Origin: Microbacterium sp. SL75
Lineage (GTDB): Bacteria > Actinomycetota > Actinomycetes > Actinomycetales > Microbacteriaceae
Direction of reading: 5' to 3'
Length of the DNA stretch: 64,000 bases
Assembly (NCBI RefSeq): GCF_026625865.1
Contig: NZ_CP113067.1
Span: 1,488,001-1,552,000, forward strand
The notes below the pieces were generated by a model. It was not told where the DNA came from and did no database searches. It saw nothing but the letters and a program-made list of their open reading frames with translations. Shown here in pieces: positions 1 to 64,000 of the stretch. The position numbers were made by a program, and so were the translations under genes. Positions within the stretch are counted from its first letter, which is position 1; the number at the start of each line of letters is the position of its first letter.

Positions 1-1
1 C

Positions 2-1330
2 GTGGTCTTCGGCATCCGGGGTGCCAACATCCCCGCGATCATCCGCGGCCTCATCGCCATCGCCTGGTACGGGGTGCAGACGTTCCTCGCGGCCGAGTCG
101 CTCAACATCATCTTCCTGAAGTTCATCCCGGGCTCCGCGGCCCTGCTCGACGTCTCGTTCGCGGGCCTGTCGGCGCTCGGCTGGATCTCGTACGCGATCC
201 TCTGGGTCGCGCAGTTCCTGCTCTTCTGGAACGGCATGGAGGTCATCCGCCGCTTCATCGACTGGGCCGGCCCCGCCGTCTACGTCGTGATGATCATCCT
301 CGCCGTCTACCTCGTCTCGCAGGCCGGCGTCCAGAACATCTCCTTCACGCTCTCGACGACCCAGCTCGACTTCTGGGCGTCCATCCCGGTCATGTTCGCC
401 GCCATCGCCCTCGTCGTGTCGTACTTCTCCGGCCCGATGCTGAACTTCGGCGACTTCGCCCGCTACGGCAAGAGCTTCGAGGCGGTCAAGAAGGGCAACT
501 TCTGGGGTCTGCCGATCAACTTCATGTTCTTCTCGCTGCTGACCGTCATCACCGCGTCGGCCACCGTGCCGGTGTTCGGTGCGCTCATCACCGACCCGAT
601 CAAGACGGTCGAGCAGATCGACACGCCCTTCGCGATCCTGCTCGGCGGCCTGACCTTCGTCACGGCCACGGTCGGCATCAACATCGTCGCCAACTTCATC
701 TCGCCCGCCTTCGACTTCTCCAACGTCGCCCCGAAGAAGATCTCGTGGCGCGCGGGCGGCATGATCGCCGCCGTCGGGTCGACCTTCCTCATGCCCTGGA
801 ACTGGTACTCCAACGCCGACGCCATCCACTACTCGCTCGGTGTGCTGGGCGCGCTGATCGGCCCGCTGTTCGGCATCCTGATCGCCGGCTACTACATCGC
901 CGCTCGCCAGCGGGTGAAGGTCGACGCGATGTTCACGATGGACACCCAGGGGCCCTACTGGTACCGCAACGGCTTCAACCCGAACGCGGTCAAGGCCGTC
1001 GTCTTCGCGGGTGTTCCGACGGTCGCGATCGCGATCTTCCCGAAGCTCTTCGCCGACCTGGGCCTGTTCGACATCGCCGCGGTCAGCGACTACAGCTGGT
1101 TCATCGGCTGCGGTCTCGGCTACGTGCTGTTCCTGTTCTTCGAGCGTCTCGACCCCCGCATCCCGACGTTCGACGGCGAGACCGAGGGAATCTCCGACGG
1201 CACCGTCGACGGAGCCGCCGCCACGGCGGCATCCGAGCCGTCGGCCGTTTCGGCTCCGGTCGCCGTCGTGGCGAACACGGTTCCGGATGCCGCGGCCCCC
1301 GGTGCGACTTCTCGCGAGGCGCTCGCGTGA
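2..1330 (+). CDS. NCS1-family nucleobase/allantoin permease, 5' end missing
   Basis: This is an integral membrane symporter of the NCS1 (nucleobase:cation symporter-1) family, which imports purines, cytosine, uracil, hydantoins or allantoin with Na+ or H+. The reading frame is open from the first base of the window, so the true start lies upstream. 442 residues are visible, and the family is usually about 480-500 residues long. Around ten hydrophobic helices can be followed, with family-like stretches such as GPMLNFGDFARYGKS and NIVANFISPAFDFSNVAPKK. The last ~55 residues form an Ala/Pro/Val-rich cytoplasmic tail. The stop codon overlaps the GTG start of the racemase gene, so the two are translationally coupled. 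Placement before racemase and allantoinase points to allantoin or hydantoin as substrate, which is an inference from context. Confidence 0.88.
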   Translation: MVFGIRGANIPAIIRGLIAIAWYGVQTFLAAESLNIIFLKFIPGSAALLDVSFAGLSALGWISYAILWVAQFLLFWNGMEVIRRFIDWAGPAVYVVMIILAVYLVSQAGVQNISFTLSTTQLDFWASIPVMFAAIALVVSYFSGPMLNFGDFARYGKSFEAVKKGNFWGLPINFMFFSLLTVITASATVPVFGALITDPIKTVEQIDTPFAILLGGLTFVTATVGINIVANFISPAFDFSNVAPKKISWRAGGMIAAVGSTFLMPWNWYSNADAIHYSLGVLGALIGPLFGILIAGYYIAARQRVKVDAMFTMDTQGPYWYRNGFNPNAVKAVVFAGVPTVAIAIFPKLFADLGLFDIAAVSDYSWFIGCGLGYVLFLFFERLDPRIPTFDGETEGISDGTVDGAAATAASEPSAVSAPVAVVANTVPDAAAPGATSREALA

Positions 1331-2112
1331 GGATCCTGCTCATCAACCCCAACACCTCCCGGGCGATGACCGCGAAGATCGCGGACGCCGCCCGGGGGGT
1401 GGCGGGACCCGGGGTGATCGTCGATGCCGTGTGCCCGAGCGTCGGGGCGGCGGCGATCGAAAGCCACACCGACGAGATCGCGGCGGCCGCCGCCGTGGTC
1501 GAGCTGATCGCGGCGGACCGCGACGGATCCGACCCCGCAGACGCGTACGTGATCGCCTGCTTCGGCGACCCGGGGCTCGACGCGGCGCGCGAGCTGGTCG
1601 ACGTGCCGGTCGTGGGCATCGCCGAGGCGGCGATGCACCTGGCAGCGGTGTCGGGGCGGCACTTCGGGGTGGTCACGACGCTCAGCCGGACGCTGGGGCG
1701 TGCGCACGACCTCGTGTCGCGGTACGGCATGGAGCGGGCGTGCGTCTCGCTCGCCGCGACGGGGATTCCCGTGCTCGACCTCGAGGACACCGACTCGCCC
1801 GCCGTGGAGACCATCGCGCGGTATAGCGCCGACGCGGCCGCCGGGGGCGCCGACGTCATCGTGCTCGGGTGCGCAGGCATGGCCGATCTCTGCGTCGAGC
1901 TCACGGCACGCGTGGGTATTCCGGTCGTCGACGGGGTCGCGGCGGCGGTGGGCATGGCATCCGGGATGGTGCGCATGGGGCTCGGTACGAGCAAGCGCGA
2001 TGAGTACGCGCGCCCGCCGCGGGCGTTCGACGTGCGCCACGGGGCGCCGGGAGACCGGGACGACGCGCTGGCGGCGCCTCGCACCGCGGTCACCGCGCAG
2101 GTGTTCGCATGA
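1327..2112 (+). CDS. Asp/Glu/hydantoin racemase family protein (probable allantoin racemase)
   Basis: The 261-residue product starts at a GTG that overlaps the permease stop (GTGA). It opens with RILLINPNTS, the hallmark N-terminus of HyuE/allantoin racemases. Two catalytic cysteines are visible in the expected contexts: Cys78 in IACFGDPG and Cys182 in LGCAGM, which act as the acid/base pair of cofactor-independent racemases. The family interconverts enantiomers of 5-substituted hydantoins or allantoin so that a stereospecific allantoinase can use both. It lies between a permease and allantoinase, so allantoin is the most likely substrate. A hydantoin substrate cannot be excluded from sequence. 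Confidence 0.85.
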   Translation: MRILLINPNTSRAMTAKIADAARGVAGPGVIVDAVCPSVGAAAIESHTDEIAAAAAVVELIAADRDGSDPADAYVIACFGDPGLDAARELVDVPVVGIAEAAMHLAAVSGRHFGVVTTLSRTLGRAHDLVSRYGMERACVSLAATGIPVLDLEDTDSPAVETIARYSADAAAGGADVIVLGCAGMADLCVELTARVGIPVVDGVAAAVGMASGMVRMGLGTSKRDEYARPPRAFDVRHGAPGDRDDALAAPRTAVTAQVFA

Positions 2113-2124
2113 ATGTTGATGACG

Positions 2125-2140
2125 GTTACATCGGCGAAAC
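2125..2140 (+). promoter_or_regulatory. GlnR-type nitrogen-control box upstream of allB
   Basis: The sequence reads GTTAC, six bases, GAAAC, an exact match to the published actinobacterial GlnR consensus (gTnAc-n6-GaAAc). It begins 12 bases after the racemase stop and ends 23 bases before the ATG at 2164. A site here would fall inside the coding sequence if allB began at the ATG at 2113, so it argues for the later start and for allB having its own promoter. Function is inferred. Confidence 0.6.
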
Positions 2141-2163
2141 GCGAGGCGCTTAGCGTGAACGGC

Positions 2164-3498
2164 ATGAGCACCCGGATCGCCGCCCGCCGCGTCTTCGTCG
2201 ACGGGGTCTTCGCGCCCGCCACGGTCGTCATCGACGAAGGGGTGATCGCCTCCCTCGAGCCGTTCGACGTTTCCGCCGACACGGTGCTGCCCGCCGACGC
2301 GGTGCTTCTGCCCGGGCTCGTCGACTCGCACGTCCACCTCGACGAACCCGGACGCACCGAGTGGGAGGGCTTCGCCACGGGCACGGCCGCGGCGGCCGCG
2401 GGGGGCGTCACGACCGTCGTCGACATGCCGCTGAACAGCCTCCCCGTCACCACGACCGTCGAGGCCCTGGATGCCAAACGCCGGGCCGCCGGGGGAAAGC
2501 TCGCGGTCGACGTCGCCTACTGGGGCGGCGCGGTGCCCGAGAACCTCGGCTCGCTGCGCGAGCTCTCCGACGCCGGGGTCGTGGGCTTCAAGTGCTTCCT
2601 GTCGCCCAGCGGTATCGACGAGTTCGGCCACCTCGATCCCGAGCAGCTCGAGCGCTGTCTCGCCGAGCTGGCCGAGTTCGACGCACTGCTCATCGTCCAC
2701 GCCGAAGACCCGGCCCACCTGCACGCCGACGGTGCGCTGGGCCCCCACTACCGCGACTTCGAGGCCAGTCGCCCGCCGCTGAGCGAGCGCGCCGCGATCC
2801 TCCGTGTCATCGATGCCGCCCGCCGCACGGGCGCCCGGGCGCACATCGTGCACGTCTCCGACGGGGGAGCGCTCGACGCCGTCCGCGCCGCGAAAGCGGA
2901 GGGCGTGCGGCTCACCGTCGAGACGTGCCCGCACTACCTCACCCTCGACGCCTCGGCCGTACCGGACGGCGCGGGAGCGTTCAAGTGCTGCCCGCCGATC
3001 CGCGGCGGAGACAACCGCGACCTGCTGTGGGCGGGCGTCGTCGACGGAACGATCGACGCGATCGTCAGCGATCACTCACCCGCGACGGTCGAGTTGAAGG
3101 GAAACCCCGACTTCGGCCTGGCCTGGGGCGGTATCGCGGGGCTGCAGACCGGCCTCTCGGCCGTGCACACCACCGCTCGAGAGCGGGGACTCGCGTTCGA
3201 GTCGCTGCTGCCCCTGATGACGACCGGCCCCGCGCGCATCGCGGGCCTGGAGGGGCTCGGCGTCATCGCCCCCGGCGCCCCCGCCCACCTGGTGGCGTTC
3301 GCTCCCGACGAGCAGTTCGTCGTCGACGCGGCCGCCCTCGAGTACCGCAACCCCGTCTCGCCCTGGCACGGCCAGACGCTCGCCGGGGTGGTTCGCGAGA
3401 CCTGGCTGCGAGGTGCCTCGGTGTACCGGCGCGGAGCCGCGGTCACCGAGCGCGAGGGTCGCGAGCTGCTGCGCGCGGCCGCGACGGTGGAAGCGTGA
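2164..3498 (+). CDS. allB: allantoinase (dihydroorotase-like cyclic amidohydrolase)
   Basis: This enzyme hydrolyses allantoin to allantoate in the cytoplasm. The 444-residue product shows the binuclear-metal amidohydrolase set in order: HxH in DSHVHLDEPG, the carboxylated lysine in VGFKCFLS, a histidine in IVHAEDP, a histidine in AHIVHVSDG, and the aspartate in SDHSPA. Length and motifs fit allantoinase better than dihydropyrimidinase. I prefer the ATG at 2164 (MSTRIAARRVFV) over the in-frame ATG at 2113, because the intervening 51 bp hold a GlnR-type box. The stop overlaps the GTG start of the formamidase gene. Neighbouring racemase, PucG and AllC support the assignment. Confidence 0.93.
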   Translation: MSTRIAARRVFVDGVFAPATVVIDEGVIASLEPFDVSADTVLPADAVLLPGLVDSHVHLDEPGRTEWEGFATGTAAAAAGGVTTVVDMPLNSLPVTTTVEALDAKRRAAGGKLAVDVAYWGGAVPENLGSLRELSDAGVVGFKCFLSPSGIDEFGHLDPEQLERCLAELAEFDALLIVHAEDPAHLHADGALGPHYRDFEASRPPLSERAAILRVIDAARRTGARAHIVHVSDGGALDAVRAAKAEGVRLTVETCPHYLTLDASAVPDGAGAFKCCPPIRGGDNRDLLWAGVVDGTIDAIVSDHSPATVELKGNPDFGLAWGGIAGLQTGLSAVHTTARERGLAFESLLPLMTTGPARIAGLEGLGVIAPGAPAHLVAFAPDEQFVVDAAALEYRNPVSPWHGQTLAGVVRETWLRGASVYRRGAAVTEREGRELLRAAATVEA

Positions 3499-4730
3499 CG
3501 ATGTCGACGACGACCGGAGCACCCGGTGCGCAGGGCGGCCTCGACCGCCGTGACTCGACGGCTGCACGGGCACCTGAGTCCGTCGGCGGGCAGGGCTCGG
3601 TCGTCCCGATCCTCCAGCCCGGCGTCGGTCCGATCCCCGCCGCCCACTACCTCCCCGCCGCGCCCGACACCGTGCTGTGGGGTCGTCTGCCCTGCGCGAC
3701 CGACGCCCCCGTGCTCGAGATCTCGTCGGGAGAGAGCGTCACGATCGACACCGTCAGCCACGAGGGCATCCTCGACGACCAGGGCAAAGACCCGGCCGCG
3801 TACTTCGCCGCGCACGGCGTCGCCGCCGACGCGGTGCTCCGCGACGCGATCGAGATCGCGGCATCCGTGGCTCGAGACCCCTTCGCCGACGGGCCGCACG
3901 TCGTCGTCGGCCCGGTGTACGTGAAAGAGGCGCACCCCGGCGATCTCCTGAAGATCACGGTCGAATCGCTCGTCCCGCGCGTGCCGTACGGCGTGATCTC
4001 GAACCGTCACGGCAAGGGCGCCCTCGTCGGTGAGCTGCCGCGCGGCGAGCACAACGTCAGCGTGTTTACCGCGGTCGCCGAGCGTGATGGCATCCTGTAC
4101 GGCACCCTTCCCCTCGTCGACGGCGGGGATCCCGCGGTGTCGTTCCCGCTCGCGCCGTTCCTCGGCACGATGGGGGTGGCCGTGGCCGGCGACGAGCGTC
4201 CGCACTCCGTCCCGCCGGGCACCCACGGCGGCAACATCGACATCAACCTGCTCGTCGAGGGCACGACGCTCTTCCTCCCCGTGCAGGTCGAGGGAGCGCT
4301 CGCGTACATCGGCGACCCGCACTTTGCGCAGGGCGACGGTGAGGTCGCGCTCACCGCACTCGAGGCCTCGTTACGGGCGACCCTTCGGTTCGAGGTCATC
4401 CCCGCGGATACCGCCCGCGCCGCCTTCGGCGAGGTCACCGGCCCGCTGGTGCGGACTTCCGACTACCTCGTGCCGACCGGGATGGACCCCGATCTCGATG
4501 CCGCGATGCGCGCGTGCGTGAGGTCTTCTCTCGCGCTTCTGGGCGGGCGGTGGGGCATGGACGAGCATCTCGCCTACGCCTACCTGTCGGCCGCGACCGA
4601 CTTCGACATCTCGCAGGTCGTCGACATCGTCTCGGGGGTGCACGCCCGCATTCGCGAAGCCGACTTCGCGGGTGTCCCGGCCGTGGAGCCCGAAGCGCTG
4701 GCATCCGATTCCGAAGGAGACATCGCATGA
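3495..4730 (+). CDS. acetamidase/formamidase family protein
   Basis: The product (411 residues from the GTG that overlaps allB, or 409 from the ATG at 3501) belongs to the FmdA/AmdA family, which releases ammonia from formamide or acetamide. Family features include the HPGDLLKI stretch, the Gly-rich THGGNIDINLL segment, and FLPVQVEGALAYIGDPHFAQGDGE (3' half), the latter with conserved Gly-Asp and His residues. About 45 N-terminal residues look disordered. It sits in a run of overlapping genes from allB to the AtzH-amidase, so it probably takes part in nitrogen release from ureides or other amides. The exact amide is not determinable here. Its stop overlaps the ATG of a small downstream ORF. 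Confidence 0.85.
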   Translation: MTMSTTTGAPGAQGGLDRRDSTAARAPESVGGQGSVVPILQPGVGPIPAAHYLPAAPDTVLWGRLPCATDAPVLEISSGESVTIDTVSHEGILDDQGKDPAAYFAAHGVAADAVLRDAIEIAASVARDPFADGPHVVVGPVYVKEAHPGDLLKITVESLVPRVPYGVISNRHGKGALVGELPRGEHNVSVFTAVAERDGILYGTLPLVDGGDPAVSFPLAPFLGTMGVAVAGDERPHSVPPGTHGGNIDINLLVEGTTLFLPVQVEGALAYIGDPHFAQGDGEVALTALEASLRATLRFEVIPADTARAAFGEVTGPLVRTSDYLVPTGMDPDLDAAMRACVRSSLALLGGRWGMDEHLAYAYLSAATDFDISQVVDIVSGVHARIREADFAGVPAVEPEALASDSEGDIA

Positions 4731-4963
4731 GCCCCGTTCTCGCGGCCGCCCTCGCCCGTGGCGAAGCCGCTGACGCCGACCTGGTCTTCGATACCCGTGT
4801 CGCGCGCGCGCCGCGGGACGTCGAGGCCGCGGGCCCGCCGTTCAAGCGGAGCGTCCCTGAGGTGGCTCCTTCCGGTCGAGTGTCCAAAACACCCGGACAA
4901 TTTTCCTGGGTGTCCGGGTTTCTTGGACACTCAACGCAGCTGAGAGGCGGGCGACGCTCGTGA
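4727..4963 (+). CDS. small unknown ORF (78 aa) carrying a palindromic repeat
   Basis: This ORF starts with an ATGA overlap on the formamidase stop and ends with a GTGA overlap on the next amidase. Such spacing is typical of a real coupled gene. The first ~50 residues (MSPVLAAALARGEAADADLVFD...) resemble no family I know. The rest (from about residue 51) is translated from a copy of the GAGTGTCC palindrome. Either a short linker gene was invaded by the repeat, or the ORF is an accident of an intergenic spacer. Codon usage in the first part is normal for the operon. No function is proposed. Confidence 0.35.
   Translation: MSPVLAAALARGEAADADLVFDTRVARAPRDVEAAGPPFKRSVPEVAPSGRVSKTPGQFSWVSGFLGHSTQLRGGRRS
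4878..4932. repeat. GAGTGTCC palindrome, copy 1
   Basis: This 55-bp imperfect palindrome has ends GAGTGTCCAA and TTGGACACTC and inner arms ACCCGGAC and GTCCGGGT. Two internal positions do not pair, and the same mismatch is seen in other copies. It lies inside the small ORF at 4727-4963. Confidence 0.85.
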
Positions 4964-6606
4964 CGGATGCCATGACCCCGCCGACCGAGACCACCACCGC
5001 CGCCGCCGGGCCGGTGCCGACCCCGCCGGAGCCCGGCACGGCGCCGATTCCCGCCGACCTGCGCGCCGCGTTCGACGCGTACGAGCGCGCGATCGTCGCG
5101 AACGACCTCGACGCGCTCGACGCCTTCTTCGCGCCCGGGCCCGACACCCTGCGCGGCGACCCGGCGGGACTTCTCGTCGGGCACGACGCGATCAGCGGGT
5201 TCCGGTCGCTGCGCGGAGGCGTCCCCCCGCGGGACATCACCGAGGTGCACTACCGGCCGCTCTCGCCGGATGCCGCCCTTCTCATGTCGGTCTCGCGCTT
5301 CCACGGCGGAGGCCGCGGCCTGCAGACCCAGGTGTGGCAGCGGTTCGACGGCCGATGGCTCATCACCGCGGCCCACGTCGCACCGCGTACGCCCCCGTTC
5401 GACCGCACGATCTGGCGCAGCGTCGGCGACCCCTTCCAGCAGGGCGCGTGGGAGGGACCGCTCGCGGGCCTGACCGTCGCGGTGAAGGACCTGTTCGCGA
5501 TCGCAGGCTTCCGCATCGGGGCGGGCAACCCGACGTACCTCGAACAGGCGCGCCCCGAGAAGGTCACGGCCCCCGCCGTCGCCGACCTGCTCCGCGCCGG
5601 GGCGTCGCTGCGCGGGATCGCCCGCACCGACGAGTTCGCCTACTCGATCGCCGGCGACAACGTGCACTACGGCACCCCGCCCAACGGCGCGGTGGTCGGC
5701 GCCCTCCCCGGCGGCTCGTCGAGCGGACCGGCCTCCGCCGTGGCCGTCGGCCACGCCGACATCGGTCTCGCGACCGACACGGCCGGCTCCATCCGCGTTC
5801 CCGCGTCGTACCAGGGCCTGTGGGGACTCCGCACGACCCACGACCTCGTTCCGCGCCAGGGCATGCTCCCGCTCGCGCAGTCGTTCGACACGATCGGCTG
5901 GCTGACGCGCGACGGAGAGACCCTCCACCGTGTCGCCGAGTGGTGCCTGAGCTACGACGGCTCGTTCTCGACCGAGAACGTCCAGGGCGCCTCCGGCGAA
6001 GACCTCCCGTGGCGCTTCCTCGTGCCCGAGGAGATCCTCGCGTGCGTGGAGCCCTCGACCCGCGAGGCGTTCTCGCGTCTGCTCGCCGGGCTTTCGGCAT
6101 CCGACGACCCGCCGACCTTCCGGGCGGTGTCGAGCGGAGATCTCGATGCCGCGTTCACCGCGTTCCGCACGGTGCAGGGCGCCGAAGCGTGGCGCAACGA
6201 CGGCGAGTGGCTGCGTGCGCACCCCGGGGCCGTGGGTCCCGCCGTCGCCGAGCGTTTCGACGTCGCCTCGCGCATCACCGCCGCCGACGAAGCGGCCGCG
6301 CGAGAGGATCTCGAACCGATAGCCGCGCACCTGACCGAACTGGTCGACGCCGCCGTGCTGATCTTCCCGACGGTGCCCGGTCCCGCGCCGCAGCGCACCG
6401 CCGACGTGGATGCCGTGCGCGCCGCGACGCTGCGCATGACGGCTCCCGCGGCGATCGCGGGGCTGCCCGCGATATCGGTGCCGCTGCTCACCGTCGACGG
6501 CTCCCCGGTCGGAGTCTGCCTCGTCTCGCGCGCCGGTACCGACATCGCGCTCGTGCGCCTCGCCCGGCGCCTCGCCGAGGCCGCCGGGGCGGGGGTCGGT
6601 CGGTGA
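4960..6606 (+). CDS. AtzH-like domain fused to amidase-signature hydrolase
   Basis: The 548-residue protein joins two modules. Residues ~25-145 form an AtzH/SnoaL-like fold (DUF3225 type; AFDAYERAIVANDLDALDAFF is its start). Residues ~160-545 form an amidase-signature enzyme. The amidase Ser-cisSer-Lys triad is visible: Lys in TVAVKDLF, the cis-Ser in GGSSSG, and the nucleophile Ser in TAGSIRVPAS. Related AtzE-type amidases act on carboxybiuret or ureido compounds, and AtzH homologues act beside them. In an allantoin operon a ureido or allophanate-like amide is plausible, but the substrate is inferred. Start is a GTG overlapping the preceding small ORF. Confidence 0.85.
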   Translation: MTDAMTPPTETTTAAAGPVPTPPEPGTAPIPADLRAAFDAYERAIVANDLDALDAFFAPGPDTLRGDPAGLLVGHDAISGFRSLRGGVPPRDITEVHYRPLSPDAALLMSVSRFHGGGRGLQTQVWQRFDGRWLITAAHVAPRTPPFDRTIWRSVGDPFQQGAWEGPLAGLTVAVKDLFAIAGFRIGAGNPTYLEQARPEKVTAPAVADLLRAGASLRGIARTDEFAYSIAGDNVHYGTPPNGAVVGALPGGSSSGPASAVAVGHADIGLATDTAGSIRVPASYQGLWGLRTTHDLVPRQGMLPLAQSFDTIGWLTRDGETLHRVAEWCLSYDGSFSTENVQGASGEDLPWRFLVPEEILACVEPSTREAFSRLLAGLSASDDPPTFRAVSSGDLDAAFTAFRTVQGAEAWRNDGEWLRAHPGAVGPAVAERFDVASRITAADEAAAREDLEPIAAHLTELVDAAVLIFPTVPGPAPQRTADVDAVRAATLRMTAPAAIAGLPAISVPLLTVDGSPVGVCLVSRAGTDIALVRLARRLAEAAGAGVGR

Positions 6607-6634
6607 CCGCCCTGTCGCGCCGCGGCCGGGCCGA

Positions 6635-6706
6635 ACTCCTGAGAAATCTCACCGTGGCCATGGGGGCGGTGGCACTCGTCCCCACTTCGGTCAGAAACTC
6701 AGGAGT
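6635..6706. repeat. ACTCCTGAG palindrome, copy 1
   Basis: A 72-bp intergenic element is bounded by ACTCCTGAG and CTCAGGAGT in inverted orientation, with an imperfect interior (GGCCATGG-type centre). A second copy with the same ends lies at 16176-16258. It may be a hairpin terminator or a small mobile palindrome. Confidence 0.6.
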
Positions 6707-6778
6707 CACGCACCGCCCCACCGGCGGCCCGGATCCGATCCTCTCGCCCACCACCCGTTCCCGCATCACGGAGTCCTG

Positions 6779-8011
6779 ATGTCCCACCTCCCCGGTCCGA
6801 TCGACCCGCCCGCCCGCCTGCTGATGGGCCCCGGCCCGATCTCGGCGTACCCCAGCGTGCTGCGCGCGATGGGGGCACCCCTCGTCGGCCAGTACGACCC
6901 GTTCATGACGGCGACGATGACCGAGACGCAAGAGCTGTACCGGCAGGTCTGGGCGACCGACAACGACGCCACGGTGCTCGTCGACGGGACGAGCCGAGCG
7001 GGCATCGAAGCCGCGATGGTCTCGCTCATCCGCCCCGGCGATCGTGTGCTCGTGCCCGTGTTCGGCCGTTTCGGCCACCTCCTCGCCGAGATCGCCGAGC
7101 GCGCTCTCGCCGAGGTGCACACGATCGAGGTGCCGTGGGGACAGGTGTTCCCGGTGTCCGCGATCCGCGAGGCGATCGAGCGGGTGAAGCCGCATCTCGT
7201 CGCGTGCGTGCAGGGCGACACCTCGACCACGATGCTCCAGCCGCTCGACGAGATCGGTGAGATCTGCCGCGCCCACGGCGCTCTGTTCTACACCGACGCC
7301 ACCGCCTCGCTCGGCGGCAACCCCTTCGAGATGGACGCCTGGGGCCTGGATGCCGCGACCGCGGGCCTGCAGAAGTGCCTCGGCGGCCCCTCGGGTTCGG
7401 CACCGCTGAGCCTGTCCGACCGCGCCGTCGAAGTGGTGCGCTCGCGCGCCCGCGTCGAGGCCGGTATCCGGGAGGAGGGCGACGCCTCGGCATCCGACTT
7501 CATCCGCTCGAACTACTTCGACCTCGCGATGATCCTCGACTACTGGGGGCCGCGCCGCCTCAACCACCACACCGAGGCGACGACCATGCTCTACGGCGCG
7601 CGGGAGTGCGCCCGCGTGCTGCTCCTCGAGGGGCGGGATGCCGTGATCGCCCGTCACCGGCTGCACGGCGACGCGATGCTCGCCGGCGTGGAGGGCCTGG
7701 GGCTCACCGTCTTCGGCGACGTGGCCCACAAGATGACCAACGTGGTGGCGGTGGAGATCCCGGATGCCGTGGTCGGCGACGCCGTGCGCAGCGAGCTGCT
7801 CAGCGACTTCGGCATCGAGATCGGCACCTCGTTCGGTCCGTTGCACGGCCGGGTCTGGCGCATCGGGACGATGGGCTACAACGCCCGCACCGACGCCGTG
7901 CTGACCACCCTCGCCGCTCTCGAGACGGTGCTGCGGCGCCACGGTGCGGCGGTGCCGGCGGGCGGGGGCGTCGAGGCGGCCCAGGGCGTCTACGCGGCGG
8001 CTCGGTCGTGA
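6779..8011 (+). CDS. pucG: (S)-ureidoglycine-glyoxylate aminotransferase-like class V aminotransferase
   Basis: This PLP enzyme (410 residues) belongs to the alanine-glyoxylate/serine-pyruvate class V group. The stretches VGQYDPF, VDGTSRAGIEA, VFGRFGHLLAEIAERA and GLQKCLGGPSG closely match Bacillus PucG as I remember it. Lys199 in LQKCLGG is the PLP lysine. PucG transfers the amino group of unstable ureidoglycine, the product of allantoate amidohydrolase, to glyoxylate. Its position directly before the AllC gene agrees. The ATG follows a 172-bp gap holding a palindrome, so the operon may restart here. A general alanine-glyoxylate aminotransferase is the alternative. Confidence 0.85.
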   Translation: MSHLPGPIDPPARLLMGPGPISAYPSVLRAMGAPLVGQYDPFMTATMTETQELYRQVWATDNDATVLVDGTSRAGIEAAMVSLIRPGDRVLVPVFGRFGHLLAEIAERALAEVHTIEVPWGQVFPVSAIREAIERVKPHLVACVQGDTSTTMLQPLDEIGEICRAHGALFYTDATASLGGNPFEMDAWGLDAATAGLQKCLGGPSGSAPLSLSDRAVEVVRSRARVEAGIREEGDASASDFIRSNYFDLAMILDYWGPRRLNHHTEATTMLYGARECARVLLLEGRDAVIARHRLHGDAMLAGVEGLGLTVFGDVAHKMTNVVAVEIPDAVVGDAVRSELLSDFGIEIGTSFGPLHGRVWRIGTMGYNARTDAVLTTLAALETVLRRHGAAVPAGGGVEAAQGVYAAARS

Positions 8012-8039
8012 CGTCCGTCGTTGCGCGGGGAGCTCGCGC

Positions 8040-9323
8040 GTGACCACCGCCACCCGCCTGCAGGTCGCGCCCGGGCTCATCGCGTCGGCCGCGCGCCGCG
8101 TCATGGGCCGCTGCGAAGAGCTCGCCCGCGTCACCTCGACCCCCGGCTCGATCACCCGGGTCTACCTCTCGCCCGAGCACGCGCGCGTGAACCGCCTCGC
8201 TGCGGAGTGGATGCGCGAGCTCGGCATGACCACCCGCCAGGACGCGGCGGGCAACCAGGTCGGACGCCTCGCCCCCGTCGGAGTTCCCGATGCGCCGGCG
8301 CTGCTGATGGGCTCGCACCTCGACACGGTCCCGGACGCCGGACGCTTCGACGGCATCGTCGGAGTGCTGATGGCGCTCGAGGTCGTGCGGCTGATCCGTC
8401 GCATCGACGACGAGGGGACGGCATCCAGCCCCTTCCCCTTCGCTCTCGAGGTCATCGCCTTCAGCGACGAGGAGGGCACGCGCTTCGGCAAGGCCCTGCT
8501 GGGGTCGTCGGCCGTGGCCGGGCAGTGGGACGAGTCCTGGTGGGAGTTGACGGATGCCGACGGCTCGACGCTGCGCGAGGCCTTCCGCGAGTTCGGGCTC
8601 GATCCTGGTCGCGTGGGTGAGGCAGCCCGTCGCCCCGAGCAGCTCGTCGGGTACCTCGAGGCGCATATCGAACAGGGGCCTGAGCTGCACCGCAGCGGGC
8701 AGGCGCTCGCGGCGGTGTCGTCGATCGCGTCGGCGCGGCGGTTCCAGCTCGCGGTCGAGGGGGAGGCCCGGCACGCGGGCGGCACGCCCTACGACATGCG
8801 CCGCGATGCCCTGCTCGGCGCGAGCGAGGCCGCTCTCGCGGTCGAGCGCATCTGCCGGGGAGAGCACCACATCGTCGGCACGGTCGGTCAGCTCGAGGCC
8901 TTTCCCGGGGCCGTGAACGTCGTCCCGGGCGAGGCGCATTTCTCTCTCGACCTGCGCGGAGAGTTCGACGACTCCCGCGATCACGCGTGGGACGAGATCG
9001 CGCGCGAACTCGACGCCATCATGGGTCGCCGCGGGCTGCGCTGGACGGCGCGCGAGGTGCACAGCGCCCCGGCCGTCTTCTGCGCACCCCTGCTGCAGGA
9101 CGTGGTGCGGGCGGGCATCGGCGGCGAAGCACCGACCCTCTTCAGCCGCGCGGGCCACGACGCGATGTTAATCGGCGCGATCACCGAGGTGGGCATGCTG
9201 TTCCTGCGCAACCCCGACGGCATCAGCCATCACCCCGATGAAGCCGTGGCCGGAGCGGATGTGGCGGCGGGGATCCGCGCCCTGGCCGAGGCCGTGCTGC
9301 ACCTGGGGGCGGAGCCGCGCTGA
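8040..9323 (+). CDS. allC: allantoate amidohydrolase (M20 family)
   Basis: This 427-residue cytoplasmic metallo-amidohydrolase is of the AllC/hydantoinase-carbamoylase type. M20 metal ligands are visible in order: His and Asp in GSHLDTVPDAGRFDG, the Glu pair in FSDEEGTRF, His in LEAHIEQGP, and the C-terminal His in SHHPDEAV. The dimerisation lid lies between. The enzyme converts allantoate to ureidoglycine, CO2 and ammonia, the substrate of the upstream PucG. I chose the GTG at 8040, 28 bases after the pucG stop; later in-frame starts are possible but would cut the conserved N-terminus. Beta-ureidopropionase or carbamoyl-amino-acid hydrolase activity is a less likely alternative. Confidence 0.88.
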   Translation: MTTATRLQVAPGLIASAARRVMGRCEELARVTSTPGSITRVYLSPEHARVNRLAAEWMRELGMTTRQDAAGNQVGRLAPVGVPDAPALLMGSHLDTVPDAGRFDGIVGVLMALEVVRLIRRIDDEGTASSPFPFALEVIAFSDEEGTRFGKALLGSSAVAGQWDESWWELTDADGSTLREAFREFGLDPGRVGEAARRPEQLVGYLEAHIEQGPELHRSGQALAAVSSIASARRFQLAVEGEARHAGGTPYDMRRDALLGASEAALAVERICRGEHHIVGTVGQLEAFPGAVNVVPGEAHFSLDLRGEFDDSRDHAWDEIARELDAIMGRRGLRWTAREVHSAPAVFCAPLLQDVVRAGIGGEAPTLFSRAGHDAMLIGAITEVGMLFLRNPDGISHHPDEAVAGADVAAGIRALAEAVLHLGAEPR

Positions 9324-9466
9324 CACCCCGTCGGTCGAGCGTGGTTCCCGGGCGGCCGACATCGCCCTCACTGTTCGCCGTGTTCGTGCCGTGCGGGCGC
9401 TAGCGCAGGCCACGAGAGCGCGAATGGCCCCCTCGGCCGCCGGTCGCCCTGCGGAAGAATCGAGTC

Positions 9467-10324
9467 ATGACTGAGACTGCTGGCATCCTCGAACTCCTCG
9501 CCTTCGCCGCCGAGCCCGGCGGCGGCAACCCCGCGGGTGTCGTCCTGGATGCCGTGGGCCTCAGCGACGAGGAGATGCAGCGGATCGCGGCCGATCTAGG
9601 GCACCCCGAGACCGCGTTCGTCGGCGCCCGCGAGGGGCGCCGCGTCGCCGTGCGCTACTTCTCGCCGGATGACGAGGTGCCGTTCTGCGGGCATGCGACG
9701 ATCGCGACCGCCGTCGCGCTCGCCGGTGCCGAGGGGCCGGGGCCCTTCGTGTTCGATACCGCGGCCGGGTCCGTCGAGGTGACGACCGAGCGCGCCGCGG
9801 ACGGACGCATCACGGCCGGGTTCACGAGCGTCGAGCCGTACGTCGTCGACCTCGAAGTAGACGTCGCCGACCGCCTGCTCGGTCTTCTCGGGCTCACGCA
9901 CGCGGACCTCGACGAGCGGATGCCGCTGGCCCAATCGTTCGCGGGCAACCTGCACCCGGTCGTCGCCGTGCGGGAGCAGCACACGTTCGACACCTTCACG
10001 TTCGCGCCCGGACCCGTGCGCGCTCTGCTCGACGAGCGCGGCTGGAAGGGCACGATCATCGTCGTCCACGTCGACGCTGCGATCGCCGACGGCGTGGCGA
10101 TCGAGGCGAGGAACCTCTTCCCGGTGGCCGACATCACAGAGGATCCCGCGACGGGCTCCGCCGCCGCATCGCTCGGCGCGTATCTTCGCGACCGCGTCGG
10201 TCTGCCTGCTCCGTTCGGATTCACCGTCCGGCAGGGCCGACACATCGGTCGACCGAGCATGCTGGACGTCGAGGTTCCGGCATCCGGTGGCATCGTCGTG
10301 CGGGGCTCGGCGACGCCCCTCTGA
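9467..10324 (+). CDS. PhzF family isomerase/epimerase-like protein
   Basis: The 285-residue product has the two-lobed PhzF fold signature: GGGNPAGVVLD near the N-terminus, RYFSPDDEVPFCGHATIA, and DPATGSAAASLGAYL in the C-terminal lobe. It also carries the conserved Glu in PETAFV. PhzF proteins include phenazine-pathway isomerases and many uncharacterised members related to diaminopimelate epimerase. It stands alone after a 143-bp gap and has no obvious link to purine breakdown, so its substrate is unknown. Confidence 0.88.
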   Translation: MTETAGILELLAFAAEPGGGNPAGVVLDAVGLSDEEMQRIAADLGHPETAFVGAREGRRVAVRYFSPDDEVPFCGHATIATAVALAGAEGPGPFVFDTAAGSVEVTTERAADGRITAGFTSVEPYVVDLEVDVADRLLGLLGLTHADLDERMPLAQSFAGNLHPVVAVREQHTFDTFTFAPGPVRALLDERGWKGTIIVVHVDAAIADGVAIEARNLFPVADITEDPATGSAAASLGAYLRDRVGLPAPFGFTVRQGRHIGRPSMLDVEVPASGGIVVRGSATPL

Positions 10325-10392
10325 TCTCGCGCCGGCGGGCCGTTCCCTCCCTAAGGGCGTGGCAGGGGCGACCCCGCAGACGCGACCAGCGA

Positions 10393-10773
10393 TCACATGA
10401 TCCAGATGCGCTCACCGTGGTGCACGTCGAAGCATTCATACGGGCCGAGGTCGTCGATCGCTCGCACGATCGTGCCGTTCTCGAACGTCAACGCGAGGCT
10501 CGAGGGCGCGTCGACCCGCACCCCCGTCACGGTCAGCGAGAGCAGGTCGAGCAGGGGCGCGGCGACCGAGCGCGCGTCGTCTGCCACGTGCTCGTCACTC
10601 CCGGGTGCCGCCACCGCCAGAGGCCCCTCGACGTCGAGGCCTACGCCCTCGTCGAAGAACAGCGACACCTTGTAGCGGCCGAAGGTCACGGCATCCAGCC
10701 GTCGCCCCTCGAAGAAGTCGAACGTCTCGTCCGCGGGAATGCCGTACACAGCGGTCAGCCTAGGCGGCGTCAC
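10393..10773 (-). CDS. hypothetical protein, 126 aa
   Basis: The start (GTG or near it at 10773) overlaps the end of the molybdo-hydroxylase gene by 14 bases, so this is the last gene of that operon. The protein is soluble, rich in Val, Asp and Leu, and alternates short beta-like segments (VTFGRYKVSLFFDEGVGLDVEG, SLALTFENGTIVRA). It ends in YECFDVHHGERIWIM. I do not recognise a family with confidence. It resembles small beta-rich proteins of unknown function in actinobacteria. No function is proposed. Confidence 0.6.
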   Translation of the reverse strand: MTPPRLTAVYGIPADETFDFFEGRRLDAVTFGRYKVSLFFDEGVGLDVEGPLAVAAPGSDEHVADDARSVAAPLLDLLSLTVTGVRVDAPSSLALTFENGTIVRAIDDLGPYECFDVHHGERIWIM

Positions 10774-13564
10774 CGCCGGCCAGCCGCCACACGCGGTCGC
10801 GCGAGAACGGCAGCTCGTACCCGCGTCGCCCGAGCGCGCGCGACACGGCGTTGCCGATCGCGGCTCCCACGGGGTTGTACGGCGACTCGCTCATCGACTT
10901 CGCGCCGAACGGACCCAGGGTGTCGTCGGTCTCGGCGAAGTACACCTCGGTGTCGGGCACGTCGGCGAACTGCGGCACGCGGTACGTGCGGAACACCGGG
11001 TTCTGCACGACGCCGTCCTCGAGGTAGACCTCTTCGTAGAGCGCCCCACCGAGGGCCTGGGCCACGCCGCCCTCGATCTGCCCGCGGCACTGCGCAGGGT
11101 TGATGACGACTCCGGCATCCGCCGACTGAATGGACTGCAGCACCTTCACCGTCCCCGTCTCGGGGTCGACCGCGACGCGCACGGCGTGCACGTTGAACGC
11201 GAGCGAACGGAAATCGCCGAACTCCGCGCCGTCCGCGGTGAGCTCTCCCGCGCCCCCGGCCTCGACGATCCGCGCCCACGAGACGACCTCACCTCCGGAT
11301 CGGATTCCGGATGCCACGATCTCGGCCTCCGCGGCATTGCTCTGCGTGAGGTCGGCGGCGAGGGCGAGCATCCGCCGCTTCAGCGCGAGGCAGGCGCCGT
11401 AGAGCGCCTTGCCGGCGACCACCGTTCCCGCCGAGGCGAACGCTCCGGTGTCGTGGCGCACCGCGTCGGTGTCGGCGGCCCATAGCTCGAGCCGCTCCGG
11501 GGCCGCGTCGAGCACGGTCGCGGCGATCTGCCGGTGCACGGTCGAGGTGCCGTTGCCGAACTCCGCCGTACCCACGCGCAGCAGGTACGTGCCGTCGGGG
11601 CGCAGGGTCGCGCTCGTGTGGGCGATGTGCCCGCGTGGCGCCATGGTCGCGATCATCGCGGCGGCCATGCCCTCGCCGACGAGCCAGCCCGCCGGGGCCT
11701 CGGCGCCGTTGCCGCGCCGCAGCGCCTCCTGCGCGAGGTCGAGGCACTGGTCGAGACCGTAGCTGCCCCAGATGAGATCTTCCTCGTGGGGCTCCTCGCC
11801 GTCGTCGGGGTGCAGGGAGTCGCCCTCTCGGACCGCGTTGATGCGGCGCAGGTCGAAGGGGTCGATGTCGAGCGCTTCCGCGAGGGCGTCCATCGCGGAC
11901 TCGACCGCGAAGACCACCTGCCCGAGCCCGTACCCGCGGAACGCTCCCGACGGCGGGTTGTTCGTGTAGACCGCCTCGGCGTCGATCCACTTCACCGGAA
12001 CCCGGTACAGCGTCGTCGATTCGGCGCACGAGTGGAAGAGCACGCCGATGGCATGGTTGCCGTAGGCCCCGGTGTCGCTCAGCACGTCGATCTTCATCGC
12101 GGTGAGGGTGCCGTCGGCATCCGCTCCCAGCGTCGTCTTCACGCGCATCGGATGCCGGAGCGACGCCCGTACGAACTGATCGGTGCGCGAGAACTCGTAG
12201 GCGACGGGCCTGCCGAGCTTGAGCACGGCGAGAGCGGTGAGGTCTTCGGTGAAGAGCTCCTGCTTGCCGCCGAAGCCGCCGCCGACGCGCGTGGCATATA
12301 CGCGCACGCGGTCGCGCTCCAGGCCGAACACGTGGGCCAGCTCGTCGCGCGCGAGGAAGGGGACCTGGGTCGACGAGCGGATGACAAGACGTCCCCCGGC
12401 GTCGATCCATCCCACCGCACCGTGCGTCTCGAGGGCGGCGTGGGTGACGCGCGAGGAGCGCCACTCGCCGGTCACCGTGGTGTGGCTCGCGGCGAGGGCG
12501 GCGTCGATGTCGCCGCCGTGGCCGGTGTGGAAGCCCGCGACGACGTTGCGTTCGGCCGCCATCACCCGCTCTGCGGGGGTCCGGTCGGGGTGCAGCAGCG
12601 GCGCCCCGGGGCGGCGCGCCTCGTCGGGGTCGAACACCGCGGGAAGCACCTCGTAGTCGACGACGATCGCCCGGCATCCGGCATCCGCCGCTTCCGCCGT
12701 CTCGCCCACCACGGCGACGACCCGCTGACCCACGTGCCGCACGACGTCGTCGAGCATGCGCGTGTCGTCGGGGTCGTCGGTGCGGTGTTCGTGCCGCCCG
12801 GTCGAGTACCGCACGTCGGGGACGTCTTCGTGGGTGAACACGGCCACGACCCCGGGTACCGCGAGGGCATCCGCGGTGTCGATCGAGACCACGCGGGCGT
12901 GCGCGTGCGGCGAGGTCACGACGCGTAGCACGAGCGCCGGACCGCCGGGCACGGGCTCGTCGAAGGTGAACGGTTCGCGGCCCTGGACGATGCGCCGCGC
13001 GGCCTCGGGAACGGTGGAGGCGCCGACGCGTCCTGCCGGGGTCGCGGGTCCGGATGCCACCTTCTCGTCGTGACCGTCGCAGGAAGCGCCGCACGAGGGG
13101 TCGGGGGTTCGTGCGCCCGTCTCGCGCACCGGCCCGAGCACCGACGCCCGGATCGCCTCGCGGATCGGGCGGTACCCGGTGCAGCGGCAGAGGTTGCCCT
13201 TCATGCGGCGGTCGAGGTCGGGCAGGTCGTCGGCGGTGAGGGTGGATGCCGTGACGCTCATGCCCGGCGTGCAGAACCCGCACTGGAAGCCGAAGCCGGT
13301 CGCCAGAGCCTCCTGCACCGGGTGCAGGTCGTCGCCGGGGGCGAGGCCCGCGGCGGTGGTGATCGCGCGGCCCTCGAGCCGCATCGCGGGGATGATGCAC
13401 GAGTGGGTGGGGGTCCCGTCGAGCAGCACCGAGCACGCGCCGCAGTCGCCGGCGTCGCAGCCCTTCTTCACCTCGACGTGGCCGGCCTCGCGCAGCAGCG
13501 TGCGGGCGCTCTGACCGGGACGGGGATCGACCTCGACCGGGGCGCCGTTGACCTCGAATCTCAC
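10760..13564 (-). CDS. xanthine dehydrogenase/aldehyde oxidase family: fused [2Fe-2S] and molybdopterin subunits
   Basis: The 934-residue polypeptide carries residues 1-~155 as the two [2Fe-2S] domains and ~185-925 as the molybdopterin catalytic subunit. Plant-type cluster cysteines are Cys36, 41, 44 and 56; the helical cluster has Cys95, 98, 126 and 128. The Mo domain shows GGGFGGK and AFRGYG cofactor loops. Near the C-terminus, GAKSMSESP holds the catalytic Glu expected in hydroxylases. With the separate FAD subunit upstream it should oxidise hypoxanthine/xanthine to urate or a related heterocycle. GTG start overlaps the FAD gene stop. In many actinobacterial XDHs Fe-S is joined to FAD, so this arrangement is Mop-like. 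Confidence 0.9.
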   Translation of the reverse strand: MRFEVNGAPVEVDPRPGQSARTLLREAGHVEVKKGCDAGDCGACSVLLDGTPTHSCIIPAMRLEGRAITTAAGLAPGDDLHPVQEALATGFGFQCGFCTPGMSVTASTLTADDLPDLDRRMKGNLCRCTGYRPIREAIRASVLGPVRETGARTPDPSCGASCDGHDEKVASGPATPAGRVGASTVPEAARRIVQGREPFTFDEPVPGGPALVLRVVTSPHAHARVVSIDTADALAVPGVVAVFTHEDVPDVRYSTGRHEHRTDDPDDTRMLDDVVRHVGQRVVAVVGETAEAADAGCRAIVVDYEVLPAVFDPDEARRPGAPLLHPDRTPAERVMAAERNVVAGFHTGHGGDIDAALAASHTTVTGEWRSSRVTHAALETHGAVGWIDAGGRLVIRSSTQVPFLARDELAHVFGLERDRVRVYATRVGGGFGGKQELFTEDLTALAVLKLGRPVAYEFSRTDQFVRASLRHPMRVKTTLGADADGTLTAMKIDVLSDTGAYGNHAIGVLFHSCAESTTLYRVPVKWIDAEAVYTNNPPSGAFRGYGLGQVVFAVESAMDALAEALDIDPFDLRRINAVREGDSLHPDDGEEPHEEDLIWGSYGLDQCLDLAQEALRRGNGAEAPAGWLVGEGMAAAMIATMAPRGHIAHTSATLRPDGTYLLRVGTAEFGNGTSTVHRQIAATVLDAAPERLELWAADTDAVRHDTGAFASAGTVVAGKALYGACLALKRRMLALAADLTQSNAAEAEIVASGIRSGGEVVSWARIVEAGGAGELTADGAEFGDFRSLAFNVHAVRVAVDPETGTVKVLQSIQSADAGVVINPAQCRGQIEGGVAQALGGALYEEVYLEDGVVQNPVFRTYRVPQFADVPDTEVYFAETDDTLGPFGAKSMSESPYNPVGAAIGNAVSRALGRRGYELPFSRDRVWRLAGGDAA

Positions 13565-14394
13565 GCGACGCCTTCCTGCAGCTCGCGCGCGAACCGCGCG
13601 CGCAGTCGTTCCGCCAGCACGACGCTCACGCCCCGGCGCCAGTCCGCGCTCCCCAAAGGGTCGGTGTAGAAGTCGCTCGCGGCGGCCACGGCATCCCGGA
13701 GCTCTCCCGCCCCGGGCGCCTGCGGAAAGCGCAGCACGCGGGGCCGGCGCACCGCCGCCGTCACGACGAAGACGGCGGTGCCGTCGGGGTCGACACGGGC
13801 CGTGACCACGGCCCCGGACCGGCCGAGCTCCGCGAGCGCGATCTTCTGCAGCCCGACCCGCGCCTCCAGCGCGCGGGCCGGAACGTCGAGGGCGCGCACG
13901 ACCTCACCGGGGTTCAGGGAGGTCGCGGCATTGTCGACCACCAGGTCCGCCACGGCGATCCGGCGTTCTCCGCCGTCGGGCGTCCAGACCAGGGCCGTGG
14001 CATCAAGGGTCGACAAGAGCGCGATCATGGCGCCGGCAGCGAATGCCTGACACACGTTGCCGCCGACGGTGGCGGTGTTCCAGATCTTGAACGAGGCCAG
14101 CAGCGCGTCTGCGGCGGGGCGCGCGAGAGCGAGGGAGGTCCAGGCGGTGGGGGCCTCGTGCTCGACCCACGAGAGAAGCCGCGCGATGGTGCACGTCGCA
14201 CCGATGCGCAGGCCCTCGTCGGTGATCTCGAGGTCGGGCCAGTCGAGGGTCGTCAGGTCGACGAAGCCGGTGGTGCCGGGCTGGGGCTCGCTCATGATCC
14301 AGGTGCCGCCGGCGAGCACGACCTCGCCGGGCGCGAGAGCGAGATCGGCGCGCGTGCGTGCGGCGCGGTACGAGCTGACGGTGGTGATGTCCAT
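13561..14394 (-). CDS. FAD-binding subunit of xanthine dehydrogenase-type hydroxylase
   Basis: This 277-residue protein is a CoxM/XdhB-type FAD subunit that passes electrons from the Fe-S clusters to NAD+ or another acceptor. Visible features are the PGEVVLAGGTW FAD loop, the second loop ATVGGNVCQAFAAGAM, and a C-terminal CO-dehydrogenase flavoprotein-like domain. It starts at ATG 14394 (or the adjoining GTG 14397), immediately after the stop of the oxidase-like gene, and overlaps the Fe-S/Mo gene by four bases. It therefore belongs to one operon read leftward from the GlnR-type boxes near 15064. Confidence 0.88.
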   Translation of the reverse strand: MDITTVSSYRAARTRADLALAPGEVVLAGGTWIMSEPQPGTTGFVDLTTLDWPDLEITDEGLRIGATCTIARLLSWVEHEAPTAWTSLALARPAADALLASFKIWNTATVGGNVCQAFAAGAMIALLSTLDATALVWTPDGGERRIAVADLVVDNAATSLNPGEVVRALDVPARALEARVGLQKIALAELGRSGAVVTARVDPDGTAVFVVTAAVRRPRVLRFPQAPGAGELRDAVAAASDFYTDPLGSADWRRGVSVVLAERLRARFARELQEGVA

Positions 14395-14397
14395 CAC

Positions 14398-15012
14398 TCA
14401 ACCCGCCAGGATCCGGCCCGACCAGCGGCCGTCGGCGAGCGTGTAGTGCTGGCGCGTGCTCTGCCCGATCGGGTCGCCGCGCCAGAACGTCAGGGTGACC
14501 GGGCGCAGGCGGAATCCCGCCCACCGCTCCGGTGGCTCGAGCTCGGGGTGGGCGTCGGAGAACTCCGCCCACAGGTGGTGCCGCGCCTCGGCCGGAAGGT
14601 GCGCGTTCTCGTGGGTGTTGAGCCACGCGAGCAGCTGCAGGTAACGGGACCGCTCGCGATAGACGGCCGCCGCCTCGGCGGCGCTCACCCGCTCGACGAT
14701 TCCGCGCACGACGAGCTGGCGGCCGACCTCGGGCCACGCCACGGCCATCGCCGCGACCGGGTTGGCGGCGATCTCGGCGACCTTCGTGCTCGCCGAGTCG
14801 GTGTGGAAGTAGACGCCCGTGGCATCCCGGTCGCTGATCAGGACGTGCCGGAGCGAAGGGATGCCGTCGAGCCCGACGGTCGAGAGAGCGGCGAGGGGGC
14901 GCAGTTCCCCCTCGTGGGGCGGGAGCCACTGCTGGACGAGCTCCAGCGGATCGTCGACGAGCGCGTCGATGTCGTCGACGTCGGAACCGAACGTGGTGCC
15001 GGCCGTGATCAT
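14398..15012 (-). CDS. pyridoxamine 5'-phosphate oxidase-like flavoprotein
   Basis: The 204-residue protein has the PNPOx split-barrel pattern: LSTVGLDGIPSLRHVLI, GVYFHTDSASTKVAEIAANP, and a C-terminal WAGFRLRPVTLTFWRG segment like the PdxH dimerisation region. PdxH oxidises pyridoxamine phosphate to PLP using FMN. A PLP-dependent step (PucG) exists in the region, but this gene heads the molybdo-hydroxylase operon and may act on another substrate. Start is the ATG at 15012, preceded by GGAGGT with good spacing. Confidence 0.75.
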   Translation of the reverse strand: MITAGTTFGSDVDDIDALVDDPLELVQQWLPPHEGELRPLAALSTVGLDGIPSLRHVLISDRDATGVYFHTDSASTKVAEIAANPVAAMAVAWPEVGRQLVVRGIVERVSAAEAAAVYRERSRYLQLLAWLNTHENAHLPAEARHHLWAEFSDAHPELEPPERWAGFRLRPVTLTFWRGDPIGQSTRQHYTLADGRWSGRILAG

Positions 15013-15063
15013 GGCCACCTCCGGGGGAGCTGCTGCGGGTATCGCCGAGCGTAGGCAGCGCGC

Positions 15064-15101
15064 GTTTCGGCGATGTTGCCGCCATGAACATTCGTCGAAA
15101 C
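15064..15101. promoter_or_regulatory. double GlnR-type box in divergent promoter region
   Basis: Four 5-mers sit exactly 11 bp apart: GTTTC (15064), GTTGC (15075), GAACA (15086) and GAAAC (15097). Read leftward, GCAAC-n6-GAAAC controls the oxidase/xanthine dehydrogenase operon. Read rightward, GAACA-n6-GAAAC faces the folate-enzyme gene. The phase matches GlnR sites with two half-site pairs. Confidence 0.55.
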
Positions 15102-15123
15102 ACGCGCTCCGTACACTCCGGTC

Positions 15124-16146
15124 ATGACCGTGCTGCCCCTGATCGACGCGTGCCCGAAGCGCATGGAGTACGGACCCTGCGGCGGGGTCGGCTTCGACGG
15201 ATCGTGCGAGATCGACGCCGCGCACGCGTGCGTCTTCCTGCCCCGGCGGACGGTGCCCTGGTCCGGCATCGACCGCGTGGCCGCCCCGCCGCCCGCGCCT
15301 CGCACAGAAGCGGCCGAGCGGACTCTCGCCGACCTGGGCACCCGACCCTGGGTCGTGGCCGACCTGCCCGCGCGGGCCCTCAGCGTCTCGTCGATCGACG
15401 CGTGCGCGGGGGTTCTCGTCGGAGAAGTGGATGCCGTCCTCGCCGGCGACGCGGGAAGCGCGCGCGTGCAGTTCCCTCCCGCGTACCGCGCCCACCTGCT
15501 GCAGCGACGAGGCCTGCGCGTGTGGACCGGCCTGAACATGCGCGACCGCAACCGGGTGGCGATCGAGGGGGAGCTCGCCGCCCTCGCGGTCGAGGGGGTG
15601 GCGGGTGTGCATTGCGTCACCGGCGACCACACCCGCACCGGCCACCGGCCCGATGCCGCCCCCGTCTTCGACCTCGACTCCACCGAGGCCGCCGCCCTCG
15701 CCCGGGCCGCAGGTCACGTCGTCTCGGTCGCCGCCTCGCCCGCCGCGCCGCCGGTCGACCGGCGCGCCGAACGACTGCGCGAGAAGGCTCGGGCCGGGGC
15801 CGACGTCTGCTTCGTGAACCACGCCGGAGGGGCGGAGCCCGTGCGCCGGTTCATCGACGAGGTCGCAGACGGCATCCGATTCATCCCGTGCGTGCCGGTG
15901 GTCGTCGACCACGCCTCCGCCGACCTGCTGGAGTCGTTCACCACGCTGGCTCTGCCCGAGGGGTTCCTCGAGCGCGTGCGCGGCGCCCGCGACCCGCGCG
16001 CCGAGGGCATCGCCCTCGCCACAGCCCTCGCCGAGGAGATGCTCGCGCTGCCCGGCGTCGTCGGTGTGAACCTGTCGGGCGGGCGTGACGGCGCCGAGGA
16101 ATCGTTCGCGGAGGCGATGGCGGAGGTGGCACGGCGGCTTCGGTGA
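15124..16146 (+). CDS. methylenetetrahydrofolate reductase-like protein with N-terminal CPKxMxxGPCGG domain
   Basis: The 340-residue product begins with ACPKRMEYGPCGGVGFDGSC, the Cys-rich motif normally found in the MTHFR C-terminal domain (PF12225 type). Here it precedes a TIM-barrel region like MetF (VTGDHTRTGH, DVCFVNHAGGAEPVRRFID, GFLERVRGA). It probably binds a folate or moves a C1 unit, but the FAD-binding residues are not obvious. It is transcribed divergently from the xanthine dehydrogenase operon and shares a GlnR-type control region. Its role in purine catabolism is unknown. One possibility is handling of formyl or formimino carbon. Confidence 0.7.
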   Translation: MTVLPLIDACPKRMEYGPCGGVGFDGSCEIDAAHACVFLPRRTVPWSGIDRVAAPPPAPRTEAAERTLADLGTRPWVVADLPARALSVSSIDACAGVLVGEVDAVLAGDAGSARVQFPPAYRAHLLQRRGLRVWTGLNMRDRNRVAIEGELAALAVEGVAGVHCVTGDHTRTGHRPDAAPVFDLDSTEAAALARAAGHVVSVAASPAAPPVDRRAERLREKARAGADVCFVNHAGGAEPVRRFIDEVADGIRFIPCVPVVVDHASADLLESFTTLALPEGFLERVRGARDPRAEGIALATALAEEMLALPGVVGVNLSGGRDGAEESFAEAMAEVARRLR

Positions 16147-16175
16147 CGGCTCTCTCATGGGTCGCGGCGGGCCAT

Positions 16176-16258
16176 ACTCCTGAGATTAGGCCGGTCGGGT
16201 CCGGCGGTGCGCCGATTCCCCGCGGCTCGAGCCGGCGCGGCTGACGGTTCTCAGGAGT
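16176..16258. repeat. ACTCCTGAG palindrome, copy 2
   Basis: This 83-bp element between convergent genes has ACTCCTGAGA and TCTCAGGAGT ends and a GC-rich interior. It shares its termini with 6635-6706. The location between two gene 3' ends would suit a bidirectional terminator. Confidence 0.6.
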
Positions 16259-16291
16259 TTCGCCCGGCCCGGGCGGGGCCACGTGCCCGCG

Positions 16292-16999
16292 TCAGTGCAT
16301 GATCATGCCGCCGGTGACGTTGATCGCCTGACCGGTGAGATAGCCGCCCGCGGGCGACGCGAGGAAGTGCGTCACCCCCGCCACGTCCTCGGGCGCGCCC
16401 AGCCGCCCGAGCGGCGACTTCGCGCTCCATGTGCGCACGTCGTCGTCGGAGCGGGTGTCGGCGCCCATGTCGGTGAGCACGTATCCGGGGCACACGGCGT
16501 TGACGCGCACACCGTGGCATCCCCACTCCTGTGCCCCCGCGCGCGTGAGCGCGACGACCGCGGCCTTCGATGCGGCGTAATGCCCCTCGCCGCCGCCGCC
16601 CTGTTTGGCGGCCATGCTCGCGATGTTGACGATCGAGCCGGCGCGCGCCTCGAGCATGACCGGCGCGACGGCCTGCATCGTCACGAGCGTCGCGCGGGCG
16701 TTGATGTCGAGCACGAGGTCCCAGTCGTCGATGGTGATGTCGAGGAGCGAGACGTGCTGGAACACCCCGGCGCAGTTCACGAGCACGTCGACGCCATCGA
16801 GAGCCGCGATCGCCTCGCCGACCGCGCGGCGCGTGTCGAGCGGATCGCGCAGGTCGACGGAGAAGAAGAGGGATGCCGTGGCCTCGGACGGAGCACGACG
16901 ATCGAGCACCGCGACCCGGGCGCCGTCGCCCAGGAACCGTTCGACGATCGCGGCGCCGATGCCGCCGGATCCTCCCGTGACGATGACGCGCTGCGGCAT
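16292..16999 (-). CDS. short-chain dehydrogenase/reductase
   Basis: The 235-residue classical SDR carries the TGGSGGIGAA nucleotide-binding loop, NCAGV, the catalytic Ser in NIASM, and YxxxK in YAASKAA. The VNAVCPGYVLTDM segment and C-terminal TGQAINVTGGM follow. Start is the ATG at 16999 after GGGAGGAG. The substrate is unknown. A perfect GlnR-type box lies 77 bp upstream in its orientation, placing it in the nitrogen-responsive set. Confidence 0.88.
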   Translation of the reverse strand: MPQRVIVTGGSGGIGAAIVERFLGDGARVAVLDRRAPSEATASLFFSVDLRDPLDTRRAVGEAIAALDGVDVLVNCAGVFQHVSLLDITIDDWDLVLDINARATLVTMQAVAPVMLEARAGSIVNIASMAAKQGGGGEGHYAASKAAVVALTRAGAQEWGCHGVRVNAVCPGYVLTDMGADTRSDDDVRTWSAKSPLGRLGAPEDVAGVTHFLASPAGGYLTGQAINVTGGMIMH

Positions 17000-17075
17000 G
17001 GTGCTCCTCCCGTGGGCGTCGGGTCGCCCTGGCCGCACGGTACGCCCGGCGGGTGCATCGGCCGAAGACGCCGGT

Positions 17076-17091
17076 GTTTCCGCGGCGTAAC
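17076..17091 (-). promoter_or_regulatory. GlnR-type box between SDR and esterase genes
   Basis: On the minus strand this reads GTTAC, six bases, GAAAC, an exact consensus match. It is 77 bp upstream of the SDR start and 78 bp upstream of the divergent esterase, so it could act on either. Confidence 0.55.
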
Positions 17092-17168
17092 GCTTCTGCC
17101 GTCGCGCCGGGTCGTCGGCATCCTGGGTCTTACGCTCGGCTCATCACCCGACCAGCCTCTGGAGAGCC

Positions 17169-18143
17169 GTGCCCGTTCACCCCGCCATCACCGACCCCGC
17201 CGTGCGCGCGCACCTCGAGCGACTCTCCGCTCGAGCGGGCACAATCCCCTCGGGCGCGACGGATGCCGAGGGCGACGACGCCGCGCGCATCGCCGAGCTG
17301 CGCGCGAACCCGTCGTGGGTCCGCCTGCCCGACGACGGGGCGCTCGAGTCGATCGACCTGGACGCCGACGGCCTCGCCCTGCGCCTCTACCGCCCGCGCC
17401 CGGGGCACCGCGGAACCCTGGTCTTCGCCCACGGCGGCGGCTGGGTCGCCGGGAACCTCGACAACAACGACGCCCTGTGCCGGGCCCTCGCGCTCGCCAC
17501 CGGAACCCAGGTGCTCAGCGTCGACTACCGCCTCGCGCCCGAGCACCCCTTCCCGGCCGCGCTCGACGACCTCGACCGGGCCCTGCGCTTCGCCGCGACC
17601 GGGGCCGAAGGCCTCGTCGACCCCGCCCTCCTCGGCGTCGCCGGGCACAGCGCGGGGGGCAATCTCGCCGCGGCTGTCGCGCTGCGCTCGCGGGACGGCC
17701 GGGCTCCCGGCATCCGGTGTCAGGTGCTGTTGTGCCCGGTGCTCGACGCGCCCGATCCGACCCGCCCGAGCTATCGCGCCCACACCGAGAACCTGCCGCT
17801 GACCGCGAAGGGGATGCAGTGGTACTGGGGTCTGTACCTCGAAGCCGACGGTGCGGTGCCCGTGGAAGCGGCACCGCTGCGCGCCCCCGACCTGACGGGC
17901 TCCGCGCCCGCGGTGATCGTCGCGGCGAGCGTCGACCCGCTCGCGGACGAGGCGGAGGAGTACGGCGACCGGCTCGCGGACGAGGCGGAGGAGTACGGCG
18001 ACCGGCTCGCGGCATCCGGGGTCCCCGTCGACTTCGTGCGGCGCGAGGGGGTGCCGCACCTCTTCCTGGTGTTCCCGTCGACGCCCGCCCGCGACGAGGT
18101 GCTGGCGCAGATCGCGCCGGCCGTGCGGCGCGCCTTCGCCTGA
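17169..18143 (+). CDS. alpha/beta hydrolase of the hormone-sensitive-lipase family, with internal duplication
   Basis: The 324-residue esterase shows the oxyanion motif HGGGW, the nucleophile elbow GHSAGG, the acid Asp in ASVDPLADEA and the His in GVPHLF. LSVDYRLAPEHPFPAALDD is a family signature. Directly after the catalytic Asp an 11-residue unit (LADEAEEYGDR) occurs twice because of an exact 33-bp tandem duplication. The start GTG/ATG region follows a short leader. Physiological ester unknown. The gene may share the GlnR-type box at 17076. Confidence 0.88.
   Translation: MPVHPAITDPAVRAHLERLSARAGTIPSGATDAEGDDAARIAELRANPSWVRLPDDGALESIDLDADGLALRLYRPRPGHRGTLVFAHGGGWVAGNLDNNDALCRALALATGTQVLSVDYRLAPEHPFPAALDDLDRALRFAATGAEGLVDPALLGVAGHSAGGNLAAAVALRSRDGRAPGIRCQVLLCPVLDAPDPTRPSYRAHTENLPLTAKGMQWYWGLYLEADGAVPVEAAPLRAPDLTGSAPAVIVAASVDPLADEAEEYGDRLADEAEEYGDRLAASGVPVDFVRREGVPHLFLVFPSTPARDEVLAQIAPAVRRAFA
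17940..18005 (+). repeat. exact 33-bp tandem duplication inside esterase gene
   Basis: Units 17940-17972 and 17973-18005 are identical and keep the frame, adding 11 residues. The lack of any difference between them points to a recent event. Confidence 0.95.
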
Positions 18144-18157
18144 GGTCCCGGCGCCCG

Positions 18158-18221
18158 CGCACCCCGGCCCCGGCCCCGCGCCCGTGTCCCGCACCCCGGC
18201 CCCGGCCCCGCGCCCGTGTCC
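18158..18221. repeat. two exact 32-bp direct repeats in intergenic spacer
   Basis: Units 18158-18189 and 18190-18221 are identical (starting CGCACCCCGGCCCC). They are wholly G/C-rich and lie just after the esterase stop and before two palindromes. No coding sense is visible. Confidence 0.9.
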
Positions 18222-18246
18222 CGCGCCGTGCCGGCCCCACGACGTT

Positions 18247-18301
18247 GAGTGTCCAAAACACCCGGAGGCCTGAAAAATTCGTCCGGGTTTCTTGGACACT
18301 C
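18247..18301. repeat. GAGTGTCC palindrome, copy 2
   Basis: Same ends as copy 1, flanked by GTT and AAC so that the pairing extends to GTTGAG/CTCAAC. The right arm is identical to copies 1, 3 and 7. Confidence 0.9.
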
Positions 18302-18347
18302 AACAACGCGAACGGGAGCGCCGCGAACGGTGTCGTTGCGTCCGGTT

Positions 18348-18402
18348 GAGTGTCCACAACACCCGGTCGCCTTGAGAATCCGTCCGGGTTTCTTGGACAC
18401 TC
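18348..18402. repeat. GAGTGTCC palindrome, copy 3
   Basis: This copy lies 46 bp after copy 2 in the same orientation. Its left arm reads GAGTGTCCACAACACCCGG and its right arm CCGGGTTTCTTGGACACTC. Confidence 0.9.
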
Positions 18403-18442
18403 GATGCCGCGGTAGGCCCCGCAAAACGTCCGCCTCACGCTC

Positions 18443-18471
18443 GGAACACCGCGGAAACACGGCATTGTTAC
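18443..18471 (+). promoter_or_regulatory. degenerate GlnR-type box upstream of amidohydrolase
   Basis: GGAAC (18443), six bases, then GAAAC (18454) are in phase, and GTTAC follows at 18467 out of phase. The coding ATG is at 18482, so the site would overlap the transcription or translation start. The match is weaker than the other boxes. Confidence 0.4.
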
Positions 18472-18481
18472 CGTCATCAAC

Positions 18482-19858
18482 ATGTCGCTCCTGGTCACGA
18501 ACGCACGTCTCATCACGGTCCCCGCGGGTACCGACGACCCCGGCTACATCGAGCGCGGGTACATGCTCGTCGAGTCCGGTCGCATCACCGCCATCGGCTC
18601 CGGTGACCCCGCCCCCGGGGTGACCGCCGACGAGACGCTCGACGTCGACGGCAAGTTCGTGGCCCCGGGGTTCGTGTCCTCCCACAGCCACCTCTTCACG
18701 AGCGGCTCGCGCGGACTCGGCGTCGACCAGACGCTCTACGGCTGGTGCACCTCGATGTTCAGCGTCCTGAACAACGCCTCTCCCGACCAGATCTACTGGG
18801 CGACGCTGCACGGCTCGCTCGACTTCCTCGCCAACGGTGTCACCACGGCGTACAACTTCACCGACCCGCTGCTGCCGTGGGAGCCGATGGTCGACGGCAA
18901 GCGCGCCGACGGCGGCGGACAGCTCCGCGACCACGCCTGGCACACCCGACAGGCCGACGGTTGCCTCGACGCGGGTCTCCGCTTCGTCGACTCGATCGCG
19001 TTGGATGCCACCGTCGGCACCGACGACGAGATCTTCGCCCGCTTCGAGGCCTCCCTCGACCACGTCCTCGCGATGGACCCCGACCTCGCCCTCGGGGCAT
19101 CCATCATGGGGCAGGTGCAGTGGTCGACCCGGCCGGATGCCGCCGAGATCGAGGTCGCGGTCATGGACCGCTTCGGCGTCACGAACCAGGCGCACTTCCT
19201 CGAGACGTACGAGGCGATCGAGCATCAGCAGACGAAGTTCCAGCTGTACAAGAACGCCGGCGCACTGCGCCCGGGCATGATGTTCGGCCACTTCATCCAG
19301 ACGACGCCCGAGATCATCGCGGATGCCGCGGCGGGAGGCGCCAGCATGTCGTGGCAGCCCGCGTCGAACGGGCGTCTGGCCTCGGGTATCGCGCACGTGC
19401 CCGAGATGCTCGAGCAGGGGATGAAGGTCGGTATGGGCCTCGACGACCAGGCCTGCACCGACGTCGCCGACCCCTGGCAGAACATGCGCATGGGCATGTT
19501 CATGCAGCGCGCCCGCACCCACGACCCGCTGTCGATGATGCCCGAGCGCGTCCTTCGTCTGCACACCCTCGGGGGAGCGGAGATCATGGGCGTCGACGAC
19601 CGGGTCGGCAGCCTCGAGGTGGGCAAGTTCGCCGACTTCGTCGTCGTCGACCCGCGCACGCCCGACATCGGGCCGCTGTGGAACCCGGTGCGCAGTTACG
19701 TGCTGGCCTGCGGCCTGCGCAACCTGCAGCAGGTCTACGTCGGCGGCAAGCTCGTGAACGACCGCGGGGTCTCCACGAACCCGCTCGCCGAAGAGGCGTC
19801 GCACGTGCTGCACGAGGACCTCCCCGCTCTGGCCGAGGAGTTCGGCGTCATCCTATAG
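18482..19858 (+). CDS. metal-dependent amidohydrolase/deaminase (TrzN/AtzB/8-oxoguanine deaminase-like)
   Basis: The 458-residue protein has the subtype-III amidohydrolase pattern. HxH is in SSHSHLF, a His in NQAHFLE, another in FGHFIQT, and the Asp in MGLDDQA. MGVDDRVGSLEVGKFADFVVVD is the usual C-terminal beta-sandwich closing. The family deaminates or dechlorinates heterocycles such as guanine derivatives, cytosine or s-triazines. The start has no clear Shine-Dalgarno sequence and sits close to the putative regulatory site, so a leaderless mRNA is possible. A heterocyclic amine substrate is likely from context; the exact one is not known. Confidence 0.85.
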   Translation: MSLLVTNARLITVPAGTDDPGYIERGYMLVESGRITAIGSGDPAPGVTADETLDVDGKFVAPGFVSSHSHLFTSGSRGLGVDQTLYGWCTSMFSVLNNASPDQIYWATLHGSLDFLANGVTTAYNFTDPLLPWEPMVDGKRADGGGQLRDHAWHTRQADGCLDAGLRFVDSIALDATVGTDDEIFARFEASLDHVLAMDPDLALGASIMGQVQWSTRPDAAEIEVAVMDRFGVTNQAHFLETYEAIEHQQTKFQLYKNAGALRPGMMFGHFIQTTPEIIADAAAGGASMSWQPASNGRLASGIAHVPEMLEQGMKVGMGLDDQACTDVADPWQNMRMGMFMQRARTHDPLSMMPERVLRLHTLGGAEIMGVDDRVGSLEVGKFADFVVVDPRTPDIGPLWNPVRSYVLACGLRNLQQVYVGGKLVNDRGVSTNPLAEEASHVLHEDLPALAEEFGVIL

Positions 19859-19932
19859 TCCGCACCGGCGCGGGTGGGCGCGGCCGTCGGGATCCGGCAT
19901 CCGGGGTCTCTCCCGCCCCCACCCCCCCGGTT

Positions 19933-19988
19933 GAGTGTCCACGACACGCCGCGGGGTGCCGGCCTGACCCGGCGTGTCCTGGACACTC
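19933..19988. repeat. GAGTGTCC palindrome, copy 4 (variant stem)
   Basis: The outer arms match the family. The inner stem has changed to ACACGCCG on the left and CGGCGTGT on the right, so both sides changed together and pairing is kept. GTTGAG and CTCAAC flank it. Confidence 0.85.
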
Positions 19989-20043
19989 AACGCTCCGCTC
20001 ACGCCGGTTCTTCGAGACAGACGAGTCCGACCCGGAGCAGGTC

Positions 20044-20187
20044 GTGGATGCCGACTTCGCGACGCTCGAGGCCGCCCTCCCGCACGCGACGCTCGAGGCG
20101 GCCCTCCTGCACGCGCTGCTCGACCTGCACCCCGCCGACGGTCACGTCTCGGCGCTGCGGCACCTGCGCGCCGCACTTCGCCGTTGA
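20044..20187 (+). other. short ORF or gene remnant (47 aa) between palindromes
   Basis: A frame open from about 20005 ends at a TGA formed by the first bases of palindrome copy 5. Its sequence includes a near-exact 27-bp repeat (ACGCTCGAGGC..GCCCTCC.GCACGC, twice) and reads ATLEAALPHATLEAALLHALLDLHPADG. It could be a worn C-terminal fragment of a lost gene or noncoding. A GTG at 20044 is the only plausible start. Confidence 0.2.
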
Positions 20188-20240
20188 GTGTCCGGAACAC
20201 GCCGCTCCCGGGCGCCCGGAACGGCGTGCCTTGGACACTC
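20186..20240. repeat. GAGTGTCC palindrome, copy 5 (variant stem)
   Basis: The left arm is GAGTGTCCGGAACACGCCG and the right arm CGGCGTGCCTTGGACACTC. Like copy 4 it has the paired change from CCCGG/CCGGG to GCCG/CGGC. Confidence 0.85.
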
Positions 20241-20261
20241 GACGGTGTGTCCGGCGTCGTC

Positions 20262-20316
20262 GAGTGTCCGAAACACCCGGACGCGATGTCGCGGTCGTCC
20301 GGGTGTCTTGGACACT
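20262..20316. repeat. GAGTGTCC palindrome, copy 6
   Basis: The left arm is GAGTGTCCGAAACACCCGG and the right arm CCGGGTGTCTTGGACACTC. It is followed after 29 bp by a 16-bp tandem array. Confidence 0.88.
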
Positions 20317-20345
20317 CAACCAGCTGGGCGCAGCCAGCTGGTTGC

Positions 20346-20425
20346 GTCCAGCGTCGCGCTCGCCCAGCGTCGCGCTCGCCCAGCGTTCCGCTCGTCCAGC
20401 GTTCCGCTCGCTCAGCGTCGTGCCC
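20346..20425. repeat. 16-bp tandem array, about five copies
   Basis: The unit is G(T/C)CCAGCGT(C/T)(G/C)CGCTC; four clear copies run from 20346 to 20409 and a fifth is degenerate. The array sits between palindrome copy 6 and the 3' end of the leftward MFS gene. Confidence 0.85.
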
Positions 20426-20467
20426 GCTCGACGGTCCGCGGGGCGGGCGCACCGCTCGCCGGGGGCG

Positions 20468-21682
20468 TCAGCGACGCTGTGCCACCCGCAGCAGCCCCTC
20501 ACCGACCGCCGCGATCGCCGCGGCCAGCGTCAGCGACACCGCGATCGTCACCAGGGCCGTCGCGGGGCCCGTGGCATCCAGAGCCGCTCCTGCGATCACA
20601 CCGCCGATGGGCACGCCGAGCGACATCGCGGCCGTCGGATACGCGAGGGTCTCGGTCACCCGCCCCTCCGGGGCGCGGGCGGATGCGACGAGGATGCCGG
20701 AGACCATCACCGGCGACACCGCCAGCCCGAGCAGCATGATCACGCCGAACAGCGCGGGCACGGAGCCCTGCGCGAGCGGAAGGCCCACCGCGACCACCGC
20801 AGCCAGCGCCGCGAAGCCGATGTAGCGGGCGGCGGGTGAGAGCTTCCAGGCCCGCGCCCCCGTGATGATCGAGCCGATCGCGATCGCCACGGCCAGCGCG
20901 CTGAAGGCCGGACCCGCCAGCCACGGACGCTCGCGCAGCTCGGCCCAGCCGACGAGGCTCACGTCGAAGGAGCCGAAGACCCCGCCCAGGGCGATGCAGG
21001 CGATCGCGACCGGGATCACCCCGAGGGGCGGAAGCACGAGGCCACGCCGAGCTCCGCGCGGCGTCGAGTCGGGTTGCGTGCCCCGCTGAGAGGCGAGCCA
21101 CACCCCGCCGACCACTCCGAGTCCGAGGGAGCCGAGCATCGCCACCGCCGGATCGACGGCCGCGGCGACCGCCGTGATGGCGGGGGGACCGGCGATGAAC
21201 ACCATCTGGTCGGCGATCGTCTCGAGGGCGAGAGCGGCCGTGCGCTGCGAGGCCGGTGCGAGCACGGTCCACCGCGCGCGCACGGCCGAGGTGAGATCGG
21301 GCGTGGACGCCCCCGTCACGAACGCGGCGACGAGCCACGTCCACAACGGCGCTCCCGTCAGCACGAGGGAGAGGAATCCGGATGCCGCGAGCACGAGGCA
21401 TCCGAGGGACACCAGGATGACGCGGGCCTGGCCGTGCCGATCCATGCGCGACGACCACAGGGGCGCGGCGATCGCCATGCCGCCGACGAGGGGTGCGACG
21501 ACGAGCCCGGCCGAGGCGAAACTGCCGGTGGCGGCCGAGACGAGCAGGATGATCCCGAGCGACAGCGTCGCCCGAGGGAATCGCGCGAGGATGCCGGCGG
21601 CGACGAACGTCCGCGCCCCGGGCAGGCGCAGCACCTCGCCGTAGGCCCGCACACCCCGCGCGGGTTCGGCGGCGACGCTCAC
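20468..21682 (-). CDS. MFS transporter
   Basis: The 404-residue membrane protein has about twelve hydrophobic helices with a charged central loop (SQRGTQPDSTPRGARRG). SSRMDRHGQAR between early helices resembles the MFS loop 2-3 motif. It starts with a GTG at 21682. Substrate is unknown. The closest gene upstream in the same direction is the creatininase-family hydrolase, 40 bp away, so it could be the last gene of that operon and act as exporter or importer of the related compound. Confidence 0.85.
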   Translation of the reverse strand: MSVAAEPARGVRAYGEVLRLPGARTFVAAGILARFPRATLSLGIILLVSAATGSFASAGLVVAPLVGGMAIAAPLWSSRMDRHGQARVILVSLGCLVLAASGFLSLVLTGAPLWTWLVAAFVTGASTPDLTSAVRARWTVLAPASQRTAALALETIADQMVFIAGPPAITAVAAAVDPAVAMLGSLGLGVVGGVWLASQRGTQPDSTPRGARRGLVLPPLGVIPVAIACIALGGVFGSFDVSLVGWAELRERPWLAGPAFSALAVAIAIGSIITGARAWKLSPAARYIGFAALAAVVAVGLPLAQGSVPALFGVIMLLGLAVSPVMVSGILVASARAPEGRVTETLAYPTAAMSLGVPIGGVIAGAALDATGPATALVTIAVSLTLAAAIAAVGEGLLRVAQRR

Positions 21683-21722
21683 GCGCGCACCGCCGAACCC
21701 GGGGCATCCCGCGACGTGAGTC

Positions 21723-22502
21723 TCACGCCGTGTAGTCGAATCGGCTGATCTCCTCGAGCGCTTCGACCACGAACGACACGCTGTCCTCGAGCAGTTCGGC
21801 GCCGTGAGCGGCGTTGGCTCCGGTCGGATCTCCCAGCACCCCGGTAGGGCCGAAGTCGTTCGACAGCCACCCGAAGCTCACGGGCTTGCCGTTGAAGCCG
21901 ATGTGGCGGAAGTCGCCGATGTGTGCCGGCACGGTCGCTTCGAATTTCGACGCGTCGACGAGCTCGGGACGCAGGTGCATGATCATGCTCGTCTCGCCGT
22001 GCCCGGCGTGGATGCCCGTGCCGTGCTCGTTCGGTCCGCCGTCGGCGCCGGTGAACGAGGGCACCCGTGCGGCCGGCATGAAGAACGTCCGCAGTCCGAA
22101 GCGGCGGCGGAGCTCGCGGTTGGCGACGTTCAGCAGGGCGACGTTTCCGCCGTGGCCGTTGAGGAACACCAGGTTGCGGGCGCGGGTGGTCAGCAGCGAC
22201 CGGCCGATGTCGACGATGGTCTGCATCATCGTCTCGGGCGTCAGCCACAGGGTGCCGGGAGCCCACGAGTGCTCGTCCGACTTCGTGATCGACAGGGTCG
22301 GCAACTGCCAGACGTCCAGGCCCAGGGCCGCCGCCCGCGCGACGGCGGCTGTGGCGGACGCCTCGGCGACGATGGCATCCGTCGCCAGGGGCAGGTGCGG
22401 TCCGTGGTGCTCGATCGCGCCGGTGGGCAGCACGATGATCGACTTCTCGGTGAGGGCCTCGGCAACGGCGGGACCGCTGAGCTCGGCGAGCAGCCGGCTC
22501 AA
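21723..22502 (-). CDS. creatininase family amidohydrolase
   Basis: The 259-residue product shows the creatininase pattern: IIVLPTGAIEHHGPHLPLATDA (metal-binding Glu and His), FLNGHGGNVALL, and HAGHGETSMIMHL with the later Glu and His. Creatininase-family enzymes open cyclic amides such as creatinine or act in riboflavin, mycofactocin and formamide-type pathways. I place the start at the TTG at 22502, which overlaps the stop of the FAD oxidoreductase gene (TTGA) and keeps the normal family length. The operon context suggests hydrolysis of a ring amide from an imported heterocycle, an inference. Confidence 0.85.
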   Translation of the reverse strand: MSRLLAELSGPAVAEALTEKSIIVLPTGAIEHHGPHLPLATDAIVAEASATAAVARAAALGLDVWQLPTLSITKSDEHSWAPGTLWLTPETMMQTIVDIGRSLLTTRARNLVFLNGHGGNVALLNVANRELRRRFGLRTFFMPAARVPSFTGADGGPNEHGTGIHAGHGETSMIMHLRPELVDASKFEATVPAHIGDFRHIGFNGKPVSFGWLSNDFGPTGVLGDPTGANAAHGAELLEDSVSFVVEALEEISRFDYTA

Positions 22503-23827
22503 CGGATCGCTCCCTTGCGTGCGCCGGTGTACTCCGGGTTGAGCTTGCCGGGATTCAGCAGGCCGTGCGGGTCGGTGGCGCGCGCGGTCTCGACGGTCTG
22601 CTCGACGTTGAAGTCGACGTTCCACTGGTGGGGGTTGTGCACGCCCACCCCGATCCCGTTGAGCGCGGCGATGCCGCGGTAGACGTCCTCCTCGCTCACG
22701 TACGGTGCGGCGAGCATGCCGATCGGGTGCTGCTTCGTCGACTCGATGTGCAGGTGCGCGCCGGGGAACACGGCCTCGACCGCCTCGATGTCTTCGCTCA
22801 GCGGCATTCCCGCGACCTCGAGGTGGAACACCTCGTGCGGCTGGCTCTTCTGGTACCACTCGATCGGGTGGTTGTAGCTCAACATCGACAGGCGGATGCT
22901 GGCCTGCGGCCCCTCGCGCACCGCCTCGACGCGGCCCCCCGCACCCTCGACGATCGCGGTCACCGTGTCGATGAGCGATGCGTCGACGATCGCGCGCAGG
23001 CTCGAGCGCCCCTCGGGGATCGCCTCGTCGGCGGGGAGGGATGCCGAGATCTCGACGCCGTCGCCCGAGACCAGGCGAGGGGCGGGCTCGAGGTTGCCGA
23101 TGGTCTGCAGCACCGACAGGGTGCCGGCGAAGTCGGGGAAGCTCGCCCAGAGGCCCCGCCACTCGCGCAGCGGCTCGAGGCGGACGGTCGCGCGCACGAT
23201 GACGCCGGCCGTGCCGTAGTTGTGCACGTACTTCTGGGCCGCGTCGCCCTCGACGTGGTGGATCTCGGCGCTCCCGTCGGCGTGCACGACGTCGAGCGCG
23301 GCGACGAACCCTCGGTCGTTGGAGCCGTGCTCGATCGAGCCGGTGCCGCCGGATCCGCCCGAGAGGAACCCGCCGATCGTCGACTGCGCGGTCGAGGGGT
23401 ACATCCACAGAGCCTGGCCGCTCGCCCACGCGGCCTGCTCGAGCATGACCATCGGGGTGCCGGCCTCGGCGGTGATGAAGCCGTCGCCGACCTCGACGAT
23501 CGCCTTCGCCCGCGTGGTGTCGATGACCAGGCCGCCCTGCATCGGGATGCCCTGACCGTAGTTTCCGGTTCCCTTGCCGCGCACGGTGACGGGCACGCCG
23601 TGACGGGATGCCGCGGCGACGGCCGTGGCGATCTGCTCGGCGTCGGCGGCGAAGACGACGAGATCGGCGAGACCGAGGGGGAGCTTCGCGGCGATGATCG
23701 GCGACATGGGGGAGCCGTCGACGCTGGCGCGCTCGCGGACGCGGGGTTCGGTGCTGACGGCTGCGGGGCCGAGCAGGTCGAGGAGTTCGTCCTCGAGGGA
23801 GAGGACGCGGGTGGCGGTATCGCTCAT
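22499..23827 (-). CDS. FAD-binding oxidoreductase (GlcD/PCMH type)
   Basis: The 442-residue protein has a PCMH FAD-binding fold: PVTVRGKGTGNYGQGIPMQGG, ITAEAGTPMVMLEQAA and STIGGFLSGGSGGTGS. A C-terminal substrate domain ends with ATDPHGLLNPGKLNPEY, typical of lactate/glycolate oxidase-like enzymes. It is soluble and probably oxidises a hydroxy acid or heterocycle. It starts at ATG 23827. It lies between an ABC binding-protein gene and the creatininase gene, all leftward. Confidence 0.87.
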   Translation of the reverse strand: MSDTATRVLSLEDELLDLLGPAAVSTEPRVRERASVDGSPMSPIIAAKLPLGLADLVVFAADAEQIATAVAAASRHGVPVTVRGKGTGNYGQGIPMQGGLVIDTTRAKAIVEVGDGFITAEAGTPMVMLEQAAWASGQALWMYPSTAQSTIGGFLSGGSGGTGSIEHGSNDRGFVAALDVVHADGSAEIHHVEGDAAQKYVHNYGTAGVIVRATVRLEPLREWRGLWASFPDFAGTLSVLQTIGNLEPAPRLVSGDGVEISASLPADEAIPEGRSSLRAIVDASLIDTVTAIVEGAGGRVEAVREGPQASIRLSMLSYNHPIEWYQKSQPHEVFHLEVAGMPLSEDIEAVEAVFPGAHLHIESTKQHPIGMLAAPYVSEEDVYRGIAALNGIGVGVHNPHQWNVDFNVEQTVETARATDPHGLLNPGKLNPEYTGARKGAIR

Positions 23828-23873
23828 GGGTGTTTCTCCGGGTGGAACGGGGTGTGGGGGTGTCGTGTCGCGG

Positions 23874-23977
23874 GGGTGGCTGAGCCTTTCGAAGCCACCG
23901 GTTCCGGTCCCTTCGACGGGCTCAGGGACCTGGGTGAGGCCGGGGACGGGGGTGGCTGAGCCTGTCGAAGCCGCCGG
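23874..23977. repeat. cluster of TGGCTGAGCCTxTCGAAG repeats (three copies)
   Basis: Two forward copies (23874-23901 and 23950-23977) and one inverted copy (23909-23930, CCCTTCGACGGGCTCAGGGACC) occur in the 209-bp spacer. The word CCTTCGACAGGCTCAGGGACC is, to my knowledge, a widespread palindromic repeat of actinobacterial and other genomes. Confidence 0.8.
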
Positions 23978-23999
23978 TGGGGTGTGTCGGGAGCGACCA

Positions 24000-24030
24000 C
24001 GGCCCGGCCCGCACGAGGCGGACCGGGCCG
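24000..24030. terminator. hairpin after substrate-binding protein gene
   Basis: CGGCCCGG and CCGGGCCG form an 8-bp stem just downstream (leftward) of the binding-protein stop at 24037. It may stabilise that message or limit read-through into the FAD oxidoreductase gene. There is no T-run. Confidence 0.5.
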
Positions 24031-24036
24031 GAGCGA

Positions 24037-25215
24037 TCAGAACGAGATGCTCTTGTCGATGAACTCGTTCGTGTAGAGGTCGCCGACGGTGTAGCCGGAC
24101 GCGGGCGGGGTGCCGAGGTCGGTGTAGACCTTGCTCGCCTTGGCGAAGAAGTCCTCGAAGCGGCCGTCGTCGAAGTTGCCGTAGGTGGAGTCGGGGCCGT
24201 CGCCGACCAGGCCGAGCTCCTTCTGCGTCTTCACGGAGTAGTCGGCCACGCCCTGCGTGTAGGTCCAGCCGGTGGCGTACTCGTCGACGAGCTTGAGGAT
24301 GAGGTCGTTCGCGGCGGACGGGTCCTTGTAGTACGCGACGCCCGCCTTCTGCAGCACGGGGACGAGCTTCGACAGGCACGGGCTCAGTTCGTCGAACTTG
24401 TCGGCCTTGACCGACACCGACGACTGGTAGGTCTGCCACCCGGCGTCGTGGATGAGCGCGAACTTGACGGGCTTGCCCCAGGCCGAGACCTCGTTCTGGT
24501 ACACGTACGGCTCGGCCGACGCGAAGCCCTGCTGCATGTCCTTGCCGCCCGCGGCGACGAAGTTCGACGGGGTGCCGTCGTACGAGCCGTCGAGGACGTC
24601 GGACGAGGCGAGGCCCGAGCTCTTGAGGTATTCGATGTACGCCGAGCCGTCGAAGTAGCGCCACACGCCCTTGTTCTTCTCGAGCGCGGGCTTGACGTCC
24701 TGGATGGTCTGGACGTCGGGGTAGGTCGCCGGGTCCCACATGACCATCGTCGGGCTGATGTCGAGCGGGGCGAACACGGCCTTGGTCGGGGTCGTGCTCG
24801 AGAGCTGGATCGCCTCGTCGGTGCTGACGTAGCCGAGGGTGATCGAGTCGTCCTGGTACATCTGGGCCGACACGGTCTGGAAGCCGATGGCCGGGCCGCC
24901 GGCGCGGATCTCGAGGTTGACGCCGGTGTACTCGCCGTCCGACATCAGCGGGCCGGTGACGGCCTTGGTGTTGGCGTCGATCGTGAAGTTGTCCTTGATC
25001 ATCTCGTAGAGGTGACCGTGCTCGGCCTCGGGGTTCCAGTCGGTCTGGATGACGACCGTCGAAGGGCAGTCGGCCGAGAGGTCGACGGAACCGATCTCCA
25101 TGTCGGCCGCGGACGGCGCGGTCTCCGCGGCGCTGCCGGCGCAGGAGGTCAGGGTGAGGGCGATCGCGACGGCGCCGGTGACGGCGGTGCCGCGGAGGAG
25201 GGTGGAGCGCTGCAT
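24037..25215 (-). CDS. ABC transporter substrate-binding lipoprotein (NrtA/SsuA/ThiY type)
   Basis: The 392-residue precursor starts at ATG 25215 with a lipoprotein signal peptide ending LTLTSCAGS, so Cys near residue 25 should be lipidated. The mature part has two Rossmann-like lobes (VVIQTDWNPEAEHGHLYEMI, IGFQTVSAQMYQDDSITLGYVSTDEAI) like NMT1/THI5 and SsuA proteins, which bind small organic nitrogen or sulfur compounds. It is followed leftward by oxidoreductase and creatininase genes and preceded by its permease and ATPase. The ligand is unknown; a pyrimidine-like or other heterocycle is a guess. Confidence 0.87.
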   Translation of the reverse strand: MQRSTLLRGTAVTGAVAIALTLTSCAGSAAETAPSAADMEIGSVDLSADCPSTVVIQTDWNPEAEHGHLYEMIKDNFTIDANTKAVTGPLMSDGEYTGVNLEIRAGGPAIGFQTVSAQMYQDDSITLGYVSTDEAIQLSSTTPTKAVFAPLDISPTMVMWDPATYPDVQTIQDVKPALEKNKGVWRYFDGSAYIEYLKSSGLASSDVLDGSYDGTPSNFVAAGGKDMQQGFASAEPYVYQNEVSAWGKPVKFALIHDAGWQTYQSSVSVKADKFDELSPCLSKLVPVLQKAGVAYYKDPSAANDLILKLVDEYATGWTYTQGVADYSVKTQKELGLVGDGPDSTYGNFDDGRFEDFFAKASKVYTDLGTPPASGYTVGDLYTNEFIDKSISF

Positions 25216-25335
25216 GCTGGTTCGCTTTCTGTGACGGGTGGAGCTCTCGGGTGCGGGTGTTTCGGGTACGCCGGATGCCGCTCCCGTGCGTATGCGCGGG
25301 AGGAGCCGTGGCATCCGGAATTCGAGGAGGTCGGG

Positions 25336-26226
25336 TCAGAGGGTGCTGTCGTACCAGCGGCCCACGGCCACCTTCGACAGCCAGCCGAAGAAGGCGAAGA
25401 TCGCGACACCCAGCAGGCAGGCCGCGAGGATCGCCGCGAACAGCTCGGCGCTCTGCAGACGCGACTGGTAGTTGGCGATCAGCGAGCCGATGCCCGGCTC
25501 GCCGCGGCGGAAGAAGTAGTCGCCGACGATCGCGCCGATGACCGAGAGTCCGGCCGAGGTGCGCATTCCCACGAAGATCGAGGGCAGGGCAGCGGGGAGG
25601 GTGAGCTTGGTGAGCACCGTCCACTTGTCGGCCTTCTGCAGGCGGAACAGCTCGCGCTGCGACTTGTCGACCGACTGCAGGCCGAACAGCGTGTTCGACA
25701 CCATCGGGAACAGCGAGATCAGCACGCAGACGATGACACGGGCGAGGAACTCGTAGCCGAACCAGAAGCCGACCAGCGGCACGAGGGCGAGGATCGGGAT
25801 GCACTGCAGCACCACCGCGTAGGCGTAGGTCGAGCGCTCGACCCAGCGGGCGAGCGACATCGCGATGGCCCAGCCGATGCCGATGATCATCGCGATCCCG
25901 AGGCCCGCGAGGGCGACCCCGGTGGTGCGGAACAGGGCGATCCAGATGTCGCTGCTCACCTGCGGGTCGAAGAAGCCCGAGGTGAACATCTCGTGCGGCA
26001 TGGGCATGAGGAAGCCCTTGCCCGAGGCGCTGAGGGTGATCGAGATCGCGTACCAGATGCCCAGCAGCACGACGAGGACGCCGAGCGGCGGGCCCAGCAG
26101 GGCGGCCCGCGCGCCGAACCCGCGACGGGCTTTCGCCGCGCGGGGGCGGGGCGGCTCGATGGGGGGAGTGGATGCCGAGGACTCGGCCGCGTCGGAGACG
26201 ACGGGCTCTGCGGATGTGGTGCTCAT
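25336..26226 (-). CDS. ABC transporter permease (BPD_transp_1, SsuC-like)
   Basis: The 296-residue inner-membrane protein has a disordered N-terminus of ~40 residues and six hydrophobic helices. The EAA loop is visible as TLPAALPSIFVGMRTSAGLSVIGAIV. It pairs with the ATPase (4-bp overlap at 26223) and the lipoprotein encoded 120 bp downstream. The same transporter class imports sulfonates, nitrate and pyrimidine precursors. Confidence 0.9.
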   Translation of the reverse strand: MSTTSAEPVVSDAAESSASTPPIEPPRPRAAKARRGFGARAALLGPPLGVLVVLLGIWYAISITLSASGKGFLMPMPHEMFTSGFFDPQVSSDIWIALFRTTGVALAGLGIAMIIGIGWAIAMSLARWVERSTYAYAVVLQCIPILALVPLVGFWFGYEFLARVIVCVLISLFPMVSNTLFGLQSVDKSQRELFRLQKADKWTVLTKLTLPAALPSIFVGMRTSAGLSVIGAIVGDYFFRRGEPGIGSLIANYQSRLQSAELFAAILAACLLGVAIFAFFGWLSKVAVGRWYDSTL

Positions 26227-26999
26227 GAGTGTCCTTCCCGGAGGGCGTGGGAGACCTCGCCGACGAGCTTCGCGAATTCACCGGTGTAGCGGATCTCGGG
26301 ATCGCGGGGCATGTCGAAGGGGACCTCGAAGGTGTCGACGAGGTGGCCGGGGCGGCCCGACATCACGACGACCTTGGTGGAGAGGTAGACGGCCTCGGAG
26401 ACCGAGTGGGTGATGAACAGTCCGCCGAACTTCTGGGCGACGAAGATCTTCAGCAGTTCGTCGTTCAGACGCTCGCGGGTGATCTCGTCCAGGGCGCCGA
26501 ACGGCTCGTCGAAGAGGAACAGCTCGGGGTCGAGCGTCAGGGAGCGGGCGAGCGAGGTGCGCATCTTCATGCCGCCCGACATCTGCTTGGGCAGGTGCTT
26601 CTCGAAGCCGTTGAGGCCGACGAGGTCGATCGCCCACTGCGCTTTCGGCGCGCGGACGCGCTTGGGCTGCCAGTTGAGCTCGGCGAGCAGCTCGACGTTG
26701 GAGCGCACATCGCGCCACGGCAGCAGGGTCGCGTCCTGGAAGACGTAGCCGATGCGGTCGGTGGCGACGGTGGCGGTGCCTTCGCTCGCCGTCTCGAGGC
26801 CGGAGGCGATGCGCAGCAGGGTCGACTTGCCGCAGCCGGAGGGGCCGACGACGCTGACGAACTCGCCGCGCTGGACGGTGAGGTCGACGCCGGAGAGGGC
26901 GGTGGTGCCGTTGGGGAACGTCATGGCGACGTTCCGGAAGTCCAGCAGCGGCGCGGTGGGATCCGCGACGGATGCCGGGGCGGGAGAGGCCAGGGTCAC
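26223..26999 (-). CDS. ABC transporter ATP-binding protein (SsuB/TauB-like)
   Basis: The 258-residue ATPase has Walker A GPSGCGKST, a Q-loop in VFQDATLLPW, the signature LSGG-like MSGGMKMR, Walker B LFLFDEPFGALD and the H-loop LFITHSVSEAVYL. The signature reads QMSGG rather than LSGG, as in many SsuB proteins. The GTG start overlaps the stop of the deaminase-like gene, so enzyme and importer are translationally coupled. Confidence 0.9.
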   Translation of the reverse strand: MTLASPAPASVADPTAPLLDFRNVAMTFPNGTTALSGVDLTVQRGEFVSVVGPSGCGKSTLLRIASGLETASEGTATVATDRIGYVFQDATLLPWRDVRSNVELLAELNWQPKRVRAPKAQWAIDLVGLNGFEKHLPKQMSGGMKMRTSLARSLTLDPELFLFDEPFGALDEITRERLNDELLKIFVAQKFGGLFITHSVSEAVYLSTKVVVMSGRPGHLVDTFEVPFDMPRDPEIRYTGEFAKLVGEVSHALREGHS

Positions 27000-28357
27000 G
27001 GGGCGCTCACTTTCCGTTCGGGGGCGGGGACGAGGGTGGCAAGAGCGGTCTGGGTCGAGACGGTGGTGCGGCTGACGAGCCGGCCGCGATGCAGCACCAC
27101 GCGGTCGGCGCTGGCGAAGGCCACGGCGTCGCCGAGCGAGTCCGCTTTCACCGCCACGAGGTCGGCGCGCGCTCCGGCGACGGGTCCGGCCATCGGCAGG
27201 CCCATCACGTCGCGGGCGCCGATGGTGACGGCATCCAGGGCCTCCGCCGGGGCGAGGTGGGCCGCGCTGACGAGCAGCGAGGCGGTCTCGAGGTGGTCGC
27301 AGCGCCCCACGGGGTTGAAGGGGTCGCGCACGTTGTCGGCGCCCGCCGCGACGCGGACGCCCGCGTCTTTCAGGCGACCGATCGGTGCGATCCCGCGGGG
27401 GATGGCGTGGTCGGCGCCCCATCCCTGCAGGTACAGGTTGGTGATGGGGAGGGCGATGACGCCGATGTCGGCGGCGCGCACCTCGGCCGCGAGGTTCTCG
27501 AGAGCGGTCTCGGGCATCATGCTCAGGCGCACGCAGTGGCCCGCGGTGCGAGGGCGGTGCCACCCGGTGACGGCTCGGGCGTAGGCGGCGAGGGTGTCCG
27601 CCCCGGCGAGGCTTTCGTCGGTGTGCAGATCGAGTCCGACATCGCGGCGACGAGCGAGGGCGATGAGCCGCTCGAGGTCGGCGATCGGGTCGTGGGCGAG
27701 GTGCGGAGCCCCGCCCACCAGGTCGATCCCGGCGTCGAGGGCGGCCTCGAACACCTCGTCGGGCACGGTGGGGCCGCCGAGGGCGACGAGCTCGAGGTCC
27801 ATGATCCCCTCGAGCTCCGCGCGCAGCCGGACCAGGGCGCGCACGCCCGTGAGGGCGTCGTCTCCGCGCAGCAGGTCCACGTGCGTGCGGATGGAGGTGA
27901 CCCCGGATGCCAGCATCCGCAGCGCCGTGGCGCGTGCTCGCTCGAACGTGTCGTCTTCGTCGAGCGTCGCGGCGAAAGCGTGCCAGCTCTCGATCGCGCG
28001 CTCGAGGTCGCCGAACGGGGGGTCGATGGCATCCCAGGACTGGGACTTGTCGAGGTGCGCGTGCGGCTCGGCTCCGGCCGTCGTGACGAGGTATCCGTCG
28101 AGGTCGAGGATCTCGCCATCGGTCTCGGGGAGGGGGCTGCCGGCCGGCACCACCGCGAGCACCTCGTCGCCGTCGATCGCGATGTCGACGAGCGCGCCGG
28201 AGGTGAGGCGCACACCGCGCAGAGCGGCGATGGAGACGGGTGGAGCGGCAGACACGAGGGCCTCCGGAGGAGTCGAGAAGACAAGCGTCGGGACGGGAGC
28301 CACGGCAACGGGGCGAGCCGCTCGAGGCGGCTGCGTCAGTGTTGGTGTGACCAACAT
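26996..28357 (-). CDS. cytosine deaminase-like amidohydrolase (CodA family)
   Basis: The 453-residue protein carries PHAHLDKSQ (HxH of CodA-type enzymes), TSIRTHVDLLRGD, LHTDES and VAAGADNVRDPFNPVG with the catalytic Asp. Members deaminate or hydrolyse cytosine, isocytosine, creatinine-like or isoguanine-like rings. The first ~40 residues before SIAALRG are low-complexity and the true start may lie further in. It is the first gene of a leftward operon: deaminase, ATPase, permease, binding protein, FAD oxidoreductase, creatininase, possibly MFS. A three-half-site GlnR-type box lies 31 bp upstream. Confidence 0.85.
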   Translation of the reverse strand: MLVTPTLTQPPRAARPVAVAPVPTLVFSTPPEALVSAAPPVSIAALRGVRLTSGALVDIAIDGDEVLAVVPAGSPLPETDGEILDLDGYLVTTAGAEPHAHLDKSQSWDAIDPPFGDLERAIESWHAFAATLDEDDTFERARATALRMLASGVTSIRTHVDLLRGDDALTGVRALVRLRAELEGIMDLELVALGGPTVPDEVFEAALDAGIDLVGGAPHLAHDPIADLERLIALARRRDVGLDLHTDESLAGADTLAAYARAVTGWHRPRTAGHCVRLSMMPETALENLAAEVRAADIGVIALPITNLYLQGWGADHAIPRGIAPIGRLKDAGVRVAAGADNVRDPFNPVGRCDHLETASLLVSAAHLAPAEALDAVTIGARDVMGLPMAGPVAGARADLVAVKADSLGDAVAFASADRVVLHRGRLVSRTTVSTQTALATLVPAPERKVSAP

Positions 28358-28387
28358 CCGGCGATGCTCCGATGCTAGGAACCACGC

Positions 28388-28414
28388 GTTTCCGCTGTAT
28401 TTCCCCCGCGTGAC
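28388..28414 (-). promoter_or_regulatory. GlnR-type box, three half-sites, upstream of deaminase/ABC operon
   Basis: On the minus strand GTCAC, GAAAT and GAAAC follow one another with exactly six bases between them (28410-28414, 28399-28403, 28388-28392). The 11-bp phase is that of GlnR sites. Confidence 0.6.
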
Positions 28415-28427
28415 CCTCTCGACAAAG

Positions 28428-28438
28428 TTGTCCGACAG
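28428..28438. promoter_or_regulatory. possible GntR (FadR-type) operator
   Basis: TTGTCCGACAG fits TnGTnnnACnA at all but the last position and matches the core of the sites upstream of allA (43101-43139). It lies just upstream of the GlnR-type box of the deaminase operon. Confidence 0.35.
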
Positions 28439-28464
28439 GCGGCGGTGGTCGCGCGAGCGGGCGC

Positions 28465-28543
28465 GACGAGAACAGGGGATGTCACGAGAACAGGCCCATT
28501 ACGGCTCGATCGGCCTGTTCTCGTCTCTTCTCCTGTTCTCGTC
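28465..28543. repeat. nested palindrome with ACGAGAACAGG motif
   Basis: Outer arms are GACGAGAACAGG and CCTGTTCTCGTC, and inner arms ACGAGAACAGGCC and GGCCTGTTCTCGT. Thus ACGAGAACAGG occurs twice on each arm of a 79-bp symmetrical element. A half-element resembling one arm is at 57064-57093. Confidence 0.75.
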
Positions 28544-28632
28544 ACCGTCGTCGCCACAGCGCGTTCGCGAGCGCGCCTGCGCGGATGAAAGGATCGTTCA
28601 GGCGCTGGACGCCCCCACCCCCGGAGATCGCC

Positions 28633-29877
28633 GTGCACGTCACCCCCGCCCCGCCCCGTGCCACCCGCACACCGGTGCTGTTGGGCACGCAGCTGATGTT
28701 CAACGTCGGCTTCTTCGCCGTCGTTCCCTTCCTCGCCCTCGTGATGACCGACGACTTCGGGCTGACCGCCGCCGTGGTGGGCCTCGTCCTGGGGGTGCGC
28801 ACCTTCGCGCAGCAGGGCATGTTCCTCGTCGGCGGGGTGCTCGCCGACCGCTTCGGCGCGCGCCGCACGATCCTCACGGGATGTGCGGTGCGCGTGCTCG
28901 GCTTCGCCACCCTCGCCCTGTCGCTGCTCACGCCCGCTCCGCAGCTCGCCCTGTTCGTCGCGGGGACCGTGCTGACGGGCCTGGGCGGCGCGCTCTTCTC
29001 GCCGGGGGTCAACATCCTCGTGGCGGATGCCGAGCAGCGCCGCGCTCCGGCGGGTGCCCGACACCGCGCCTCGCTGTTCGCGTGGCTGAGTGTCGCGGGG
29101 GAGTTCGGGGCGGTGCTCGGACCCCTCGTGGGTGCCGCCCTGCTGGGGTGGGGCTTCGTCGTCGTCGCGCTCGCCGGGGCGGCCCTCTTCGTGCTGATCG
29201 GGGTCTTCCTCGCGTTCGCCCTGCCGCGTCGGAAGCCCGCGTCGACCGAGCGGGGGATCCACGGACGCTGGTGGTCCCTCCGCGATCGCCGCTTCGTCGC
29301 GTTCTCGGCCCTCCACGCGGCGGACCTGCTCGCCTTCAATCAGCTCTATCTCGCGCTCCCCCTCCAGCTCGCGCGCGCCGAGGCCGGCCCCGCGGTGGTC
29401 GCGGCGATGTTCGCGTGGGTCTCGGCCCTGACCCTCGTGCTGCAGCTGCCGGTCTCGCGCTGGTGCCAACGCGTGGGCGCGGCCCGCGCCCTGCGGGTCG
29501 GCTACGGTCTCTCGGCGGCAGGCTTCGCCGTCGTCGCCGCCAGTGCCGTCGTGCCGCTCGACCCCACCGGGCGTATCGTCGCCGTGTTCGCGGCCGCCGG
29601 TCTCGTCATCCTCGGGCACCTCACGACCAACCCCACCGCGCAGGGACTCGTGCCTCGCTTCGCCGGGACCCTGCCCACGGGATCGTTCTTCGGTCTGCTG
29701 TCGACGTGCGGTGGCGTGGTCGTGCTCATCGGCAACGTCGCGGTCGGCGCCCTGCTCGGCTGGACCGCCGCCCCCTTTGCGGCGTGGGTCATGCTCGCCG
29801 CCCCGCTCGTGGTCGCCGCCGTGTGTGCCCCTCGGGTCGCAGCCTCCGCGGGTACGGCCGATTCACCTCACCGCTGA
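28633..29877 (+). CDS. MFS transporter
   Basis: The product (414 residues from the GTG at 28633, 430 from the ATG at 28585) is a twelve-helix MFS protein. Typical motifs include GGVLADRFGARR after helix 2 and GEFGAVLGPLVGA in helix 5. I prefer the GTG because a GGAG lies seven bases before it and the extra 16 residues are Pro-rich. It resembles MdtH-like drug exporters. It ends 20 bases from the convergent oxidoreductase gene. Substrate unknown. Confidence 0.85.
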   Translation: MHVTPAPPRATRTPVLLGTQLMFNVGFFAVVPFLALVMTDDFGLTAAVVGLVLGVRTFAQQGMFLVGGVLADRFGARRTILTGCAVRVLGFATLALSLLTPAPQLALFVAGTVLTGLGGALFSPGVNILVADAEQRRAPAGARHRASLFAWLSVAGEFGAVLGPLVGAALLGWGFVVVALAGAALFVLIGVFLAFALPRRKPASTERGIHGRWWSLRDRRFVAFSALHAADLLAFNQLYLALPLQLARAEAGPAVVAAMFAWVSALTLVLQLPVSRWCQRVGAARALRVGYGLSAAGFAVVAASAVVPLDPTGRIVAVFAAAGLVILGHLTTNPTAQGLVPRFAGTLPTGSFFGLLSTCGGVVVLIGNVAVGALLGWTAAPFAAWVMLAAPLVVAAVCAPRVAASAGTADSPHR

Positions 29878-29897
29878 CGACGCGCCGTCGAGAGGCG

Positions 29898-30845
29898 TCA
29901 CCGCTCGAGCGTGATCCGCGCGCACGCCGCGCGCGAGACGCACGGCATCATCGAGCGGTTGGCATCCTGCTCCTCGGGGGAGAGGACGGAGTCGCGGTGC
30001 TCGATGTCGCCGTCGACCACCGCCACCTCGCACGTGCCGCAGGTGCCGACGCGACAGCTCGAGGGAACGACGATGCCCTGCTCCTCGATGACATCGAGCA
30101 CCGAGCGCTCCGGCGGCACCGTCACCGTCAGCCCCGACATCATCAGGTCGACCTCGAACGAGTCGGTCCACACCGGCGGGCCGAGCACCTTCGCCTCGAA
30201 CCGCTCGACGTGCAGGCTCCCGCGCGGCCAGACCGACATCGTGGCATCCAGGGCCTCGAGAAGACGGGCGGGTCCGCACGCGTAGACGACCGTGCGAGCC
30301 ACGGGCGTGCCGAGGCGAGCGGGGAGGTCGAGTCGTCGTCCCTCGTCGGCCGCGTACACCTCGACGCGGGAGCCGTACTGCGCCTCGAGCTCGCTGACGA
30401 AGGCCATCGTGGTGCGCGAGCGCCCGACGTAGAGCAGCGTCCATTCGGCGCCGGCCGCCTCGGCCGCCTCGATCATCGGCACGATCGGGGTGATGCCGAT
30501 CCCGCCGGCGACGAACACGTACGACCGGCCCGCGGTGGGCGCGAAGAGAAAGTGGTTCGCGGGGCCGCGGACGCGCAGGGTGGACCCCACCCGGGCGTTC
30601 TCGTGCAACCACACCGATCCTTCGCGCTCGCGGAGGACCCCGATGCGCCAGGTGCCGCGCTGGGCCGGCGAACCGCACAGCGAGTACTGCCGTTCGATCC
30701 CGCCGGGCAGGACGACGTCGATGTGCGCTCCGGGCGACCAATGGGGCAGAGTCCCCGTCGCGCGCTCGAGGTCGAGCACGACGACGCCGTCCGCGGCATC
30801 CCGCCGCTCGCGAACGATGGCTTCGAACGTCATTCCCGCGCTCAC
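29898..30845 (-). CDS. ferredoxin reductase-type oxygenase reductase (FMN/NAD plus C-terminal [2Fe-2S])
   Basis: The 315-residue protein has an FNR-like flavin domain (RQYSLCG), an NAD domain (VFVAGGIGITPIVPMI, VYACGP) and a plant-type ferredoxin end. The cluster cysteines are in SSCRVGTCGTCE and MMPCVSRA. This order matches phthalate/vanillate dioxygenase reductases, which feed electrons from NADH to a Rieske oxygenase. No oxygenase is encoded nearby. It is the last gene of the XdhC-deaminase-regulator operon (GTGA overlap). It may serve an oxygenase elsewhere or another redox partner. Confidence 0.87.
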   Translation of the reverse strand: MSAGMTFEAIVRERRDAADGVVVLDLERATGTLPHWSPGAHIDVVLPGGIERQYSLCGSPAQRGTWRIGVLREREGSVWLHENARVGSTLRVRGPANHFLFAPTAGRSYVFVAGGIGITPIVPMIEAAEAAGAEWTLLYVGRSRTTMAFVSELEAQYGSRVEVYAADEGRRLDLPARLGTPVARTVVYACGPARLLEALDATMSVWPRGSLHVERFEAKVLGPPVWTDSFEVDLMMSGLTVTVPPERSVLDVIEEQGIVVPSSCRVGTCGTCEVAVVDGDIEHRDSVLSPEEQDANRSMMPCVSRAACARITLER

Positions 30846-31468
30846 GCGTCCTCCTGTTCGACCGCGTCATCGGCGCCGACGCCGTGCACGAGCTCTTTCA
30901 CGATGAGCAGCCGGTACGTCGAGCCGTCCGGCGAGTGCCAGCGGTGGGGGGTACCCGACCGGCAGTAGACCGAGTCGCCGACGCGCAGGGTGCGCTCGCC
31001 GAAGCCGCCGAACGAGATGACGATCGAGCCCTCGAGCACCGTGAGGAACTCGTCTTCTTCGTGGACGTAGTGGTCGCCGGGCGCGGAGTTCGACCCCGTG
31101 AACTCGAGGGGCTCGAACCGGCGCGGACCCTCGGCGAGCAGTCGGGCGGTTCCCTCGGCGTACGGGCCGATGACGCCCTCGTCGGCCGCGACGAACGAGG
31201 GCTCGCAATCGTGGTCGGCGCGCGGCGGCTCCGACCCCGCGAGCAGTTCGACGCGGCTGGTGCCCAGGGCCCGGGCGAGTCGTTCCAGGCTCGCCATGCT
31301 CGGGCGCGCGAGACCGCGCTCCAGCTGACTGAGGAAGGGGTGCGACAGGGTCGCGGCCTCGGCGAGCTGGGTGAGCGTGAGCCCACGCGCCTTGCGCAGC
31401 CCCCGCAGGTGCGCGCCCAAGCGTTCGTCGCTGCTGGGGGTATCCATCACGGGGGCCATGGTGGTCAT
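30842..31468 (-). CDS. XRE-family regulator with C-terminal cupin
   Basis: The 208-residue protein has a helix-turn-helix at residues ~18-72 (LRGLRKARGLTLTQLAEAA, LERGLARPSMASLERLARAL). Its C-terminal cupin is at ~130-195 (GDHYVHEEDEFLTVLEG, TPHRWHSPDG). Such regulators sense a small ligand through the cupin. It overlaps both neighbours by four bases, so it is co-transcribed with the deaminase and reductase genes and probably controls this operon. Confidence 0.88.
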   Translation of the reverse strand: MTTMAPVMDTPSSDERLGAHLRGLRKARGLTLTQLAEAATLSHPFLSQLERGLARPSMASLERLARALGTSRVELLAGSEPPRADHDCEPSFVAADEGVIGPYAEGTARLLAEGPRRFEPLEFTGSNSAPGDHYVHEEDEFLTVLEGSIVISFGGFGERTLRVGDSVYCRSGTPHRWHSPDGSTYRLLIVKELVHGVGADDAVEQEDA

Positions 31469-32763
31469 CGTTTCACCCTCTCGAACAATCGGGCGACGAC
31501 CTCGCGTTCGTCGGCGCGGATCAGCCGGCCCTGGTCGACGACGACGTGTCCGGCCACGAGGATGGTCCGCGGACGCCGGCCGGGAGCGGCCCACAGCAGC
31601 CCCGCCACGGGGTCGGCCACGCCGGCGTCGGCGATGCCCGAGACGTCCCACAGGCACAGGTCGCCCGCCGAGCCGGGAGTCAGGCGCCCCAGCTCGGGGC
31701 GGCCCAGCCCATCGGCCGATCCCGAGGTCGCCATCGTCAGAACGTCGGATGCCGGCATCTGCGACCCCACCAGGGCTGAGACCTGCATGGCCAGGCGCGC
31801 GTCCGCGAGCAGGTGCCCCGCGTCGTTGCTGCCGCCGCCGCTCGTGCCGAGGCCCACGGCGACGCCGGCGTCGAGCAGTCGCCGCACCGGCGCGACGCCC
31901 CAGCCCATGGGGACGTCGCACCCGGGAGCATGGGTGGCGGATACTCCGGCCGCCGCGACCCGCGCGATCTCGTCATCGGTCACCGCGCACAGGTGCGCGA
32001 GGGTGACGTCGGGAGCGAGCCAGCCCCACTCCTCGAGCAGATCGAGGGGGCGTTTCCCGTAGCGCGAGACGGCGATCTCGACATCGACGACCTCGTTGGC
32101 CTGCGTGCGCCGGCGCAGGCCGTGGCGCTGGGCCACCTCGCCGAGCAGCTCGAACGTCTCGCGCGGGTCGCTGTGCACGCCGGCCGGTCCCACGGCGACC
32201 TGCAGCATCCCGTCGGCGGAGACGCCGCCCGCACGATCCGGGACGAGGGCCGAGACGATGGCCTCCGCCGAAGCGGCCGCGGTCTGCGGGTCGTCGCGCG
32301 CCGCCCCTCGCACGAACACCAGGCGGGCGCCGAGATCGGTCGCGGCGTCCGCCGCCGCTCGGGCCATCGCGACGGTGTCGGCGTCGGCGGGCCAGGTCAG
32401 ATGGTGGTCGGCGACGGTGGTCACCCCGCACAGCAGCGCTTCGGCGAGACCCGCTCGAGCGGCGAGCCCGGTCAGTTCCGGGTCGACACCCGCCTCGGCG
32501 TACGCCGCCGCCATGGCCGGGAGCCACTCCCGCATCGGGATGCCGCGCGTGCCCGGCAGCGTGCGGAACGCCGTCTGCAGAAGGTGATGGTGGGCGTTGA
32601 CAAGTCCCGGCGTGACGACGCAGCCGGTGGCGTCGATGATCTCGGCATCCGTCGTGTCGGCGCTCTCGACGACGACCCCGTCGACGATCGTGACGTCTCC
32701 CTCGCGCACGCGCCCGGAGCCCTCGACGACGGCGACGGCGCCGCGGACGACGACGACGCTCAT
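31465..32763 (-). CDS. 8-oxoguanine deaminase-like amidohydrolase
   Basis: The 432-residue protein has VNAHHHLLQTAFRTLPG (HxH in a form typical of 8-oxoguanine deaminases), TTVADHHLTW, a conserved His in AHLCAV and GLGTSGGGSNDAGHLL at the metal-Asp position. In the last motif the usual Asp-Gly is replaced by Ser-Gly-Gly, with Asp two residues later, so alignment should confirm the metal ligand. The enzyme probably deaminates an oxidised purine to a substrate for the purine path. It overlaps xdhC by ATGA and the regulator gene by ATGA. Confidence 0.82.
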   Translation of the reverse strand: MSVVVVRGAVAVVEGSGRVREGDVTIVDGVVVESADTTDAEIIDATGCVVTPGLVNAHHHLLQTAFRTLPGTRGIPMREWLPAMAAAYAEAGVDPELTGLAARAGLAEALLCGVTTVADHHLTWPADADTVAMARAAADAATDLGARLVFVRGAARDDPQTAAASAEAIVSALVPDRAGGVSADGMLQVAVGPAGVHSDPRETFELLGEVAQRHGLRRRTQANEVVDVEIAVSRYGKRPLDLLEEWGWLAPDVTLAHLCAVTDDEIARVAAAGVSATHAPGCDVPMGWGVAPVRRLLDAGVAVGLGTSGGGSNDAGHLLADARLAMQVSALVGSQMPASDVLTMATSGSADGLGRPELGRLTPGSAGDLCLWDVSGIADAGVADPVAGLLWAAPGRRPRTILVAGHVVVDQGRLIRADEREVVARLFERVKR

Positions 32764-33728
32764 GCGCTCCTCGCAGCACACGAGTCCACGCCGCTCGCGA
32801 TCGCGTGCAGGCGGGGGCCGGCGGCCTCGCGCAGCGGTCGGGCGTCGGCCTCGTTCCGGGATGCCACGATCTCGGCGATGACCGACAGGGCCGTCTCTTC
32901 CGGAGAGCGCCCACCAAGATCGAGGCCGAGAGGGGAGTGGAGGTGCGAGAGCTCGGCATCCGTCACGCCGGCGGCGCGGAGGAGAGCCGCCCGACGCGCG
33001 ACGGTGGCGCGAGCCCCCATCGCCCCGACGAAACCGACCGGCAGGCGCAGTGCCGCGCGGATCGCGGGAACGTCGAGACGCTCGTCGTGGGTGAGCACGC
33101 ACACGGCCGTGCGTGCGTCGGGGGAGGGGAGGGTCTCGAGGACCTCGTGGGGTGCTCCGACGACCAGCTCGGCCGCGTCGGGGAAGCGGTCGCGGGTCAC
33201 GAGGAGGGCCCAGTCGTCGCAGACGGTCACCGCGAAACCGGCCGCGGCTCCCAATCGGCAGAGGGCGGCCGCGTGCTCGCCCGCGCCGAGGATGATCAGC
33301 CGAGGGGGAGCGGCGCGATGCAGGACGAGCGGTTTGTCGGTGCCGAGGTCGAGGTGAAGCGTCGCTTCACGGCCGTCCCGGGCGGCCTCGAGCGCGGGAC
33401 GGTGAGCGTCCTCGACCCGGTACGCGACGACGTCGACGGCCCCGCCGCACGCGAGACCCGCGGCGATCGGGGTGATGGCGTCGTCGTCGCCGAAACCGAA
33501 GCGCGCCCGACGGATCGTTCCGGTGCGCAGGGCGTCGAGGCCGAGCATGACCGCGTCGTTCTCGACGCAGCCCCCCGAGATCGATCCGATCACCCGGGCG
33601 TCCCTCGTGACGGCGAGGGTCGCGCCCACCCCGCGGGGTGCGCTGCGCACGACCGCGGTGACCGTGACGGCCGCCACGGGCACGCCCGCGTCGAGCAGCG
33701 GCACCAGGTCGGCGGCCAGTTCGAGCAT
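32760..33728 (-). CDS. xdhC: XdhC/CoxI family molybdenum cofactor insertion protein
   Basis: The 322-residue protein has the XdhC_CoxI N-terminal segment (RGVGATLAVTRDARVIGSIS, GGCVENDAV) and a C-terminal Rossmann domain (RLIILGAGEHAAALCRLGAA). XdhC binds and sulfurates Mo cofactor before insertion into xanthine dehydrogenase. It heads a leftward operon and is divergent from the MocA-like gene, with a GlnR-type site between. The structural xanthine dehydrogenase genes are 18 kb away. Confidence 0.88.
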   Translation of the reverse strand: MLELAADLVPLLDAGVPVAAVTVTAVVRSAPRGVGATLAVTRDARVIGSISGGCVENDAVMLGLDALRTGTIRRARFGFGDDDAITPIAAGLACGGAVDVVAYRVEDAHRPALEAARDGREATLHLDLGTDKPLVLHRAAPPRLIILGAGEHAAALCRLGAAAGFAVTVCDDWALLVTRDRFPDAAELVVGAPHEVLETLPSPDARTAVCVLTHDERLDVPAIRAALRLPVGFVGAMGARATVARRAALLRAAGVTDAELSHLHSPLGLDLGGRSPEETALSVIAEIVASRNEADARPLREAAGPRLHAIASGVDSCAARSA

Positions 33729-33751
33729 GGATGTGACCGTAATCGGGGCGT

Positions 33752-33778
33752 GTTTCGCGCACGCTACGCTGTCGTGAC
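33752..33778 (-). promoter_or_regulatory. GlnR-type box between xdhC and mocA-like genes
   Basis: On the minus strand GTCAC, GTAGC and GAAAC lie 11 bp apart (33774, 33763, 33752). The GTAGC half-site departs from gTnAc at one base. Confidence 0.5.
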
Positions 33779-33779
33779 C

Positions 33780-34349
33780 ATGCCCGCCGCACCCCTCGGA
33801 ACCGTGTCGGGCCTCGTGCTGGCCGCCGGGGCCGGACGGCGTTTCGGAGGCCCCAAGGCCCTCGCCCGCACCCGCGCCGGAACACCCTGGATCGCGCTCG
33901 TCGCCCGCGCGCTGGTCGAGGGCGGATGCCACGACGTCACCGTCGTGCTCGGTGCCGAAGCCGACGCCGCGACGGCGCTGGTGCCCACCGGGGTCTCGGT
34001 CGTTCGCGCCGAGGACTGGGCCACGGGCGTTGCGGCGTCGCTGCGCGCGGGGCTGGAAGCGCTGGCATCCGGGCCCTCCCACTCCGTCGTGGTGCTGCCC
34101 GTCGACACCCCCGACGTCCCGGCATCCGCCGTCACTCGGGTCGCACGCGGCGCGCGCAGGGACGCCCTCGCGCAGGCGACCTATGAGGGGGCGCCCGGTC
34201 ACCCGGTGCTCCTGGGTCGCGATCATTGGGCGCCCGTGGCGGCCTCGATCCGGGGCGACATCGGCGCGCGGCCGTACCTCATCGCGCAGGACGCGCAGCT
34301 CGTCGAGTGCGGCGACCTGTGGTCGGGCGTCGACCACGACACGCGCTGA
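33780..34349 (+). CDS. MocA/MobA-like molybdenum cofactor nucleotidyltransferase
   Basis: The 189-residue protein starts with the nucleotidyltransferase loop VLAAGAGRRFGGPKAL. It also has VVLPVDTPDVPASAV (the metal-binding Asp) and GAPGHPVLLGRDHW, which is characteristic of CTP:molybdopterin cytidylyltransferases. It should finish the cofactor for the xanthine dehydrogenase-type enzyme. It is transcribed divergently from xdhC, a usual pairing. Confidence 0.85.
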   Translation: MPAAPLGTVSGLVLAAGAGRRFGGPKALARTRAGTPWIALVARALVEGGCHDVTVVLGAEADAATALVPTGVSVVRAEDWATGVAASLRAGLEALASGPSHSVVVLPVDTPDVPASAVTRVARGARRDALAQATYEGAPGHPVLLGRDHWAPVAASIRGDIGARPYLIAQDAQLVECGDLWSGVDHDTR

Positions 34350-34360
34350 GAGCGGCTCGA

Positions 34361-34380
34361 CGACCGTTCCGTCACGGTCG
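34361..34380 (+). terminator. hairpin after mocA-like gene
   Basis: CGACCGT and ACGGTCG form a perfect 7-bp stem with a 6-base loop, 12 bases after the stop. No T-run follows. Confidence 0.4.
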
Positions 34381-34394
34381 GATCACGGGCCCGC

Positions 34395-34470
34395 ACGAAT
34401 TTTGACGCGGCTATAGACAAAACCCCCTCCGGTGGATATTTTTTCGGAGCCGTCATAATTCGACGGACCA
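34395..34470 (+). promoter_or_regulatory. AT-rich promoter region of sugar ABC operon
   Basis: In an otherwise GC-rich leader this stretch has TTGACG (34402), a T6 run and CATAATTC. It also has two small inverted repeats: CTCCG/CGGAG around the T-run and CCGTC/GACGG around ATAATT. A promoter with a ROK- or LacI-type operator is likely, but I cannot pair the -35 and -10 elements with confidence. Confidence 0.35.
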
Positions 34471-34565
34471 GAGTGCCGGGAACGAAGACGTACCCGATCC
34501 GACGCCGGGGAGGGCGCGGGTACGGATCGAAGGATCCCTGCTGTTCAGAGAGGAACGCAGATCAC

Positions 34566-35687
34566 ATGCTGAAGAAAATCCTGACCGGTGCGGCCATCGC
34601 CGCACTCGCCGTCGGTCTCGGAGCGTGCAGCTCCACCCGTCCGGCCGACGGCGGAGGAGACGCCGCGGGCGGCGGCGCGACCGAATGCAACGTCGGCATC
34701 GCCATGCCCACCCGCAGCCTCGAACGCTGGATCAACGACGGCGAGCAGCTGCAGAAGAAGCTCCAGGATGCCGGTTGCACCGTCGACCTGCAGTACGCCG
34801 ACAACAAGACCGACCAGCAGATCAGCCAGATCCAGAACCAGCTCTCCGGCGGCGCGAAGATCCTCGTCATCGCCGCGATCGACGGATCGACCCTCGGCCC
34901 GGTGCTGCAGGAGGCCAAGTCGCAGAACGCCAAGGTCATCGCCTACGACCGTCTCATCAACGGCAGCGAGAACGTCGACTACTACGCCACGTTCGACAAC
35001 TACAAGGTCGGCACCCTGCAGGGCCAGTACATCGAGACGCAGCTCGGTCTGAAGGACGGCAAGGGCCCGTTCAACCTCGAGCCCTTCGCCGGCAGCCCCG
35101 ACGACAACAACGCGAAGTTCTTCTTCGCCGGCGCGTGGGACGTGCTCAAGCCCTACGTCGACAAGGGTCAGCTGGTCGTCCCCAGCGGCAAGTCGCCCGC
35201 CAACGACGACGCCTGGGCGTCGATCGGCATCCAGGGCTGGGCCTCCGACAAGGCGCAGTCCGAGATGGACAACCGCCTCTCGTCGTTCTACGGCAACGGC
35301 AAGAAGGTCAACGTGGTGCTCTCGCCCAACGACAGCCTCGCCATCGGTATCGAGGCGTCGCTGAAGTCGGCCGGCTACACCCCCGGCGCCGACTACCCGA
35401 TCATCACGGGTCAGGATGCCGACAAGGCCAACGTCAAGGCGATCCTCGACGGTGCGCAGTCGATGACGGTCTGGAAGGACACCCGTGCCCTCGGTGACCG
35501 CGTCTTCACGATGATCCAGGAGATCAAGGACGGCAAGGAGGTCGAGGTCAACGACACCAAGACCTACAACAACGGCAAGAAGGTCGTCCCCTCGTACCTG
35601 CTGACCCCCGAGGTGGTCACCAAGGACGACGTGCAGTCGAAGCTCATCGACTCGGGCTTCCTGAAGGCATCCGACGTCGGACTCTGA
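34566..35687 (+). CDS. ChvE/XylF-type sugar-binding lipoprotein
   Basis: The 373-residue precursor has the lipobox VGLGACSS, so Cys near residue 21 is lipidated. The mature protein is a periplasmic-binding-protein-1 fold: NVGIAMPTRSLERWINDGEQ, VIAAIDGSTLGPVLQEA, NVVLSPNDSLAIGIEASLKS and ITGQDADKANVKAILDGAQ. These match the multiple-sugar-binding ChvE group (xylose, arabinose, glucose, galactose). The ATPase and permease genes follow. Downstream lies a strong hairpin that probably lets this gene be expressed above the membrane components. Confidence 0.9.
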   Translation: MLKKILTGAAIAALAVGLGACSSTRPADGGGDAAGGGATECNVGIAMPTRSLERWINDGEQLQKKLQDAGCTVDLQYADNKTDQQISQIQNQLSGGAKILVIAAIDGSTLGPVLQEAKSQNAKVIAYDRLINGSENVDYYATFDNYKVGTLQGQYIETQLGLKDGKGPFNLEPFAGSPDDNNAKFFFAGAWDVLKPYVDKGQLVVPSGKSPANDDAWASIGIQGWASDKAQSEMDNRLSSFYGNGKKVNVVLSPNDSLAIGIEASLKSAGYTPGADYPIITGQDADKANVKAILDGAQSMTVWKDTRALGDRVFTMIQEIKDGKEVEVNDTKTYNNGKKVVPSYLLTPEVVTKDDVQSKLIDSGFLKASDVGL

Positions 35688-35696
35688 GTCACCCGG

Positions 35697-35724
35697 CGGC
35701 GGGGCGGGTTCGCCCGCCCCGCCG
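35697..35724 (+). terminator. 12-bp perfect hairpin with TTCG loop between binding-protein and ATPase genes
   Basis: CGGCGGGGCGGG and CCCGCCCCGCCG pair perfectly around a TTCG tetraloop, an exceptionally stable RNA hairpin. It is ten bases after the stop and lacks a T-run. It may block 3' exonucleases or partly terminate transcription. Confidence 0.7.
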
Positions 35725-35795
35725 CTCCCCGTGCCGCCCCCGGGCGGCGGAGCCGAAATGCCGCCCCACCGGCGGCGGAGGGACAAGCACACACC

Positions 35796-37326
35796 ATGAC
35801 CGAACCGATCCTGCGCATGTCGGGGATCTCGAAGTCGTTCAACGGGGTTCCCGCCCTGGCCGACGTGTCGATCGACGTCTTCCGCGGCGAGGTCCACGCG
35901 ATCTGCGGCGAGAACGGTGCCGGCAAGTCGACGCTGATGAAGGTGCTCAGCGGCGTCTACCCCGCCGGCAGTTTCGAGGGAGGCATCACCCTCGAGGGGG
36001 AGCAGATGGCTTTCCGCTCGATCAACGACAGCGAGGCCGCCGGCATCGTCATCATCCACCAGGAGCTCGCGCTCAGCCCGTACCTCTCGATCGCCGAGAA
36101 CATCTTCCTCGGCAACGAGAAGTCGCGTCGCGGCGTCATCGACTGGAACGCCACCAACACCGCAGCGGCCGAACTGCTCAAGCGGGTGGGGCTGCGCGAG
36201 AACCCCGCGACGAAGATCTTCGAGGCTCGGCGTCGGCAAGCAGCAGCTCGTCGAGATCGCCAAGGCCCTCGCGAAGGAGGTGAAGCTCCTCATTCTCGAC
36301 GAGCCCACCGCCGCGCTCAACGACGATGATTCCGCCCACCTGCTCGACCTCATCGACCAGCTGCGCACGCAGGGCATCACCTGCATCATCATCAGCCACA
36401 AGCTCAAAGAGGTGCTGCGCATCTCCGATCGCATCACCATCATCCGCGACGGTCGCACCATCGAGACCATGCACCGCTCCGACGCCGACACCGACGAGGG
36501 CCGCATCATCCGCGCCATGGTCGGCCGCGATCTGAACAGCCTCTTCCCGCCGCGCGAACCCGACATCGGCGAAGAGCTCTTCCGGGTCGAGAACTGGACC
36601 GTGCACCACCCGGTCGACACCGAGCGCGTGGTCATCGACGACGCCTCCTTCATGGTGCGCGCCGGCGAGATCGTCGGTTTCGCGGGCCTCATGGGCGCCG
36701 GGCGCACCGAGCTCGCGATGAGCATCTTCGGGCGCATGTACGGCACCGGCATCTCGGGCGAGGTCTACAAGAACGGTCAGCAGATCGACGTGCGCACGGT
36801 CGATGCCGCCATCAAGCACGGCATCGCCTACGCCACCGAGGACCGCAAGAAGTACGGCCTCAACCTCATCGGCGACATCCAGGTCAACGTCTCGGCGTCG
36901 GCCCTCGCCCGACTCGCCCGCCTCGGCGTCGTCGACCGCTACCGCGAGTACAAGGTCGCCGATTCGTACCGCTACAAGATGAACATCAAAGCGCCCAGCG
37001 TCGCCGCGATCACCGGGCGGCTCTCCGGCGGCAACCAGCAGAAGGTCGTCCTGTCGAAGTGGATGTTCACCGGACCCGACGTGCTCATCCTCGACGAACC
37101 CACCCGGGGGATCGACGTCGGGGCGAAGTACGAGATCTACGGCATCATCAACGAACTCGCGGCCCAGGGCAAGGCCGTCATCGTCATCTCGTCGGAGCTG
37201 CCCGAGGTCATCGGCCTCTCCGACCGCATCTACACGATCTCCGAGGGGCGCATCACGGCCGAGGTCAGCCGCGACGACGCCACGCAAGAGAACCTCATGC
37301 GGCACATGACCGCCGGAAGGAACTGA
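35796..37326 (+). pseudogene. sugar ABC ATP-binding protein (MmsA/XylG/GguA type), +1 frameshift
   Basis: Two ATPase domains are encoded. Domain 1 begins in one frame: Walker A in [11 protein letters not shown]-loop in [13 protein letters not shown]. After ...NPATKIFE the frame changes. One G too many in GAGGCTC near 36224-36225 breaks the expected [16 protein letters not shown]. Removing it restores a 509-residue protein with [13 protein letters not shown], the second domain, [14 protein letters not shown] and [13 protein letters not shown]. Everything else looks intact, so this is a very recent mutation or a sequencing error. If real, sugar import by this system would be lost. Confidence 0.85.
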
Positions 37327-37331
37327 CAGCA

Positions 37332-38552
37332 ATGGCCACCGCATCCACCCAGACGGTCGAGGCGCCGACCCAGCCGGGGCCGCGACGTCGCGGCATCCTG
37401 TCGCGCATCAATTTCCGTCAGTTCGGCATCCTCGCCGCCCTGGTCATCATCATCGTGCTGTTCCAGGTGCTCACCGGCGGCCGCCTGCTGATGCCCGGGA
37501 ACGTCAACAACCTCATCCAGCAGAACGCCTACGTGCTGATCCTCGCGATCGGCATGGTCATGGTCATCATCGCCGGCCATATCGACCTGTCGGTGGGCTC
37601 GGTGGTGGCGATGGTGGGCGCGATCGCGGCGATCGCGATGAACCAGTGGGGCCTGCCCTGGTACATGGCCGTCGTGCTCTCGCTCGTCGTCGGCGCCATC
37701 GTCGGGGCGTGGCAGGGCTTCTGGGTCGCCTTCGTCGGCATCCCCGCGTTCATCGTGACCCTCGCAGGCATGCTGCTGTTCCGCGGTCTCACGCTGGTGC
37801 TGCTCACCGGCGGCACCATCAGCGGTCTGCCCGACGGCTTCACCGCCATCGGCGCCGGCTGGCTGCCGCCGTTCCTCGGCTACCTCGGCAACTGGGACGC
37901 CCTGACCCTCGCCCTCGGCGCCGTCGCGAGCGTGCTGCTGGTCGTGCAGCAGCTGCGCACCCGCGCCACGCTTCGCCGCCTCGAGTTGCCGCGCGAGGTC
38001 GCCTGGTCGTTCTGGGCGAAGAACGTCGTGGCCGTGCTGGCGATCATGGCGACCGCCTTCACCATCGCCGCGTACAACGGCACTCCGATCGTGCTGATCA
38101 TCCTCGCGGTGCTTGTGCTGGCGTACACGTTCGTGCTGAACCGTACAACGTTCGGACGCCACATCTACGCGATGGGCGGCAACCTCTTCGCGGCCGTGAT
38201 GAGCGGCGTGAAGACGAAGTGGGTCAACTTCTTCATCTTCGTCAACATGGGAGCCCTCGCGGGCCTGGCCGCCGTGGTCAGCACCGCGCGCGCCGGTGGC
38301 GCGGTGGCCTCGGCGGGTCAGAACTACGAGCTGGATGCCATCGCGGCGGTGTTCATCGGAGGCGCTGCCGTTCAGGGCGGTATCGGTACCGTGGTCGGCG
38401 CGGTCGTCGGTGGCCTGGTGATGGGCGTGCTGAACATGGGCCTGTCGATCCTCAGCGTCGACGCCGCTTGGCAGATGGCCATCAAGGGCATCGTTCTTCT
38501 GCTGGCCGTCGCGTTCGACATCTTCAACAAGCGGCGCAACGGCGGTGCGTGA
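37332..38552 (+). CDS. sugar ABC transporter permease (GguB/XylH type)
   Basis: The 406-residue membrane protein has about ten helices and the monosaccharide permease motifs GMVMVIIAGHIDLSVGSVVA, FIVTLAGMLLFRGLTL and AIAAVFIGGAAVQGGIGTVVGA. The start ATG is five bases after the ATPase stop. It is intact although the ATPase frame is broken. A strong terminator follows. Confidence 0.9.
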   Translation: MATASTQTVEAPTQPGPRRRGILSRINFRQFGILAALVIIIVLFQVLTGGRLLMPGNVNNLIQQNAYVLILAIGMVMVIIAGHIDLSVGSVVAMVGAIAAIAMNQWGLPWYMAVVLSLVVGAIVGAWQGFWVAFVGIPAFIVTLAGMLLFRGLTLVLLTGGTISGLPDGFTAIGAGWLPPFLGYLGNWDALTLALGAVASVLLVVQQLRTRATLRRLELPREVAWSFWAKNVVAVLAIMATAFTIAAYNGTPIVLIILAVLVLAYTFVLNRTTFGRHIYAMGGNLFAAVMSGVKTKWVNFFIFVNMGALAGLAAVVSTARAGGAVASAGQNYELDAIAAVFIGGAAVQGGIGTVVGAVVGGLVMGVLNMGLSILSVDAAWQMAIKGIVLLLAVAFDIFNKRRNGGA

Positions 38553-38593
38553 ACGGAGGGGGAGCGCGGCTGTCGGGCCCGCTCCCCGTCCGT
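38553..38593 (+). terminator. terminator of the sugar ABC operon
   Basis: ACGGAGGGGGAGCG and CGCTCCCCGTCCGT pair with a single mismatch and are followed by a short T/C-rich run (TTTCCGTT). Confidence 0.65.
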
Positions 38594-38659
38594 TTCCGTT
38601 CGTGACCCGCTTTCGGCCCCACCGCGTCGTGATGCGATGATGGGGGAGGTGCGCCCCTC

Positions 38660-39871
38660 ATGACCCCTGCCGTGTTCGAGCCCGCAACCCCGCTCGCGCC
38701 GCCGGCTGGCCGTACGACGAACGACCTGATCCGTCAGCAGAACCTCTCGTCCGTCCTGTCGCTCCTCCACTCCCGGGGAGCGCTCTCACGCGCCCAGCTG
38801 GGCGCCATGACCGGGCTGAACCGCTCCACGGTCACGGGCCTGGTGATGGAGCTGACCGAGCTCGGCCTCGTCCGCGAGGCTCCGAGCGGGGAGCGCACCG
38901 GCAAGGTCGGTCGTCCCACCCTCGACCTCGAACCGGAAGACCACGTTGCCGCCCTCAGCGTCCGCGCCGAGCCGCACGCCGTGACCGTGGCGCTGGTCGG
39001 CCTCGGCGGTGTGGTGCACGCCCGTCTTCGCCACGACACCGCGACGGCGCCCGCGCCGAAGCGGTTCGTGCAGATCGTCGCCTCGTCGGTCGAGGCGATG
39101 CGCGCCGACATCGACCGCCACTACCGCGTGGTCGGGGCCGGGCTGGCGGTCCCCGGGCTCGTCAACGCCAACGGTTCCGTCCTCGTCTCGCCCACCCTCG
39201 GGTGGAAGCGCGATCCGGTCGCGGCGCGTCTGAGCGACGAGCTCGGGATGCCGGTGGCCGCCGGCAACGACGCCAGCATCGGCGCCCTCGCGGAGTCGCG
39301 GTTCGGCGTGGGCGTGGGCGTCGGCAACCTGCTGTACCTCGGCGGCGCGATGCACAGCATCGGCGGCGGTCTCATCATCGACGGCACCCTGCTGCGAGGG
39401 ACGTCAGGTTACGCCGGGGAGCTCGGCCACACCGTCGTCGACCCGCGCGGTCGCCCCTGCGTGTGCGGGCGCCGCGGGTGCCTCGAGGCCGAGGTCAGCC
39501 TCGACCTGCTCGAACCGCTCCTGGGCCGCCGCAAGCTCGACGAGGACGAACTCGACGTCGAGCTCGGCGTCGCCCGCGACCCCCGCGTGATGACCGAGGT
39601 GACGCGCCAGGTCGAGATGCTCTCGCTCGCCCTGACGAACTTCGTCAACGCCTTCGCCCCCGAGACGGTCGTGCTCTCGGGGTACCTCGGCGCGCTGCTG
39701 TCCGTGAGTCGCGAGCGCCTCGCCGACGCCGTGCGTGTGCACCCGCTGGGGGCCGAGGGTCGCACGATCCGCCTCGAGCGCGCACATCTGCGCTCGCGCC
39801 TCATGCTCGTGGGCCCCGCCGAGTTGGCCTTCAGCGACCTGCTCGCCAACCCCGCCGGCTTCCGGGGCTGA
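38660..39871 (+). CDS. ROK family transcriptional regulator (XylR/NagC-like)
   Basis: The 403-residue protein has an N-terminal winged helix (LLHSRGALSRAQLGAMTG, NRSTVTGLVMELTELGLV) and a ROK sugar-kinase-like domain with a Zn motif CVCGRRGCLE. VVGAGLAVPGLVNANG is the ROK signature region. It begins at ATG 38660 after GGGGGAGGT. Position directly after the sugar ABC genes makes it the likely repressor, sensing the imported sugar. A kinase role is unlikely because of the N-terminal DNA-binding domain. Confidence 0.9.
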   Translation: MTPAVFEPATPLAPPAGRTTNDLIRQQNLSSVLSLLHSRGALSRAQLGAMTGLNRSTVTGLVMELTELGLVREAPSGERTGKVGRPTLDLEPEDHVAALSVRAEPHAVTVALVGLGGVVHARLRHDTATAPAPKRFVQIVASSVEAMRADIDRHYRVVGAGLAVPGLVNANGSVLVSPTLGWKRDPVAARLSDELGMPVAAGNDASIGALAESRFGVGVGVGNLLYLGGAMHSIGGGLIIDGTLLRGTSGYAGELGHTVVDPRGRPCVCGRRGCLEAEVSLDLLEPLLGRRKLDEDELDVELGVARDPRVMTEVTRQVEMLSLALTNFVNAFAPETVVLSGYLGALLSVSRERLADAVRVHPLGAEGRTIRLERAHLRSRLMLVGPAELAFSDLLANPAGFRG

Positions 39872-39934
39872 CCCCGCTCCCCGCAAGCAGCGCGCGTTGC
39901 GGGCCGCAGCGTCCGAATGCCCGCGTCCTCCCGT

Positions 39935-39989
39935 GAGTGTCCAAAACACCCGGACGAATTTCTGCGGCGTCCGGGTTTCTTGGACACTC
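39935..39989. repeat. GAGTGTCC palindrome, copy 7
   Basis: The arms are identical to copy 1 (GAGTGTCCAAAACACCCGG, CCGGGTTTCTTGGACACTC). The last bases ACACTCG run directly into the 7-bp tandem array. Confidence 0.9.
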
Positions 39990-39990
39990 G

Positions 39991-40081
39991 GCACTCGGCA
40001 CTCGGCACTCGGCACTCGGCGCTCGGCGCTCGGCGCTCGGCGCTCGGCGCTCGGCGCTCGGCACTCGGCACTCGGCACTCG
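39991..40081. repeat. 7-bp tandem array, 13 units
   Basis: Units are GCACTCG (four), GCGCTCG (six) and GCACTCG (three), with no spacer, 91 bp in total. The array seems to grow from the ACACTCG end of palindrome copy 7. It is not a CRISPR. Confidence 0.95.
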
Positions 40082-40170
40082 ACGCTGGTGGCGCGGGCGC
40101 ACGCTGCGCGCGGTCGCACGTTGCGCGCGGCGACGGGACGCCTGACGGCGTTTCAGCGACGAGGAGGCGA

Positions 40171-41100
40171 TCAGCCCCCGAGCACCACGTTCACCGGCTC
40201 CTCGCCGCGGTGCAGGCGCTCGATCTGCTGACGCACCAAGCGCGCGATGCGGGGGCGCATGGCATCCGTCGCCCCTCCGACGTGCGGGGCGATGAGCACG
40301 CCGTCGAGGCTCCACAGCGGGTGGCCCTCGGGGAGGGGCTCCGGGTCGGTGACGTCGAGGGCAGCCCGGATGCGGCCCCGGCGCACGTGGTCGACGAGCG
40401 CGTCGGTGTCGATGAGGGGGCCGCGACCGACGTTCACCACGAGCGCGCCGTCGGGCAGGGCCGCGAGGGCGCGGTCGTCGATGACGTGGCGCGTCGCTTC
40501 GCCGCCGGGGAGCGAGGCGACGAGGATGTCGGTCTCGGCCAGCACCTCGTACAGCTTGCCGAGGGGAAACACCTCGACCTCGTCCTGCAGGCGGCCGTGC
40601 GAGGCGACGGCGCGGAGGTCGACCTCGAACGGCTTCAGACGCGCGGCGATCGCGCGGCCGACCCCGCCGAAGCCGAGCAACGTCACCCGGGCGTCGGCCA
40701 GGCCCGGAGCGCCGCCGCCGGTCCACTCGCCGCGGTCCTGTGCGCGCACGACCTCGGGCAGCCGTCGCTGGGCCGCCAACGCCAGGGCGACGGCGAGCTC
40801 GGAGGTGGCCGTCTCGTGCACGCTCGAAGCGTTTGCGAACACGATCCCCTCGGGCAAGCGCCCCTCGACGTTGTCATACCCGATCGACTGGCCCTGGACG
40901 AGTCCGACCTCGATCTCGGAGAGGCGCTCGATGACGTTGGCCATCGACATGTACGGGGGCACGACCATGTCGAAACGGTCGTGCGGTGCCGGTCCCGTCA
41001 TATCCCACACCACCACCTCGACGCCGTCGGGCAGCTCGCCCAGGTCGGCGCGGAGTTCGTCGGTGGGCACGGACACGAGGAGGGGGGTCGAGGTCGTCAC
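40171..41100 (-). CDS. 2-hydroxyacid dehydrogenase (phosphoglycerate dehydrogenase-like)
   Basis: The 309-residue protein has the NAD loop LLGFGGVGRAIAARL, the substrate Arg in NVGRGPLID, Glu in DVTDPEPLPEGHPLW and His in IAPHVGG. This is the D-isomer-specific dehydrogenase pattern; the N-terminal catalytic half is short. It may reduce glyoxylate or hydroxypyruvate, which would suit a neighbouring ureidoglycolate lyase, but this is inferred. The GTG start overlaps the stop of the flavoprotein gene. Confidence 0.88.
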   Translation of the reverse strand: MTTSTPLLVSVPTDELRADLGELPDGVEVVVWDMTGPAPHDRFDMVVPPYMSMANVIERLSEIEVGLVQGQSIGYDNVEGRLPEGIVFANASSVHETATSELAVALALAAQRRLPEVVRAQDRGEWTGGGAPGLADARVTLLGFGGVGRAIAARLKPFEVDLRAVASHGRLQDEVEVFPLGKLYEVLAETDILVASLPGGEATRHVIDDRALAALPDGALVVNVGRGPLIDTDALVDHVRRGRIRAALDVTDPEPLPEGHPLWSLDGVLIAPHVGGATDAMRPRIARLVRQQIERLHRGEEPVNVVLGG

Positions 41101-42575
41101 CGCAGAGACGCTACCCCCGTCGTCTCGGCGGGTGAGGGAGGTTGCGCCCGGCGCCCGATGTGCACACCGACCGGTACGTCGTATGCCAGGTACTCCTGCA
41201 GCAGCGCGCCGGCGTCGCGCACGAACAACCGCTGCGAGAGGGCGGCGGCGAGCTTCGTGGCCCCGCCGACGAGGCCGGGGATCTGGTGGCTGAGCATGCC
41301 CTGGCTCAGACGTGCGCCGTGGTTGAACATGTGGATCCGCGACAGTGCCGAGGCCTCCGGCGCGCTCCGGCTGACGAGACCGAAGTCGTCGTCGAGATAC
41401 GGGAACGCCGCGAGTCCGGGATTCTGGGCGGCGGAGGCGGGGTCGAGCCGGTCGCTCCACAGCACGGCATCCGCGGCGACGTCCGCCAGCTCGGGGCGCT
41501 GCGCGAGGTCGGAGACGATCCCGGTCGCTGCCAGGACGACGTCGTAGTGATGGATGCCATGCGGCGTCGTCACGGCGATCTCGCTGCCCGTCCACTCCAC
41601 GCGCTCCCACGGCGACGAGGTGAGAAAGCGGAAGGAGTCGAAGGCGTGGGCGCGCCAGAGGGCGTTCTGCGTGGCCGGCTGGTCGACCGCCGACAGGTGG
41701 ACGTTGAACGCCCACTTCTGCTGGTCGGTGAACGAGCCGTAGTTCTCGATGAGGCCGGCGAACTCCATCCAGCGGTAGGGGCTCACCTGCGGCATCGCCG
41801 GTCGGCGCATGTGCACGTCGACGCTGGCCGCGCCATGCTCGAGGGCGGTGGCGGCGTTGTCGAACGCCCCGGTGCCCGCGCCGAGGACGCCGATGCGCAG
41901 CCCCGCGAGCGCCCCGAAGTCGATTGCGTCGTGCGTGTGATGCACGCGATCGGCGGGGAGCTCGCGCAGGAGGGCGGGGATGTGCCGACCTCCGGCCCCC
42001 TCAATGCCCGTGGCGAGCACGACGTGCTGCGCCGGCAGCATCCATTCGCCGTCAGGCCCCTCGAGGTGCATCTCGATCGGGCCGTCCGCGCTCGTCGGGG
42101 CGAGGGTGCGCACGCGGGTCGAGGGCGCCACCGTGAGGGCGGACACCTCCCGGTACCACCGCAGGAAGCCCTGCCACGCGATCGTGGGGAAGTACTCGAT
42201 CGCGTCCCACGCGGCGAGGCCGTACACGGCCTCGAACCAGGCGCGGGGGCTCACGGCGGGGGTCCCCCAGGTGGGCCACGCGATGTCTTTCGGGGTGCGC
42301 AGCGTGTGCATGCGCGCGTAGGTGGTCCAGGGGCCGGCAGCATCGGCGGGGGCGGCGTCGATCACCACGACGTCGTCGATCCCGCGGCGTCGGAGCCCGC
42401 GCGCCAGCACGAGCCCGGCTTGCCCCGCGCCCACGATCACGACGGGACGGATGCCGTCTCGCGCACCGACCCAGGAGCGTCCGTCACCGGCGCTGAGTGC
42501 GCTCTGGTGCGCAGCCTCTCGTTCGAGCGCGGCGAGGCGGGCGGCGGAATCGGGGAGCGGGGTCAGCACGCTCAC
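41097..42575 (-). CDS. FAD/NAD(P)-dependent flavoprotein (monooxygenase-like)
   Basis: The 492-residue protein has FAD loop VIVGAGQAGLVLARGL, a second nucleotide loop IGVLGAGTGAFDNAATAL and VLAATGIVSDLAQ, the pattern of class B monooxygenases and related oxidases. The Baeyer-Villiger fingerprint is not complete. It overlaps the allA gene by four bases and the dehydrogenase gene by four bases, so the three form one operon. It could oxidise an N-containing intermediate. It is not an HpxO-type urate hydroxylase by visible motifs. Confidence 0.75.
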   Translation of the reverse strand: MSVLTPLPDSAARLAALEREAAHQSALSAGDGRSWVGARDGIRPVVIVGAGQAGLVLARGLRRRGIDDVVVIDAAPADAAGPWTTYARMHTLRTPKDIAWPTWGTPAVSPRAWFEAVYGLAAWDAIEYFPTIAWQGFLRWYREVSALTVAPSTRVRTLAPTSADGPIEMHLEGPDGEWMLPAQHVVLATGIEGAGGRHIPALLRELPADRVHHTHDAIDFGALAGLRIGVLGAGTGAFDNAATALEHGAASVDVHMRRPAMPQVSPYRWMEFAGLIENYGSFTDQQKWAFNVHLSAVDQPATQNALWRAHAFDSFRFLTSSPWERVEWTGSEIAVTTPHGIHHYDVVLAATGIVSDLAQRPELADVAADAVLWSDRLDPASAAQNPGLAAFPYLDDDFGLVSRSAPEASALSRIHMFNHGARLSQGMLSHQIPGLVGGATKLAAALSQRLFVRDAGALLQEYLAYDVPVGVHIGRRAQPPSPAETTGVASLR

Positions 42576-43066
42576 TCGCCGTCGATCACGACGCGAACGC
42601 CGAGGGTGTCGTCGAAGCGGTGGTTGTGGTGGTCGGTGACGTTGGTGTCGTCGAGCTCGAGGTTGACGAAGTCCATGCTCGGCTCGGCGAAGAAGGGCCC
42701 GGCGTGCCAGGTGCCCTTGCGCATCGTGATGGCCGTGCGCGGCGGGATGCGGAAGGCGCGGAGGTCGTCGAGGGCCGGGGCCTCGATACCGGGAGCGGCG
42801 ACGGCGATCGTCCACTCGACGTCGCCGACGGACATGAGCGTCTGGGTGGTCTCGAGGTGGCGGGTCACGCGCACGAACTCCGGCGTCTTGTCGTCGAGGT
42901 GCATCAGATAGAAGCGCGGGATGCCGTTCGACACGTCGAGCACGGCTTCCTCCGCGGTGAAAGGGGTGCCGTCTTCCATCGGCGTCAGGACGACACCGAA
43001 GGGGTCGAACGACGCGGGGGTTACGATCTCGGCGGTGAGGCGATGGACGGTGAGGGTGTCGGACAT
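42572..43066 (-). CDS. allA: ureidoglycolate lyase
   Basis: The 164-residue cupin-like protein has ASFDPFGVVL, FYLMHLDDKTPEFVRVTRHLETTQ and AITMRKGTWHAGPFF, matching the AllA family, which splits ureidoglycolate into glyoxylate and urea. It completes the allantoin path begun in the first 10 kb, though it lies 33 kb away. The upstream region has two GntR-type palindromes and an exact GlnR-type box, then a GntR gene. Confidence 0.88.
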   Translation of the reverse strand: MSDTLTVHRLTAEIVTPASFDPFGVVLTPMEDGTPFTAEEAVLDVSNGIPRFYLMHLDDKTPEFVRVTRHLETTQTLMSVGDVEWTIAVAAPGIEAPALDDLRAFRIPPRTAITMRKGTWHAGPFFAEPSMDFVNLELDDTNVTDHHNHRFDDTLGVRVVIDGE

Positions 43067-43100
43067 GGCGGCTCGCTTTCGTCGGGTGATCCGACCGTAC

Positions 43101-43139
43101 GCTTGTCCAACAAGCGGAAGTGCAACTTGTCGGACATGT
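43101..43139. promoter_or_regulatory. two GntR-type operators upstream of allA
   Basis: GCTTGTCCAACAAGC (43101-43115) is a perfect palindrome with a 3-base centre and fits TnGTnnnACnA. ACTTGTCGGACATGT (43125-43139) is a weaker second copy 24 bp on. The adjacent GntR gene is the obvious candidate regulator. Confidence 0.6.
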
Positions 43140-43149
43140 TCACCGCACT

Positions 43150-43165
43150 GTTACGCCGGCGAAAC
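43150..43165 (+). promoter_or_regulatory. GlnR-type box near allA
   Basis: GTTAC, six bases, GAAAC: an exact consensus match. It lies between the allA promoter operators and the GntR stop, about 85 bp upstream of allA. Confidence 0.55.
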
Positions 43166-43167
43166 GC

Positions 43168-43872
43168 TCACGAACGCACGCGGCGGATCAGGGCGTTGCG
43201 GAGCCCCTCCGGCGCGGGCAGCTGCACCTCGCGCGACCAGTACCCGATCGCATCGTCGGCGCCGTACCCGCAGTAGGTCATCTCGATGACCGGGGTGCCC
43301 GGCGAGCTCGACAGGAGCCGTGATCTCTCGGCATCCAATCCGATCGCCTCCATCCACACGGTCTCCCAGGCGACCCGTACGCCGTTGGCGGCTTCGGCGA
43401 GATCGAACACCGGGCGGTGCGCATCGAGCACGGCGTCGTGACGCACGGGGACGAGGTCTTCCGCCAGGGCGTAGGGCGCTCCGTCTGCGCGCCACATCTT
43501 GACCGTGCGCAGCACCGTGGTGTCATCGGGCAGGTCGTCGAAGCGGTGTGACCCGGGGGTGAGCTCGAGACGGTCGGACGACACGAGCTCCAGCGACGGC
43601 TCGTAGCCGGCGGAGCGGATCGAGAGGGAGTGGTCGAACTGCTGGTCGATCCGGCGGCCCACCCCCGCGAGGCGACGGTTGGGGGTGGTTCGCGCGCCCT
43701 GCGTGCGGTGCACGTATCCGCGCTCTTCGAGGCGCACCAGCGCTTCGCGCACCGAGTTGCGGCTCGCGCCGAGGATCTCGGCGAGGCGTGGCTCGGAGGG
43801 CAGCGCCGCTGCCTCGCTGCTCCACAGGCTGAGGATGCCCTCGATGATCGGATCGGGATCGGGTACGCGCAC
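43168..43872 (-). CDS. GntR/HutC-family regulator with UTRA domain
   Basis: The 234-residue protein has an N-terminal winged helix (LPSEPRLAEILGASRNSVRE, ALVRLEERGYVHRTQGARTT) and a C-terminal UTRA ligand domain (VLRTVKMWRADGAPYALAED, VIEMTYCGYGADDAIGYW). I chose the GTG at 43872, after GGGGAAGATGAG; longer in-frame starts lack support. It lies directly upstream of allA and probably controls the allA operon through the palindromes at 43101-43139. The effector could be an allantoin-path intermediate. Confidence 0.85.
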   Translation of the reverse strand: MRVPDPDPIIEGILSLWSSEAAALPSEPRLAEILGASRNSVREALVRLEERGYVHRTQGARTTPNRRLAGVGRRIDQQFDHSLSIRSAGYEPSLELVSSDRLELTPGSHRFDDLPDDTTVLRTVKMWRADGAPYALAEDLVPVRHDAVLDAHRPVFDLAEAANGVRVAWETVWMEAIGLDAERSRLLSSSPGTPVIEMTYCGYGADDAIGYWSREVQLPAPEGLRNALIRRVRS

Positions 43873-43958
43873 GGACTCATCTTCCCCGATGGATACCGGG
43901 ACGACCGCCCCGTGGGTCGGGGGAGTCGCGAACGCCCCGAGCGAGACCGCGGGTGAGA

Positions 43959-44666
43959 TCAGGCGGCGGCGCCCACGACGGCGGCGATGGCCGAGGTGAA
44001 GAAGCCCAGGCCGTCGACGCCCGAACGCATCGCCGCAGAGGTACCCGGGCCGAAGCCCGGCTCGACCGCGTGCTCGGGGTGCGGCATGAGACCCACGACG
44101 TTGCCGCGGTCGTTGGTCAGGCCGGCGATGTCGTCGAGCGAGCCATTGGGGTTCACCCCGACGTACCGGAAGGTCACGAGGCCCTCGCCGTTTACGCGCG
44201 CCAGGGTCTCGGCATCCGCGATGTATCCGCCGTCGGCGTTCTTCAGGGGGATGACGATCTCTTCGCCCTCGGCGAAGTCGCTGGTCCACGCGGTGGAGGC
44301 GTTCTCGACGCGCAGGCGCTGGTCGCGGCGGATGAACTGCTGGTGGGCGTTGCGGATCAGGCCCCCGGGTAGCAGGTGCGCCTCGACGAGCATCTGAAAG
44401 CCGTTGCAGATGCCGAGCACGGGCATGCCCTTGCCGGCCGCGTCTTTCACCTCGGCCATGATCGGCGCGAAGGCGGCGATCGCGCCGGCGCGCAGGTAGT
44501 CGCCGTAGCTGAAGCCTCCGGGCAGGACCAGGGCGTCGACCCCCTTCAGGTCGTGCTCGCCGTGCCAGAGGGCGACGGGCTCGCCGCCCGCGAGACGGAT
44601 GGCGCGCTGCGCGTCGCGGTCGTCGAGCGAACCGGGGAAGGTGATGACCCCGATGCGAGCGGTCAC
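43959..44666 (-). CDS. purQ: phosphoribosylformylglycinamidine synthase, glutaminase subunit
   Basis: The 235-residue class-I glutamine amidotransferase starts [20 protein letters not shown]. The nucleophile Cys is in [10 protein letters not shown] and the His/Glu pair in [10 protein letters not shown]. It gives ammonia to PurL in the fourth step of de novo purine synthesis. It overlaps purS by four bases. purL is not in the window. Confidence 0.95.
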
Positions 44667-44911
44667 TCGACCACCTCGACGTTGACGACGTCTTCGATGA
44701 CGGCGTTCGAGAGCATCTCGTCGGCGAGCTCGCGCGCCCGCGCGAGCGTGGCTTCGTCGACCTCGCCCTCGACGGTCAGTTCGAAGCGCTTGCCGATGCG
44801 CACGTCGGAGAAGCGGTGCTCGCCCAGACGCGACAGGGCGCCGGCCACGGCCTTTCCCTGCGGGTCGAGAAGCTCGGCCTTGGGCATGACGTCGACGACG
44901 ATGGTGGGCAC
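44663..44911 (-). CDS. purS: phosphoribosylformylglycinamidine synthase subunit PurS
   Basis: The 82-residue protein ([33 protein letters not shown]) is the small bridging subunit that joins PurQ and PurL in Gram-positive FGAM synthase. It is the usual length and is the first gene of a leftward purS-purQ operon. The spacer to the next operon contains no further gene. Confidence 0.95.
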
Positions 44912-45029
44912 TGCAGCTCCAAGAGTCGGGTGGCGTTGTGAAGGCCAGTCTACGCGAGCGGCCGATGGCGCCCGCTACGGCGGACCGGGCCGAGGGGGCG
45001 GGGCTTCATAACGATCTCACAGCGTCCTC

Positions 45030-45085
45030 TTGACCGCGTGGGAGCGATCCCATAGCGTCATCCCCGATCGGTGAGAGCGCTCCCA
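45030..45085 (+). promoter_or_regulatory. promoter with two CebR-type operators for the beta-glucoside operon
   Basis: TTGACC (45030) and TAGCGT (45053) stand 17 bp apart as -35 and -10. Between them is TGGGAGCGATCCCA (45039-45052), and TGAGAGCGCTCCCA follows at 45072-45085. Both are one base away from the published CebR palindrome TGGGAGCGCTCCCA. LacI-family repression, relieved by cellobiose or another beta-glucoside, is expected. Confidence 0.8.
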
Positions 45086-45145
45086 CGCACGGTCGCAGGA
45101 AGCCCTCGCCAGCGCCGGTCAGCACCCACCACAAAGGAGTGATCT

Positions 45146-46420
45146 GTGAAAAATCGTGCCCTGCGCCGGGTGGCTCTCGTCGCCGCCGTCGCCTCGACCT
45201 CTGCCCTCGTCCTCGCCGGCTGCTCCGGCACCGGGGGTTCCGCTTCGGGCGGTGATGGTGACGTCACCCTCACCATCGCCACCTTCAACGACTTCGGTTA
45301 CACCGACGCGCTCCTGCAGGAGTACATGGATGCGCACCCGAACGTGAAGATCGTGCACAACAAGGCCGCGACCAGCAACGAGGCCCGCGAGAACTACTTC
45401 CAGAAGCTGGGCAAGACCGGCCTCGCCGACATCGAGGCCATCGAGGTCGACTGGCTACCCGAGGTCATGGAGTACGCCGACCTGCTGGCTCCGGTGCCCG
45501 ACGACCTCAAGAGCCGGTGGCTCGACTACAAGGTCGAGGCCGCCACCAGCCCCGAGGGAAAGCTCGTCGGCTACGGCACCGACATCGGCCCCGAGGGCGT
45601 CTGCTATCGCTCCGACCTCTTCGCCGCGGCCGGCCTCCCGACCGACCGGGCCGAGGTCGCCAAGATGCTCCAGGGCGACTGGTCGACCTACTTCGCCGCG
45701 GGCGACACCTACGTCGCCGCGACCGGCAAGGCCTTCTTCGACTCCGCAGGCGGCACCTACCAGGGCGCGATCAACCAGGTCGAGGCCGCATACGAGAACC
45801 CCGACAACGGCGAGATCACCGCCACAAGCAACCCCGACGTGAAGAAGATCTACGACCAGGTCCTGAAGGCCAGCGCCACGCAGTCGGCGCACCTGGGCCA
45901 GTGGTCGGACGACTGGTTCGCGGGGCTCTCGAACGGCGCCTTCGCCACCATGCTCTGCCCCGGCTGGATGCTCGGCGTCATCGAGGGCAACGCCCCCGAG
46001 GTCAAGGGCTGGGACATCGCGAACGTCTTCCCCGGCGGTGCCGGCAACTGGGGCGGGTCGTACCTGACCGTCCCCGGTAACGGCAAGAACGTCGAAGCCG
46101 CCCAGGAGCTCGCCGACTGGCTGACCGACCCCGAGACCCAGGTGAAGGCGTTCGAGAACGCCGGGACCTTCCCGAGCCAGACCGACGCCCTCAAGGCGGA
46201 CGCGCTGCTCGGCAACACGAACGCGTACTTCAACAACGCCCCCGTGGGCGAGATGCTCTCCGAGCGCGCACAGGCCGTCAAGGTCTCGCCGTACAAGGGC
46301 ACCTTCTACTTCCAGATCAACGACGCCATGCAGAAGGCGCTCACGCGAGTGGAAGACGGAACGCAGGATGCCGCCACCTCGTGGAAGCAGTGGGCGACCG
46401 AGGTCGACGCCCTGTCCTGA
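45146..46420 (+). CDS. beta-glucoside/cellobiose ABC substrate-binding lipoprotein (CebE-like)
   Basis: The 424-residue precursor has a lipobox ALVLAGCSGT. The mature part is an extracellular sugar-binding protein (LTIATFNDFGYTDALLQEYM, GYGTDIGPEGVCYRSDLFAAAGLP, TMLCPGWMLGVIEGNAPEV). It precedes two matching permeases and a GH1 enzyme, and CebR-type operators control it. The ligand is thus a beta-linked oligosaccharide, most likely cellobiose. No ATPase is encoded here; such systems often share MsiK. Confidence 0.9.
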   Translation: MKNRALRRVALVAAVASTSALVLAGCSGTGGSASGGDGDVTLTIATFNDFGYTDALLQEYMDAHPNVKIVHNKAATSNEARENYFQKLGKTGLADIEAIEVDWLPEVMEYADLLAPVPDDLKSRWLDYKVEAATSPEGKLVGYGTDIGPEGVCYRSDLFAAAGLPTDRAEVAKMLQGDWSTYFAAGDTYVAATGKAFFDSAGGTYQGAINQVEAAYENPDNGEITATSNPDVKKIYDQVLKASATQSAHLGQWSDDWFAGLSNGAFATMLCPGWMLGVIEGNAPEVKGWDIANVFPGGAGNWGGSYLTVPGNGKNVEAAQELADWLTDPETQVKAFENAGTFPSQTDALKADALLGNTNAYFNNAPVGEMLSERAQAVKVSPYKGTFYFQINDAMQKALTRVEDGTQDAATSWKQWATEVDALS

Positions 46421-46436
46421 CCTGACCCGTAGCGAG

Positions 46437-46474
46437 CGGATGCCGGGGCCCCGCGCCTCGAGCCCCGGCATCCG
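46437..46474 (+). terminator. 13-bp hairpin after binding-protein gene
   Basis: CGGATGCCGGGGC and GCCCCGGCATCCG pair perfectly around a 12-base loop, 16 bases after the stop and 30 bases before the permease start. It likely gives differential expression as in other binding-protein operons. Confidence 0.6.
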
Positions 46475-46504
46475 TCCCGCTCGTCTCGAGGAGGAGACAC
46501 CACC

Positions 46505-47626
46505 GTGACAAGCACTCTCGAACGGCCCACGCGGCCGGCGCAGCCCCCGGCCGGGGACCGCCGGCCACGGCGCCTCGGCTTCGGTCAGCGCCGTAGCGCG
46601 TGGGACCTGAAGCTCTCGCCGTATCTCTACATCTCGCCGTTCTTCATCCTGTTCGCGATCACGGGTCTGTTCCCCATCGCCTACACCGCGGTGATCTCGT
46701 TCATGGACTGGGATCTGGTTCGCAACTCGGGCGAGTTCATCGGCTTCGACCAGTACGCCTGGGTGCTCTCGCAGCCCAAGTTCTGGATCGCCCTGCGCAA
46801 CACCTTCAGCATCTTCCTGCTCTCGAGCGTCCCGCAGCTCGTCCTCGCGATCTTCATCGCCGCGATGCTCGACCAGAACATCCGCGCCAAGACCTTCTGG
46901 CGCATGAGCGTGCTCGTGCCCTACGTGATGGCCCCCGTCGCCGTGGCCCTCATCTTCAGCAACATGTTCGGCGACCAGTACGGCGTGGTGAACACCACCC
47001 TGCAGAATCTCGGTCTTCCGGCCGTGCCGTGGCATTCCGACGCCTTCGCCAGCCACATCGCGATCGCGACGATGGTCAATTTCCGCTGGACCGGCTACAA
47101 CACCCTCATCCTGCTCGCGGCGATGCAGGCCATTCCACGCGAGTACTACGAGGCCGCGACCGTCGACGGCGCCGGCAAGATCCGCCAGTTCTTCTCGATC
47201 ACCCTGCCGAGCCTCAAACCGACCCTCGTCTTCGTCATCATTACCGCCACCATCGGCGGCCTGCAGATCTTCGACGAGCCGCGCATGTACGACCAGTACG
47301 GCACGGGCGGGGCGGACAACCAGTGGCTCACCGTGACCCTGTGGCTCTACAACGTCGGCTGGGGGGAGTGGAACTTCGGCCGCGCCGCGGCACTCGCGTG
47401 GATCCTCTTCCTGCTCATCCTCGCCATCGGCGCGATCAACCTGTTCGTCACGCGTTCGCTCGTGCGCGACGACGGTGGTCGCGGTGACACCCGTTCCCGT
47501 CGAGACGCCCGAGCGCAGGCACGAGCGGCGAGAGCCCGAGTGAGGGCGGATGCCGCTACCCCGGCGCCCCCGCGAGACACCGACGCGTCCCGAGGCGGCG
47601 CCGCACGACAGGAGACCCGCCGATGA
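46505..47626 (+). CDS. sugar ABC permease (CebF-like)
   Basis: The 373-residue protein has six helices, with EAA-loop sequence YYEAATVDGAGKIRQFFSITL. Its N-terminal ~35 residues and C-terminal ~55 residues (Arg/Ala-rich) are cytoplasmic. It begins with GTG after GAGGAGAC. It overlaps the second permease gene by four bases. It forms the heterodimeric channel of the cellobiose importer. Confidence 0.9.
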   Translation: MTSTLERPTRPAQPPAGDRRPRRLGFGQRRSAWDLKLSPYLYISPFFILFAITGLFPIAYTAVISFMDWDLVRNSGEFIGFDQYAWVLSQPKFWIALRNTFSIFLLSSVPQLVLAIFIAAMLDQNIRAKTFWRMSVLVPYVMAPVAVALIFSNMFGDQYGVVNTTLQNLGLPAVPWHSDAFASHIAIATMVNFRWTGYNTLILLAAMQAIPREYYEAATVDGAGKIRQFFSITLPSLKPTLVFVIITATIGGLQIFDEPRMYDQYGTGGADNQWLTVTLWLYNVGWGEWNFGRAAALAWILFLLILAIGAINLFVTRSLVRDDGGRGDTRSRRDARAQARAARARVRADAATPAPPRDTDASRGGAARQETRR

Positions 47627-48528
47627 CCGCCGTGAGCCCCGCCCCCGTCCCGATCGTCGATCCGAACGCCCCCGGCCCCGTCCGCCGCCGTCCGCGCCCC
47701 GTGCGCGGCTCCCGCCCGGGCTGGATCGTCTACGCCGCTCTCGGCGCGGTGCTGATGGCGAGCCTGTTCCCCTTCTACTGGTCGCTGCTGATCGGTTCGG
47801 GCGATTCATCGACGATCCGCGACGCGAATCGGTCGTGGATCCCCGGCGGCAACTTCTTCGCCAACGCCGCGTCCGTCATCGGCGACCCCGCGGTCAACTT
47901 CTGGCCGGCGCTGGTGAACTCGATCATCAGCTCGGGCCTGATCGCGGCATCCGTGGTCTTCTTCTCGACCCTCGCGGGGTGGGCGTTCGCGAAGCTGAAG
48001 TTCCGCGGCGGCCCGTGGCTGCTCGTCTTCGTCGTGGCGACCATGGCCGTGCCGACGCAGCTGGGTGTCGTGCCGCTGTACATCCTGTTCAGCGAGCTCG
48101 GGTGGACCGGCCAGCTCGGTGCCATCATCATCCCGGCACTGACCAGCGCCTTCGGCGTCTTCTGGATGACGCAGTACCTGCGTCAGTCCGTGCCCGACGA
48201 GCTGATCGAGGCCGCGCGCGTGGATGGCGCGACCTCGTTCCGCACGTTCCTCACGGTGGGCGTCCCCGCCGCGCGCCCCGCCGCGGCGATGCTCGGGCTG
48301 TTCACCTTCGTGAGCGCGTGGAACAACTTCTTCTGGCCGTTCATCGTGCTCGACCGCCAGAACCCCACACTGCCGGTGGCCCTGTCGCTCCTGCAGTCCA
48401 ACTACTTCGTCGACTACTCGATCGTCCTCGCGGGCGTTCTGCTGTCGACGATCCCGCTGCTGCTGCTGTTCGTCTTCGCGGGCAAGCAGCTCGTCAGTGG
48501 CATCATGCAAGGGGCGGTCAAGGGATGA
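47623..48528 (+). CDS. sugar ABC permease (CebG-like)
   Basis: The 301-residue protein has six helices with EAA loop LIEAARVDGATSFRTFLTVG. FVSAWNNFFWPFIVL is typical of MalG-type permeases. The ATG start overlaps the preceding stop and its stop overlaps a potential ATG of the glucosidase gene. Confidence 0.9.
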   Translation: MTAVSPAPVPIVDPNAPGPVRRRPRPVRGSRPGWIVYAALGAVLMASLFPFYWSLLIGSGDSSTIRDANRSWIPGGNFFANAASVIGDPAVNFWPALVNSIISSGLIAASVVFFSTLAGWAFAKLKFRGGPWLLVFVVATMAVPTQLGVVPLYILFSELGWTGQLGAIIIPALTSAFGVFWMTQYLRQSVPDELIEAARVDGATSFRTFLTVGVPAARPAAAMLGLFTFVSAWNNFFWPFIVLDRQNPTLPVALSLLQSNYFVDYSIVLAGVLLSTIPLLLLFVFAGKQLVSGIMQGAVKG

Positions 48529-48557
48529 CCCTCGCGCCCATGGAAGGAACCCGAACC

Positions 48558-50012
48558 ATGTCCCACACCCGTTCGTTCCCCGAAGGTTTCCTCTTCGGCG
48601 CTGCCACCGCGGCGTACCAGATCGAGGGGGCGGCCTTCGAAGACGGCCGCACGGCCTCGATCTGGGACGCGTTCAGCCGTGTGCCCGACGCCGTGATCAA
48701 CGCCGACAACGGCGATGTCGCGTGCGATCACTACCACCGCTACGCCGGCGACGTGCAGCTGATGAAGAAGCTCGGTCTGCAGACCTACCGCTTCTCGACC
48801 TCGTGGTCGCGCGTGCGGCCCGACGGCGGCGCTGTCAACGCGAAGGGCGTCGACTTCTACAAGCGCCTCGTCGACGAGCTGCTGGATGCCGGCATCCTGC
48901 CCTGGCTCACGCTCTATCACTGGGACCTGCCGCAGGCGCTGCAGGACGAGGGCGGTTGGACCGTCCGCTCCACGAGCGAGAAGTTCACCGAGTATGCGCT
49001 CGACATGCACGACGCGCTCGGCGACCGGGTGAACGTCTGGACGACGCTCAACGAGCCGTGGTGCTCGTCGTTCCTCAGCTACACCGCCGGCATTCATGCA
49101 CCCGGGCACTACTCCCAGGCCGAGGGCATGCTCGCCGCCCACCACCTGCTTCTGGGCCACGGACAGACCGTGCGCGAGCTCCGTGCCCGCGACTCTTCGT
49201 TGAACCTGGGGCTCACGCTCAACCTCACGGTGGCGGATGCCGTCGACCCGGCGAACCCCGCCGACCTCGACGCCGCACGGCGCGTCGACGGACAGTTCAA
49301 CCGCTGGTTCCTCGACCCGGTCTTCCGTGGCGAGTACCCCGCCGACATCATCAAGGACTTCCGCAAGACGGACGCCGAGGCGGTGGCGCGTTGGCAGGAG
49401 GCCGTGCATCCCGGTGACCTCGACATCATCTCGACGCCCATCGACTCGCTCGGCGTGAACTACTACCACGGCGAGTTCGTCGGGGGGACTGCGCCCGAGA
49501 TCGACCCGCCCGCGGGAGATGCTCCCACCTCGCGTCCGGTCGGCAAGCCCTTCCCCGCACACGAGAACCTGTACTGGCACGATCGCGGACTCGCTCGCAC
49601 CAACATGCACTGGGAGGTGCAGCCCGAGGGGCTCACGCGTCTGCTCCAGCGGGTCAGCGAGGATTACGCGGCGGAGGCGGGCGTGGCCCTCTTCGTCACC
49701 GAGAACGGCGCCTCGTTCGACGACGAGCTGAACACCGAGGGCGACGAGCCGCGCGTGCACGACGTCGAGCGCGTGGAGTTCGTCGAGGCGCACCTCGCGG
49801 CGGTTCTGGATGCCGTGGACGAGGGCGTCGACGTGCGCGGCTACTTCTACTGGTCGCTGATGGACAACTTCGAGTGGGCGTGGGGCTACGAGAAGCGTTT
49901 CGGGATCGTCTACGTCGACTACGCCACGCAGGAGCGCACGATCAAGGATTCGGGGCTCGCCTACGCGCGGGTGATCGCGGATCGCGCGCTGGAGCCGGTC
50001 GTCGTCCGCTGA
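48558..50012 (+). CDS. GH1 beta-glucosidase
   Basis: The 484-residue glycoside hydrolase family 1 enzyme has the N-terminal signature FLFGAATAAYQIEGA. The acid/base is Glu166 in TLNEPW and the nucleophile Glu382 in VTENGA. No signal peptide is present, so it splits imported cellobiose or beta-glucosides in the cytoplasm. I use ATG 48558, which has GGAAGGAA before it; an ATG at 48525 overlapping the permease stop is also in frame. The length is usual for the family. Confidence 0.93.
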   Translation: MSHTRSFPEGFLFGAATAAYQIEGAAFEDGRTASIWDAFSRVPDAVINADNGDVACDHYHRYAGDVQLMKKLGLQTYRFSTSWSRVRPDGGAVNAKGVDFYKRLVDELLDAGILPWLTLYHWDLPQALQDEGGWTVRSTSEKFTEYALDMHDALGDRVNVWTTLNEPWCSSFLSYTAGIHAPGHYSQAEGMLAAHHLLLGHGQTVRELRARDSSLNLGLTLNLTVADAVDPANPADLDAARRVDGQFNRWFLDPVFRGEYPADIIKDFRKTDAEAVARWQEAVHPGDLDIISTPIDSLGVNYYHGEFVGGTAPEIDPPAGDAPTSRPVGKPFPAHENLYWHDRGLARTNMHWEVQPEGLTRLLQRVSEDYAAEAGVALFVTENGASFDDELNTEGDEPRVHDVERVEFVEAHLAAVLDAVDEGVDVRGYFYWSLMDNFEWAWGYEKRFGIVYVDYATQERTIKDSGLAYARVIADRALEPVVVR

Positions 50013-50015
50013 CGT

Positions 50016-50051
50016 CGGCCGCGAGGACCCGGTCGCGCGCGTCTGCGGCCG
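50016..50051 (+). terminator. possible terminator after beta-glucosidase gene
   Basis: CGGCCGC and GCGGCCG form a 7-bp stem with a 22-base loop just after the stop. The remaining spacer to the LacI gene shows nothing else clear. Confidence 0.3.
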
Positions 50052-50236
50052 GGCCTTCGCATTCGCGGCGTGAGGCGATGCGGTAGGCACGGGCAGCCGG
50101 CGTACCGCGTGGGCCGCAGGGGATCCGCGCCGGTCCGGTGCGATCCCCGGCGACACCGCAGTACGCTCGCATCAGCGCGGGGTGCATCCGGCCAGCCGAG
50201 CGCCGGAGAACGCGGCCGTCCTGAAGGAGGGGAGCG

Positions 50237-51250
50237 ATGGATCTCGCATCCGTGCGGGGTGCCGCCACGATCGAAGAGGTCGCGGCGCGCGCCGGAGTCT
50301 CGCGATCGACGGTGTCGCGAGTCGTCAACGGCTCCTCCGCCGTCTCGCCTTCCGCTCTCGAGGCCGTGCGCCGCGCGATCGACGAGCTGCAGTACGTGCC
50401 CAACCGTGCGGCACGCTCGCTCGCCAGCCGCCAGACCCGGGCGATCGCCCTGGTGATCCCCGAGCAGACCGACCGCTTCTTCGGCGACCCGTTCTTCGCC
50501 TCGATCGTCGCGGGGATCGGCGAGGTCATCGGCGAGTCCGACTACATCATGAACATGCTCATCGCGAGCGACGACGTCAGCGCCAAGGCGCTCGGGTACC
50601 TCCGTGGGGGAAGCGTCGACGGGGCGATCGTCGCCTCGCACCACACGAGCGACACCTTCCTCGACCGCGTCGCCGACGTCGTCCCCGTGGTCTACGGCGG
50701 ACGCCCCGCGCGCATCCGCGCCGACGACTACTACGTCGACGTCGACAACGTCGAGGGTGGCCGGGTCGCCACCGCCTATCTGCTGGCGCGCGGTCACCGC
50801 CGTCTCGCCACGGTGTCGGGCCCGTCGGACATGCCCGCGGGCATCGACCGCCTCCAGGGCTTCCGCAACGCGATGGCGGAGGCGGGGCTGGAGCCCGTGG
50901 CGATCGAGAACGGGGACTTCACCGAGATGGGCGGGGCGCTGGCGATGAACCGCATCCTCTCGAACGGGGTCACCCCCGAGGCGGTCTTCGTCGCAAGCGA
51001 TCTCATGGCCCGAGGCGTCTACACGGTGCTGCGCGACAAGGGAATCGAGCCGGGGCGCGACGTCGCCGTCATGGGCTTCGACGACTCGGCGGTGTCGACC
51101 GCCGTCACACCGGCGCTGACCACGGTCCGGCAGCCGTCGCTGGCGCAGGGCCGGCACATGGCATCCGTGCTGCTGGACATCCTCGCCGGGCGTCCCGCGG
51201 CTCACGCGACCATTCTGCCGATAGAGCTCGTGCAGCGCGCCTCGGCCTGA
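50237..51250 (+). CDS. LacI-family regulator (CebR-like)
   Basis: The 337-residue protein has a LacI helix-turn-helix (TIEEVAARAGVSRSTVSRVV) and hinge (YVPNRAARSLAS). The ligand domain carries VIPEQTDRFFGDPFFASIVAG and VMGFDDSAVSTAVTPALTTV. Start ATG follows AAGGAGGGGAG. As neighbour of the beta-glucoside operon it is the expected repressor acting at the TGGGAGCGCTCCCA-like operators at 45039 and 45072. Its own promoter region has no such site, so it is probably not autoregulated that way. Confidence 0.92.
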   Translation: MDLASVRGAATIEEVAARAGVSRSTVSRVVNGSSAVSPSALEAVRRAIDELQYVPNRAARSLASRQTRAIALVIPEQTDRFFGDPFFASIVAGIGEVIGESDYIMNMLIASDDVSAKALGYLRGGSVDGAIVASHHTSDTFLDRVADVVPVVYGGRPARIRADDYYVDVDNVEGGRVATAYLLARGHRRLATVSGPSDMPAGIDRLQGFRNAMAEAGLEPVAIENGDFTEMGGALAMNRILSNGVTPEAVFVASDLMARGVYTVLRDKGIEPGRDVAVMGFDDSAVSTAVTPALTTVRQPSLAQGRHMASVLLDILAGRPAAHATILPIELVQRASA

Positions 51251-51256
51251 GGCCCG

Positions 51257-52342
51257 TCAGGGACCGGCCGGCAGGCGCAGGTCGATCTCGTAGCCGCCGT
51301 CGGCCATGGGACCGGCGCGGAACGAGCCGCCCAGCATGTGGGCGCGTTCGGAGAGCCCGAGGTGACCGAGGCGCGCCGTGGGAGCGGGGTCGGGGCGCGG
51401 GGCGGGGGAGGCGGCGTTGCGCAGGACCACCCGCACGCCACCGGTGTCGGTGCTCGTCGCGGTCACGGTCACGCGCGACCCGGGCGCGTGTTTTCGCACG
51501 TTCGTGAGCCCCTCTTGGATCGTGCGGTAGACCGCTCGCTGGGTCGCGGGTGCGAGCCCTTCGCGCAGGTCGATGCGGGCCTCGATATCGAGGTCGGCGG
51601 GGTGCAGGATCTCATCGAGGTGGCGCAGGGTCGGCTGGGGGCCGAGCGGTGCGGCCTCCGGTCCATCGGCTCGGAGCACCAGCAGCATCTGACGCAGCTC
51701 GGCGAGGGTCGTGGAGGCGAGCGTACGGATCGTGTCGGCCGTCTCGACGACATCGGGATCGTCGGCGCGGACCATCAGGGCACCCGCCTGTACGGTGATG
51801 AGGCTCACCTGGTGCGAGACGACGTCGTGCATCTCCCGCGCGAGGTGGGCGCGCTCCTCCGCGACGGCCTCGCGGGCGACGCGGCGGTTCTCGTCGGCGC
51901 GGGCGCGGCGCAGCTCGTCGAGACTCGCCGTCAGCCTGCTCTGGTTGCGTCGGAGGCGGCCCAGCGCCACGGCGCCGCCCGAGGTCATCGTCGCGTAGAC
52001 AATGGCGAGCACGTGGTCGTTGACCGAGGTGAAGGTGTCCCACGACAGGCCGAGTCCGAGGAAGGTGAGGGCGGACGCGACGACGAGCCAGGCCATTCCG
52101 GTCGCCGCGCTCGCGACGGTGTAGAGGGCGATCACCGACGCGATCGGTCCGCCGGTGAGGAAGAGGGCGGGAAGCGCCAGCGCCAGGGACAGCAGGGGGA
52201 TCTTGCGGCGCAGCAGCAGGCCCGCGGCTCCGACCAGGGTCAGCACCAGCTCGAGCAGGTCGGTCGTGTAGAGACCGAGCACGCCGTCGAGGGCGGCCAC
52301 GGCGACGAGGCCGAGATCGATCAGGACATCGCGGCGCCTCAT
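51257..52342 (-). CDS. NarL-type sensor histidine kinase
   Basis: The 361-residue membrane kinase has four to five N-terminal helices without a large external sensor domain. The HisKA_3 dimerisation box is AREMHDVVSHQVSLI with the phospho-acceptor His, and the HATPase_c follows (EGLTNVRKHAPG, LGHLGLSERAHMLGG). It overlaps the response-regulator gene by four bases. The signal is unknown; membrane-embedded sensors of this group often detect envelope stress. Confidence 0.92.
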   Translation of the reverse strand: MRRRDVLIDLGLVAVAALDGVLGLYTTDLLELVLTLVGAAGLLLRRKIPLLSLALALPALFLTGGPIASVIALYTVASAATGMAWLVVASALTFLGLGLSWDTFTSVNDHVLAIVYATMTSGGAVALGRLRRNQSRLTASLDELRRARADENRRVAREAVAEERAHLAREMHDVVSHQVSLITVQAGALMVRADDPDVVETADTIRTLASTTLAELRQMLLVLRADGPEAAPLGPQPTLRHLDEILHPADLDIEARIDLREGLAPATQRAVYRTIQEGLTNVRKHAPGSRVTVTATSTDTGGVRVVLRNAASPAPRPDPAPTARLGHLGLSERAHMLGGSFRAGPMADGGYEIDLRLPAGP

Positions 52343-53013
52343 CGTGCCTCCTCGTCGCGCAGCAGGCCCGCACGCTCCGCCACGAGAGCCGCCTGCACGC
52401 GCCCGTCGACGCCGAGCTTGCCGAGGATCGTGCTGATGTGCGCTTTCACGGTGGCGGGGCTCAGGAACATCTCGGCGCCGATCTGGATGTTCGACAGTCC
52501 GCGCCCCAGTTGCACGAGGATCTCGCGCTCGCGCGAGCTGAGCGCGTCGACCAGGTGGGTGTCGGCCGCGGGCTCGGGGCGCAGGTATCCGGCCACCACG
52601 GCGCGGCTGACGGTGGGCGAGAACACCACCCCACCGCCGTGGAGGGTGCGCACGAGCTGGGGGAGCTGACGCGGGTCGGTGTCTTTCACGAGGAACCCGG
52701 CCGCGCCCGCGTCGAGGGCCGACGCGATGTGATCGTCGGAGTCGAAGGTGGTCAGGATCGCCACCGTCACGTTCCACCCCGCCCGGCGGATGTCGCGGAG
52801 CACCTCGAGACCGTTTCGTCCCGGCATCCGGATGTCGAGCAGCACCACGTCGGGACGCGCCTCGGCGAGGATCTCCATCGCCTGGACGCCGTCGGCGGTC
52901 GCCACGACCTCGATGTCGTCGGCGGCGCTGAGGATGTGCGAGAAGCCGGAGCGGATGAGTGCCTCGTCGTCGATGACGGCGACACGGATGACCGGAGAGG
53001 CGATGGATGCCAT
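52339..53013 (-). CDS. NarL/LuxR-type response regulator
   Basis: The 224-residue protein has a receiver domain (VAVIDDEALIRSGF; phospho-Asp in VLLDIRMPG; Lys in FLVKDTDP). Its C-terminal LuxR helix-turn-helix is LSSREREILVQLGRGLSNIQ with LSPATVKAHISTIL. It partners the adjoining kinase. It is divergent from the antiporter gene 153 bp away, a possible target. Confidence 0.93.
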   Translation of the reverse strand: MASIASPVIRVAVIDDEALIRSGFSHILSAADDIEVVATADGVQAMEILAEARPDVVLLDIRMPGRNGLEVLRDIRRAGWNVTVAILTTFDSDDHIASALDAGAAGFLVKDTDPRQLPQLVRTLHGGGVVFSPTVSRAVVAGYLRPEPAADTHLVDALSSREREILVQLGRGLSNIQIGAEMFLSPATVKAHISTILGKLGVDGRVQAALVAERAGLLRDEEAR

Positions 53014-53166
53014 GCGACCAGGCTAGGGACTCCGGGCGCCGTCGAGACAGGGGGCGCATCCGATGTACCCGACCGGACGCGGACGGTACCCGGTCAGCCC
53101 CCGGTCGCGGGCCCGGGCGTCGAACAGACTGGCTCCCGTCCCATCCCCTACCCAGGAGTTCTCGCC

Positions 53167-54375
53167 GTGTCCGTCCCCCTGCTCGTCGTCGGCTGCTCCC
53201 TGCTCGTCTGGGCGCTGTGGAGCCGCGTCTTCCGGAAGGCCACGGTCAACGGACCGATCGTGATGACCGCTCTCGGCCTGCTCGGGGGCGCGCTGCTGCC
53301 GGTGCAGGGCGAGCTGTTCCTCGAGTCGAAGGCCACGCTCTTCTTCGCCGAGATCGTGCTGGCCTACCTGCTCTTCGTCGACGCGCTGGAGGTTCGCGGC
53401 TCCTTCCGCTCGCACTTCACCGGGGTGCCGGCGCGGCTGCTCGGCATCGGCCTGCCGCTGTCGCTCGTCCTCGTGCTGGCGGTCGGTCTGATCCTGCCGC
53501 TGGGGTTGTCGGTGGCGGTGATCCTGGCGATCGCGTGCATCTCGGTGCCCGCCGACTTCTCGCCCGAGACCTCGATCGTGCGCGACGACCGCGTTCCGGC
53601 GCGGGTACGGCGGTGGCTCAACGTCGAGAGCGGGTACAACGACGGCCTGGTCTCGCCGCTCCTGCTCGGTGCGGTGGCCTTCGCCTCCGCGGGGACGACG
53701 GGCGACGCCGGACGTGCGTTCGCGGTGGCCGCCCCCGCGGGGCTCATCGCGATCCTCGTCGGGGCTGCCGCGGGGGCCGCGATCGGGGGAGCGATGCGCT
53801 TCGCCGACGGGCGAGGATGGACCGAGCCCCAGAGCATGCGTATCGCCTTCATCGCCACGCCCCTGATCGTTTTCGGCCTCGCCGTCGCGTTGCAGGGCAA
53901 CGGGTTCGTCGCCGTTTTCGTCGCGGGCGTCGCCCTGCGTCTCGCGCGCGGGGCGAGTGGCGTCGCCTCCGTCGAGATCTCTCTGCTGGACGACCTCTCG
54001 TGGCTGCTCAACCTGCTGTTGTGGTTGGCTTTCGGCTTCGCCTCGATCGTTCTGCTCAGCGAGACCTACGACTGGTGGCCCGCGATCGTCCTCGCTCTCG
54101 TGGCCCTGACGGTGGGGCGGTTCCTGCCCGTGCTGCTCGCGCTGATCGGCACCGAGGCCACCCGCAAGGAGCGGTTCTTCGTCGCCGCCATGGGTCCTCG
54201 GGGCGCGGCATCCATCGTCTTCGGTCTCATCGCCGCGAACGCCCTGCCCGGGGAAGAGGGGTTCCTCGTGCTGGCGGCGACCTGCATGGTCGTGCTCGGC
54301 AGCGTGGTGCTGCACGGCATCGCGGGACCGCTCCTGGTGCGCCGGTTCTGGCCCGGGCGGGTCGCCGCCGCCTGA
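53167..54375 (+). CDS. cation:proton antiporter (CPA1/NhaP-like)
   Basis: The 402-residue membrane protein has about twelve helices and motifs of the Na+/H+ exchanger fold: VPADFSPETSIVRD (in place of the usual TDPV loop), NVESGYNDGLVSPLLLGAV with the ND pair, and GPRGAASIVFGLIA. It should exchange Na+ or K+ for protons across the membrane. I chose GTG 53167 because hydrophobic sequence starts at once. It may be under the divergent two-component pair. Confidence 0.85.
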   Translation: MSVPLLVVGCSLLVWALWSRVFRKATVNGPIVMTALGLLGGALLPVQGELFLESKATLFFAEIVLAYLLFVDALEVRGSFRSHFTGVPARLLGIGLPLSLVLVLAVGLILPLGLSVAVILAIACISVPADFSPETSIVRDDRVPARVRRWLNVESGYNDGLVSPLLLGAVAFASAGTTGDAGRAFAVAAPAGLIAILVGAAAGAAIGGAMRFADGRGWTEPQSMRIAFIATPLIVFGLAVALQGNGFVAVFVAGVALRLARGASGVASVEISLLDDLSWLLNLLLWLAFGFASIVLLSETYDWWPAIVLALVALTVGRFLPVLLALIGTEATRKERFFVAAMGPRGAASIVFGLIAANALPGEEGFLVLAATCMVVLGSVVLHGIAGPLLVRRFWPGRVAAA

Positions 54376-54495
54376 CCGGTCGGACCACCCGATCGGCCAG
54401 AGGAGGGGGCCGACCGGGCGATGCGGCGTCCCGGGGCATCTCGCGAGTATGGACAGGATGCCGGGGGTCGGCATGCGCACGCTCGGGGAGGACCG

Positions 54496-57033
54496 ATGGT
54501 CGCGGTGATGGACAAGGCGCAGGCAGCGCCCGAGACGACGCCGGCGACGCGGCCCGTGAACCGCGTCCCGCGGTGGGATGTCCCCGGACTGCTCCGGCGT
54601 CGCACCGGGACGCTCGGGGTGACACTGGCGATCCTCGTGGTCAGCACCGTGACGATCGCAACGGAGAGCACCTTCGAAGCCGGTCCCTTCGACCTGCGCG
54701 ACATGCTGCTCGCCCTGGTGCGGGTCGACGACCCGCTCGTGCTCGCCGTCACCGTGCTGTTGACCCTGGTGACGTGCGGCGCTGCGGAGGGGCTCCTGGG
54801 CACGCGACGTCTGCTCGCGGCGTTCGTGGGCGGCGGGCTCGTCGTCTGCGCGGTCGGCGAGGTCATCGGCTGGTTCGAGGACAACGTCATCCCCGAGGTC
54901 TCGCTGAACGTCACCCCCGACACGGGGGCACCGCCGATTGCGGCGCTGCTGTGCGTCGCGATCGCCGCGAGCTGTTTCGCCTCGCCGCTGTGGCGCCGGC
55001 GCATCCGCATCGGCGGCGTGGTCCTCGCCGTGACCATGTTCCTCTACGCGGCCTCGGCGTCCGACCTCTACACGCTCATCGCCCTGCCCGTCGGCATGGC
55101 GGCCGGCCTCGTGCTCGGGGGGACGCGGGCCGTCGGCATTCCCCGCAGCTCCCTGCGCGAGAAGCGCGTGCTGCTGGCCGCGCTCACCGCCATCACCGCC
55201 ATCGGGCCGGTCGTGGCCACCCTCTGGGGCTCGGGGGCGGGAGTGCTGTCGGTCTACAGCTGGCTGTCGTACGACCCGCTGAACGTGGCCGACGGCGTCG
55301 TCTGCGCGATCGGTTCGACCAACGCTCCCTGCCCGCCCTCCGCCTCGGTCTACGCCGAGCTCCAGCCCGCCTCGGGGTGGATCGCCGCGCTCCCGCAGCT
55401 GGTGCTGCTGATCGCCGCCTGGGGCGTGCTGCGCGGGCGCCGCGGCGCCCTGCACCTGGCCGTGGGGGTGAACGTCCTCACCTTCGCGGCGATGAGCATC
55501 CTGCTGCTGCTGAGCGAGACCGACACGCTCGAGCAGCTCGCGACGGTGCGTGCCGCGTACGACGTCGCCGACGTCTGGCAGACGGTCGTGGGCATGGTCG
55601 TCGGTGCCGCCCTTCCCCTGATGGTCGCCGTGCTTCTCGTGCGTTTCCGCGCCGCCGCGCAGATCCGATCGACCCCCGGGGTGCGCCGGATCTTCGTGCG
55701 CACGGTCGTCGTCGCGGCCCTGGGCTCGCTGGCGCTGGCGCTGGTCGGCATCCTGATGACGTCCGCCGAGTTCCGGCCATGGCCGAACGTGACCACCGTG
55801 CTCGCCACTCTGCCCCTGCGTCTCGTCCCGCCGTCGCTTCTGCCGCCCGAGGCCCTCGTCTTCGTCCCGATGACCGGAGCCGCACAGGCGGCGTGGTACC
55901 TGCCGCCGCTGCTGTTCTGGCTGAGCGTCGTGGTCGCCGCCGTGCGCTTCGTGGTCCGCTCCGGCGCCGCCGAGACCGCACCCGATCGCGAGCGCGCGCG
56001 GGCTCTGCTCGCAGCGGGATCGGGGGACACCCTCGGGCACATGACCCTGTGGGAGGGGAACGTCTACTGGTTCGCCGCCGACGCGGAGGCGGCGATCGCC
56101 TACCGGGTACGCGGCGGTTTCGCGGTGACGCTCGGCGGTGCCTTCGGCCCCGACCGGGACGACGCCTCCGTCGGCGCGGAGTTCGCCGCGTTCTGTGAGG
56201 AGCAGGGCTGGACCCCGGTCTTCTACAGCGTCGACGACGCCGAGCGCGAGCGGCTCGCCCCGCTGGGCTGGTCGTCGCTGCAGGTCGCCGAGGAGGCCTT
56301 GCTCGACCCGCGCAGCTGGACTCCCGCCGGCAAGAAGCGACAGGACGTCCGGACGGCCACCAACCGCGCGGCGCGAGAGGGACTGACCTCGCGTTGGGCC
56401 CGGTGGAGCGAGCTGTCGTTCTTCGATCGCGGCCAGATCCGCGACATCTCGGAGGCCTGGGTCTCGGACAAGACGATCCCCGAGATGGGTTTCACCCTCG
56501 GCTCGACCGACCAGCTCGACGACCCCCAGGTGCGCCTTCTCGTGGCGCGCGACGGATCGGGACGCATCATGGCTTTCACGAGCTGGATACCGATCCATCG
56601 CGACGGCACGATCGCCGGGTACGCCCTCGACGTCATGCGTCGGCGCGACGACGCGATGCCCGGGGTCATGGAGTTCCTCATCGGTCAGGCCGTCGATCGG
56701 CTCCGCGAAGACGGCATGACGGTGATGAGCCTGTCGGGTTCGCCCCTGGCGCGGCACTCCACCGGAGACGACGCCGATCGCAGCGCCCTGGACCGCGGCC
56801 TCGACGTCATCAGCGCGCTCCTCGAGCCGGCGTACGGGTTCCGGTCGCTGGCGAACTTCAAGAAGAAGTTCCAGCCCGACTTCGCGCCCCTGTGGATGAT
56901 CTACCCGGATGCCACGCAGATCCCGGCCATCGCGATCGCCCTCGTCCGCTGCTACATCCCCGGGCTCACACTGCGTTCGGCGGCGGAGATGGCCGCCTCG
57001 TTGCGCCGGCCGCGGGAGGCCGCGGGGCGCTGA
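54496..57033 (+). CDS. MprF/LPG-synthase-like membrane protein with DUF2156 domain
   Basis: The 845-residue protein (ATG 54496 after GGGGAGG; an in-frame ATG at 54421 is less likely) has many helices in residues ~35-500. A C-terminal phosphatidylglycerol lysyltransferase-type GNAT domain follows (DTLGHMTLWEGNVYWFAADA, FYSVDDAERERLAPLGW, GYALDVMRRRDDAMPGVMEF). N-terminal parts resemble rhomboid-like and flippase-like regions of actinobacterial MprF relatives. Such proteins aminoacylate membrane lipids and give resistance to cationic peptides. No lysyl-tRNA synthetase domain is fused. Confidence 0.8.
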   Translation: MVAVMDKAQAAPETTPATRPVNRVPRWDVPGLLRRRTGTLGVTLAILVVSTVTIATESTFEAGPFDLRDMLLALVRVDDPLVLAVTVLLTLVTCGAAEGLLGTRRLLAAFVGGGLVVCAVGEVIGWFEDNVIPEVSLNVTPDTGAPPIAALLCVAIAASCFASPLWRRRIRIGGVVLAVTMFLYAASASDLYTLIALPVGMAAGLVLGGTRAVGIPRSSLREKRVLLAALTAITAIGPVVATLWGSGAGVLSVYSWLSYDPLNVADGVVCAIGSTNAPCPPSASVYAELQPASGWIAALPQLVLLIAAWGVLRGRRGALHLAVGVNVLTFAAMSILLLLSETDTLEQLATVRAAYDVADVWQTVVGMVVGAALPLMVAVLLVRFRAAAQIRSTPGVRRIFVRTVVVAALGSLALALVGILMTSAEFRPWPNVTTVLATLPLRLVPPSLLPPEALVFVPMTGAAQAAWYLPPLLFWLSVVVAAVRFVVRSGAAETAPDRERARALLAAGSGDTLGHMTLWEGNVYWFAADAEAAIAYRVRGGFAVTLGGAFGPDRDDASVGAEFAAFCEEQGWTPVFYSVDDAERERLAPLGWSSLQVAEEALLDPRSWTPAGKKRQDVRTATNRAAREGLTSRWARWSELSFFDRGQIRDISEAWVSDKTIPEMGFTLGSTDQLDDPQVRLLVARDGSGRIMAFTSWIPIHRDGTIAGYALDVMRRRDDAMPGVMEFLIGQAVDRLREDGMTVMSLSGSPLARHSTGDDADRSALDRGLDVISALLEPAYGFRSLANFKKKFQPDFAPLWMIYPDATQIPAIAIALVRCYIPGLTLRSAAEMAASLRRPREAAGR

Positions 57034-57063
57034 CGCGTCGGGCGGGGCGGAGTTTTGCGGTGT

Positions 57064-57093
57064 CACCAGAACCGGGGATGCCACAAGTAAGGG
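57064..57093. repeat. half-element related to the ACGAGAACAGG palindrome
   Basis: A 30-bp stretch matches one arm of the element at 28465-28494 at 22 positions by my alignment, sharing AGAAC.GGGGATG.CAC. No inverted partner is seen. Confidence 0.4.
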
Positions 57094-57174
57094 TGCCGCG
57101 GGATTCGACACCGGCCTGGACGGGTCGTGCCCTCTTTCCGCTGGAGCTCGGTGGCGTCGGGGCGGGGATACGAG

Positions 57175-57597
57175 TCAGCGGTTGAGGCGCCGAGTGACGG
57201 CGTCTATGCGGGCTCGAAGTTCTCGGGAGCGGAAGGGTTTGGTGACGTAGTCGTCCGCGCCGGCGTCGAAGGCCGAGACCTTGTCGGCGTCGTCGTGCAG
57301 GCCGGAGATGACGATGATGTGCGCGCTGGATCCGGCGGATCGTATGCGTCGAATGGCTTCGATGCCGTCCATGCCGGGAAGGGTCAGGTCCATCGTGACC
57401 AGGTCGGGGCGGATGGCCAGCGCCGCGCGAGCGCCTTCGGCTCCGTTGTCGAAGGCGTCGGTCGCGTATCCGGCGCTCTCGATGATTCGCGTGAGCACGG
57501 ACCGGACGTGCGGATCATCGTCGACGACGACAGCGGTGGCGCAGGCAGAGAAGTTCGAAGGGCTTGTGGGTTCTGAACGCTTGTCGAGAAGAGTCAT
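57175..57597 (-). CDS. single-domain response regulator
   Basis: The 140-residue protein is a receiver domain alone: VVVDDDPHVRSVLTRII (acidic pocket), the phospho-Asp in TMDLTLPGMDG, Thr/Ser in IIVISGL and Lys in YVTKPFRSRELRARID. There is no output domain, so it works through protein contact or phosphotransfer. ATG 57597 follows AGGTGACC on its own strand only weakly. It lies 91 bp downstream of the signal peptidase gene in the same direction and may belong to that module. Confidence 0.88.
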   Translation of the reverse strand: MTLLDKRSEPTSPSNFSACATAVVVDDDPHVRSVLTRIIESAGYATDAFDNGAEGARAALAIRPDLVTMDLTLPGMDGIEAIRRIRSAGSSAHIIVISGLHDDADKVSAFDAGADDYVTKPFRSRELRARIDAVTRRLNR

Positions 57598-57688
57598 GAG
57601 GTGACCGGTTGATCTTTCTGCGAGATGTGAAGATCCCGGTCCGTGAGGATCGGGGCGTGAGGAGTGGCCACGGGTCGATGTTCGTTCG

Positions 57689-58375
57689 TCACCACTGCGG
57701 GGACCGCCGCCGTATGGGACCGTTCTGTTCTTGGGGGGCGAGGAGGGAGGGCTTTTCGGTGTGGGGATGCCGGTCTCCGGCGAGCCCGAAAACGTCCCCG
57801 AGCACCCGGTCCGTGTCCTCCGCCGAGGTGGCCGGGGGGTCCTTCTGGTCCGCGGGGTCGGTATCACCGTCTTCCCGACCCCCGTCCTCGCCGTCCTCGC
57901 CGTCCTTGGCGTCGGCGGGCCGACGTTCGAGGGGAAGCAGGAGAAGGGCGAGAACGAGGACGGCAAGGCTGATACGCGCGGGGGTGGTTTGGACGTAGGC
58001 GAGAACGGCGGCGAGCGGGCCGCCGATGTGGCCGCGGACGGCGCCTACGAGCTGGTCGTAGGAGATCGTGTCGGGGTCCGCCGCGGTGTTGCCGTCGCCC
58101 TTCAGGAGGGCCTCACCGTCGGTGATCTCTTGGATGCGGTGGGTATACATGCTTCCGTCGGGGCGTCCGACGGTGACGACGTGGCCGGGTTGAAAGTCGT
58201 CGGGGTGGGGGTCGCCGATGAGAACAAGGTCGCCGAACTCGTAGGTGGGCGTCATGGACTTCCCATCGACGACGACGAGCTGGGTCCCGGTGGCCAGAGT
58301 GATGGCGGCGGGGGCGATGAGCAGGGCGAGCAACGCGCCTACGATGCTCCAACGGAGGAAGGAGAGGATGCGCAT
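57689..58375 (-). CDS. sipW: SipW-like (ER-type) signal peptidase I
   Basis: The 228-residue membrane protease has a first helix at residues ~8-30, then the catalytic Ser40 in GKSMTPTY. GDLVLIG and His79 in YTHRIQ follow, with His in place of the bacterial Lys, as in archaeal, eukaryotic and Bacillus SipW enzymes. LLKGDGN follows, then a second helix near residues 124-150 and a charged Asp/Glu-rich tail. It should cleave SipW-cognate signal peptides such as those of the products at 61554 and 62330. It starts at ATG 58375 (GTG-rich leader) 47 bp after an exported-protein-like gene. Confidence 0.88.
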   Translation of the reverse strand: MRILSFLRWSIVGALLALLIAPAAITLATGTQLVVVDGKSMTPTYEFGDLVLIGDPHPDDFQPGHVVTVGRPDGSMYTHRIQEITDGEALLKGDGNTAADPDTISYDQLVGAVRGHIGGPLAAVLAYVQTTPARISLAVLVLALLLLPLERRPADAKDGEDGEDGGREDGDTDPADQKDPPATSAEDTDRVLGDVFGLAGDRHPHTEKPSLLAPQEQNGPIRRRSPQW

Positions 58376-58422
58376 TGTGCCTCCAGGTGAGTATCGGGTG
58401 ATGGCCGGTGGGGTGGAGCGCG

Positions 58423-58995
58423 TCACACGCGCGATAGCAGGCGCGCGCGCGGTTGCGGACGTTCGGGGCGCGAGGAGGACTGAGCGGTCGATGCCTCGAG
58501 GCAGAGGTGCGTGATGTTGGCGGGGCGGGGGACCCGGACGCGGAAGTGCACTGTTTGGGTCGCTGAGGGCAGGAGGGGCGAGACGGCGCAGAACGCGGGG
58601 TTACCGGACGTGTCGATGGTCAGCGGTGTTGACCACGTGGCACCGTCGGTCGTGCTGGCGGCGAGTGTTACTTCGCGCGCATCCGATGCACTGCTGCGCA
58701 GTTCAATACCGAGAATCCAGTCGATTGCCTTGCCGCTCGTGTTGTGCGCATCGATGGCGAATGCGTATGCGTCCGCTTGCGCATCGAATGCCGGAGCGGT
58801 GAGCGAAGAGGTGGTGTGCGCGGTGATGCGGCCGCCGTCCGTGTGTCCGAGACGGATTGTGTCGTGCGTGCACGAGTCAGGGGTGGGGGTCACGGCGGAC
58901 GAGGACGGCGCAGCGTGGTCGACGCCGAGCGTGAGGAGAACGACAGCAGACGTGGCCGTGTGCGGTCCCTGAGGGTTCGGCCGGACAATGCTCAT
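58423..58995 (-). CDS. camelysin/TasA-like domain protein upstream of sipW
   Basis: The 190-residue product has a weak hydrophobic N-terminus (SAVVLLTLGVD) followed by a beta-rich region. FAIDAHNTSGKAIDWILGIELRSS and ASTTDGATWSTPLTI parallel INVRNNGTAAVDWKVQMAST and YSTDNGSTWSKTW of the protein at 61554, so the two share a domain. It lacks the clear TGAYFTADKT signal found in the others. Start ATG 58995 has GGAAGGAG before it. It is the first gene of the leftward operon with sipW. A subunit or minor component of a surface fibre is possible, by analogy only. Confidence 0.6.
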   Translation of the reverse strand: MSIVRPNPQGPHTATSAVVLLTLGVDHAAPSSSAVTPTPDSCTHDTIRLGHTDGGRITAHTTSSLTAPAFDAQADAYAFAIDAHNTSGKAIDWILGIELRSSASDAREVTLAASTTDGATWSTPLTIDTSGNPAFCAVSPLLPSATQTVHFRVRVPRPANITHLCLEASTAQSSSRPERPQPRARLLSRV

Positions 58996-59415
58996 GCCGC
59001 CGCTCCTTCCGGGGTGTGGGTGGGTGCCGCTCGGTAGCTTGAGTACTCGTCGGCTGACACGCGGACGACGGTTCCGGCACCTGACCGGGCCTCCTCCTGA
59101 CGCATGCTCACTATCGTAAAAACACATAACGGATCAAAACGGTGCGTATCGGATCTTACGCACCATAGCAGGAATCGCCTCGATCGTCCCGTCTGTTTGG
59201 GGGAACGCTCCGCGAAGTGCGCGCGGCACCCTCGTCCGTAGAGTGCGAGAGTCGAACCAGGTCCGTCCGCAACGCCCATGACGTTCACGTGTCTTCTGGT
59301 CGACGAGCGGTCGTCCCCTGCGTGCCGGGAGCGCTGATTGCCGCCGGATATTAGCGGTGGGGCCCGCGCGGCGGGGGCGTTATGAGCAAGTTATTCAGAT
59401 CCTTAGAATCTTCGC
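58996..59415. promoter_or_regulatory. 420-bp gene-free, AT-richer control region
   Basis: This spacer separates divergent genes. It holds a perfect 8-bp inverted repeat GGTGCGTA/TACGCACC (59141-59164) next to an A-rich stretch (CGTAAAAACACATAACGGATC). TAGAAT occurs at 59404, seven bases before the GTG of the next gene, which may be leaderless. No ORF of substance is visible here. Confidence 0.45.
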
Positions 59416-60153
59416 GTGCTAGCTTCCGAGGTCCTGCAGCTGCTGACCACGCCTGCCAATGTGCCGTCCATCGCTCACTCAGGTGCGCCGAGTATTCGCC
59501 GGAGCATTCTTCGCGTCGATTATGTGACCGATGAGCACGCCGCGCGCAAGCTCCTTCCGGAGCCCCTGCATCTGCCTCTGATTCCGCGCGCCAGCGTGTT
59601 CTTCACGCAGTTCTTCAACTCGCACGGGGATGTTCCCCTCCTCGAAGTGACGCAGTCGATCGAAGCGGTCAGCTCGGCAGGCGTCGTGGGGGACTACATC
59701 CAGGCGGTCTACACGGACAATGTGACCTCGATCATCCACAACCGTGAGGCCTACCTGCAGCCCGTGCTGTACGGCGTAGGGTCGATCGTGCACCGCGACG
59801 GAGCGAGCAACTTCTCGCTGACCGTGAACGATACCGTCGTCGTTCGCGGGAGTGCGGGCTACCGAAGCGAGCCGATGTTCGCCGACGACGCCGTCGAGTT
59901 CCTGCAGCGCCCCAAATTCTTCCTGAAGGTGCTCGGGCGGCCGGCATTGGGTGAGCCAGCGAAGCCCACTCTCTTCATGCTGCGCAGCGCAAAGCTCGAG
60001 GTCGGCGACGCCTACCGGGTGCCGTCGCGGCTTACCCTCGACGGCCACATCATGGCCCCGTTCGACCAGCTGCCCGTACGTCACATCGACTCGTGTCACA
60101 CATTCGAAACCACGTGGTCGATCGGCGAAACGGAAGTCCTGCACCGCTACTGA
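59416..60153 (+). CDS. acetoacetate decarboxylase-like protein lacking the catalytic lysine
   Basis: The 245-residue protein resembles the ADC fold: RRSILRVDYVTDEHAARKLLPEPL near the N-terminus (here split over ~25 residues), then an equivalent of the GREMYGYPKK core. That core here reads NREAYLQPVLYG, so the Schiff-base Lys is absent. Many ADC-like proteins with such changes have other or unknown activities. It starts at GTG 59416; a GTG at 59461 is possible. It lies in the low-G+C section but has no obvious role in secretion. Confidence 0.5.
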   Translation: MLASEVLQLLTTPANVPSIAHSGAPSIRRSILRVDYVTDEHAARKLLPEPLHLPLIPRASVFFTQFFNSHGDVPLLEVTQSIEAVSSAGVVGDYIQAVYTDNVTSIIHNREAYLQPVLYGVGSIVHRDGASNFSLTVNDTVVVRGSAGYRSEPMFADDAVEFLQRPKFFLKVLGRPALGEPAKPTLFMLRSAKLEVGDAYRVPSRLTLDGHIMAPFDQLPVRHIDSCHTFETTWSIGETEVLHRY

Positions 60154-60275
60154 CTTCCCTGGGAGCCCGCGCGGCAGGCTTCGCAACGCGCGGCGACGTT
60201 ACAGCTGGCTCTCCTCGTTGCGCGGACGCTGCCGCCTCAGCGTCCCGTGCGAACGGAGTCGAGCGTCGATCCTGT

Positions 60276-60518
60276 TCAGCTCGAGGGCGTCGCCACCTCA
60301 GGGGTGCTCCGGTCAGCCACGTTCGAGGTGCTCGATATGTACTCGACCACCTCGTCTCGCACGATGACCCACTTCGAGCCGATGTGGTACGCGGGCAGCT
60401 CGCCGGACTGCAAGTACTCATAGACGGTCTTGCTGTTCAACCCGAGCACCTCGGCGACGTCTCTGGCGGAAAGGATCGGCGGATATCCAGCGAACAGGTG
60501 CTCGAGGTGCTTAGGCAT
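60276..60518 (-). CDS. excisionase-type helix-turn-helix protein (HTH_17)
   Basis: The 80-residue protein has a MerR-like winged helix (ILSARDVAEVLGLNSKTVYE, LPAYHIGSKWVIVRDEVVEY). I chose ATG 60518, with GGGAG upstream; an in-frame ATG at 60545 would add nine residues. Small HTH_17 proteins act as excisionases or as local transcription factors. It is divergent from the exported-protein genes, 200 bp away, so regulation of that operon is a fair guess. No integrase is nearby. Confidence 0.75.
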   Translation of the reverse strand: MPKHLEHLFAGYPPILSARDVAEVLGLNSKTVYEYLQSGELPAYHIGSKWVIVRDEVVEYISSTSNVADRSTPEVATPSS

Positions 60519-60641
60519 GGCGCTCCCGGGGGGTAACAGACTCATCACAGTTTACGGGCACCATGCCCAATAACGGCCTGATCCGGCGCGATTTTGCGTG
60601 AAGCGCACTACATCGGGTGTAGAGCTCGAGGCGGAAAAGAG

Positions 60642-60671
60642 TTGTTAGGGGCTGTTAACGTCGGCTATGGT
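60642..60671 (+). promoter_or_regulatory. candidate promoter of exported-protein genes
   Basis: TTGTTA and TATGGT lie 18 bp apart, 45 bp before the GTG at 60716. The spacer has GTTAAC and the leader has two CCGTTTCA copies (from about 60681) that could bind a regulator. Confidence 0.45.
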
Positions 60672-60715
60672 CCACCAGAGTCCGTTTCAACCCGTTTCAT
60701 ACCAAAGGATCTTCT

Positions 60716-61408
60716 GTGGATTGTTCTGTTCCGGTCGTGCCCTCCCCGGCAGCGCCCGCGATCACGGCCTCGGGAGGGTCCGGACTTGCGGCAACAGGCT
60801 CTCCCATGGACGTCATACTCGCCTGCGCCATCGCGCTCGTCCTTCTCGCGGGTGGCGTCATGGCTTTGGCCCGGTCGCGTCGGCGTCGCCGTGAAGCGCT
60901 GCCCTCTTCCACGGCGGCCGCGCCTGGCGTGGGGCTCGCTCTGTCGAGTGTGCTGGGCGTGATCTTGCTCTTGGGGGCCTTCTCCCCGTCACAGGCCGCG
61001 CATGCCGCTCCGGAACAGTGCGATGTCATCTCGGTATCTGGTGTGCAGATCGACGCGACCGTGCTCGCCGGCGGAGTGATCCAGCTCGTACCCGGCGGTC
61101 AGCCTGCCGTCGTTCGCGCGTCCGTGACGAACTCCACCACCGTGCCCGTGACCCTCACCGCGATCGCTCGCACCGATAACGCCGTCCCCCTCGCGACACA
61201 GATCGTGTGGAAGAGCGAGAGCTCGAGTGGTTCGGCCGTCGAGTCCAGCTTGGGTGACTCCGACTCGCACTCCCTCGGGACCTTGGCTCCGGGTGAGAGC
61301 ACCACGGTGACGTTCGCGGTGAACTTGCCCGCCTCGGTCGGGAATGAGTACCAGGGCCAAACAGTCCCCCTCAGCCTGCTCGTCCAGGCCGTCCAGCAGG
61401 GCTTCTAA
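60716..61408 (+). CDS. exported protein with N-terminal LAATG/membrane segment and camelysin-like domain
   Basis: The 230-residue product has an unusual order. Residues ~20-60 read like a sortase sorting signal: GLAATGSPMD, a hydrophobic helix, then SRRRRRE-like basic residues. A second hydrophobic segment (LALSSVLGVILLLGAF) with AHAAPEQC after it looks like a signal peptide. The rest is a beta-rich domain ending QGQTVPLSLLVQAVQQGF, similar to AQGKTLTFSTVVNAIQAG of the next protein. The GTG at 60716 has AAAGGA before it; a later ATG at 60806 would drop the LAATG part. Probably a surface protein of the SipW module. Confidence 0.6.
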   Translation: MDCSVPVVPSPAAPAITASGGSGLAATGSPMDVILACAIALVLLAGGVMALARSRRRRREALPSSTAAAPGVGLALSSVLGVILLLGAFSPSQAAHAAPEQCDVISVSGVQIDATVLAGGVIQLVPGGQPAVVRASVTNSTTVPVTLTAIARTDNAVPLATQIVWKSESSSGSAVESSLGDSDSHSLGTLAPGESTTVTFAVNLPASVGNEYQGQTVPLSLLVQAVQQGF

Positions 61409-61553
61409 CACCCGCACCTCGCGCGCCCGCATCTGCGGGCTGCGCCCCCACCTTCTCGTCGAGCCGCTACGCCACCTTCGTTCGCACTCGTCGAGCCCCT
61501 CAGCCTCCCTTTCCGACCCGAAGCACGACTCACCACTAAAGAAAGCAGATCCC

Positions 61554-62129
61554 ATGTCCACCACCAAGCGCTCCTTCTCGAAGAAGAAGGTCCTCGTCGC
61601 CTCCCTCGCCCTGCTCACTATGGGCCTGGGCGGCACGGTTGCCACCGGCGCGTACTTCACCGCCGACAAGACCGTTTCCAGCAACACCCTGGCGTCCGGC
61701 ACCGTCGTGATCGGGAACATCGGCGACGACGCGTCCTCCACAGCGGCGCTGTCGTTCACCAACGTGCTCCCGGTTGCGTCCTCGGACGTCGCGACCAAGG
61801 CCAAGACGTTCAACATCAACGTCCGCAACAACGGAACGGCGGCCGTTGACTGGAAGGTCCAGATGGCTTCCACCTCGAGCGACTTCGCCAAGCAGGTCAA
61901 CGTCGAGTACAGCACCGACAATGGCTCGACCTGGTCGAAGACATGGACTGCTGACGACCTCCGAAACGTCTCCATCCCGGGCACCTCCTCGCTCGCTGCT
62001 GGCGGAACCGCGGTGATCAAGTTCCGTGCGTGGCTGCCCGCCGCCACCGACAACACAGCCCAGGGTAAAACTCTTACGTTCTCGACCGTCGTGAACGCCA
62101 TCCAGGCCGGCGCTCCGTTCTCGTCCTGA
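61554..62129 (+). CDS. SipW-cognate exported protein, TasA/camelysin-like
   Basis: The 191-residue precursor has a SipW-cognate signal: basic start (SFSKKKVLVAS), a hydrophobic core, then ATGAYFTADKTVSSNTLASG just after the predicted cut. This matches the alternate-signal families described near SipW in actinobacteria. The mature domain is beta-rich (FNINVRNNGTAAVDWKVQM, YSTDNGSTWSKTWTADD). Such proteins form fibres or surface layers in Bacillus; here the role is inferred. ATG 61554 follows AAAGAAAG. A perfect hairpin ends the gene. Confidence 0.82.
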   Translation: MSTTKRSFSKKKVLVASLALLTMGLGGTVATGAYFTADKTVSSNTLASGTVVIGNIGDDASSTAALSFTNVLPVASSDVATKAKTFNINVRNNGTAAVDWKVQMASTSSDFAKQVNVEYSTDNGSTWSKTWTADDLRNVSIPGTSSLAAGGTAVIKFRAWLPAATDNTAQGKTLTFSTVVNAIQAGAPFSS

Positions 62130-62137
62130 CCCTCGCG

Positions 62138-62168
62138 CGTGGGCGCCGGCAGCACGCTGGCGCCCACG
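62138..62168 (+). terminator. hairpin terminator after the TasA-like gene
   Basis: CGTGGGCGCC and GGCGCCCACG pair perfectly with an 11-base loop, nine bases after the stop. Confidence 0.65.
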
Positions 62169-62329
62169 TCTCCGTGCGCGGCGAGTCGTCAGCCCGTATC
62201 CGTCGATGGGTTGTCCTTCCGCGTAGGCCGAGCTGTCTGCCGCGCCTCCAATTTTCACGCGTGTCCCTACATCCTCGGCAGCACGCGATCACCCGAACGT
62301 CCCCCTTAGTGCCCCTCGTAGGAGATGAC

Positions 62330-64000
62330 ATGCCACCCGCCGCCGCCACCTATGCCCCTCGGCCGCGACAGGCCCGTGGACGGCGTCTCGCGACGACGCT
62401 TCTCATGGGCGTTCTCGCAACGGGAGTCATCTCGACCCCCGCCGCAACGGGAGCCTGGTTCACCGCAGACAAAACGGTGAGCAGCAACTCGTTGACGGCG
62501 GCCACCCTTCAGCCCGTCAGCGGCCTAAAAGCCGTCAAGTCCTCGATCGGTGTGGATGTGTCGTGGACGAGCGCACTGCAACAGTCGTGGGCAACCGCTA
62601 ACTCGGTCACCTCTGAACCGACGTACACCGTCACCCGCACCATCGACGGTGCCAACCCGACGGCGATCAGCACAGGTACGAACCTTTCGGTGACTGACCA
62701 GTACGGCAAATCGGTCTCCATCAAGCCCACCGTAATCGACTCTGGATCATCGATTGCCGGCTACATCAGGAGTGACGGGACCCTCATGATGTGGGGGTCA
62801 AGCTCCGCATCAGGGCTCGCTAACGCGTCCAGGCAGTCAAGCAGTGTACCGATTGCCGCCAGCATTCCGGCGGGAAACCCGATCATCAACATGGCGCTGA
62901 ACGGGTGGTCAGGCGCGGCCGTGAGTTCTACCGGGAAACTGTTCACTTGGGGCCCGGGCCTACATGGCGGCAAGAACTGCAGCGACGAGTCATCCCCGCC
63001 TGACACCATTCAACTCCCCGCAGGAGTGACGCCCATCGCCGCGTCGCCGGGTGTCGGCTCCTACTGCTCACTCCTCGTTCTCGACTCCACCGGCCAGCTG
63101 TGGCAACGCGGTGGATCGGTCGGCGGTACCTCCACCACCTTCTTCAAAGTGAACCTGCCCGGTGGTCGTACGGTGAAACAGCTCACGAGGCGAGAAACGG
63201 TTCTTGCCTCAGATGGCACGGTCTGGTCGTGGGGTAACAACAGCCGAGGTCAATTCGGGAACGGGACCACAACCGGAAGCTCCACGCCGGTTCAGGCCAT
63301 CTTTCCAGAGGGAACGGTGATAACTTCCGTATCTGCAGACTCGCAAGCTCCCTCTTTCGTCGCAATTGCCTCAGGGGGCCGGGACCTGTATGCATGGGGA
63401 TATAACGATTCGTACGGCGCACTGGGGTTGGGAAGCGTTAAAGAGGAGAACATTCTCACGCCCACCCGCATGAAAACACCCGAGAATCAATGGTTTTCAG
63501 ATGCACAGATCAAGTCATCCACAACCGTCATTGTTTCAGGATCGGACAGCAGCAAGCTGTACAGCGTCGGCTACGCCTCCAACGGGCGCGCAGGCAACGG
63601 AGTAATCAACAATACAGCTACCGGAAACTTCATCCAGATGGATGTTGCGTCGAATATCTCCGCCACCAAACTCGCTACCGGAAACTCGCAGGCATACTTC
63701 GTCGACAAAAGCACCAACAATCTCTACGGGTGGGGCTATGCCGTGGATGGATCCACTGGCGCTGCTCTTTTCGGGAACAATCAGACTTCCCCGGATGTTT
63801 ACGCGAAACCCACTCAGGTGCAAACAAATCTGCAACTATCGTCAGATAGCGCCCGGTATTTCTGTGGAGTTGGAACCACGTCGAATAGTGACGGTTATTG
63901 TGTCCCAAACGGGGTTGCCGAGTACTCCGTCACGTATCCGTATCAGGCTTGGACGTCCTCCTCCGCGAAAGCGACCGCGAGTGCACAATCCCCTCCGCCG
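62330..64000 (+). CDS. SipW-cognate exported RCC1-repeat protein, 3' end beyond the window
   Basis: The frame runs from ATG 62330 (GGAG five bases before it) to the last base without a stop, 557 codons. A basic N-terminus and hydrophobic core lead to ATGAWFTADKTVSSNSL, almost the same as the signal of the preceding protein. The body has repeats of the RCC1/BNR-propeller type: LMMWGSSSASGLANAS, WSWGNNSRGQFGNGTT, YAWGYNDSYGALGLG, YSVGYASNGRAGNG and LYGWGYAVDGSTGAALFG. At least six blades can be followed. It is likely a large secreted or wall-attached adhesive or structural protein. Base composition is lower in G+C than elsewhere in the window. Confidence 0.8.
   Translation, partial: MPPAAATYAPRPRQARGRRLATTLLMGVLATGVISTPAATGAWFTADKTVSSNSLTAATLQPVSGLKAVKSSIGVDVSWTSALQQSWATANSVTSEPTYTVTRTIDGANPTAISTGTNLSVTDQYGKSVSIKPTVIDSGSSIAGYIRSDGTLMMWGSSSASGLANASRQSSSVPIAASIPAGNPIINMALNGWSGAAVSSTGKLFTWGPGLHGGKNCSDESSPPDTIQLPAGVTPIAASPGVGSYCSLLVLDSTGQLWQRGGSVGGTSTTFFKVNLPGGRTVKQLTRRETVLASDGTVWSWGNNSRGQFGNGTTTGSSTPVQAIFPEGTVITSVSADSQAPSFVAIASGGRDLYAWGYNDSYGALGLGSVKEENILTPTRMKTPENQWFSDAQIKSSTTVIVSGSDSSKLYSVGYASNGRAGNGVINNTATGNFIQMDVASNISATKLATGNSQAYFVDKSTNNLYGWGYAVDGSTGAALFGNNQTSPDVYAKPTQVQTNLQLSSDSARYFCGVGTTSNSDGYCVPNGVAEYSVTYPYQAWTSSSAKATASAQSPPP

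Follow-up and report, generated by a model that had tools for sequence, protein, structure and literature searches.

The TapA-SipW-TasA system of Bacillus subtilis, which includes the biofilm fibre protein TasA, combines a dedicated SipW-type signal peptidase with a TasA-superfamily subunit, whose N-terminal segment takes the donor-strand place and which has an aromatic residue close to where it is cleaved, and with an accessory protein, TapA, that shares only that N-terminus. The locus described here, from Microbacterium sp. SL75, a strain near M. testaceum, resembles it in each of these features, the accessory protein being an RCC1 protein; it differs in that an RCC1 propeller stands where TapA has an Ig domain, in an extra beta-domain protein with a sortase-type signal, and in its host, which belongs to the Actinobacteria. 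The TasA/CalY/CapP filaments of Bacillus cereus are alike in that one system draws on several TasA-type structural subunits but differ in being sortase-independent, as part of one report calls them (PMC13082335). In the titles and abstract beginnings of part of the matching literature, taken from published and mostly openly accessible papers, a TasA/SipW fibre is not described for Actinobacteria; within the same published, mostly open literature nothing joining SipW with RCC1 was found, and the only matches for RCC1 together with Microbacterium were unrelated, judging by their titles. Based on our analysis, we propose that this locus specifies an extracellular fibre of the TasA type, attached to the cell wall and displaying RCC1 beta-propellers, a reading to which we give a probability of about 60%.

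Results

The window, that is, the whole stretch of 64,000 nucleotides that we analysed, contains a gene for a SipW-type (Ser-His) signal peptidase at 57689..58426 on the minus strand. Its product passes the TIGR02228 cut-off of 51.85 with 65.5 bits, and its translation contains the sequences GKSMTPT and YTHRI of the Ser-His type, the places of the catalytic residues in this family; the Ser-His signal peptidase named in a preliminary description of this DNA is thereby borne out. An ATG at 58375 is a possible alternative start. Against the Bacillus SipW equivalog NF046067 the protein reaches 34.1 bits, under the cut-off of 190, so it may work like SipW without being that equivalog. The same genome encodes two more such peptidases, of which one passes the TIGR02228 cut-off with 88.6 bits and the other, at 43.7 bits, falls short of it; each is adjoined by SipW-type clients, as called by eye.

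Two genes on the plus strand encode proteins with SipW-type signals: a TasA-superfamily protein at 61554..62129, our proposed shaft subunit, and an RCC1 beta-propeller protein at 62330..64003 (the window ends at 64000), whose signal and N-terminal segment of the mature protein are the same. The former carries TGAYFTADKTVSSNTL and the latter TGAWFTADKTVSSNSL; the two are identical at 14 of 16 positions and stand directly behind the hydrophobic stretch, confirming the shared cleavage-region motif noted earlier. The putative donor-strand segment of the 61554 protein covers about residues 32-50. When a 16-protein profile of its family was searched against the PDB, TasA (5of1 and 8aur; E 6e-4 and 8e-4) took the top two places among the 17 matches listed, through two colinear segments of which neither is significant by itself. 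Among the 16 TasA-like proteins, six match Pfam M73/camelysin at E up to 1 (best 2e-4) and two match the TasA model NF046066 at the same threshold; M73 is not among the Pfam families listed for the 61554 protein itself. By sequence relationship, the family can thus be placed in the TasA/camelysin superfamily. For the structure model of the 61554 protein (overall pLDDT 68.7, with higher values in the core), TasA 5of2 had the highest query-normalised TM-score (0.49) among the 50 Foldseek matches listed, and many generic jelly-roll/Ig matches stood above or level with TasA. Botulinum haemagglutinin and enterotoxin C-terminal domains are among these generic matches, into which we read no function.

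A search with SipW-cognate signal models had been suggested as a check, and none of the exported proteins passed the curated cut-off. Against TIGR04088 (cut-off 19), the 61554 protein scored 13.7 bits, a further TasA-like protein beyond the window 16.7 bits, and the 62330 protein gave no match; with E up to 1 allowed, the model matches nine of the 16 TasA-like proteins (best 7e-6), which suggests resemblance and not membership by the curated cut-off. The preliminary description had also counted four exported proteins in the module, two of them sharing beta-domain motifs with the 61554 protein. One of these, encoded at 58423..59127 on the minus strand, is a TasA-like beta-domain protein with a divergent C-terminal end, as seen by alignment, and a clear relationship to the 61554 protein (E 1.2e-8 in a search of its own genome); the other, encoded at 60716, is related weakly when taken alone (E 0.015, same search) and more clearly through its family. 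Neither has the SipW-type motif, the 60716 protein having an ordinary AxA signal, so neither is evidently a client of the window peptidase.

The 62330 protein contains RCC1 repeats (PF00415, 74.9 bits, cut-off 21.7) and also matches PF25390; a TasA domain was not found in it. The signals of RCC1 proteins differ with their surroundings. Judged by eye, 19 of the 23 RCC1 proteins beside a SipW-type peptidase have a SipW-type signal, the least typical being those of L031 (AYVD) and L091 (QFGD), and none of 28 unlinked RCC1 frames from other genomes of the genus has one (19 Tat, 3 Sec, 6 with no visible signal). L140 is counted as unlinked with some uncertainty because its contig is 5.3 kb. In the SL75 genome itself, two unlinked RCC1 proteins carry a SipW-type signal. 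A regular expression disagreed with the counts made by eye: it took 8 of 27 unlinked RCC1 rows for SipW-type through matches at internal positions, counted L134 and L147 (Sec by eye) as Tat, misplaced the linked L070, L125 and L126, and called L091 Sec. Among the 23 linked proteins, RCC1 assignment is by phmmer only in L066 (12289), L125 (11817) and L184 (5962) and also by Pfam in the others. The linked count leaves aside two L185 proteins (SipW-type, on a contig that ends before any peptidase), the L081 proteins, one of them without a displayed N-terminus, a C-terminal fragment at 8370-9113 of L083, and L127/L132 as duplicates of L066/L087. A TasA-like domain and RCC1 repeats are also found fused in one chain, three times in L125 and once in L066, and in all four fusions the RCC1 repeats are over a Pfam cut-off.

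Across eight loci having a SipW-type RCC1 protein and a TasA-like protein, the N-termini of the RCC1 proteins resemble the TasA-like N-terminus of their own locus beyond chance: the observed score is 379 against a mean of 292 (sd 25), and 0.0002 of all permutations reach it. The same fraction is 0.19 and 0.11 for the signal peptide and 0.11 for the following 40 residues. From the many TasA-like proteins we took two for L066 and one for L125; near relatives of included loci (L025, L083, L185) and loci with other peptidase types (L031, L089, L091) were left out.

The module of a SipW-type peptidase with cognate exported proteins, RCC1 included, holds up when neighbouring genes are compared across related genomes. 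Genes for the peptidase, a TasA-like protein, an RCC1 protein and a 60716-type protein lie in one stretch in 11 of the 15 genomes found with a 60716-type protein (4 genera). Scattering of the genes away from the peptidase, named beforehand as a sign against the module, is not the rule: linkage is frequent but not absolute, because M. testaceum NBRC 12675 (L025/L189) has a peptidase locus without an RCC1 gene and RCC1 genes at a second locus with no peptidase in the stretch seen, and because orphan SipW-type clients occur in the SL75 genome (L027, L028, L029). These orphans, together with the three peptidases of differing clients and a relative (L079) that has retained the peptidase without a linked RCC1 gene, would fit an alternative export route only, in which the peptidase matures unrelated surface proteins (TasA-like, RCC1 and others) that act singly and the shared segment is its recognition site. 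We regard this explanation as unlikely, since, in a sample of 8 loci only, the mature segment shows a clear within-locus similarity that the signal peptide does not, since TasA-RCC1 fusions exist, and since a gene set including the TasA-like protein is conserved in 4 genera.

The module is larger than first described, extending past the window to a YVTN-propeller protein with LAVTG (L009:12396-14327) and to another TasA-like protein (L009:14954-15568, minus strand), the one scored above. The two regulators said to flank it do not look like parts of it. The gene for a receiver-only response regulator (57175..57594, minus strand; PF00072, 104 bits), downstream of the peptidase gene on the same strand, is adjacent only in L079 and L080 among the compared loci, and the HTH gene occurs among them in no others than the nearest relatives (L079, L081, L025/L189, L188); as neither is conserved with the module in these loci, we dropped them as candidate regulators. 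A TafE identity (NF052522) was rejected at 19.4 bits, far under the cut-off of 155.

The proposed base protein is encoded at 60716..61405 on the plus strand. It consists of a tail with Cys3, an LAATG motif at residues 24-28 (tail and motif, 60716..60802, plus strand), a transmembrane helix, RRRRR, the AxA signal peptide, Cys102 and a TasA-like beta domain; TasA is absent among the matches listed for its structure model. The 60716 protein has the motif, hydrophobic stretch and positive residues of a sortase substrate. The front recurs in 20 proteins of this type, each with a short tail (5-30 residues, mostly 15-30), an LAXTG-like motif, a transmembrane helix and arginines ahead of an ordinary signal peptide and the beta domain; some motifs are degenerate (ALTG in L066, LPQLG in L071, LSFTG in L186). 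In 19 of the 20, one cysteine lies in the tail and another just past the signal peptide. The sorting-signal models NF058582 and NF058583 each match 11 of 14 front parts of the family at E up to 1 (best 9e-10 and 2e-7), and TIGR01167 matches seven (best 9e-6); the 60716 protein itself reaches 22-23 bits against NF058583, under the cut-off of 65. Since the signal is N-terminal in all 20 proteins, we do not file 60716 as an ordinary sortase substrate; a C-terminal anchor was considered, and none is seen in its sequence. No further full-length protein of this type came up at E up to 1e-7 when 396 genomes from the order and 296 from the class were searched. A partial match was seen in G933, among the genomes of the order, and a match in G218 (L187) is something other than a 60716-type protein.

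Start codons were assigned in this analysis, and an internal ATG (60861) precedes RRRRR. Translation could begin there and leave the LAATG segment as the fused relic of a small LAXTG protein, such as NF058583 describes (54 model positions, resembling the segment). We consider this very unlikely: the segment recurs in the 20 proteins (assigned starts ATG 14, GTG 4, TTG 2), AAAGGA stands 6 bases before the GTG at 60716, and dN/dS of the tail is 0.18 (against L025), 0.10, 0.46 and 0.46 in four comparisons, each with few changes.

Discussion

From these findings we propose the following scheme for the fibre. The Ser-His peptidase would remove the signal peptides of the TasA-like (61554) and RCC1 (62330) proteins and expose an N-terminal segment, A-Y/W-F-T-x-x-K-x-x-x-x-N, which would complete the beta-sandwich of an adjacent TasA-like subunit in the manner of the TasA N-terminal strand. 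Having both donor segment and sandwich, the 61554 protein could form the shaft. Since the RCC1 protein has a donor segment and no recognised TasA-family sandwich, it could only sit at one end, likely the tip, as a display subunit. The 60716 protein, with a sandwich, no such donor segment and a sortase-type signal, would be the wall-anchored base. The fibre may serve in adhesion or biofilm formation.

The cysteine in the tail and the one after the signal peptide suggest how the base could be held. In a split, inverted anchor, sortase would join the tail via LAXT to peptidoglycan, signal peptidase would free the beta domain across the hairpin, and a disulfide between the two cysteines would tie the domain, and with it the TasA-RCC1 fibre, to the wall; the pair could thus explain how the protein stays attached once the tail is cut off. 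We put this forward tentatively, at somewhat less than an even chance. The same front precedes a different exported part in L101, which raises the possibility that the anchor is portable. Rather unlikely, in our estimate, are TasA-like matrix fibres with no wall anchoring, in which the 60716-type proteins would be TapA-like assembly factors and the LAXTG-like segment a membrane hairpin only. Such fibres would agree with the sortase independence ascribed to the B. cereus TasA/CalY system (PMC13082335, in part), with the description of TapA as a donor of its N-terminus in part of another report (PMC10151520), and with the degenerate motifs. The sorting-signal matches of the front parts, the C-terminal LAXTG or similar motif that a related beta domain carries instead in L031, L075, L076 and L089, and the two sortases encoded in the genome argue for anchoring.

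If our main reading is true, TasA-type donor-strand fibres would occur in Actinobacteria as well, there wall-anchored and carrying a propeller, and a class of bacterial RCC1 proteins would gain a place and a testable function. Such a fibre would recall the sortase-built pili of Gram-positive bacteria, described in part of one source as wall-anchored fibres with base, shaft and tip (PMC11389406). A difference is that no C-terminal sorting signal can be seen in the sequences of the window's TasA-like and RCC1 proteins, so a sortase-linked shaft is not expected. With the base protein, N-terminal sorting signals would gain a second example of different build: the Gram-positive IgA1 metalloproteases with N-terminal LPXTG likewise have, close to the N-terminus, a sorting motif with a long exported part behind it, and differ in their domains and in that a passage describing them mentions no split, Cys-paired arrangement (PMC9637739), such as we propose for the 60716 protein.

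Results

The module in and beyond the window

All the parts named in the preliminary description are present in the window (C1:1488001-1552000 of a Microbacterium genome of 3.44 Mb), as judged from the sequence and from family models; the cleavage-region motif it had reported, TGA(Y/W)FTADKTVSSN(T/S)L, is indeed common to the TasA-like protein 61554 and the RCC1 beta-propeller protein 62330, with 14 of 16 residues identical. An extended view past the window (L009; window position = L009 position + 52000) shows that the 62330 gene ends 3 bases past the edge; it is followed farther out by a YVTN-propeller protein that carries LAVTG and by another TasA-like protein. The nearest named relative that we met is M. 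testaceum NBRC 12675 (L023), whose counterpart of 61554 is 99% identical. The flanks of the locus are 96-97% identical to that strain, while L009:10184-16050 (window 62184 onward) is largely missing or diverged there: at this position that strain lacks a counterpart to most of L009:10184-12471 (the RCC1 gene) and to about L009:14521-16050 (including the second TasA-like gene), and identity falls to 82% in the region of the YVTN gene. The proteins carried by the fibre would thus appear to evolve more quickly than the sequence around them.

Gene linkage across genomes

The SipW-type peptidase (E up to 1e-10) was found in 14 of 199 family genomes and 14 of 247 genus genomes sampled, our own genome being counted in each. 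We compared the stretches around peptidase matches and those around matches to the family of the proposed base protein, 60716. Base, TasA-like, RCC1 and peptidase genes share one stretch in 11 of the 15 genomes having a 60716-type protein, defined by this beta domain with the motif in front (G000, G440, G132, G475, G080, G122, G214, G269, G348, G379 and G1227); these span four genera, and seven are Microbacterium. The order base-TasA-RCC1-peptidase occurs, for example, in L068, L083, L086 and L184. Among the four genomes without the full set, G1260 and G436 offer short contigs; G346 has a peptidase locus without RCC1 and a second locus of four RCC1 genes with no peptidase in that stretch, and no RCC1 was seen in G158, which has a 60716-type protein.

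At L082:10098-12934 (+) in G269, the SipW-type peptidase and a TasA-like gene are accompanied by YVTN-type propeller proteins, in the place held by RCC1 in other loci. A single 617-aa open frame in G218 (L187:9156-11006, -) codes for a TIGR02228-type peptidase and, after it, for a stretch resembling a signal peptide and what is probably a beta domain; its C-terminus carries a sorting-like LPWTG signal.

Our own-genome search yielded two more peptidases of SipW type, one above and one below the TIGR02228 cut-off, both adjoined by clients that are SipW-type by eye. The second cluster, L031, holds a peptidase, four short clients that are SipW-type by their signals, an RCC1 protein (35.4 bits against RCC1_2, whose cut-off is 22; no match to PF00415 at L031) and a beta-domain protein with a C-terminal LAITG, and therefore repeats the module's set of parts. 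Directly upstream lies L031:781-2226 (+) (C1:1704780-1706225), encoding a sigma-70 region 4 domain (PF08281, 29.7 bits) that runs on into a hydrophobic segment and a portion that appears to be exported, with a sorting-like LAATG signal at the C-terminus. Elsewhere in the genome, an orphan TasA-like paralogue with 53% identity to 61554 (L027:7319-8104, -; C1:271318-271893) adjoins an integrase-core (rve) transposase frame at L027:6302-7180.

RCC1 proteins as proposed clients

Four chains, three in L125 and one in L066, carry a SipW-type signal and unite a TasA-like domain with RCC1 repeats, which score above a Pfam cut-off in 4/4. Linked RCC1 proteins, encoded beside such a peptidase, carry a SipW-type signal in 19 of 23 cases by eye (three Sec-type, one unclear). 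As a control we took the RCC1 genes of 79 genus genomes chosen regardless of peptidase: 13 had such genes, forming 28 clusters by our own grouping, of which only 3 had a TIGR02228 match at 10 kb or less. Among 28 unlinked RCC1 open frames of other genomes (L134-L156), 19 had Tat-type and 3 Sec-type signals, 6 had no signal found and none was SipW-type. These linked and unlinked signals together indicate that RCC1 export is of two predicted kinds, only one of which goes with the module. Two unlinked orphans of our own genome, L028 and L029, carry the SipW type, as do RCC1 proteins at a second NBRC 12675 locus (L025). The RCC1 protein at L084:3-8435 (-) of G348, about 2800 aa long and containing 38 RCC1 stretches, has a Sec-like signal despite its neighbouring SipW-type peptidase.

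According to excerpts of PMC9674648 and PMC10151520, a TasA subunit uses its mature N-terminal strand (residues 28-38) to complete the subunit that comes next; TapA resembles TasA in this N-terminus only. If RCC1 proteins docked in TasA fashion, their N-termini would be expected to resemble those of the TasA-like proteins of the same locus. Over 20 residues from the cleavage region at 8 loci, same-locus pairs scored 379, whereas permutations averaged 292 (sd 25) and 0.0002 of all permutations were as high (0.0008 with the window locus removed); eight loci are few, and common within-genome descent is controlled in part only, by other segments. Those segments could not be clearly told from chance in the same test (signal peptide, 0.19 and 0.11; next 40 residues, 0.11). 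L125 and L066, rich in TasA-like paralogues, did not follow the pattern.

The proposed base protein

The 60716 protein begins with MDCSVPVVPSPAAPAITASGGSGLAATG, followed by a TM helix, RRRRR and an ordinary signal peptide with an AHA end; Cys102 opens a beta domain bearing a TasA-like C-terminal pattern. Scanning 3882 open frames of at least 150 codons in the fetched loci, many overlapping, gave 13 cases of this arrangement. With altered motifs included we list 20 proteins (starts assigned: ATG 14, GTG 4, TTG 2), a count that includes close relatives individually (for instance those in L025, L083/L086 and L184/L185) and leaves out near-identical copies in L079 and L081. A cysteine in the tail and another shortly after the signal peptide occur in 19 of 20, including 4/4 from a later alignment-based search (L184, L185, L186 and L188). 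The exception, in G385 (L058:2102-3496, -), lacks both cysteines; its N-terminal LAATG, TM helix and arginines lead into a signal of SipW type (AAFTDK) rather than an ordinary signal peptide. Related beta domains in L031, L075, L076 and L089 carry the sorting-like motif C-terminally instead. The same anchor-like front part with the cysteine pair also stands on a different, Pro-rich exported protein in G449 (L101:1498-3213, +).

With E up to 1, NCBIfam sorting-signal models matched the front parts (NF058582 and NF058583, 11/14 each; TIGR01167, 7/14). When the family was searched with the whole-protein profile, 36 of 50 front-only matches ran through a stop codon by our own count, as expected of C-terminal sorting signals in other proteins. 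Between 60716 and L025, dN/dS is 0.18 for the tail and 0.21 for the beta domain; in this comparison the tail is under purifying selection. Three other pairs gave tail values of 0.10, 0.46 and 0.46, with few changes. The AlphaFold model of 60716 is poor (pLDDT 48).

Discussion

Our own genome encodes two sortases, both at distances exceeding 200 kb. That pilins of Actinobacteria fold oxidatively is established, according to an excerpt of PMC9974433, and N-terminal LPXTG motifs are known from IgA1 metalloproteases, according to an excerpt of PMC9637739. Together with the cysteine pair and the sorting-signal matches, these points lead us to propose that the 60716 tail would be fixed by sortase and that a disulfide would tie it to the beta domain.

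The linkage of the genes, the fusions and the types of signal were computed, whereas assembly, anchoring and function are what we infer. TasA/SipW-type fibres are known, and the system described here in Microbacteriaceae would be a variant of them, with RCC1 proteins as cargo and a base that bears an inverted sorting signal.
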